From: a virus
IMG/VR virus record: IMGVR_UViG_3300042922_000514
Location: 1 to 26,353 of that record
Strand: one strand, 5' to 3'
DNA length: 26,353 bases
In this document: positions 1 through 26,353 of the stretch, piece by piece
How positions within the stretch are numbered: the stretch's first letter is position 1
Layout of the letters: each line of letters opens with the position of its first letter
The notes under the pieces: generated by a model
What the model was told of the DNA's origin: nothing
Seen by the model: only the letters and a program-made list of their open reading frames with translations
Database searches by the model: none
Position numbers and translations under genes: made by a program

Positions 1-1222
1 CATCGTCTAGGATGCGCAGGACGTCCTTCCGGACAGAGCGGTCTAGCTCGGAGCGGACACTGCCAAGCTCCTTTGAAAGGGCGTCACGGGCCTGGACCCA
101 GCGCTCCCAGGTAGGGGCCACCTTGCGGGTCTGGCCATAGGCGCTCTTGGCAGAGCCCTCAATTTGCAGCAACCGCTCCTGGAGACGGCTAGCCGATTCA
201 GCTACCGCCAGCTCATTGACCGTGCTCACCGAAGGAGCAACTACCTCGGCATTGATACGGGCATTGATGCGGGAGACCTCAGGGGAGGCTGTGGGCGCCA
301 GCTTGACCAGCTCATCAATGGCCTCTTTGCGTCCAGCCGTGTACAGCTCACCGGCCTTGCGGGCGCCAGCTAGCTTCCCGGAGGTGGTGTCCCCAATCTT
401 GGACCCCCCGTATTCCAGGACGTCCCCATAGCCTTTGAGCTTTGAGGGAAGGGATTCACCAGCCTCCCGGATAGCCTCCTCCCCGAGGCCTAGGCTGCGG
501 CTCACCACGCCCTGGCCCACGCGCCCTCCAAGGACCCTCTTGCCAAGGCCGCCGGCGCCCTCAATGGCTCCGGCCAAACCCGCGCCAGCAGCCCCCAGCG
601 TCCCACCAGCGATGCCTCCGAAGAGCGCCCCGTCCAGTCCTGCCGCCGCCAGTGCCTCCGCCGACAGGGGCTTGTTCTGGATTAGGCTATCTCCAACGGT
701 ATGACCGAGGTTGATTAGAGCTCCCTCAGCCGCACCCCTGGCAGCCTGCGTGATGGCCGATTTACCGAGCCTTCCAAGGAGACCGGGCGTTTCCCCAATG
801 AGGCTAGCCGCAAGCCGTTCTGAGGCGCTTCCAGCGGCTCCCATGAGCCCCGCCGGGGTAGCCCTGAGGGCTAGAGATTCACCCCCGGAAAACAGCGCCG
901 GCAGAACCGTGCCTAGGACATCTCCACCGGTATAGAAGGGGTCGGTCTGGGCAGCCTGGACGGCTCCGCCGGGAAGGAGCCCCATCTGGACCGCAAGGCC
1001 CGGAGCAAGACCCAGCGTGAGCCCGGAGGCCACGCCAAGGCCTGCCGTACCAGCGGAGCCTAGGTTCTCATTGACGTAGTTGATGTCCGCCTGAGCCTGG
1101 GCCGCGTCCTGAGCCGTCTCGGGAGAAACGACCTGCCCGCCCTTTTGGGCAATCTGGGCCGCCTGTTCGGGGGATGCCTTGTAGGGCAACCCACCAACAA
1201 TCACGCCGGTTTCGTCAGCCAT
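1..1222 (-). CDS. Internal virion (ejection) protein, N-terminal part; runs off the left edge
   Basis: A minus-strand frame stays open from an ATG at 1220-1222 to the window edge, giving about 407 residues of the N-terminus. A GGGAG ribosome binding site lies about 10 bases upstream. The first ~45 residues are Ala/Gln rich. Residues ~55-240 contain long Gly/Ala stretches of glycine-zipper type (for example GTAGLGVASGLTLGLAPG), and from ~250 on the protein turns charged and helical. Glycine-zipper segments followed by coiled coil are typical of podovirus internal core proteins that are ejected with the DNA and help form a channel across the cell envelope. It is the last visible gene of the structural block, downstream of the tail nozzle, where such proteins sit in T7-like gene orders. 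Function rests on composition and position; no lysozyme or transglycosylase motif is visible in this part. Confidence 0.6.
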   Translation of the reverse strand, partial: MADETGVIVGGLPYKASPEQAAQIAQKGGQVVSPETAQDAAQAQADINYVNENLGSAGTAGLGVASGLTLGLAPGLAVQMGLLPGGAVQAAQTDPFYTGGDVLGTVLPALFSGGESLALRATPAGLMGAAGSASERLAASLIGETPGLLGRLGKSAITQAARGAAEGALINLGHTVGDSLIQNKPLSAEALAAAGLDGALFGGIAGGTLGAAGAGLAGAIEGAGGLGKRVLGGRVGQGVVSRSLGLGEEAIREAGESLPSKLKGYGDVLEYGGSKIGDTTSGKLAGARKAGELYTAGRKEAIDELVKLAPTASPEVSRINARINAEVVAPSVSTVNELAVAESASRLQERLLQIEGSAKSAYGQTRKVAPTWERWVQARDALSKELGSVRSELDRSVRKDVLRILDD

Positions 1223-1247
1223 GGTCGTTACACTCCCACAGGGTCAT

Positions 1248-3383
1248 TTACTCACCACGCTTGATTGCAGCCTTCTGCGTTTTAGAGAACAAAGCACTAG
1301 CCGCTGCACGCTGGACATCCGGGTCACGTGCGGTCCCTTTGATGGGGTCACGGCCCTTTTGGTTGGCTCCAGTTTTACCAGTATTCCCAGGTCCCTGTGG
1401 ATTACTTGCGCCTCCGGGGGCCTCAATCCCAACGCGGCTAACGGGGAGGGATTCGGTACCAATGACAGTGTCCCAAAGGGCCCGGCTGTACGCGGTTTTG
1501 GCAGCGCCCTTGGCCGTGGTTAGTTCGTTCTGGGAGTCCCTGGCGCCCATGGTTTGGAAGTTGCGGATAGAAGCCCAGCGGGCGTCATTCTTGATGACCA
1601 GGTTAAGACGGTCCTCTTCGGGCTTGGACACTGCCGAGCCTGACGTGGCCCTGAAGTACTGGTTGATTGCTCCAGCCTTCAGCTGCTTGAACCGGCTAAT
1701 AGCATCGGATAGACGCTTCTTCTGCTGCGCATGCTTTCCAGCATCCCCACCGGCATTCCAGAATTCATCCAGGGCCTTGATGGTGCTTGGGCCAAAGATT
1801 TGGTCGGTGCGGGTACCAAGGAGTGTGTCGGGGTCCGTATGCAGGGCCTTTGCAGTTTGCTCAATGATGTCCATGTCACTGCCGAGTGAGCGCATGGCCC
1901 CTAGCTTGGCAGCGTTGGGAAGGATGGCGGCCGATAGAACCTTGTTGTCCTCCGAAGCGTCCTTGCGGAACTGGACCATCTTCTTATTGTACTCAACCAC
2001 ACCCTTTTGGCCGTAGATTGAGCCGATGGCCTGCTCCAGCTGGTTGTCCGTCATCCCGTCTTGGAAGAGCTGCGGGTTGAGCCCCGACTCCGCCAGCCGC
2101 TCCTGAATGGTCTGGGTACGGGCCGTGCGTAGACGGTCCGAAAGGCCAGGATACCGGCGGTCCAGGTCATGAATCTTCTGGTCCGACAGCTCCCCGCGGG
2201 TGGCCACTTGTTTCGTTGCGGCAACTGCCGGAGCTGCAGAGGGAATCCCTCCGCCCCTCCCGCCCTGAGCCACTGGCGCTCCACCTGGCCCCTGACCAGG
2301 CTGTCCGCCAAAAGGCGTGTAACCAGCGCCACCGGTAGCCTTTCCGGTCCCAATGACCGTACGGGCAATGGCCGGGTTCTCGGCGTGGGCCTTGTTGTAG
2401 ACCATCTGGGCATAGACCTGCGCCTTGATGCGCTGGCTATCCATGAGGAAGTTCTTGGCAATAGCCGCGGCCTTGGCCTTTGCAATGGGACCCTGGAACT
2501 GCTGCCCGATGCGCTCCAGCTCCATAGCCGCAACGCGTGAGTTCTCCGCCTGAGCCAGCTGGTCACCAAGGGCCGCATCCCCGGCAATCTGACGGAAGTG
2601 AGCGATATTGCTCTGTAGCTGGCCTAGGTGAGTGTCCGCCAGGGCCTTACGCTGGGAGTAGTCCTGTTGAATCTGCTGGTTAATGAGCTTGTAACCAATG
2701 GCGTGGTCGTCGGAGCCAAGTGTCATCAGGGCCGCCCCAAAGGCCGCAATGATGTTGCCAGGCTGCCGCCACCACTGACCGCGGTCTGCTAGGTCGTCGG
2801 CGTAGCGCTGGGTGGCCTGCTCCATTTTGGCCATCTGGGCCTGCTCTTCAGCAATGCGCTCCTGACGGCGCTGTTGGAGAACGGCATTCTCCTGGGCCTG
2901 TTCACCCTGACGCTTCTTATACCAGTCGGCCGCGGCGGTAGCCCTGTCAGCCTCCGCCTGGGCACCGGTCATAATAGAGTCGTAGATTTCCCTCGGCTTG
3001 TTGACAAATGTATCCTGGAAGTCCTCTTTGCCTTCAAGACCTCCAAACGGAAGCCAGTTCTCCCCTTCCGGCATGACCATGGGCCCCTGAGGACGGCCGC
3101 CGGTACCAAGAAGAGGGGCCGCATAGTCGGTGGCCGCAGCTCCCAGCCGAGTGCCCTCGGACTCATCAAATGCGCCAGTAGACTCTCCGGGGGTCCCAGG
3201 GAAGTTCTGTAGCTCTGCCTCGGGGACCGTGGCCGGTTCCGGGTTAGGCTGAGCGCCGGCTGCCAGCTCCTGGGCTGCCTCACCAAGCTCCGGAGGGACT
3301 TCAGGGGTAGGCGCCGGAGGGAGGCCCGACGTATTGCCAAAGCCTCCGCGTAGGTCACCTAGGAAAGGGAAACCCTTGTTCAT
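1248..3383 (-). CDS. Large internal virion protein, 711 aa
   Basis: This 711-residue protein begins MNKGFPFLGDLRGG and starts 4 bases after the stop of the preceding gene, with an AAGG sequence upstream. The N-terminal ~120 residues are Pro/Glu/Gly rich. Residues ~150-330 are strongly helical and Gln/Ala rich (for example QAEADRATAAADWYKKRQGE), and a flexible Gly/Gln linker around 345-390 leads into a second charged helical region with Tyr/Arg-rich segments. There is no signal peptide. Size, composition and place between the tail nozzle and another glycine-zipper protein fit a podoviral internal core or ejection protein. I see no catalytic motif, so its enzymatic role, if any, is unknown. Confidence 0.6.
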   Translation of the reverse strand: MNKGFPFLGDLRGGFGNTSGLPPAPTPEVPPELGEAAQELAAGAQPNPEPATVPEAELQNFPGTPGESTGAFDESEGTRLGAAATDYAAPLLGTGGRPQGPMVMPEGENWLPFGGLEGKEDFQDTFVNKPREIYDSIMTGAQAEADRATAAADWYKKRQGEQAQENAVLQQRRQERIAEEQAQMAKMEQATQRYADDLADRGQWWRQPGNIIAAFGAALMTLGSDDHAIGYKLINQQIQQDYSQRKALADTHLGQLQSNIAHFRQIAGDAALGDQLAQAENSRVAAMELERIGQQFQGPIAKAKAAAIAKNFLMDSQRIKAQVYAQMVYNKAHAENPAIARTVIGTGKATGGAGYTPFGGQPGQGPGGAPVAQGGRGGGIPSAAPAVAATKQVATRGELSDQKIHDLDRRYPGLSDRLRTARTQTIQERLAESGLNPQLFQDGMTDNQLEQAIGSIYGQKGVVEYNKKMVQFRKDASEDNKVLSAAILPNAAKLGAMRSLGSDMDIIEQTAKALHTDPDTLLGTRTDQIFGPSTIKALDEFWNAGGDAGKHAQQKKRLSDAISRFKQLKAGAINQYFRATSGSAVSKPEEDRLNLVIKNDARWASIRNFQTMGARDSQNELTTAKGAAKTAYSRALWDTVIGTESLPVSRVGIEAPGGASNPQGPGNTGKTGANQKGRDPIKGTARDPDVQRAAASALFSKTQKAAIKRGE

Positions 3384-3386
3384 TGA

Positions 3387-3758
3387 TTAAGCCTTACCTG
3401 CATTCATGTAGCCACGCAGAGCCGCGCCGCCGGAGGGCTGGCCACCGGCCTGCTGGGCCCGGGCAGCTTCCACCGCGTTCATGCCAGGAGCTACGCCTGG
3501 ACGGACGCCACCAGCATCGGGGCGCAGCATCTGAGCCTGGGCCGCAACTTGGGGATTGACCATCTGACCAGACGCCAGCTGGGGACGCTGCACTGGACCC
3601 ATCGGAACGGGCTGGGGCATCGGTCCGCCCTGGAGGGGTTGACCCTGCGGACGCGGGGGTGTTGCCAGCATTTGAAAGAAACGACGCTGGGGGTCTTCCG
3701 CAAAGGGGACCTGAGACCCACCAATACCAAACCGACCACTAAAGCTAGGACCGTTCAT
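3387..3758 (-). CDS. Small Pro/Gln/Met-rich putative virion protein, 123 aa
   Basis: The gene starts ATG-AAC-GGT, 5 bases after the upstream gene, and ends 4 bases before the next one, so it is surely in the same operon. The product is rich in Pro, Gln, Gly and Met (for example QPLQGGPMPQPVPMGPVQRP) with no predicted globular core, no membrane span and no cysteines. Small disordered proteins of this type often sit among podoviral internal virion genes and may be minor virion or ejected proteins. Not recognised as a named family; the virion role is inferred from position only. Confidence 0.5.
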   Translation of the reverse strand: MNGPSFSGRFGIGGSQVPFAEDPQRRFFQMLATPPRPQGQPLQGGPMPQPVPMGPVQRPQLASGQMVNPQVAAQAQMLRPDAGGVRPGVAPGMNAVEAARAQQAGGQPSGGAALRGYMNAGKA

Positions 3759-3762
3759 TTGA

Positions 3763-4266
3763 CTACCTCATCCTCAAAGAGCCACCGATGCCAATCATTG
3801 ACTGCATGCGCAGCCGGTCCAGGGCATCCTTCTGGGCGTTTACATCGGCCATCTGCAGACCCGTCGGAGTGTAACGTCCCCCCATGCGTGTCTGCTCGGC
3901 CAGGTCATTCAGTTGCTGGGCTTTCTGGGCTTCCTTTGCTGACATGGCAGTGTCGTACTTTTGGGGGAGCATTTCTCCTTGGGAAACCTGGAACCGCTCC
4001 GATTGAACAGGGCTATTCACGTTGTTCCCTCGGATAAAGTCCACGTCCTCATCAAACTGCTTGGCGTCCGCAGCCCTGGCCTCGGCATCAGCCTTAGCCT
4101 TCAGCTTCTTCTGTGCCGCTCTAGCCTGTTCTGCACCCACCAGCGAACTACCGAGCGCCCCGACACCTTCGGCCAGTTCGGACCGGTCTTTGCGCTTGTC
4201 GGAGCTACCAAGGAGATACAGCTTCTTTTGAGCATTCTTCAACGCCATTTCATGCAGATACGCCAT
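3763..4266 (-). CDS. Helical, charged putative virion protein, 167 aa
   Basis: The protein starts MAYLHEMALKNAQKKLYL; its start codon overlaps the end of the upstream gene by one base, indicating coupling. Residues ~10-75 are Lys/Ala/Glu rich and look like one long helix or coiled coil (AEQARAAQKKLKAKADAEAR). A Gln/Asp-rich helical half follows. There is no membrane span and no cysteine. It lies between a Gly/Met-rich 69-residue protein and a Pro-rich protein in the internal virion protein cluster, so a minor structural or ejection role is likely. No family recognised. Confidence 0.5.
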   Translation of the reverse strand: MAYLHEMALKNAQKKLYLLGSSDKRKDRSELAEGVGALGSSLVGAEQARAAQKKLKAKADAEARAADAKQFDEDVDFIRGNNVNSPVQSERFQVSQGEMLPQKYDTAMSAKEAQKAQQLNDLAEQTRMGGRYTPTGLQMADVNAQKDALDRLRMQSMIGIGGSLRMR

Positions 4267-4475
4267 TAGTACCCCCAGGGGCCGGAGCCCGGATTGCTAC
4301 GGAAGCGGGTGGCAAAGTCAGAGTTGCTCTTTAGGCTTCCCATTACATCCATTCCCATGCCGCTGGAATCCAATTGGACACCAGGACCAGTGGGAGCCGC
4401 GGGACCCATGCCTGGTCCCATGCTGGGGACCATGCTTCCAAGCAGTCCTTTGCGGTAGTTACCGAACTGAAACAT
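4266..4475 (-). CDS. Small Gly/Met/Ser-rich putative virion protein, 69 aa
   Basis: This short frame shares one base with the gene on each side, which supports real translation. The product (start MFQFGNYRKGLLGSMV) is dominated by Gly, Met, Pro and Ser and is probably disordered. No known family is visible. By position it belongs to the internal virion group, perhaps as a small accessory to its larger neighbours. Confidence 0.45.
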   Translation of the reverse strand: MFQFGNYRKGLLGSMVPSMGPGMGPAAPTGPGVQLDSSGMGMDVMGSLKSNSDFATRFRSNPGSGPWGY

Positions 4476-5479
4476 TACTTACCCCCAATTCCGCTGCCGG
4501 GCCTAGGAATGGCACTCCCAGCAATGCCCGTGGCCGTGCCGGCCAGGGACCAAAGTCGGTCCGCCTGTCCCGCTCTCTGCTGAGCGTTGGCCTGAGACAC
4601 GCCGGCCTTGATGGCCTGGGACTGGTTCTGGCTGTCCAGGTTGGCCATACCGGTCTGCTGGTCCAGCTGAGCCTGCTTATCGTAGGGGCTCTGGGCCGCG
4701 TTGTACCAGCCTAGGCCGGTCTGCCCGTACTGGTTGGCTAGGCCGCCCATACCGAGCCGGTACTGGTCATTGAGGCCAGCGTTGTACTGGCTCATCTGGT
4801 TGCCCATACCAAGCCGGTTCTGGTCCTGGGCACGCTGCTGATTGGCCATGTCACCGTACATCTGGCGGTAGGCCTGCTGCTCCTGGGCCGCAAGCTGACC
4901 ACCTGCCGTATAGGCCTGGTTCTGTAGGTTGGCCGCCGATGCGTTGGCGTTGGCCGAAGCCATTGCAATACCGGCGCCTCCCCTAGCCCCGCCAGCAATG
5001 GCCTGCTGGTTGGCCAGGGAGCGGTCTAGGCCCGCTTGCATCTGGTAAGCGGCCTGACTGGGAGCCAGACCCATGGCCCCTTCACGGGCAAGCTGCAGAG
5101 CCCCGGCCTGGTCCCACCCGCGGCTCTGGGCCTCAAGATTGGACAGCTGCTGGTTCTCCTGCGCCTGGGGTCCACGGTTGGCCTGAGCCTGCCCCTGAGC
5201 CCAGTTCTGGCCACCGGTGGACTGTCCCATACGGTCCAGACCAATCTGAGACCAGTCACCAGCCGCACCCTGGTAGCCGCCCCAATTAGGTGTCTCCATG
5301 GTGTAAGTCTGCGTTTGATAGCGGTTCTTGCCGCTATTCATGTAGTCCTCACCAAGGTCACCAATCCAGTCAAGACCAGACTTGCCCTCATCGTAGCCGC
5401 CGGCAGCGCCTTTTACGCCGCTGTAGACCCCGGGAAGAATAGCGTTGCCGATGATGTCATCCCAGCCCAAAGAAACCAT
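4475..5479 (-). CDS. Ala/Gln/Gly-rich internal virion protein, 334 aa
   Basis: I place the start at ATG 5477-5479, two bases after the tail nozzle stop and preceded by AAGGG. The open frame extends 40 codons further upstream, but that extension lies inside the nozzle gene. The N-terminus (MVSLGWDDIIGNAILPGVYS) leads into a long Ala/Gln/Gly/Asn helix-forming region with repeated short blocks such as QNQAYTAGGQLAAQEQQAY. Proteins of this composition, rich in Gln and Ala with scattered LxxQ repeats, are common directly after the nozzle gene in podoviruses and are thought to be packaged inside the capsid and ejected. No enzymatic motif is visible. Confidence 0.6.
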   Translation of the reverse strand: MVSLGWDDIIGNAILPGVYSGVKGAAGGYDEGKSGLDWIGDLGEDYMNSGKNRYQTQTYTMETPNWGGYQGAAGDWSQIGLDRMGQSTGGQNWAQGQAQANRGPQAQENQQLSNLEAQSRGWDQAGALQLAREGAMGLAPSQAAYQMQAGLDRSLANQQAIAGGARGGAGIAMASANANASAANLQNQAYTAGGQLAAQEQQAYRQMYGDMANQQRAQDQNRLGMGNQMSQYNAGLNDQYRLGMGGLANQYGQTGLGWYNAAQSPYDKQAQLDQQTGMANLDSQNQSQAIKAGVSQANAQQRAGQADRLWSLAGTATGIAGSAIPRPGSGIGGK

Positions 5480-5480
5480 G

Positions 5481-8400
5481 TTAACCCTTGAATTCTGCGG
5501 CCAGTTTGGCGCCGCCACCCTTGAGCCCAACCCTAACAGAAAGGCCAAATATATCCAACCTGGACCCGCCAGCCATTCCACCGGCATCGTAGGTCTCAAG
5601 CCTGAAACTCATTGACTGTACTAGCTCATTCGGTGGCTGAGCTTCCACCTGAACAATAGGCAACCCCACCAGCGTGGTCTGGTCCCAGGACCTGATAAGG
5701 CTGTAGTTTTCGGAGTAGTCCGTGGCGTACAGGACCCTCAGCGCGGTCGGAGCCACCTGCCTTCCTACGGTCAGGAACCCAGAGACAATGATTCGCTCCT
5801 GCTTGCTTTGGGCCTTCACGTACCCGGTTTCCAGCGTCACCTTTACCGGTGCGGTAACATCAAGCCTTGCGTCCTGCTCGGCGCCAAACCTGGTGTTGGC
5901 CAGGTAGACCATGCCGTTGAAGAAGCTAACGTCCTGCCACGGGGCGCCGTAGGTCAGTCCGGAGGAGGGGTGGTCGTAGGTGTACGTGCTCCAGGTGTCG
6001 GTAGACGTCTCATAAACCACCAGCTTCCCCTGGCCAGAGGTGCTTAGCTTCCCGTACTGGTCAACAGAGTCCCCAACCGGGAAAATGGCCCGGGTGCTGG
6101 TGCGGTCAAACGTGGCCCCGCCGTTGTACGGGTTGGAGTCCACGGTTTCCTGGACCCGCTCACCGATGAACGGCGCCAACTGAAAGTTCCTGGTCAGAAG
6201 CTCAATGCCCCTGGCAGACCGGAACATGATGCCGTTGTTGGTCTGGACGATGGTTCTGGGGTCCACACACCCCACCTCCACCGCTAGCCGGCGTGGTGGG
6301 CTGAATTCGGTTCCAGAGCCGCCATTCTCCGGAGGGCCGTCACCGTCCACCACGAAGATGTTGTTGGCTTTGAAAATGACCAGGATTCCGTCCATGGTGC
6401 AAAGCCCGGTGATACGGCCCTGACCGTCGGTCACCTGAATCTTGAAGGCCGGATGAAACCATGGGGCCTCACCATCCACCCAGAAGGAGCTGTAATAGAC
6501 GTCGCTGTTGTGGGCGTAGACCACGCGGTCCTTAAGCCGGACCAGGCATGAGCCTGCCAGGGCGTGACGGCGGTCCAGGGGTGTGGCCTGGGTGCCAGGC
6601 TGCCGGTACAGGAGCGGATTGTCCTCCAGCTGAGCATCGGTCATGGTGTCGGTGAACGTAATGGTGGTTGTGGTCGGAGATGCCGTACTCAGCCGCTGGG
6701 AGCTGTGAAGGAAGTATTGCGTCCCACCGCTGACGGTACGGTACAGGCGGACGACAATACCGCTGATTGAGCTTGGTGCGTTTAGGTGGAACGGGTGGTG
6801 GTTGGTTACCGTAGGGATGGTGACATTGACCGTGTTGGTGCCGTTGGCTGGGATGGCGCACTGAATGATGCGGGCCGTCCGTGAGAAGTGGCTCTGGCCC
6901 AGACAGTCCCGGTATTCGTAGATTGCGGTGTAGCTGTAGTTGCCGGCAGCAATGGTGCTTCCGCCAGCATTGGCGTCAACCTTGATGCTTGGGCAGTCAA
7001 CGAACCCGTACTCCTGAAGCGCAATGCCATCACAGGAGCTAACCATGCCGCCGCTGAATGCCCCGGCGTCAGAGGTAAGGTGTGATGGGTCGTAGGCTTT
7101 TAGGGTGTTGTGGATAAAGCTTACAGAGCCGAAGGTTGATTTCTCAGCGGTCAGAATGTGGACGTTAGTTCCACTAATGAATGCCTTGGGCCCCGGCGCT
7201 GCTGCGGCGCCACCGTAGCCAAAAGAGCTGTACGGAATGTCCTGGTACCCCCCAACGGCCGCTGCCGCCCTGAAGCAGATTGGGCCTCCTGGGTTGGTGT
7301 AGTTGCTGTCTAGCTGAATAACAACGGCACCATTGGATACGTCGTCAATGCTGTATGATGAGATGACGTCAACGTCGTACGCGGCCACTACCTTCTTTAG
7401 GCCGACATAGAACCGGCCGGTGGTAGGGTGATAGAACGGGTGGCATACCTCACTCCAAAGAGGCATATCCTGGAGCCTAGTGAACACGACGTCAGTTGCG
7501 GTGGCACATCGCTCAATCTGTACAGTGCTACTGAAGCCTGTGCTTTCGTGGTAATTCACCAAGTAGCAGAGGCCACCGGTACCGACGGCAACCCGTAGAC
7601 AATCACCATTGGTCACGTCAACCGCAGTGTCGGAGATGGTTTTGGTAACGGCCAGGGTTGCTGGAGTAATGACCTTTAGGGTCTTTACGCCACCAAAGGT
7701 GATGCTGGCCTCATAGAGGTTGGTGCCGTCCGTGTCCAGACCGGTGTGCTTGTCGGCCGGGTCAATGGAGACGGCTACCGCCTGCGCCGGCGCCGTGGTA
7801 CACCGGGCCATTCCGCCGCTGTACATAAGCACCACGGACCCACCGGGGATGGCTACGCAGGTTGTAATCCAGTGCGGGTTGGAGATGGTAACGGGTGACG
7901 GCAGGACCCCTGATGCAGTCAGCGACTGGGTATCAAACTGATACATCCTGGCCTGACCGACACCGGCAAAGTCACCTACGTACACGTGGATATAGCGGTC
8001 ATCCACCAGGCACATGCTGGCGGTACCGCCGCCACCTTGCGGGAAGGGGATTGAATAGTTCCTAACGACGCTGTCAGATTCAGCGTCCGCAATCGTAAGA
8101 ATGCACGTGGTCCCAGCCCTAAAAAGGACCGCCCGATACATGGAATTGGCTACGCAACCAAGCGCATCCGCCTCGGTGACGTCGGCCTGGACCGGCCATG
8201 AGGCGCCGACCATCTGTGTGACCGAATACTCCGGCGCTGAGCCCTTTTTAACCACCAGACCGTCCCCCAGGCCGTACTGGTAGAGGTTGAAGTCCTTACC
8301 AATCATGGCCAAGCCGTCGGAGGTATGGCATAGCCTGGAGATGGGGCCGATGGTGGAGCTGGACGTGTCCTGGGTGGCCAGGACCTCATAGCCACGCCTG

Positions 8401-8558
8401 GGCACAATCTGTCCAGGGTACTCAAAGGTGACGTTGTCGGAGACCTTGAGCCAGCTCTGCCACGGCAGGTGCTCTGCCCGGATGGCCTCGTTCAGGCCCT
8501 TGGTGAAGTCAATGTCAACAACGCCCTTCTCAATGACTGCGGGGGTGGGGGTAGGCAT
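5481..8558 (-). CDS. Tail nozzle / tail tubular protein B-like, 1025 aa
   Basis: The protein is large and beta-rich. It begins with a short Pro-rich leader followed by DFTKGLNEAIRAEHLPWQSW and a segment describing a first beta blade (EYPGQIVPRRGYEVLA). The C-terminal half contains motifs usual in phage nozzle and stabilisation proteins: a fibronectin-like segment with YSYTAIYEYRDCLGQSHFSR, then DRRHALAGSCLVRLKDRVVY, GITGLCTMDG-like blade repeats, and a run ending in RSARGIELL. Length and architecture match the beta-propeller nozzle of T7-like and related podoviruses (tail tubular protein B, 800-1000 residues). It follows the adaptor gene and precedes the internal virion proteins, the expected order. 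Its stop is two bases before the next start. Assignment is by architecture and position, not by search. Confidence 0.7.
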   Translation of the reverse strand: MPTPTPAVIEKGVVDIDFTKGLNEAIRAEHLPWQSWLKVSDNVTFEYPGQIVPRRGYEVLATQDTSSSTIGPISRLCHTSDGLAMIGKDFNLYQYGLGDGLVVKKGSAPEYSVTQMVGASWPVQADVTEADALGCVANSMYRAVLFRAGTTCILTIADAESDSVVRNYSIPFPQGGGGTASMCLVDDRYIHVYVGDFAGVGQARMYQFDTQSLTASGVLPSPVTISNPHWITTCVAIPGGSVVLMYSGGMARCTTAPAQAVAVSIDPADKHTGLDTDGTNLYEASITFGGVKTLKVITPATLAVTKTISDTAVDVTNGDCLRVAVGTGGLCYLVNYHESTGFSSTVQIERCATATDVVFTRLQDMPLWSEVCHPFYHPTTGRFYVGLKKVVAAYDVDVISSYSIDDVSNGAVVIQLDSNYTNPGGPICFRAAAAVGGYQDIPYSSFGYGGAAAAPGPKAFISGTNVHILTAEKSTFGSVSFIHNTLKAYDPSHLTSDAGAFSGGMVSSCDGIALQEYGFVDCPSIKVDANAGGSTIAAGNYSYTAIYEYRDCLGQSHFSRTARIIQCAIPANGTNTVNVTIPTVTNHHPFHLNAPSSISGIVVRLYRTVSGGTQYFLHSSQRLSTASPTTTTITFTDTMTDAQLEDNPLLYRQPGTQATPLDRRHALAGSCLVRLKDRVVYAHNSDVYYSSFWVDGEAPWFHPAFKIQVTDGQGRITGLCTMDGILVIFKANNIFVVDGDGPPENGGSGTEFSPPRRLAVEVGCVDPRTIVQTNNGIMFRSARGIELLTRNFQLAPFIGERVQETVDSNPYNGGATFDRTSTRAIFPVGDSVDQYGKLSTSGQGKLVVYETSTDTWSTYTYDHPSSGLTYGAPWQDVSFFNGMVYLANTRFGAEQDARLDVTAPVKVTLETGYVKAQSKQERIIVSGFLTVGRQVAPTALRVLYATDYSENYSLIRSWDQTTLVGLPIVQVEAQPPNELVQSMSFRLETYDAGGMAGGSRLDIFGLSVRVGLKGGGAKLAAEFKG

Positions 8559-9815
8559 TTATCCTCGGATGCTTCCAACCATGCCGGTTGTAAAAGGGAT
8601 GGGGGATGATGCCCCAAAGAAAGTGGTACCAGTAGCGCTGGATGCCTCCAGCCAGTTGACCGCATGATACCCCAGTGCCGGGTTTCCTCGGTATTTGGAG
8701 TGCACGGGACAGGCCGAGCCGGCTAGGCTTACCAGGCCTCCAAAGACCTGGGCGCTATTGACCGTGGTGGAGTCAATCCCTACGCCAGAGGCAAACCAAA
8801 TGCCACCGGCCGGACCGGGGTGGGACCCTACGGAGTGAGCGTGTACTTCAAGCGCCACGCTAGATCCGGACACGTATTCCACCCTGTTGGTACTAAGAGC
8901 CCTGGACTGCCTCCAGGTGTTGGCTGTCCCAGGACCAGCCCACGACACCAGGCTCTCCTGGACCACCAAAGGCAGATCAATCTGGTTGTGACGGCTCCAG
9001 ATAAACCGCTGTAGGTTGCTGGATACGGTGGTGGTGGCGCCGGTGGCCCGGATGGTCCCCACGTACAGCTGCTTGGGGTCGGTGCCGCTGACCAGAACAC
9101 CGTCCTGGGTTCCCAGAGCCGCTGACCGGGTCAGGTTGTTGGTCCAGGCTGCACCCCTGGTTAGGGTGACCGCGGAGCCGTTCCACGACGCAAAGATGTC
9201 GTAATTGCTGTTGGTCACCATCCCCGACAGAGCCAGGCTAACCTGGCCGCTTCTGCGAACCACCCAACCGGTTCCGTTGTAGATGGAAATTCCGCCGTGG
9301 GTGTACGGAGACAGGTAGATGGTGCTGGTGGTGACGTTGAGCCCAGTTGGGTCTGTAGAGCTGCCGGAAATCCGGAAGCCATTGACCCCCATGGCCGGCC
9401 CAAAGACGCTCTGATAGCCGTCCTGGAGCCTGGAAACGCCATACTGAGAAGCCTCCACCCGAATGACAGCGTACCCCTTGGTCAGGGAGGAAAGAGTGAG
9501 TGTTCCTGCCTCCGTGGTGTGGACCGTAGAGAGCTGCGGCCCGTACTCCGACCCAAACCAATGGGTCACGTACCATCGGACCGGGCCCTGGAACCCGTGG
9601 GCTAGCCTGAAGGTGCCCCCTTCGGGGCATTCGTATTCAAACTCCACCGCCTCCGGGCTGGATTTGCCCTCCAGGTCACTCACCCGCTGCATCAGCGTAG
9701 TAATCGTCCTAGCCAGCTGGTCGGCATCCGTGGCGTCCTTGGACGTGAACCCACCCAGCTTGGCCCAGAGCCTGGTTCCCCGCCCCAGGGTCTTCCTAAG
9801 GTCATAAAACTTCAT
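8559..9815 (-). CDS. Fibre-like / minor tail protein, 418 aa
   Basis: The start (MKFYDLRKTLGRGTRLWAKL) is 20 bases after the adaptor stop, with only a weak binding site. Residues ~30-50 form a short coiled coil (DQLARTITTLMQRVSDLEGK), suggesting a trimer, and the rest is beta-rich. Residues ~165-290 contain a module I recognise from many phage tail proteins: a segment around YTHGGISIYNGTGWVVR, then VSLALSGMVTNSNYDIFASW, QDGVLVSGTDPKQLYVGTIR and QRFIWSRHNQ. The C-terminal ~120 residues are a further beta domain with two cysteines. Coiled coil plus beta modules suggest a receptor-binding or tail fibre protein carried on the adaptor or nozzle. The exact attachment site cannot be told from sequence. 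Confidence 0.6.
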   Translation of the reverse strand: MKFYDLRKTLGRGTRLWAKLGGFTSKDATDADQLARTITTLMQRVSDLEGKSSPEAVEFEYECPEGGTFRLAHGFQGPVRWYVTHWFGSEYGPQLSTVHTTEAGTLTLSSLTKGYAVIRVEASQYGVSRLQDGYQSVFGPAMGVNGFRISGSSTDPTGLNVTTSTIYLSPYTHGGISIYNGTGWVVRRSGQVSLALSGMVTNSNYDIFASWNGSAVTLTRGAAWTNNLTRSAALGTQDGVLVSGTDPKQLYVGTIRATGATTTVSSNLQRFIWSRHNQIDLPLVVQESLVSWAGPGTANTWRQSRALSTNRVEYVSGSSVALEVHAHSVGSHPGPAGGIWFASGVGIDSTTVNSAQVFGGLVSLAGSACPVHSKYRGNPALGYHAVNWLEASSATGTTFFGASSPIPFTTGMVGSIRG

Positions 9816-9834
9816 CGCTTCGCTCTAACTTCCG

Positions 9835-10530
9835 TCACGGGATGTACCCGAAGTTGTACCAGAGCAGGATGTTGCCGCCCTGGATGCCGTAGGCGTTGAT
9901 GTTGTTCTGGTACATGAGGAACGGGTCCACCCGGCGGTACATCTTCCGGCTAACCCGCGGCGGCTCACCGTAGTCCACGTTGCCGGCCTTCAAGATACGT
10001 GCCTCCAGCTCCTTCTTTCGCTGAAAGAACTGAGCGTAGGAGTCGTCCTTTTTCATCTTGATTGCCATGGCGGCAGTCATTACTACGTGCTCCTCCCAAC
10101 CGTTGATGCCGTCAAACGTAGAGGCGTCATCACCAGGCCCCCACACGGGAGCGGAAGGAATGTAGTACAGGGTCATTGGAACCGCCGAAGTAGGCGGGCG
10201 GAAGGCCTGGACCTCGGAGGGGTTTAGCCTAGACAGTGGCCGCAGTTGCCCGTTGCCTTCGTTTACGTACAGCTGGTGAATCTTATAGAAGTCACCGACG
10301 CTGACGATGGTGGCCAGTGGATACTCCAGCTGCCCCTGGACCGAGTTGAAGGTGACCTTTTTGACATACTGGTTCTGGAGGCCGGCACTGATGATAAGGT
10401 CCCAGGTCTCCGCCAGTGCCACATTGATGAAGTCGTTCTTTTCGTCCGTGGACAGGTGCTGGTCATTCTGGGTGTTGGTCTCCCGTTCCAGCCGCGTCCT
10501 TAGCTCTGCCCGCGTATAGCTGCGTGCCAT
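9835..10530 (-). CDS. Head-tail adaptor protein (SU10-adaptor / tail tubular A-like), 231 aa
   Basis: The protein begins MARSYTRAELRTRLERETNT and is largely helical in its first 80 residues, with a central loop-rich part (FNSVQGQLEYPLATIVSVGD) and the segment VPMTLYYIPSAPV. Size, pattern (DFINVALAETWDLI, then EYPL, then a helical C-terminus with EEHVVMTAAMAIKMKKDD) and place between the capsid and nozzle genes match the ring adaptor that sits under the portal in podoviruses of the SU10/T7 type. AGGGG lies 5-9 bases before the ATG. A strong intrinsic terminator stands just upstream, so expression depends on read-through or on a promoter not seen here. Confidence 0.7.
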   Translation of the reverse strand: MARSYTRAELRTRLERETNTQNDQHLSTDEKNDFINVALAETWDLIISAGLQNQYVKKVTFNSVQGQLEYPLATIVSVGDFYKIHQLYVNEGNGQLRPLSRLNPSEVQAFRPPTSAVPMTLYYIPSAPVWGPGDDASTFDGINGWEEHVVMTAAMAIKMKKDDSYAQFFQRKKELEARILKAGNVDYGEPPRVSRKMYRRVDPFLMYQNNINAYGIQGGNILLWYNFGYIP

Positions 10531-10540
10531 TGTAACCCCT

Positions 10541-10572
10541 AAGAAAAAGGCCCAGGCCCGAAGGCCCAGGCC
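10541..10572 (-). terminator. Intrinsic terminator after the capsid genes
   Basis: Read on the minus strand, a 10-bp stem (GGCCTGGGCC with GGCCTGGGCC, two G-U wobbles) closes a UUCG tetraloop and is followed at once by TTTTTCTT. A small second hairpin (GACTC-TTCT-GAGTC) lies just upstream. The plus-strand reading has no T tract, so it works for minus-strand transcripts. It separates the major capsid and its two small downstream genes from the adaptor and tail genes. Confidence 0.85.
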
Positions 10573-10594
10573 CTGTTAGAGACTCAGAAGAGTC

Positions 10595-10972
10595 TTACCT
10601 GGTCTTTTCAAACACAGCCACAATGCTAACCCGGTCCCCAGAGGGGATTTCGGTAGCCGCCAGCGTGGACGAAAGCCATGCATTGTACTGAACGGTCTTG
10701 GTGGTGGGATTGTACGTCCCATCCACCGGGGCGGTCAGTAGCGGCGCAGCGCCGGTCTGGGACCAATGAATGACACGTAGTTCCACAAGCGGACCCTGGG
10801 GCACCTCGGTGAAGGTCACCGTGTACTTGCCAGCGGCCGTGCGTGCCACGGAGAGGAAGCCCTTGCCAGGGACACCAGTCGTCTTGGTGTGAGCCCCGGT
10901 CGCACCAACCTCCCAGGAGGAATGGTACTCGGCAACCTCATCGTAGCTACGGACAACAGCACCGTAGGACAT
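10595..10972 (-). CDS. Beta-rich small protein downstream of the capsid gene, 125 aa
   Basis: The start (MSYGAVVRSYDEVAEYHSSW) overlaps the upstream stop as TAATG. The product is beta-rich with many Thr, Val and Gly residues (AGKYTVTFTEVPQGPLVELR) and no cysteine or membrane span. It is the last gene before the strong terminator. Position next to the major capsid protein and an Ig-like beta composition would fit a capsid decoration or head completion protein. A tail-associated role is equally possible. Not recognised as a family. Confidence 0.55.
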   Translation of the reverse strand: MSYGAVVRSYDEVAEYHSSWEVGATGAHTKTTGVPGKGFLSVARTAAGKYTVTFTEVPQGPLVELRVIHWSQTGAAPLLTAPVDGTYNPTTKTVQYNAWLSSTLAATEIPSGDRVSIVAVFEKTR

Positions 10973-11145
10973 TACTTAGTCCCCTTCTCGGCCTTGGCCT
11001 GGACGGCAAGTTCCTTGGCTAGCGTATCCGCAGCCTCGTCCTCATCCGCCAGCTTCAGAAGCCGCTCAACCACAATGGCCGGGATGCTGGTGCCCGTATT
11101 CAGAGCCTTCCAACCAGCCTCAACGAACTCACTTCGGAAACTCAT
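10972..11145 (-). CDS. Small helical protein after the major capsid gene, 57 aa
   Basis: The ATG at 11143-11145 shares one base with the TGA of the capsid gene (TGATG), a classic coupled start. An in-frame upstream extension of 17 codons lies inside the capsid gene and is rejected. The product (MSFRSEFVEAGWKALNTGTS) is helical and acidic, ending in a Lys-rich tail. No family recognised; by location it may be a head-associated protein. Confidence 0.55.
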   Translation of the reverse strand: MSFRSEFVEAGWKALNTGTSIPAIVVERLLKLADEDEAADTLAKELAVQAKAEKGTK

Positions 11146-12392
11146 CACGGCACCCCGAAGTTGGTCAGCTGAACGTGCGGACCAGGGTTCTTGCACTTTA
11201 GGTTACCGTAGAACACGAAGCGAACTTCGTACGCATCGGCATCCGGGCGGCGCAGGAACTCAATCCCATCGTACTTGGCAAGGTGCGGGGCCGCCTTGAG
11301 GCTGAAGAGGCTGAACGCATCCAGCTTTAGGAGGAACGCCTTGTTACGCGGACAGAACGGATCACAGAGAATCTCAATGGGGCCGTTCTCACCCTCAATC
11401 GTCACCTCAGAGAAGCTGTAGTTAGCCGTGCTAGCTCCGGGCTTATTGAAGTGAATCTTGGTGGAAAGGCTCTTCTTCAGCGCCGCGCCCTCAAGGTTGT
11501 TGCAGATGAGCACGTTGGGGTAACCGATACCCTGGAAGCCGGCCTGCGCCGACGCATCCACGATAGCGTCTTCCATTGCCCAGCCCTGGTAGTCCACGTT
11601 CTGGCCCGCAAGTCGGACCGGGTCCTGGGTACGGTTAAGACCGAAGAGAGTACCGGGGGTCGTCCCACCGGCCACGTAGCTGGAGAAGCCCGTGATGACC
11701 GTGCCCGCCGTGGTACCAGCCTGGTCACCAGAACGAACGAAGTAGTCCGTGTTGACCGCGTCCGTAATCTGGGCGCTAAGGTTGGAAGCAAACGTCAGGA
11801 TTCGGTTGCGTCGGTCAATGCCGGTAATGCGGGCCTTAGCCGCGCCGCCGGAGCGAACCGTGGGGTTGACGCCAAGGGCCGAAACCATCTTGAGCGTCAT
11901 ATTGAGCTCAAAATAGTTCATGTTGGTGCCAGCAGCCAGCGTGATGCTGGTGGAGGCAACCGAGCCGGTCCCACCCATGGTCCCAAGCGTGCCGTCACCC
12001 GTACCGTAAAGGTACGTAGCAAGGCAGCTCATCTCCGTGGTGGCAATACCGCGGGTCTCATTGTCCCAAAGGTCAACAAGCGCACCCTCCGACTTAACAG
12101 CAGCCTCCGCAGCCTCACCCGTGACACGGGCCACACCGAAGTGGCTAACGCGGGTAAGCGCAAAGCGAAGGTAGTTGCCCTGGAAGATGTTGGCCTGAGC
12201 CTCGGTAAAGTCCGCCGAGCTACCCTGGGGGTTGGCATTCTGAATCGGGACGTACGCCAGCTCACCGACGAAATCGGTGTCCTTCTTCAGACGCTTCAGC
12301 GCCACGTACATTTCATTGATGCTCTTCGGAAGTTCCCCGTTGGGGTAGAGCACCTTTAGAGCCGCCTGGCTCCCAGCAAGAGTTGCAGTCAT
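11145..12392 (-). CDS. Major capsid protein (HK97-fold type), 415 aa
   Basis: This 415-residue protein follows the scaffold gene and has the layout of phage major capsid proteins: an N-terminal helical arm (NEMYVALKRLKKDTDFVGEL), a segment FRFALTRVSHFGVARVTGEA-like (NYLRFALTRVSHFGVARVTG), a central Gly/Thr-rich region with LNRTQDPVRLAGQNVDYQGW, and a C-terminal part with VLICNNLEGAALKKSL. The ATG is preceded by AGGTGA at good spacing and by a pyrimidine-rich leader. There is no N-terminal signal for proteolysis that I can identify. The HK97 fold is inferred from the portal-scaffold-capsid context and the sequence style. Confidence 0.8.
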   Translation of the reverse strand: MTATLAGSQAALKVLYPNGELPKSINEMYVALKRLKKDTDFVGELAYVPIQNANPQGSSADFTEAQANIFQGNYLRFALTRVSHFGVARVTGEAAEAAVKSEGALVDLWDNETRGIATTEMSCLATYLYGTGDGTLGTMGGTGSVASTSITLAAGTNMNYFELNMTLKMVSALGVNPTVRSGGAAKARITGIDRRNRILTFASNLSAQITDAVNTDYFVRSGDQAGTTAGTVITGFSSYVAGGTTPGTLFGLNRTQDPVRLAGQNVDYQGWAMEDAIVDASAQAGFQGIGYPNVLICNNLEGAALKKSLSTKIHFNKPGASTANYSFSEVTIEGENGPIEILCDPFCPRNKAFLLKLDAFSLFSLKAAPHLAKYDGIEFLRRPDADAYEVRFVFYGNLKCKNPGPHVQLTNFGVP

Positions 12393-12506
12393 TTAGTCAC
12401 CTAAGAAAGTTAAGTTAAGAAAGCTAAGGAAGATAAGCGTGGGCGCCTATTGATGTTCAGGCCATTTGAGTACCGGTGACATTCGGCATCAGTACCCCAC
12501 TAAGTT
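12393..12506 (-). promoter_or_regulatory. Capsid gene leader, pyrimidine-rich
   Basis: The 114 bases between the scaffold stop and the capsid start form the longest gap in the structural block. On the minus strand the last ~40 bases before the capsid start are almost purely C and T plus TTAA, with two copies of CTTTCTTA six bases apart, followed by AGGTGA and the ATG. Such an unstructured leader could favour high translation of the capsid gene. A GGTACT direct repeat lies further upstream. I see no convincing promoter, so its regulatory role is uncertain. Confidence 0.35.
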
Positions 12507-13625
12507 TTAGTCGTTGTTCGTTTGGGACGCTGCCAGGGCTACCTTCACTGCCTGTTTGGCTGCCTCATGGCGTTCCTCACCGTCTAGGTCCTTCAGTTCC
12601 TTTGAGTTGAGCGCCCTACGCTCACCGCTGAAATCCGGGGACAGAGACTTGCCCTTGCTACCTGACGGGGCGGCCTTAGACTCTACCTTTTGAGTTGGCT
12701 TACTCTTTGCATACCAAGACTTGGTACGTTCCGCAAGTTGGTCCTCAATATAGTCCAGAATGTCCTCCAGACTGGCCTCACGGCCGCCAGTAAGAGTCCG
12801 GAACTCCTCAGCGGTCATATCCCCTTCCGAAATCAAAGCCTTCTCACGGCCCTTGTAGAAGGCCGCAACGTGGGGATACTTCTCCTCATTCATTCCAAGG
12901 TTAGTAAAGGTCTGCTCCGCATGGGACCGGTGCTGACGAATCTGGGCCAGCTGTGCCTCATAGAGCTGCCGCTCCTGCGCCTGCGCCTGCTGCTCCTTCC
13001 AGTCCCGCATCTCCTTAAGTTGGGCCTCAAACTCACGCCGCTGGCGCTCTGCCTGGCCCTCAGGAGTGCCCTCACGGGCAAGGTCCAGGATGAACTGCTC
13101 TGGTTCATAGCCGGCCTCACGGATGGCGCGGCCCGGGTCCTTACGGAGGTTGGTCCAAGCTTCACGCTCCTGCTGGAGCCGCTGGCGCTCCATTTGGAAG
13201 CGCTGCATTTCCTGGTAGTGACGGGCCTGCTCCTGCCGAAACGCCTCCTGGGCCTTAGACAGTTCGTCCTTGGCCTCCTTCTTATAGTTGGCCAGCTTCT
13301 CCCGGTTCTTTAGGAGCTGCTTTACGTTGGCCTTCTCAGGGTCAAAGTCCTCGGTCTCAGGCTCCTTCTCCGCCGGCTTTTCATCCCGTGGGAGGAACTT
13401 GCCATCGGGCCCACGCTCCGGGGCACTGCCTACAGCCGGCTTGAAGGGGTCCTTGGCGCGGTCGGACTTGGCATCCTCGGCCGACTCCTTGCCAGCCTTC
13501 TCAATGGCCTCACGGACCGCCGCTAGGGCGTCTTCCCGGTTGTCATTGGGGTTCTCAGGCTCCGCGGCCAAGGTCTGTTCAATGGCCTTGCCGCCAACGT
13601 ACGTCACATTTGCTTCATCACTCAT
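12507..13625 (-). CDS. Scaffold protein, 372 aa
   Basis: The protein is highly charged and helical. The N-terminal ~100 residues are acidic (MSDEANVTYVGGKAIEQTLA, then DNREDALAAVREAIEKAGKE). Residues ~110-220 form a long Gln/Arg/Glu coiled coil (QEAFRQEQARHYQEMQRFQM), and the C-terminus is Lys rich. This acidic coiled-coil type between portal and major capsid protein is typical of podoviral scaffolds. The gene ends 114 bases before the capsid start and begins after a 19-base gap from the portal, with AAGGA and AGG upstream of the ATG. No protease motif is visible, so the scaffold is probably not autoproteolytic. Confidence 0.75.
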   Translation of the reverse strand: MSDEANVTYVGGKAIEQTLAAEPENPNDNREDALAAVREAIEKAGKESAEDAKSDRAKDPFKPAVGSAPERGPDGKFLPRDEKPAEKEPETEDFDPEKANVKQLLKNREKLANYKKEAKDELSKAQEAFRQEQARHYQEMQRFQMERQRLQQEREAWTNLRKDPGRAIREAGYEPEQFILDLAREGTPEGQAERQRREFEAQLKEMRDWKEQQAQAQERQLYEAQLAQIRQHRSHAEQTFTNLGMNEEKYPHVAAFYKGREKALISEGDMTAEEFRTLTGGREASLEDILDYIEDQLAERTKSWYAKSKPTQKVESKAAPSGSKGKSLSPDFSGERRALNSKELKDLDGEERHEAAKQAVKVALAASQTNND

Positions 13626-13644
13626 AAGTTACCTATCCTTACTT

Positions 13645-15726
13645 TCACATCATCCCTGGCATACCTGGTCCAGGGGGCATTGGACCCGGAGGTCCCATCA
13701 TCGGGGGTGGTCCCGCCATCGGTCCCGGAGGTGGGGGAACCGCGCCCGGAGGAGCCATAGGACCACCCGGAGGCGCCATTGGTGGTGCGCCGGGAAGAGG
13801 TGGCATGCCAGGCGGTACACCCATAGGAGGCATAGCGCCCGCAGGCGGAGGGGCATTCGGGTCATTGCCTAGTCCGTTCTTCAGGGCAAGAGCATCGTCA
13901 ATGTACTGGGCCAGGAGCGCAATACGCTGGCTGTCGGAGTCGTTGCGGATGCGGTAATGATTGATGTACCTGGTGGTTAGCTGGACGATGAGGTCCAGGT
14001 TGTCAAATGGCATTGGGGAGAGGTACTTGCCTTGCTTCACCATCCACCCCAGGTTCTTCATGATGATTTCCTCATCGGAGACCAGCATGTCGTTGACCCC
14101 ATTCAGGTCTGGAATCTCCAGGTTCCTTAGAATGGTCTTTGGGTCCACGTTGACCCCGGCTTCGTTCTTTAGCTTGGCAAAGGCCTCCACCTTGCCCGCA
14201 AAGGTCTGGGGGAGCTGGCTCATTGGCTGGACACGGAGCTTCATCCGCTTCCGGTCAATGCAGACCTCTTCAAAGTCCAGTGCCTCAATGGAGGTCTTGT
14301 TGGACCCAGCGGGGGCGTTCACCACAAGCTTGTAACCGAGCTTCTGCAGTTCCTCCGCCTGTAGGGCGTAGAGATAGGCCAACTCGGTGACAGCGTTTTC
14401 GTATTCGGCGTGGAACATGGCGTGGCGGGCTTGGCCCTGGTCCACCCAGCGCTCCAGCATGGCCCCGGAGACGTCACGCATTCCCTGAGGCATCTGCTGT
14501 TGGACCTCAAAGTCAGATACACCAAGTAGCCCACGCATCTTATGTGGTGCGTTGTCACGGTCCTGGTACAGCTCCGGAGAGGCACACTGGGCCGTCCAAT
14601 CCTTGATGCTGGACGGGTCATCCATTTCCAGAATCCCACCAGGGATGTCGTCAATGTGTGACTTAATGATGCCAGAGCCGGTGCGGACGATGATGCGCGG
14701 CACGCCCATGACGTCCTGGGACATGTCAATTTTCTTGGTCAGCTTGTCCAGGTTCTTCTGCATAGGCGCCAAGCGCTTGACCGCAGACTCCCCGTAGAAA
14801 CCTTCCATACGGCATCCAAACCGCATGAAGACCGCAGGAACCCGGTCCCAGTCAAACGCCTCATCCACCAGCGTGCAGCCCTTAATCCAGATGACGTGTC
14901 GGCCATCCTTGGCTTTGGGGCCACTAGGAAGGTGATACGCCTCACGGACAGTCACCATGTCACAGCGGTTAGTGGATACCGCCCCTAGGTCCATGTCATC
15001 GTTGGAGCTGCACTTATCAATGCCATAGCAGCGCTCCTCCGCGGTCCCGTAGAAGCCAGACCCGGCGTGGGAATAGGTCTCATGGAGCACGTAGCGGTCA
15101 ATATGGTCCTTGAAGAAGAAGCTACGGGGCTTGCCGTGCTTTGACTCCAGACGGTCCACCATGAAGTAGCGTGGATTGACAGCCCAGGTGGTGATTTGGG
15201 CGCACTTGCCGTCTCCGTCCCCCTCAACCTCCTTCCAGCCGACACGCATAATGCCAGTACCGTGGACCAGGGAGTAGGCGCCGGCCTGCGGGAAGGCCTC
15301 TTCGTACGCCTTGGCAGCGTCCAGTGCCCCCTCAAGCCATCGGCCATAGCCTCGGGCACGGTCCCATTCCTCCCAATCCGTCTCGGAGACGGACACAGCA
15401 GGAACGACCTTGTTCTTGAACACCTGGGCCCATAGGGTCTCAATGGTGTTCTGTAGTTCGTTCTGAGTCAGCTCATCGGTCACAACGGAACGAAAGGAAT
15501 CGTCCCCATTGGGGCCTACAGAGGCACCGAAAAGCCGCTCATACTCCTTGTAAGCTTCGTACCGACCTTGCTGGTCGTCTTCAATCTGTTTTACCAGGCC
15601 GTCCAGAATCTGGTCCGGACGCTGTTCGTACTCAGCCGACCTCCACCACTGGGCCTGGGTCAGCTTCGGTTCGTCCTTCTTCTTGGACTTCTTCTGGTTC
15701 TCTCGGTACGGGTTCGGCATATGCAT
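13645..15726 (-). CDS. Portal protein, about 693 aa
   Basis: I use the ATG at 15724-15726, preceded by GGTG at six bases; a GTG three codons upstream and an ATG two codons downstream are alternatives. The early segment (AQWWRSAEYEQRPDQILDGL) and the middle region (AVNPRYFMVDRLESKHGKPR, then SQDVMGVPRIIVRTGSGI and EAFAKLKNEAGVNVDPKTIL) are typical of podoviral portals. It forms the dodecameric DNA entry ring and docks the terminase and the adaptor. The last ~70 residues are an unusual Pro/Gly/Met tail (MPPMGVPPGMPPLPGAPPMA), probably disordered inside the capsid. The gene start overlaps a small gene that bridges it to the terminase. Confidence 0.8.
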   Translation of the reverse strand: MHMPNPYRENQKKSKKKDEPKLTQAQWWRSAEYEQRPDQILDGLVKQIEDDQQGRYEAYKEYERLFGASVGPNGDDSFRSVVTDELTQNELQNTIETLWAQVFKNKVVPAVSVSETDWEEWDRARGYGRWLEGALDAAKAYEEAFPQAGAYSLVHGTGIMRVGWKEVEGDGDGKCAQITTWAVNPRYFMVDRLESKHGKPRSFFFKDHIDRYVLHETYSHAGSGFYGTAEERCYGIDKCSSNDDMDLGAVSTNRCDMVTVREAYHLPSGPKAKDGRHVIWIKGCTLVDEAFDWDRVPAVFMRFGCRMEGFYGESAVKRLAPMQKNLDKLTKKIDMSQDVMGVPRIIVRTGSGIIKSHIDDIPGGILEMDDPSSIKDWTAQCASPELYQDRDNAPHKMRGLLGVSDFEVQQQMPQGMRDVSGAMLERWVDQGQARHAMFHAEYENAVTELAYLYALQAEELQKLGYKLVVNAPAGSNKTSIEALDFEEVCIDRKRMKLRVQPMSQLPQTFAGKVEAFAKLKNEAGVNVDPKTILRNLEIPDLNGVNDMLVSDEEIIMKNLGWMVKQGKYLSPMPFDNLDLIVQLTTRYINHYRIRNDSDSQRIALLAQYIDDALALKNGLGNDPNAPPPAGAMPPMGVPPGMPPLPGAPPMAPPGGPMAPPGAVPPPPGPMAGPPPMMGPPGPMPPGPGMPGMM

Positions 15727-15967
15727 TGCATACACCCGACGGAGGAGTTAGGCCAGCTAGAAGCCTGGCTTGGCCCAGCTTTTGCATCATTGCTAGTTGG
15801 AATTCCTTGGAGACGTCCAACAGAAAGTCCCTCCGGGGGCTCTGGACGGCCACCCGTGCCGCCGAAAAGGCATTTAGGAGGTCATCCAGGGCCAAATCCC
15901 GAAGGGTATCAATGTCATTCTCCAATCTATGGTCTTGGGCCAAACATCTGACGGTAGGCTCTTTCAT
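15632..15967 (-). CDS. Small gene bridging terminase and portal, up to 111 aa
   Basis: A frame of up to 111 codons fills the ~200 bases between the terminase stop and the portal start, overlapping the terminase end by 41 bases and the portal start by about 95. The start is uncertain: ATG at 15965-15967, or a TTG directly after the terminase stop giving a product that begins LENDIDTLRDLALDDLLNAF. The product is helical and Leu/Ala rich in its first 70 residues with an acidic tail. Without it the gap would be empty, which supports a real gene. Function unknown. Confidence 0.5.
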   Translation of the reverse strand: MKEPTVRCLAQDHRLENDIDTLRDLALDDLLNAFSAARVAVQSPRRDFLLDVSKEFQLAMMQKLGQARLLAGLTPPSGVCNAYAEPVPREPEEVQEEGRTEADPGPVVEVG

Positions 15968-17555
15968 TCATCCGTGAACGTTGCTCTTTCTCAAGCTTTT
16001 TCAAGTAGTCCCGCTGCTGTTTCTCTTGGTAGGACACCATCCTACGCTGGGATTCGGCCTGCCATTCGGGGGTACCGGGCTCAAGGATGAGCTTTTCTGC
16101 CTTCACGTGGGCGTAGGCCAGGTGGTGAACCGCCAGCGTCCAGGCCGACACCAGGTCACCGTGGCCCATTCCGACCTTGCGTGGCACCCGGATGGTCACC
16201 GTGCCTCCAGGAGCGGCCTTGGAGACCACCGTCTTGGCCTGCTGGATGAGCCTACGGCCTAGAGCGGACTCCGGAATCCTCACCAGTCCCTCATGCAGGA
16301 CTGCCCTTGTTCTCTGAAACACGTCAGCCTTGCCGCTGGAGCCATTGGGGGCTGGGATTACGGACATCCCGTGCTCCCTTAGCTGCTCCTTTAGGGATTC
16401 TCGGTAGTGAATGTCTGCGATGACGGAGGTTCCTCCGTATCGTCTGGCAATTTCGGTGAATCGTTTGATGACAGCAGACGGCTGAAGGGGCTTTCCAGGC
16501 TTGGGCCTAAGCTCTTCAGAATAAACAAGGCGGTAGTATCGTCCGTCGTACTGGACGACAGCAATTGCTGAGCTGTCCGAAGTAAAGCCGAGGTCACAGC
16601 CAACGGCGCAGGGTAGTTTGGGGTCATATGCAATGGGCCATGTGTGGGTTGTTTCAATGCTGGAAGCCAGTGCGTTGACGTCAAAGAAGTCTCCGCCGCT
16701 GATTCCGTCTAGCTCACAGAAGTACTCTCTACGGGCGTTCTCCGGGTCACGCTGAAGCTCCGCCTCCACCATCTTTTTGATGTGTGAATCGGTACCTCGG
16801 ACCAGCAGCGTGGGCGCACGGATGGCAACCGCGGTGGTGCATTTGCCGTAGTTGTCGTCAAAGTTCTTGCCCATGAACGTTTCCACCGGCCAGGGGGTGG
16901 AAATGAGCATGGTTTTGCCTCCGGGCATGACGCGGGGGCTGACGGCTCGGAAGATGTCGGCATCGTTGACGGCATAGTCTTTCCCCTCGGAGCCGTCGTT
17001 GGACGTAAAGAATTCAGCCTCATCCATGATGAAGGCCATGGTGTCACGGCCGCGCATAGACGCTCCACCCTTGGTGGCAGCAAAGGCCTCAATGCGGACC
17101 ATTACGCCGTCTGGGCGCCGAAGCTGGATTTCATTGGCCCGGTCGGCCACCACCATCCGCTCAAGAGCCGGGTGGGAACGAATCATCTCACGGCACATGC
17201 GGACGCTCAGCTGAGCGGTGGGCTTGTCCGGGGCAACGATGATGACGTAAGGTGTAGACCCTGGACCAATCTTGCTGACGTCAAAGGTGACGCACGTATA
17301 AACGGCAAAGGCCGAGCAAAGGGTGGTCTTACCCGATGCCCGGCCCAGCCGGAGAACAATCATGGTCTTGGCAAGCTCAGGGACGCGTTCAACGCCCCCA
17401 AACATCTGGAGTGCTAGCTCCCGCTCCTCCCCCACAAGGTCGGCTGGCTCTAGGTTACCGAAGGCAACCTTGGCAATGACCCTCTGGCCCGGAGTGAGAT
17501 GTAGCTTTAGGACTTGCTCACAGAAGTCCCAGAAAGGAAGTACAGATTGACGCAT
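15927..17555 (-). CDS. terL: Terminase large subunit, 542 aa
   Basis: The start is ATG 17553-17555 (MRQSVLPFWDFCEQVLKLHL); a longer reading with a GTG at 17618 would run through a terminator and is rejected. The ATPase domain shows a Walker A (GRASGKTT, about 71-78), a Walker B with catalytic glutamate (AFIMDEAEFF, about 174-183) and a coupling motif STPW (219-222). The C-terminal nuclease domain has acidic residues expected of the RNase H-like fold: D321 in GCDLGFTSDSSA, D381 in VIADIHYRES and D467 in GHGDLVSAW. It powers DNA packaging and cuts the DNA. No Shine-Dalgarno sequence precedes the ATG. No small-subunit gene lies directly upstream. Confidence 0.9.
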   Translation of the reverse strand: MRQSVLPFWDFCEQVLKLHLTPGQRVIAKVAFGNLEPADLVGEERELALQMFGGVERVPELAKTMIVLRLGRASGKTTLCSAFAVYTCVTFDVSKIGPGSTPYVIIVAPDKPTAQLSVRMCREMIRSHPALERMVVADRANEIQLRRPDGVMVRIEAFAATKGGASMRGRDTMAFIMDEAEFFTSNDGSEGKDYAVNDADIFRAVSPRVMPGGKTMLISTPWPVETFMGKNFDDNYGKCTTAVAIRAPTLLVRGTDSHIKKMVEAELQRDPENARREYFCELDGISGGDFFDVNALASSIETTHTWPIAYDPKLPCAVGCDLGFTSDSSAIAVVQYDGRYYRLVYSEELRPKPGKPLQPSAVIKRFTEIARRYGGTSVIADIHYRESLKEQLREHGMSVIPAPNGSSGKADVFQRTRAVLHEGLVRIPESALGRRLIQQAKTVVSKAAPGGTVTIRVPRKVGMGHGDLVSAWTLAVHHLAYAHVKAEKLILEPGTPEWQAESQRRMVSYQEKQQRDYLKKLEKEQRSRMNERAYRQMFGPRP

Positions 17556-17571
17556 GCAATCGTTGTACCAC

Positions 17572-17609
17572 AAATAGAAAACCCCACCGAACCTTGCGGT
17601 AGGGTGGGG
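17572..17609 (-). terminator. Intrinsic terminator immediately upstream of terL
   Basis: On the minus strand CCCCACC pairs with GGTGGGG, with a few further inner pairs around a GCAA loop, followed by TTTTCTATTT. The stem is 7 perfect base pairs and the tail is U-rich; the plus-strand reading has no T tract. It would end transcripts arriving from the tRNA array, leaving only 16 bases before the terminase start. Confidence 0.8.
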
Positions 17610-17678
17610 CGTTGGCACATTCCGGTGTCTCCCGGGCCCTCCTTTCGGCGTGCTTTGGGCTAAGTTAGAGGACCGTCG

Positions 17679-17750
17679 GCCGGTGGCCAGATATCCTAGG
17701 TTCTGGTCGGAGTGCGTTTAACGTGTACGGTCCTAGACACGGCCACTGGC
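17679..17750 (-). ncRNA. Possible 72-nt structured RNA, tRNA-like without anticodon arm
   Basis: On the minus strand the ends GCCAGTGGCC and GGCCACCGGC pair over 10 positions with one mismatch. Inside, a CGTG/CACG hairpin sits where a D arm would be, and CCAGA/TCTGG sits where a T arm would be, with a 10-base loop. The stretch where an anticodon arm is expected is only ~15 bases and has no stem. Length and layout recall a tRNA that has lost an arm. Purely a structure reading by eye. Confidence 0.3.
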
Positions 17751-17859
17751 ATCTAGCCTATGGCGGTACAATTTGGGAGGGCTGGCACGCCAAGCGCCAT
17801 TCAAGGTGACGCCCCGGGCTTATGCCCAGCTAAGCCAGCTACTGACCGGATGTATCTCA

Positions 17860-17969
17860 GGTTGGTGGATACGAACCACATCCCTTGCGGGACTCTCCCA
17901 GACGCTACTGTGGGGCTCGGACCCACCTCTCCGATTATTCATCGGTGTTCTGACCAACCATAGGCGTCC
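17860..17969 (-). other. Degenerate tRNA-like sequence (one or two relics)
   Basis: On the minus strand GGACGC near 17969 can pair with GCGTCT near 17901. An anticodon-like stem CCGA/TCGG encloses a 7-base loop that lacks the universal U33. A T arm GTGGG-TCCGAGC-CCCAC has C instead of T at position 55. Four extra bases separate it from the acceptor strand. A second T-arm-like sequence, GTGG-TTCGTAT-CCAC (17865-17879), follows a short TCCC-GCAA-GGGA hairpin. These departures suggest tRNA relics rather than working genes. Confidence 0.35.
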
Positions 17970-18070
17970 CCATGGACTGAACTAAGTAGCGCACGCGTCA
18001 TGGCCGACCGTTAATGCACCATTCGGCCTCTTCGGCGGTCAGGTACCGGCACACAAAACCCTATAACGCG

Positions 18071-18143
18071 GCGTACCCATTAGGACTTGAACCTAAATCA
18101 TCCTGCTTAACAGGCAGGCGCTCTACCATTGAGCTAAAGGTAC
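18071..18143 (-). tRNA. tRNA-Asn (anticodon GTT)
   Basis: The minus-strand sequence starts GTACCTTTAGCTCAATGG and folds as a cloverleaf. The acceptor is GTACCTT with TGGGTAC (one U-U mismatch at the inner pair), the D stem is GCTC/GAGC, and the anticodon stem CCTGC/GCAGG has loop CTGTTAA. The T arm is TTAGG-TTCAAGT-CCTAA with the normal TTC. Anticodon GTT reads AAC and AAU codons. CCA is not encoded. Confidence 0.88.
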
Positions 18144-18293
18144 ATGGCTGGGGCGCACTAACGCGGCTCCCCAATTGCGGCATGCTGCTAACGGTTATCC
18201 ATGGTTCCGCTTCGCTCATATAGACTGCATGCTGCCCGTATTAATGGGGACCCTTTGGGCCAGGCTAAGGTACGGAGCAATGCTATTCCTCCG

Positions 18294-18310
18294 GTTGGAT
18301 TTGAACCAAC
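18294..18310 (-). other. Orphan tRNA T arm downstream of tRNA-Leu
   Basis: Thirteen bases after the tRNA-Leu gene the minus strand carries a perfect T arm, GTTGG-TTCAAAT-CCAAC, followed by an acceptor-like CGGAGGA. The D and anticodon arms that should precede it are missing, since that space is taken by the end of tRNA-Leu. It looks like the 3' half of a deleted tRNA gene. Confidence 0.5.
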
Positions 18311-18322
18311 GATGTCCCCTCG

Positions 18323-18401
18323 TCCGCAAGGAGGGATTTGAACCCCCACGCACAAGGCGCCAGCTTCTAAGGCTGGTGTGTCTGCATTCCACCACTTGCG
18401 G
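18323..18401 (-). tRNA. tRNA-Leu (anticodon TAG)
   Basis: The acceptor pairs CCGCAAG with CTTGCGG over all 7 positions. The anticodon stem is CCAGC/GCTGG with loop CTTAGAA, giving anticodon TAG for CUA-family leucine codons. A variable arm (CGCCTTGTGCG) of class II type and a T arm with TTCAAAT follow. The discriminator base is A, as expected for leucine tRNAs. CCA is not encoded. Confidence 0.9.
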
Positions 18402-18548
18402 TTAAGCCGGAAGTTCCGCTCCGGCTGGCGTGCTACCGATTACGGATGGTAGCCCCGCCAAGGATTCAGGCCTTGCCTTGGATGGCCGTGAGGATTTCTC
18501 TACCCGGGACCCTGCGTTGTACCTCACTCCCGGAGTATGGTGACTTGT

Positions 18549-18632
18549 GCCGGCCCCTGGTACTGCCCCAGGTGAGTGCTGTATCACGCCTGCTTTACAG
18601 GCAGGCCCCGCTCTTTACGGGTATAGACCGGC
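18549..18632 (-). tRNA. tRNA-Tyr-like gene (anticodon GTA) with unusual D and T loops
   Basis: GCCGGTC and GGCCGGC pair over 7 positions with one G-U. The D stem is CCCG/CGGG, the anticodon stem CCTGC/GCAGG has loop CTGTAAA (anticodon GTA), and a 16-base variable region can fold into a class II arm, as in bacterial tRNA-Tyr. The T stem CCTGG/CCAGG encloses GGCAGTA instead of the normal TTCRANN, and the D loop TAAAGAG lacks the GG pair. So D-loop to T-loop contact would be lost. It may be a divergent tRNA, a tRNA mimic or a decaying gene. Confidence 0.55.
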
Positions 18633-18707
18633 TGGTGACCTTGGCTGCCTTATATTACAGCCTAACGAAGTGGGGGCTCTCCGGCAGGTCTCATCCCTGC
18701 AGTCTAG

Positions 18708-18778
18708 AGACTAGAGCGGGATTTGAACCCGCAGGGCCGTGGCTTATGAGGCCAGGTTGGTAACTTACCTTCGCTGTC
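18708..18778 (-). tRNA. tRNA-Met-like gene (anticodon CAT), weak acceptor and D arm
   Basis: The T arm GCGGG-TTCAAAT-CCCGC is canonical, and the anticodon arm TGGC/GCCA with loop CTCATAA gives anticodon CAT. The acceptor ends (GACAGCG with TCTAGTC) form only three Watson-Crick and two G-U pairs, and the D arm AGGT/ACCT has a loop without GG. CAT could mean elongator Met, initiator Met or, after lysidine modification, Ile. No three G-C pairs mark it as an initiator. Confidence 0.6.
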
Positions 18779-18874
18779 ACTTCCCTGATGGTAACGGACA
18801 GGGATGCCGTGTGTGTTTTGGGTCCGGTTCACGCCTGCAACCCAATGGGAAACAACTCCCTCAAGACCAAGATT

Positions 18875-19396
18875 TCAAAGAGCCTTGCCGTCCCTCAGGG
18901 ACCTCAGCTGCTCACGCTCTGGAATGTATTTACTCAGGACGTCTTCGTCAACCTTTGACGGAACATTTGTTTCGTCCATGTAGTTCATAAGCCAGGTGGG
19001 AGGGCCTGAGGACTGGTCCTTGACCGAGGCGCCCTTGTCAATGTTTGCCGCAAATTCGGCTTCCATACGCTTGGCAATGGCCATCAGCTGGTCAGGTGTC
19101 AGCGTTGGCTGGGGCCGTACATTTCCAGGTCCCATTTGGCCCGCCACCACCTGTGGCTGGCCTCCACCTCCTCCGACCATAGTTCCACCAATGCCTTTTG
19201 TCCCCGGGTGAGGGGTAGGCCCTGAGAGGGAAGGACGATTAGGGACTCCGAAGGCTGAGGACTCATCCACAAGCCGCCTGAAGGCCTTGTTGTCTGCGCC
19301 GATGCCGAGCTGCGTTCCTGGTTGCTCATAGAGAGGTTCTACGCCCCATTGGGGCTGTCCTTTGGGGTCGTTTGGGTTAATGAATCCGTCTGCCAT
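18875..19396 (-). CDS. Hypothetical Gly/Pro-rich protein, 173 aa
   Basis: The ATG at 19394-19396 follows the upstream stop by three bases, without a clear binding site. The product (MADGFINPNDPKGQPQWGVE) is Pro/Gly rich and probably disordered to residue ~95, with a GGGGGQPQ run, then helical to the end (LTPDQLMAIAKRMEAEFAAN). No cysteine and no membrane span. It is the last gene before the tRNA array. The composition recalls the small virion proteins of the structural block, but there is no direct evidence that it is in the virion. Confidence 0.55.
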   Translation of the reverse strand: MADGFINPNDPKGQPQWGVEPLYEQPGTQLGIGADNKAFRRLVDESSAFGVPNRPSLSGPTPHPGTKGIGGTMVGGGGGQPQVVAGQMGPGNVRPQPTLTPDQLMAIAKRMEAEFAANIDKGASVKDQSSGPPTWLMNYMDETNVPSKVDEDVLSKYIPEREQLRSLRDGKAL

Positions 19397-19399
19397 GGG

Positions 19400-19813
19400 T
19401 CAGAGGATAATCCCAGAGCTGCCCTTTGCCAAGGTTGGTGTCTTGGGGAGGATGAGCAGGGACTCGGTTGGCCGCTGGTCGGCTTTGATTTCCTTCGGGT
19501 CAAAGAACACCCCGTCATGCATGGCCCTCTTAAGGGCCCAGTTGGCACGTTCGTCCTCCATTGGGTCACCGTCAATCCGGAAGGGAAAGAACACCTTGTA
19601 GAAGTCCTCCTTGCCGTGGTGCTTGGCCCAAATCTCCACCGACGTCATGCAGAAGTTCTTTAGCTCTGCGGCGTCACATTCCTGCCGGCAGGTCATACAG
19701 ACCGGCCAGGAGCGCTGGGTACGGTGGCCCTCTGGGAACCACATTTCGTCCTGCATGCGCCGTTCATTGGCGGCTGCCTGCCGGATGATTTCCTCAAAGC
19801 GTACGGTTCTCAA
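19400..19813 (-). CDS. Hypothetical protein with a Cys cluster, 137 aa
   Basis: A TTG start (19811-19813) overlaps the upstream TGA as TTGA and has GGAGG five bases before it, a strong coupled start. The N-terminal 35 residues are helical and charged (RFEEIIRQAAANERRMQDEM). Next comes VCMTCRQECDAAELKNFC, with four cysteines in CxxCxxxC arrangement that could bind zinc, then a mixed segment with RIDGDPMEDERANWALKRAM. No named family is recognised. Confidence 0.6.
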   Translation of the reverse strand: MRTVRFEEIIRQAAANERRMQDEMWFPEGHRTQRSWPVCMTCRQECDAAELKNFCMTSVEIWAKHHGKEDFYKVFFPFRIDGDPMEDERANWALKRAMHDGVFFDPKEIKADQRPTESLLILPKTPTLAKGSSGIIL

Positions 19814-20151
19814 ACGTCCTCCCCGTAAATCTCTTTGATGGCCTCTTTAAGAGCCCTAGCCCAGTCCCCGCCGCGCCAGACGTTCTTAGAGTGGCTTTCG
19901 TACTCACGCCTCAGGGCCTCCAGATTGGTCTCCACTGGCCCCCACTGCCCCTCAAACCCGTAACAGGAGCAATGTCCGGCCTCCATATTGTGGATGGTTC
20001 CATTGCTGTCACGGAGCAGCATCTGGACGTGGCCCTCATAGCATTCGCTATCGTCCACGCAGGTAACAATCTCCCAACCGGCGTCCTTTAGGCCAGTCTC
20101 CTCAAAGTTCCGTTCACAGTCCTCAATCGTCCAGTCTTTACGAAGCGTCAT
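19810..20151 (-). CDS. Phage hypothetical protein of the CSC-FEGQW type, 113 aa
   Basis: I start at ATG 20149-20151 (MTLRKDWTIEDCERNFEETG); the frame is open for 19 more codons upstream, but those lie in the preceding small gene. The product has five or six cysteines and the segment AGHCSCYGFEGQWGPVETNL. A C-S-C followed by EGQW or EGQWDP is a pattern I know from small phage proteins of unknown function. A helical C-terminus with LEALRREYE follows. The gene overlaps both neighbours by a few bases, in keeping with a coupled operon. Confidence 0.65.
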   Translation of the reverse strand: MTLRKDWTIEDCERNFEETGLKDAGWEIVTCVDDSECYEGHVQMLLRDSNGTIHNMEAGHCSCYGFEGQWGPVETNLEALRREYESHSKNVWRGGDWARALKEAIKEIYGEDV

Positions 20152-20314
20152 AGGTAGTTCCATCTGCATCCGACCAGCGGACGAAGTCGGCCAGTAGGTG
20201 GGCCTCATCGGCCCCGAAATAGCCCAGCAGGCTTTGGCCTAGCTGGGTGGTTCCCTTGGTCCAGTGTCGGCAAAGGACCCGGTTGTACGTGCTCAAAGGA
20301 CCCGTGTTCTTCAC
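20138..20314 (-). CDS. Small hypothetical protein, 58 aa
   Basis: A GTG start at 20312-20314 overlaps the upstream TGA as GTGA and has GAGGAG about eight bases before it. The product (start MKNTGPLSTYNRVLCRHWTK) is a mixed soluble peptide with a Trp/Asp-rich end (DFVRWSDADG). It overlaps the next gene by 14 bases. Without it, 160 bases of this very compact operon would be empty. Function unknown. Confidence 0.6.
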   Translation of the reverse strand: MKNTGPLSTYNRVLCRHWTKGTTQLGQSLLGYFGADEAHLLADFVRWSDADGTTYDAS

Positions 20315-20532
20315 AGCGGTGGCTCCTCAACGCGGGCCCAATAGGGATGTTCGTCCATCATGGAGTAGGTCCAAAGAATCTTCCACTTCTGCTTGCAGTC
20401 GGAACATTCAAAGACTGCATCATCATAGTGCCCCCAGTCTTTGGCTTGGGGAAGGTTGCACTGGTGTTTGAGGTTGTAGCTGACGGTTCCACCGGCAACA
20501 GCAACCACCGTAGGCTTGTGAACAAAACTCAT
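20311..20532 (-). CDS. Small Cys-rich hypothetical protein, 73 aa
   Basis: The ATG overlaps the acetyltransferase stop as ATGA. The product begins MSFVHKPTVVAVAGGTVSYN and carries FECSDCKQKWKILWTY, a CxxC in a beta-strand setting, with another cysteine (HQCNLP) upstream. Three cysteines and nearby histidines could form a zinc-ribbon-like knuckle. No family recognised. Confidence 0.6.
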   Translation of the reverse strand: MSFVHKPTVVAVAGGTVSYNLKHQCNLPQAKDWGHYDDAVFECSDCKQKWKILWTYSMMDEHPYWARVEEPPL

Positions 20533-21095
20533 CGGCTAGGGTCCCAGGTTACAGTGTGCCCGGAGGGGGTTTTCGGCCAGGGTTTGGAGACGGTGTACGT
20601 GGTCCCAACAACATGTTCCACAAGTCGTCTCCCAACGGAGTGCCCCCGTAGCTCGGGGGGTACGTAAACGGCATAGAGGTGCGGTCCATCTGCTCCTTCT
20701 TTAGCTGGTCCAGCTTTTCCAGGGCCTCCTGTAGCTTCAGGTGCTGAGGGCTCTTTGCCGGCCCCGACACCGCAGACCCAGGCGTGGATGCTGTATCGGT
20801 CTCCAGGAGATGTTGCCACGAGACTTGATGCCCAGCATCTTTCAGCAACGCTAGCATCGTAGCGTGCCCATGCGCCTGCGTGTATCTTGACCGCTGAAGT
20901 TGGACCCACTGAGAGTAATAGACCACGTGAGGCTTGGACATAGCTCTTTACCCAGGTGCTGATGATGTAGTTCCGGTGCTCTGGCTCAGCTGGGATTAGG
21001 TCCAGCTCCTCCAGCAGCCGGTCCGTTTCCTTGCTCTTCAGTAGCAATGAACTTTTGGACCCATCGGTTGAGACGGCCCCATAGAAGCTGTTCAA
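20529..21095 (-). CDS. GNAT-type N-acetyltransferase with a low-complexity insertion, 188 aa
   Basis: A TTG start (21093-21095) overlaps the upstream TGA as TTGA, with AAAGG nine bases before. Residues 31-52 (LDLIPAEPEHRNYIISTWVK) match the start of phage GNAT proteins, and residues 144-159 (YVPPELRGHSVGRRLV) match motif A, whose R-G-x-x-x-G-R loop binds acetyl-CoA pyrophosphate. Between them, residues 111-137 are a Gly/Pro/Ala/Lys-rich insertion unlike a normal GNAT strand or loop. That insertion lies exactly where a second reading frame encodes a coiled coil, suggesting overprinting. The substrate is unknown; phage acetyltransferases may modify host proteins. Confidence 0.7.
   Translation of the reverse strand: MNSFYGAVSTDGSKSSLLLKSKETDRLLEELDLIPAEPEHRNYIISTWVKSYVQASRGLLLSVGPTSAVKIHAGAWARYDASVAERCWASSLVATSPGDRYSIHAWVCGVGAGKEPSAPEATGGPGKAGPAKEGADGPHLYAVYVPPELRGHSVGRRLVEHVVGTTYTVSKPWPKTPSGHTVTWDPSR
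20549..20941 (-). CDS. Overprinted frame inside the acetyltransferase gene, 130 aa
   Basis: A second open frame lies wholly inside the acetyltransferase gene in another phase. It starts ATG-TCC-AAG with AAGAG just upstream and encodes MSKPHVVYYSQWVQLQRSRY at its N-terminus. Residues 67-86 (HLKLQEALEKLDQLKKEQMD) have a regular Leu heptad and codons ending largely in G or C, which looks more like real coding sequence than the GNAT frame does there. The last 45 residues are Pro/Gly rich. It could be a nested gene or a fortunate open frame; proof needs comparison with relatives. Confidence 0.45.
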   Translation of the reverse strand: MSKPHVVYYSQWVQLQRSRYTQAHGHATMLALLKDAGHQVSWQHLLETDTASTPGSAVSGPAKSPQHLKLQEALEKLDQLKKEQMDRTSMPFTYPPSYGGTPLGDDLWNMLLGPRTPSPNPGRKPPPGTL

Positions 21096-21366
21096 AATGA
21101 CATACCTTTCTTTGGCCCCCGTAGACCATTCCAGGCCGTGCGCAGTCCGGACAATGGGTGTGCATCTGGTTGAACTGTGTAGCCAGCCTGTAGCCGCATT
21201 CCGAGCAAAGCAACCCCCTTCCGTCCAGGTAGCGCAGCACGTCCAACGCTTGTGAGAGCGTTAGTTCCGTCCCGTTTGACGGCTGCTCGGTAATGCCGCC
21301 CTGGTAGGGCATTGGCGCCGTAACAGATGAGCTGGAGCTGGGTTTCTTCTGGGTATCCTTGGCCAT
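20986..21366 (-). CDS. Zinc-ribbon protein, 126 aa
   Basis: The ATG (21364-21366) has AAGGA five to six bases upstream. A Ser/Pro-rich leader with QKKPSSSSSVTAP gives way to a helix (LSQALDVLRYLDGRG) and then LLCSECGYRLATQFNQMHTH with CPDC shortly after, a clear four-cysteine zinc ribbon (CxxC-x14-16-CxxC). A basic helical segment (EQLLWGRLNRWVQKFIA) follows. It overlaps the upstream gene by 275 bases and the acetyltransferase start by 110. It may bind nucleic acid or protein; no specific family recognised. Confidence 0.65.
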   Translation of the reverse strand: MAKDTQKKPSSSSSVTAPMPYQGGITEQPSNGTELTLSQALDVLRYLDGRGLLCSECGYRLATQFNQMHTHCPDCARPGMVYGGQRKVCHFEQLLWGRLNRWVQKFIATEEQGNGPAAGGAGPNPS

Positions 21367-21496
21367 AGTGTTCCTTAGCTAGACAATGAGGGTGATAACG
21401 TCCCCCGAGGGGCTCACCTGAGCATCCGTCGTAGGAGGGGCAATAGCTTGCTCCTGGCTGTCCACATACTCCACAGGTGAATGATTCCTCAACCAT
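21092..21496 (-). CDS. Cys/His-rich protein with long overlaps on both sides, 134 aa
   Basis: The ATG has GAGGA eight bases upstream and lies inside the end of the preceding gene (118-base overlap). The first 45 residues are convincing: FTCGVCGQPGASYCPSYDGC followed by YHPHCLAKEHYG, a Cys/His pattern fit for zinc. The rest overlaps the next gene by 275 bases and looks less like a folded protein (Gly/Arg/Ala rich). Its TGA overlaps the TTG of the acetyltransferase, so ribosomes reading the full frame could couple the two. Confidence 0.55.
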   Translation of the reverse strand: MVEESFTCGVCGQPGASYCPSYDGCSGEPLGGRYHPHCLAKEHYGQGYPEETQLQLICYGANALPGRHYRAAVKRDGTNALTSVGRAALPGRKGVALLGMRLQAGYTVQPDAHPLSGLRTAWNGLRGPKKGMSF

Positions 21497-22203
21497 GATG
21501 TGTCCTCGGCTTTTTCTGTCAATGCCGGGTCAATGGTGAACACCGGCTTATCTGAAGCTACGGCTTCCGCTTTCCGGGGTCTACCACGCTTCCTAGGCTC
21601 AGCCGGGTCAGCGGACGTAACCCACGGCATAGCCTTGCTATTCATGGCGTTCTTTTCATTCATGACCCTCTCCCTGGCGCACAGCTCCCAGGCGCTCAGT
21701 TCGTTTTGCCGGGCACTGTCGGAGAGGGCACTGGCAAGCTTGAGGAGCTTGGGGAGGCTTTCTCCGCCGGCCATAGGGCTTTCTGGGTTTGCTGCAACTT
21801 CGTAAAGGAAACGGCTTGCTGAGAGGGCCAGGCTAGCAGCAGCAAGCAGCGCTGATACACCTGAGGAGACATAACCATGGGCAATGAATAGCTCTTTCTG
21901 ACGGGCCTTCTTGTACGCCTGAGCTAGACGAACGCAGCGGGCGTATTCCGGGCTGCCGGCGTCTAGGATTGAAGCTGGGATTCCAAGCACCGCCAGTTTC
22001 GTTTTACGGGCATTGGTGGGGCTTTGCCCGGTGCCCTGGTAGTTGTTCTTCCGGACCGCCAAAGCGTTGTCCTGGACCGATTCTGAGGCAGCACGGGCCA
22101 AGTCCTCGGCCTTGGGGGAAACCACCCTGGGCCCCTGCTTGCCGCCCTTGTCCCGGACGAACCCACCCTTAAACCGCTCCGTACTGTTGGGCTTTCTAGC
22201 CAT
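21379..22203 (-). CDS. AT-hook-like DNA-binding candidate, 274 aa; first gene of the minus-strand operon
   Basis: The ATG has a strong AGGAGG nine bases upstream. The basic N-terminus (MARKPNSTERFKGGFVRDKG) leads into a helical core of ~110 residues with YARCVRLAQAYKKARQKEL and FIAHGYVSSGVSALLAAASL, then LSDSARQNELSAWELCARER. An AT-hook-like RKRGRPRK follows at 204-211, and an acidic tail that overlaps the next gene by 118 bases. Helical core plus basic DNA-binding tail and its place upstream of terL would fit a small terminase or a DNA-organising protein, but there is no direct match, and it is 4.6 kb from terL. Confidence 0.6.
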   Translation of the reverse strand: MARKPNSTERFKGGFVRDKGGKQGPRVVSPKAEDLARAASESVQDNALAVRKNNYQGTGQSPTNARKTKLAVLGIPASILDAGSPEYARCVRLAQAYKKARQKELFIAHGYVSSGVSALLAAASLALSASRFLYEVAANPESPMAGGESLPKLLKLASALSDSARQNELSAWELCARERVMNEKNAMNSKAMPWVTSADPAEPRKRGRPRKAEAVASDKPVFTIDPALTEKAEDTSWLRNHSPVEYVDSQEQAIAPPTTDAQVSPSGDVITLIV

Positions 22204-22385
22204 CTAATAAAACCTCCTGATTCCATCCAGAACGGAATTAATACGTCCTGGAACTATATTCACAAAGCATAGCAATATGCATGCCTACGTATCTCCGCAA
22301 GGACCAGCCGCATTGAAAGGAAACTTTCAAACAATCGTCATTGAGGGACTTGCGGAGGCCAATTTCAGACTTATCCATTCACAAT
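22204..22385. promoter_or_regulatory. Divergent control region with nested hairpins
   Basis: This region separates the minus-strand operon from the plus-strand block. For the minus strand, TTGTGA (22260-22265) and TATTAA (22238-22243) with 16-base spacing are a possible promoter upstream of AGGAGG and the ATG. Hairpins are GCATA-GCAA-TATGC (22267-22280) and TTGAAAG-GAAA-CTTTCAA (22313-22330), both with GNRA-type loops. The latter is enclosed by a perfect 9-bp inverted repeat, CTCCGCAAG (22293-22301) and CTTGCGGAG (22349-22357). An ATTCC/GGAAT repeat lies near 22220-22238. These could be operators or a folded leader for the plus-strand gene. Confidence 0.5.
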
Positions 22386-22805
22386 ATGAAAACACTAGCA
22401 GTAGTCGGTTCTAGAACACGTAGCCGGCAAGAGTACGAACGTATAAAAACTTTAGTTTTCAATAAGTTGCATACTGTACCGCAGGACGTGGTGATTATCT
22501 CCGGCGGTGCCCCCACCGGCGCAGACAAGGCAGCCAGAGAGTACTGTAGGTTCTATAACCGTAAGTACTTGGAAGCAGTGGCCTTCTGGTCAAGACCTGA
22601 CGGGTCCACCGACAAGTCCGCCGGTCACCGAAGGAACAGCACCATTGTGGAAGCTGCCGATACCATTGTGGCTTTCTGGGACGGGCAGTCCCCAGGGACC
22701 AAGGACACCATCAGCAAGGCTGAGGCCTGCGGCAAGGAGCTTGAAATCATTAAGGTTCCATCTGCCACGTTCAAGCCAACGGTGGTCGGGTGGGTCAATG
22801 ATTAG
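22386..22805 (+). CDS. SLOG-family (YspA/DprA-like) nucleotide-binding protein, 139 aa
   Basis: The start MKTLAVVGSRTRSRQEYERI is chosen because the GSR loop must be near the N-terminus; a frame open for 15 codons upstream is ignored. Residues 36-47 read VIISGGAPTGAD, and residues 81-100 contain HRRNSTIVEAADTIVAFWDG, both hallmarks of the YspA/DUF2493 branch of SLOG Rossmann proteins. These bind nucleotides or nucleotide-derived signals. In phages their role is unclear and could be nucleotide sensing or counter-defence. There is no clear Shine-Dalgarno sequence; the leader contains the nested hairpins. It overlaps the next gene by eight bases. Confidence 0.75.
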   Translation: MKTLAVVGSRTRSRQEYERIKTLVFNKLHTVPQDVVIISGGAPTGADKAAREYCRFYNRKYLEAVAFWSRPDGSTDKSAGHRRNSTIVEAADTIVAFWDGQSPGTKDTISKAEACGKELEIIKVPSATFKPTVVGWVND

Positions 22806-22995
22806 CCGGTATGAGTGTTGGATAAAGCTGTGTCATTGCACCAAGTTCCGGTTCCTGCTCAAAGGTCATTGGGAGGGGCGCAAGTGGGTTGAGGACCCGG
22901 CCAGGGCACACTATGACGCTTTGGTAGGTAAGTATGCAGACCTGCATCAGGAAATCGTTAAGGCTGAGTCCCAAGCGGACAATAGCTCTGACTGA
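22798..22995 (+). CDS. Small hypothetical protein, 65 aa
   Basis: The ATG lies inside the end of the SLOG gene (eight-base overlap). The product begins MISRYECWIKLCHCTKFRFL and is basic at first (three cysteines, WEGRKWVE), then helical and acidic. The CHC cluster could bind metal. No family recognised. It is followed by 43 empty bases and then a well-placed binding site for the next gene. Confidence 0.5.
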   Translation: MISRYECWIKLCHCTKFRFLLKGHWEGRKWVEDPARAHYDALVGKYADLHQEIVKAESQADNSSD

Positions 22996-23038
22996 GCACT
23001 CAAGCGCCGTTCGGCTAGGAGAATCAAGGAGTTAGACC

Positions 23039-23272
23039 ATGTCGTTCTTTACTGTTCTTGGGATGCTGACCGTTACCGTTCTTGGTGGTTGGGCACTTGT
23101 GAGTGTACTTGTAAAAGTGTTTGATTTTATTGAGGAAGTACGCAAGTGGAAGGGCTACAGGGACCTGGCTGAGTCTAGGGCCGCCTGGCTCAACCAGGCA
23201 GAGAATGACATTCGTAGGCTAATGGCTGAGCTGGAGCTGCTAAAGGCTGGGAAAGACGGACCTTATCGGTAA
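23039..23272 (+). CDS. Single-span membrane protein with coiled coil, 77 aa
   Basis: AAGGAG sits seven to eight bases before the ATG. Residues 2-32 form one hydrophobic span (TVLGMLTVTVLGGWALVSVL), followed by a charged helical tail with a heptad-like pattern (AENDIRRLMAELELLKAGKD). N-terminal anchor plus periplasm- or cytoplasm-facing coiled coil is the layout of i-spanin (Rz-like) proteins, but also of many small phage membrane proteins. No partner lipoprotein gene was seen, so spanin is only a possibility. Confidence 0.6.
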   Translation: MSFFTVLGMLTVTVLGGWALVSVLVKVFDFIEEVRKWKGYRDLAESRAAWLNQAENDIRRLMAELELLKAGKDGPYR

Positions 23273-23424
23273 TGGACCTATCCAGGAGGCATTTGCAACG
23301 TGCTGAATTTAGGGCACTTATCCGGCTGGCCGAATGGCTGGGCTTTGACACGTACCCCGACCTGGAAGCCTATGACCGTCGGTTGCTGATTATCAGGCAG
23401 TACGAAAACACCCTGGGGGTTTAA
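23272..23424 (+). CDS. Small hypothetical protein, 50 aa
   Basis: The start overlaps the upstream stop as TAATG, and the end overlaps the next start as TAATG, so it is part of a coupled chain. The product (MDLSRRHLQRAEFRALIRLA, then EWLGFDTYPDLEAYDRRLLI) is a small helical protein with no cysteine. No family recognised. Confidence 0.6.
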   Translation: MDLSRRHLQRAEFRALIRLAEWLGFDTYPDLEAYDRRLLIIRQYENTLGV

Positions 23425-23552
23425 TGAAAACGCCACATGCGCCCAAGAAACATAAAGGAATCAATTGGTTGGTCTGCTCCTGCTGCGGGCTGGTCTACCT
23501 GAAGAATGCCGCTACCTGGAAGGCTATTCAGGCAGGGTGTGACAAGGACTAG
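23424..23552 (+). CDS. Tiny zinc-ribbon-like protein, 42 aa
   Basis: The ATG is coupled to the upstream stop (TAATG). The basic N-terminus MKTPHAPKKHKGINW is followed by LVCSCCGLVYLKNAATWKAI and a last cysteine. The pattern of a CxxC-type knuckle followed by GLVYLKN is one I recognise in very small phage proteins of unknown function. Three cysteines and possible histidines could coordinate zinc. It closes the coupled chain before a 500-base non-coding region. Confidence 0.6.
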   Translation: MKTPHAPKKHKGINWLVCSCCGLVYLKNAATWKAIQAGCDKD

Positions 23553-23588
23553 CCGAATCCTATAAAGGCCCCGTAATGGGCATCCTGG

Positions 23589-23625
23589 AGCCTCCTGTAC
23601 GTAATGTCCTGGGGGCTTTCTGCTT
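23589..23625 (+). terminator. Possible intrinsic terminator after the small-gene chain
   Basis: AGCCTCC (23589-23595) can pair with GGGGGCT (23611-23617), seven pairs with one G-U, around a 15-base loop. A moderately T-rich tail TTCTGCTTT follows. It stands 37 bases after the last gene of the chain. The long loop and broken T run make it weak. Confidence 0.35.
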
Positions 23626-23722
23626 TGGTAGGGTCAGAACATTGCTGGATTTTTGGGTGTGTAGTGGGTCCCTTCGGGCAAAAACCATGCCACCCCTTTG
23701 GGGGCTATCACCCCCGGGGACT

Positions 23723-23756
23723 TGGCACGGGGATTGCTTTAGCAAAGGTCATGCCA
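23723..23756. repeat. 34-bp palindrome of two convergent motifs (site 1)
   Basis: The plus-strand copy TGGCACGGGGATTGC faces the minus-strand copy GCAAAGGTCATGCCA across TTTA, four bases. The flanking T and A extend the dyad to TTGGCA and TGCCAA. The next minus copy is ten bases further on. Site lies in the intergenic region before 24057. Confidence 0.7.
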
Positions 23757-23875
23757 ACAGCCTCGGCAAGTACTGTGCCATAGCTAAGTGCATGTAATTA
23801 CAGCGAATCAAGTTCTATGCCAAAGTTGGCGTGTCAAAATGGACACCGATTACGTTGGCACGGTTCTGCAAGTGT

Positions 23876-23995
23876 ATGAAAGTAGGCGGGTTTAGTGTTG
23901 GCATGGAAGTTGCCGTACTACCTGGCCCAGTTCTGGCATCAGCAAAGCCCGTTCCAGCGCTCTGCCATGCAATTCCCAAGCCACCCGGCGCCTGA
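23876..23995 (+). CDS. Possible small protein, 39 aa
   Basis: ATG-AAA-GTA opens a 39-codon frame beginning MKVGGFSVGMEVAVLPGPVL and rich in Val, Ala and Pro. There is no clear binding site, and it spans one exact motif copy (23899). A possible sigma-54-like element with a short spacer ends seven bases before the ATG. Translation is doubtful. Confidence 0.25.
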   Translation: MKVGGFSVGMEVAVLPGPVLASAKPVPALCHAIPKPPGA

Positions 23996-24056
23996 GGTGA
24001 GGATGGTGGCTAATTGACCACCCACCCCTGGGCAACGGCTAGCCACCTCAAGAACC

Positions 24057-24470
24057 GTGCCGTTCATTGAATCAATAGGTTACACAACACCGGCCGCTGG
24101 CACGCCGAATGCATCAGTAGTTGTCATGATGACCGACCGCCCCGAGTTCACGCCATGCCACATCTGCGCCTCAAACGACGGCGCCAGCGTCCAGCGTCCG
24201 CACTCACACCTCTTTGGCACGCTTGACGCATCACCGGTCAACGTGTCCCGTGAGTCCTACTACCGCACCCTGGCTGAGCTGAGCTTCGTCTGGGCCTCCG
24301 GCAAGGAGCATGCCACCGACACAGTAGAGTCAGGTAGGTTCAGCACCTACAAGGGCGCCATGGAGTGGATGTACGACCTTGTGGGAGACGCTACGCTCCT
24401 ATGCTTCCGTGACTGGCATGGCACGGAGCTTGCTGACCTGGACGGCTGCGGCGCTCTGGAGTGGTGCTGA
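24057..24470 (+). CDS. Hypothetical protein, up to 137 aa
   Basis: The longest reading begins at a GTG (24057-24059) without a good binding site; two ATGs at 24126-24131 (MMTDRPEFTPCHICASNDGA) are alternatives. The product has a CxxC (PCHIC), a SYYRTLAELSFVW helix and a Trp/Asp-rich end (LCFRDWHGTELADLDGCGAL) with the sequence style of real phage proteins. The frame carries two near copies and two exact copies of the repeated motif, read as Gly-Thr in the plus-orientation cases. Function unknown. Confidence 0.5.
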   Translation: MPFIESIGYTTPAAGTPNASVVVMMTDRPEFTPCHICASNDGASVQRPHSHLFGTLDASPVNVSRESYYRTLAELSFVWASGKEHATDTVESGRFSTYKGAMEWMYDLVGDATLLCFRDWHGTELADLDGCGALEWC

Positions 24471-24494
24471 CACCGCCTTTGGCACGGATGTAGC

Positions 24495-24686
24495 ATGAAC
24501 ATGTGGCGTTTCAACACACGTAGCGGGATGTGGGACCATGTGCGCAGTGTGACAGCGGAGACTGCGGCCGCCTGGCTGGCGGTCTGGCAGCGGGACGAAC
24601 CTGGCACGCTCTTTGTCATTGCAAAGAGTAAGCCACGCAAGGCGCCCAAGTGGGACAAGGAAGAGTGTAGGTACGTGCTCACATAG
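24495..24686 (+). CDS. Hypothetical protein, 63 aa
   Basis: The start MNMWRFNTRSGMWDHVRSVT follows a near copy of the repeated motif directly (24480-24494); if that were a sigma-54 promoter its transcript would start inside the gene, so the gene must be read from upstream RNA. The core TAETAAAWLAVWQRDEPGTL followed by FVIAKSKPRKAP looks like a compact helix-plus-strand domain of the kind seen in small phage proteins. There is no Shine-Dalgarno sequence. Function unknown. Confidence 0.5.
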   Translation: MNMWRFNTRSGMWDHVRSVTAETAAAWLAVWQRDEPGTLFVIAKSKPRKAPKWDKEECRYVLT

Positions 24687-24692
24687 AACCAC

Positions 24693-24770
24693 ATGGCCTG
24701 GACTTTGCTTGTGCAAGGTCTGGGCCATCTGCTCTGGCACGTAACGTGCATCACCTACATGTGTGCCTAA
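24693..24770 (+). CDS. Possible hydrophobic micropeptide, 25 aa
   Basis: ATG-GCC-TGG opens a 25-codon frame, MAWTLLVQGLGHLLWHVTCI and five more residues, which is hydrophobic over its length and could span a membrane. It is almost wholly covered by the second motif palindrome and one near copy, so the sequence may be constrained for another reason. No binding site is clear. Confidence 0.25.
   Translation: MAWTLLVQGLGHLLWHVTCITYMCA
24694..24727. repeat. 34-bp palindrome of two convergent motifs (site 2)
   Basis: TGGCCTGGACTTTGC on the plus strand faces GCAAGGTCTGGGCCA across TTGT, four bases. The dyad extends outward to ATGGCC and GGCCAT and continues through the N4 part (GACY / RGTC), more symmetric than the basic motif requires. 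It stands eight bases after the stop of the 63-residue gene. Confidence 0.7.
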
Positions 24771-24852
24771 GTGGTTGGCACATGGCTTGCATGCAGCAAT
24801 AAGCAGGCCACCTACATCAGCACACAATGTGCGCACTACGCTCCACCTACAT
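24752..24852 (+). repeat. Three direct copies of CACCTACAT
   Basis: The 9-mer CACCTACAT occurs at 24752-24760, 24809-24817 and 24844-24852, one of them abutting palindrome site 3. The last copy pairs with a following GTAGGT to form a small hairpin (ACCTAC-ATGACA-GTAGGT). Confidence 0.55.
24776..24810. repeat. 35-bp palindrome of two convergent motifs (site 3)
   Basis: TGGCACATGGCTTGC on the plus strand faces GCAATAAGCAGGCCA across five bases (ATGCA). The spacing is one base longer than in sites 1 and 2. The arms match the motif but differ in N4. Confidence 0.65.
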
Positions 24853-25208
24853 GACAGTAGGTCGGGGCGTTTTGCTTTTGGGCTTCAGGAAACGCCTATT
24901 ATAGGCAATTCCAGGGCAATTCTAATGCAGCGCGTCTCACCCCAAAGGGTGATGGCCGAGCCTGGCAAGGCCACCTTGGATAAAAGGAGGCATTAGCCGA
25001 AAGATAAGTGGCAGCTGTACCTACCTGGACACTGCGTGACATGGCAGAGCTAACCCAACGTTATCCCATGCTAGCGCTTATATAATCGGGGCAGAATTGT
25101 ACTGTACACCGACAATCCGTTGTCACTACGCCACATTGCGCTGTCAATCGGCGTGACTATCCTATGCGCTGTCCCAATCTCGGGGCCCGCAGTAACGGAG
25201 AGACAGTC
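24853..25208 (+). other. Intergenic region without a supported gene
   Basis: The region holds an inverted repeat GGCGTTT/AAACGCC (about 24866-24896), a strong AAGGAGG (24984-24990) with no good start codon at proper distance, and a possible 25-codon frame starting at a GTG near 25009 (beginning AAVPTWTLRDMAELTQRYPM). It also holds a palindrome TGTACTGTACA near 25098-25109 and a GACAA/TTGTC hairpin just after. Otherwise nothing was recognised. Confidence 0.4.
25081..25086 (+). promoter_or_regulatory. Candidate -10 box TATAAT
   Basis: A perfect TATAAT stands about 120 bases before the next gene, with a poor -35 region (ACGTTA at 17 bases). The palindrome TGTACTGTACA just downstream, near the expected transcription start, could be an operator. 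This would be a sigma-70-type promoter for the coiled-coil gene. Confidence 0.4.
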
Positions 25209-25580
25209 ATGGCCTGGAAGACACAAGGAGACGAACGCATTAAGCAATACCGCGTGTACCGAGAACTGGAGGAGCAGTACAACGCCGCCCTGGCCGAGCT
25301 ACAGGCTCTGAGGATTGAGGTTCTGAAGAAGAACGCCACCATCCGCCATCTGGCAGCAGAGCTTGCTACTGTTCCGGAGATGGTTGCAGAGCCTGAGCCT
25401 CCCATTACGGAAGCTTTGGACGACTCCCCTGCCCTCCCGCCAATCCTTCCCAAGCCACCCGTGAAAGCCCTGCCAAACGCAGCAAAGCCGGCCTCCGGGG
25501 AATACCCCAGGGTCAGCTCTACCACGCCACCACCTAGAGGCCTCTCCCTGAGGGAGAAGCTGGGAGGAGGGAAGCCTTGA
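25209..25580 (+). CDS. Coiled-coil protein with Pro-rich tail, 123 aa
   Basis: The ATG at 25209 is chosen because GGAGAG lies eight bases upstream; the frame is open 15 codons further. Residues ~10-60 form a charged coiled coil (KQYRVYRELEEQYNAALAEL, then QALRIEVLKKNATIRHLAAE). Residues 60-110 are Pro/Ala rich (PALPPILPKPPVKALPNAAK), and the basic end is LSLREKLGGGKP. A GGAGGAGGG sequence near its end serves as binding site for the micropeptide that overlaps its stop. Function unknown. Confidence 0.6.
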   Translation: MAWKTQGDERIKQYRVYRELEEQYNAALAELQALRIEVLKKNATIRHLAAELATVPEMVAEPEPPITEALDDSPALPPILPKPPVKALPNAAKPASGEYPRVSSTTPPPRGLSLREKLGGGKP

Positions 25581-25645
25581 CCTCCCTTGCCGCCCTTGCG
25601 CTTATCTTCCTATTGGCCCTATTGAGCGGCTCTAAGGAGGACTAG
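25577..25645 (+). CDS. Hydrophobic micropeptide, 22 aa
   Basis: A TTG start overlaps the upstream TGA (TTGA) and is preceded by a very strong GGAGGAGGG at 5-10 bases. The peptide begins MTSLAALALIFLLALLSGSK and ends E-D, so residues 2-16 are one short hydrophobic span with an acidic end. It stops seven bases before the stop of a similar peptide on the other strand. Too small for a family call; it may be a membrane peptide such as a lysis or signalling peptide, but that is speculation. Confidence 0.55.
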   Translation: MTSLAALALIFLLALLSGSKED

Positions 25646-25652
25646 ACGAAGC

Positions 25653-25709
25653 TCATTCCGCGCCGCTAAGCACTGCCAGAGCAACAATCAGAAGGAACGT
25701 CATAACCAT
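25653..25709 (-). CDS. Hydrophobic micropeptide, 18 aa
   Basis: The ATG lies two bases after the stop of the upstream zinc-ribbon gene, with AAGGG 11 bases before it; a second in-frame ATG is two codons further on. The peptide is MVMTFLLIVALAVLSGAE, one hydrophobic span with an acidic end, closely resembling the 22-residue peptide on the plus strand (both end in LSG plus acidic residues). Translation is plausible but unproven. Confidence 0.45.
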   Translation of the reverse strand: MVMTFLLIVALAVLSGAE

Positions 25710-25711
25710 GG

Positions 25712-25924
25712 CTAGCCTACCCTTCCCAACCTACGAATCAATTCGTTTACGTCGTCATTAGAAGTGCGCCCCATGCGCTCTTCCTCGGCAGTCTCCCATT
25801 CATCGTTACAGCCGACACACACACACGCACGGCTGCGCAATGGGTGGGAGACTTCGTCCGGACCATACCAGCGATGACAGTGAATGCAGCGGCGCTCAGT
25901 CCGCTCGGCCGATTGAGGTCTCAT
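25712..25924 (-). CDS. Zinc-ribbon protein, 70 aa
   Basis: The ATG at 25922-25924 is chosen because GAGG lies six bases upstream and the cysteine-rich region follows; an open upstream extension lies in the neighbouring gene. The product begins MRPQSAERTERRCIHCHRWY and contains CIHC and CVGC separated by about 20 residues, a four-cysteine zinc ribbon, followed by an acidic helix. It overlaps the upstream gene by 29 bases. Function unknown. Confidence 0.65.
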   Translation of the reverse strand: MRPQSAERTERRCIHCHRWYGPDEVSHPLRSRACVCVGCNDEWETAEEERMGRTSNDDVNELIRRLGRVG

Positions 25925-26129
25925 TGATAGCCTCAAAGGGAACGACGTGGATGGCTCGGCCGTGGATGACCTCCACCTCTCGGCCACGCACCCTGATATG
26001 ACGTCGGCGCACGCCAGTAAGGGCCAGGACTGCGGTGGAGCGAAAGCCAATGACGCGTCCAGTGAAGGTGCGGCCATTGTGGTTCCAGGTGATGTCATTG
26101 CCGATGCTGCTACGGGTAAGAGCGCTCAT
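25896..26129 (-). CDS. Small SH3-like/beta-barrel candidate, 77 aa
   Basis: AAGGAG lies eight bases before the ATG, and the start overlaps the upstream stop as TAATG. The core (ITWNHNGRTFTGRVIGFRST) with further short strands (REVEVIHGRAIHVVPFEAIN) and many arginines suggests a small beta-barrel such as an SH3-like nucleic-acid-binding fold. Not recognised as a named family. Confidence 0.6.
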   Translation of the reverse strand: MSALTRSSIGNDITWNHNGRTFTGRVIGFRSTAVLALTGVRRRHIRVRGREVEVIHGRAIHVVPFEAINETSIGRAD

Positions 26130-26353
26130 TACTTAGACTCCTTATTGCGGCCAAGGGCGCCATGCTCAAGTTTACGTGCAAGCGTTCGCAGGAACCGGCA
26201 AACCGTGGCCGAGTCCGTATCATTCAGAATGGCCGCAACCTCACCTTCCATAGGCCCAGAAAGGCGCGCATTGGCCTTTGCCCTATGAGAGAAGTTGTCG
26301 TTGAACCCAATGATTGTTGAGTAGGAGGGGCTGCGCTTCCGTCCGTGTGTGTC
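26129..26353 (-). CDS. C-terminal part of a hypothetical protein; runs off the right edge
   Basis: The frame is open from the window edge to a TAA at 26129-26131, giving the last 74 residues. The visible part is basic at first (DTHGRKRSPSYSTIIGFNDN) and then helical (VAAILNDTDSATVCRFLRTL, ending GRNKESK). The TAA is coupled to the next gene. No domain recognised. Confidence 0.5.
   Translation of the reverse strand, partial: DTHGRKRSPSYSTIIGFNDNFSHRAKANARLSGPMEGEVAAILNDTDSATVCRFLRTLARKLEHGALGRNKESK

Follow-up and report, generated by a model that had tools for sequence, protein, structure and literature searches.

Face-to-face sigma-54-like sites form a dense array in a virus genome and may act as a decoy for host polymerase

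The virus record analyzed here over its full length of 26,353 bp (IMG/VR contig IMGVR_UViG_3300042922_000514, possibly a fragment; hereafter the window) raises the question of why a phage should carry a dense cluster of sigma-54-like -24/-12 motifs on both strands. The structural genes of the window (terminase, head-tail adaptor/portal, capsid) are found on the minus strand, small plus-strand genes span 22.3 to 25.6 kb, and the genes local to the motifs are all on the plus strand. Exact copies of TGGC-N7-TTGC occurred 17 times in the window versus 1.33 expected from dinucleotide shuffles (largest shuffle value: 4), and 13 of the 17 fall within positions 23678-24810. The first-pass annotation had described this clustering, which stands, and had counted eleven exact copies, which has to be corrected to 13. 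All eight full matches to TGGCAYR-N4-TTGC in the window lie inside the cluster, and an equal density was not found elsewhere in the 26-kb record. The dense motif cluster is confirmed as real. An iterated weight matrix yielded 24 sites in this stretch, 12 on the plus and 12 on the minus strand; they are given below together with the two genes of the stretch and with the evidence for each entry in brackets.

23678-23692, minus strand: sigma-54-like site TGGCATGGTTTTTGC (exact pattern and matrix)
23723-23756: face-to-face dyad 1, TGGCACGGGGATTGC (plus) and TGGCATGACCTTTGC (minus), gap 4 (TTTA) (exact pattern and strand map)
23766-23780, minus strand: sigma-54-like site TGGCACAGTACTTGC (exact pattern and matrix)
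23808-23822, minus strand: sigma-54-like near copy TGGCATAGAACTTGA (matrix)
23856-23870, plus strand: near copy TGGCACGGTTCTGCA (matrix)
23899-23913, plus strand: sigma-54-like site TGGCATGGAAGTTGC (exact pattern and matrix)
23923-23956: face-to-face dyad 2 (weaker), TGGCCCAGTTCTGGC (plus) and TGGAACGGGCTTTGC (minus), gap 4 (matrix)
23953-23967, minus strand: weak near copy TGGCAGAGCGCTGGA (matrix)
23969-23983, minus strand: sigma-54-like site TGGCTTGGGAATTGC (exact pattern and matrix)
24048-24062, minus strand: near copy CGGCACGGTTCTTGA (matrix)
24098-24112, plus strand: near copy TGGCACGCCGAATGC (matrix)
24126-24470, plus strand: small orphan gene, open reading frame from GTG 24057, coding-like codon use (no Pfam/PHROG match)
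24215-24229, plus strand: near copy TGGCACGCTTGACGC, within gene 24126-24470 (matrix)
24301-24315, minus strand: sigma-54-like site TGGCATGCTCCTTGC, within gene (exact pattern and matrix)
24419-24433, plus strand: sigma-54-like site TGGCACGGAGCTTGC, within gene (exact pattern and matrix)
24480-24494, plus strand: near copy TGGCACGGATGTAGC, abutting ATG at 24495 (matrix)
24495-24686, plus strand: 63-aa orphan gene, coding-like codon use (no Pfam/PHROG match)
24602-24635: face-to-face dyad 3, TGGCACGCTCTTTGT (plus) and TGGCTTACTCTTTGC (minus), gap 4, within gene 24495-24686 (exact pattern and matrix)
24694-24727: face-to-face dyad 4, TGGCCTGGACTTTGC (plus) and TGGCCCAGACCTTGC (minus), gap 4 (exact pattern)
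24735-24749, plus strand: near copy TGGCACGTAACGTGC (matrix)
24776-24810: face-to-face dyad 5, TGGCACATGGCTTGC (plus) and TGGCCTGCTTATTGC (minus), gap 5 (exact pattern)

The consensus of bacterial sigma-54 promoters (Barrios type) reads YTGGCACGrN3TTGCW. The window matrix, T-TGGC-A-Y-R-G/n-W-n-Y-TTGC-A, agrees with it position by position, including the GG of the -24 element and the GC of the -12 element, which bears out the earlier designation of the motifs as sigma-54-like. They were also correctly described as lying in both intergenic DNA and genes: about half of the cluster is non-coding by codon usage (23560-24057 and 24690-25200), the other sites being within genes. Amino acid and codon use can be ruled out as a full explanation, given this non-coding half and the fact that 2000 synonymous recodings of gene 24126-24470 never reached its two full-consensus sites (mean 0.05). 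With looser site thresholds the excess inside the cluster genes was weaker (P 0.0005-0.10).

What the first reading of the sequence did not contain, and what was added by this analysis, is the face-to-face geometry. Five pairs of convergent plus and minus sites occur in the window, the gap being exactly 4 bp in four of them and 5 bp in the fifth; when the same sites were placed at random 20,000 times, five such pairs were never reached. The form of the dyad is TGGCAYR-N4-TTGC-(4-5)-GCAA-N4-YRTGCCA. In addition, the sites 23723 (plus), 23742 (minus) and 23766 (minus) form a three-site module of which 23899 (plus), 23923 (plus) and 23942 (minus) are the mirror image, with a direct step of 24 bp; in viral loci the repeat steps of such arrays are about 42-43 or 54 bp. 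The unit of the array is a dyad of 34-35 bp and not an independent promoter. A hairpin RNA or palindromic repeat element was considered and ruled out, as the arms of the dyad are only partly complementary and its interior is not complementary.

No relatives of the window were found by DNA, terminase, 137-aa orphan, capsid protein or terminase alignment. Virus Rctr16k (40% terminase) is without the motif, and isolates whose terminases are related (Manatee Spring contigs, Caulobacter GB2A, Roseobacter CRP-6, Microcystis MaeS) had no such array in the stretches examined. The dyad itself, however, is a viral element. A search of viral contigs with TGGCA-N6-TTGC-(4-5)-GCAA-N6-TGCCA, in which 18 bases are fixed, yielded at least 119 stretches, a number that is a lower bound; with a gap of 12-13 only seven matches were obtained and with a scrambled consensus none. 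When 84,980 bacterial and archaeal species were scanned, each through one genome, the dyad turned up five times, in all cases in MAG contigs; it is nearly restricted to viruses. Its carriers are unrelated phages with a GC content of 30-68% and a size of 14-481 kb. Although the search did not force it, Y followed by R stands after TGGCA on both arms in nearly all viral copies. In 128 non-redundant dyads (256 arms) the unforced positions showed T/C before TGGC, then C/T, G/A, R and a T-rich stretch, and A/T after TTGC (G at 2%). At these degenerate, unforced positions the dyad agrees with the sigma-54 consensus. The arrays are also confined: among the matches listed for 29 viral records (14-481 kb), exact sites mostly occupy a region of between a few hundred bp and several kb, such as 77.4-81.5 kb of 354 kb or 20.2-20.7 kb of 44 kb, and a few of these records have distant single sites. 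The reversed pattern gave 0-1 matches in the same records.

In other phages, boxes of further host regulators accompany the arrays. The consensus sequences used in these scans are general knowledge; in addition, k-mers and palindromes near arrays were counted without bias towards known boxes. Together these counts and scans pointed to an excess of DnaA, NtrC, FleQ, Fur-type and IHF sites. The enrichment test was restricted to non-coding DNA, the GC content of which was equal near and far from arrays (0.420 vs. 0.423), which rules out an artefact of composition. Near arrays, 45 DnaA boxes (4.1 expected), 16 FleQ boxes in five loci (0.3 expected), 9 NtrC boxes in eight loci (0.3 expected), 10 Fur boxes (0.3 expected) and 47 IHF sites (16.6 expected) were found, while scrambled boxes gave a null result; as the viral loci are partly related to one another, Poisson and P values for such counts overstate independence. 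At least one other regulator class was present in 31 of 114 array loci. LexA, CRP and parS boxes showed no significant enrichment in this near/far comparison. A reverse search that made no use of sigma-54 (LexA box at most 30 bp from a DnaA box) returned 15 viral stretches and none for the scrambled control; these loci contained 14 sigma-54 sites versus 1.7 expected, in four loci only, and were also enriched in Fur, IHF and extra DnaA boxes. A replication origin was ruled out, as most arrays have no DnaA box nearby. The window itself is without any consensus box of other host regulators, including that of an activator, apart from one IHF-like match, and the multi-regulator island is therefore demonstrated in other phages and not in the window.

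Three named phages illustrate such islands. In Vibrio phage D419 all five sigma-54 sites and all five TTATCCACA DnaA boxes are located at 103.2-107.2 kb of 114 kb, a segment that also holds both CRP boxes and three perfect LexA boxes. In Pseudomonas phage vB_PpS_SYP, five perfect parS sites are found in or near the genome ends (L155 294, 963, 4266 and 7655; L165 27116), and six of the nine sigma-54 sites lie in the first 12 kb. Escherichia coli phage T5 has no sigma-54 site, but its first-step-transfer DNA contains all three TTATCCACA DnaA boxes and both perfect LexA boxes along with several of the Fur type; in its injection stop region (L168 9140-10219), one DnaA box and one perfect LexA box accompany a group of Fur-type boxes. 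In the literature searched, no report was found that interprets phage boxes as arrays for host regulators, and nothing relevant on phage sigma-54 promoters or decoy sites.

The cluster of the window may best be read as one instance of phage islands of consensus sites for host regulators. Specifically, it appears to be an array of high-affinity sites for a presumed sigma-54 (RpoN) polymerase of the host, most likely serving as a decoy, a reading that has close to an even chance of being correct. Phage DNA would bind the host sigma-54 holoenzyme in either orientation and, in the absence of an activator, keep it in inert closed complexes; multiplication of the phage genome would then draw sigma-54 away from host promoters. 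Both the identity of the binder as sigma-54 and selection for capture rather than for transcription are inferences. A decoy is preferred because the facing sites are mutually exclusive for transcription, because cells hardly use the face-to-face layout, and because the companion boxes for DnaA, Fur and LexA are unrelated to sigma-54 transcription. It is weakened by the modest copy number of 5-24 sites per genome, which would allow titration only after replication, and by the near absence of other regulators' boxes in the window. Two further observations tell against it, as they favor promoters: unpaired intergenic sites in other viral loci are directed towards co-directional genes in 49 versus 25 cases, and five loci (L030, L045, L081, L089, L112) carry NtrC boxes at some 60-180 bp from the dyad, on the side where an enhancer would be expected for the site that faces the operon of the large terminase gene (TerL).

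These two observations are at the same time the strongest evidence for ordinary promoters, the main rival to the decoy. According to this rival, which appears rather unlikely, the sites function as sigma-54 promoters and the dyads as compact bidirectional promoters at a divergent hub, and NtrC, FleQ and IHF drive phage operons according to the nitrogen or motility state of the host. The start codons flanking arrays point away on both sides and the arrays therefore sit at divergent junctions, as would be expected of such a hub; the enrichment of IHF sites near arrays fits as well. However, face-to-face sites 4-5 bp apart should exclude simultaneous use by polymerase, and cellular genomes show hardly any example of the layout. 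Bacterial sigma-54 promoters peak 0-200 nt upstream of start codons (PMC3162934), whereas a ribosome site plus start codon showed no peak at promoter distance from the array sites, in either orientation and on both sides alike. Sigma-70-like promoters near arrays point outward at 150-350 bp. Within the best-represented phage group, the TerL operon of most loci has its own sigma-70-type promoter, the dyads lying upstream of it by another few hundred bp. In the window, the sites are split evenly between the strands although all local genes are on the plus strand. No phage RpoN DNA-binding domain and no sigma-54 activator matched over the cut-off (50 and 32 records), and the DnaA, LexA and Fur boxes would be left unexplained. 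The proposal of the first-pass annotation that the phage uses many sigma-54 promoters thus finds no support.

Improbable, yet fitting for T5-like phages, is a landing pad or roadblock, in which host DNA-binding proteins on the first-entering DNA would pause, ratchet or protect the incoming genome. This has been proposed for the T5 injection stop signal, the repeats, palindromes and DnaA boxes of which are thought to interact with host components (PMC13250531). The placement of the DnaA, LexA and Fur-type boxes of T5 in its first-step-transfer DNA is consistent with the idea, as is the clustering of the D419 and SYP boxes among small genes of early type or at genome ends. The other phages considered here are, however, not known for two-step injection. 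What makes T5 comparable is a grouping of boxes for host factors in its early DNA; the arrays described here differ in being mainly sigma-54 dyads, which T5 lacks, and other array phages add NtrC, FleQ, CRP or parS.

Little probability is likewise given to a binder encoded by the phage (repressor, origin or packaging protein), with a specificity that resembles sigma-54 by coincidence and with the dyad as its 34-bp operator. The dyad geometry would suit a dimer, many arrays are near terminase genes and often upstream of the terminase operon, and orphan genes adjoin the array of the window. Against this, the same site recurs in unrelated phages over the whole range of GC content and size given above without a common regulator gene nearby: among the open reading frames of the dyad loci no common regulator family was found, the largest common families being terminase, a 178-aa family, portal and primase-helicase. 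The agreement with sigma-54 moreover extends to degenerate positions, and NtrC, FleQ and IHF boxes co-occur. The family of about 178 aa is encoded upstream of terminase beside arrays (L112 1101-1631 and 25 other loci) and has no PHROG/Pfam match. A packaging (pac) site was also considered for arrays near terminase and was set aside because the array of the window lies 6 kb away from the terminase gene and because a pac site would leave the host boxes unexplained. Finally, an origin by chance, by codon use or from a degenerate family of palindromic repeats can be dismissed. In its favor it could be said that a few of the sites within genes share one codon phase, but it is refuted by the shuffles, the synonymous recoding, the placement test and the spacing and scrambled controls, as well as by the non-complementary interior of the dyad.

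Beyond the window, a wider form of the decoy reading can be put forward, more tentatively than that for the window itself: phages of many kinds might use islands of sites for global host regulators (sigma-54, DnaA, LexA, Fur, NtrC, FleQ, IHF, ParB) to disarm or commandeer these by DNA binding alone, and the head-to-head sigma-54 dyad would be the commonest sign, in this search, of such a protein-free layer of host takeover. Titration loci of the datA type for DnaA and multicopy Fur boxes each serve a single regulator and lie on chromosomes or plasmids. With these the arrays share clustered consensus sites able to draw a regulator from its targets, titration by the arrays being proposed. The stoperators of cluster A mycobacteriophages, which are scattered over the genome, are bound by a repressor of the phage; the arrays are similar in providing many short asymmetric sites in one phage genome, but are confined to a small region and lack a phage regulator gene common to their carriers. 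If the wider reading is correct, phages would have a route to host takeover that requires no protein of their own and, in the case of sigma-54, relies on a site layout hardly used by cells themselves. Much of what is described in phages as intergenic repeats and palindromes could then be read as the names of captured host proteins, the boxes would give clues to the host of a phage, and defined host proteins (Fur, LexA, DnaA) could be used to test the question of the T5 injection stop signal.

Several minor observations were made alongside. In the viral contig L033 (9860-11749) ten FleQ-type boxes, GTCAA-N4-TTGAC, lie near sigma-54 sites, with none in 770 kb of far sequence; in L175 and L177 a parS site is 48 bp from LexA/DnaA boxes; and C5/G5 palindromes as well as TACCCCC are enriched near comparable arrays in other viral loci. 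The window has two strong single sites outside the cluster among its minus-strand genes, at 12696-12710 and 15771-15785 (plus) (TGGCTTACTCTTTGC and TGGCCCAGCTTTTGC), the former sequence being found inside the cluster as well, at 24621. A perfect palindrome, GGGGGCTATCACCCCC, is located in the non-coding part at 23700-23715, and three copies of a GAATCAATnnGTT-type repeat surround the cluster (23458, 24069, 25735). A SLOG/YspA-like protein with a weak DprA-type match below the curated cut-off is encoded at the divergent junction (22386-22802, plus), and two tRNA genes (Asn, Leu) are located at 18070-18401 (minus), close to the terminase gene.
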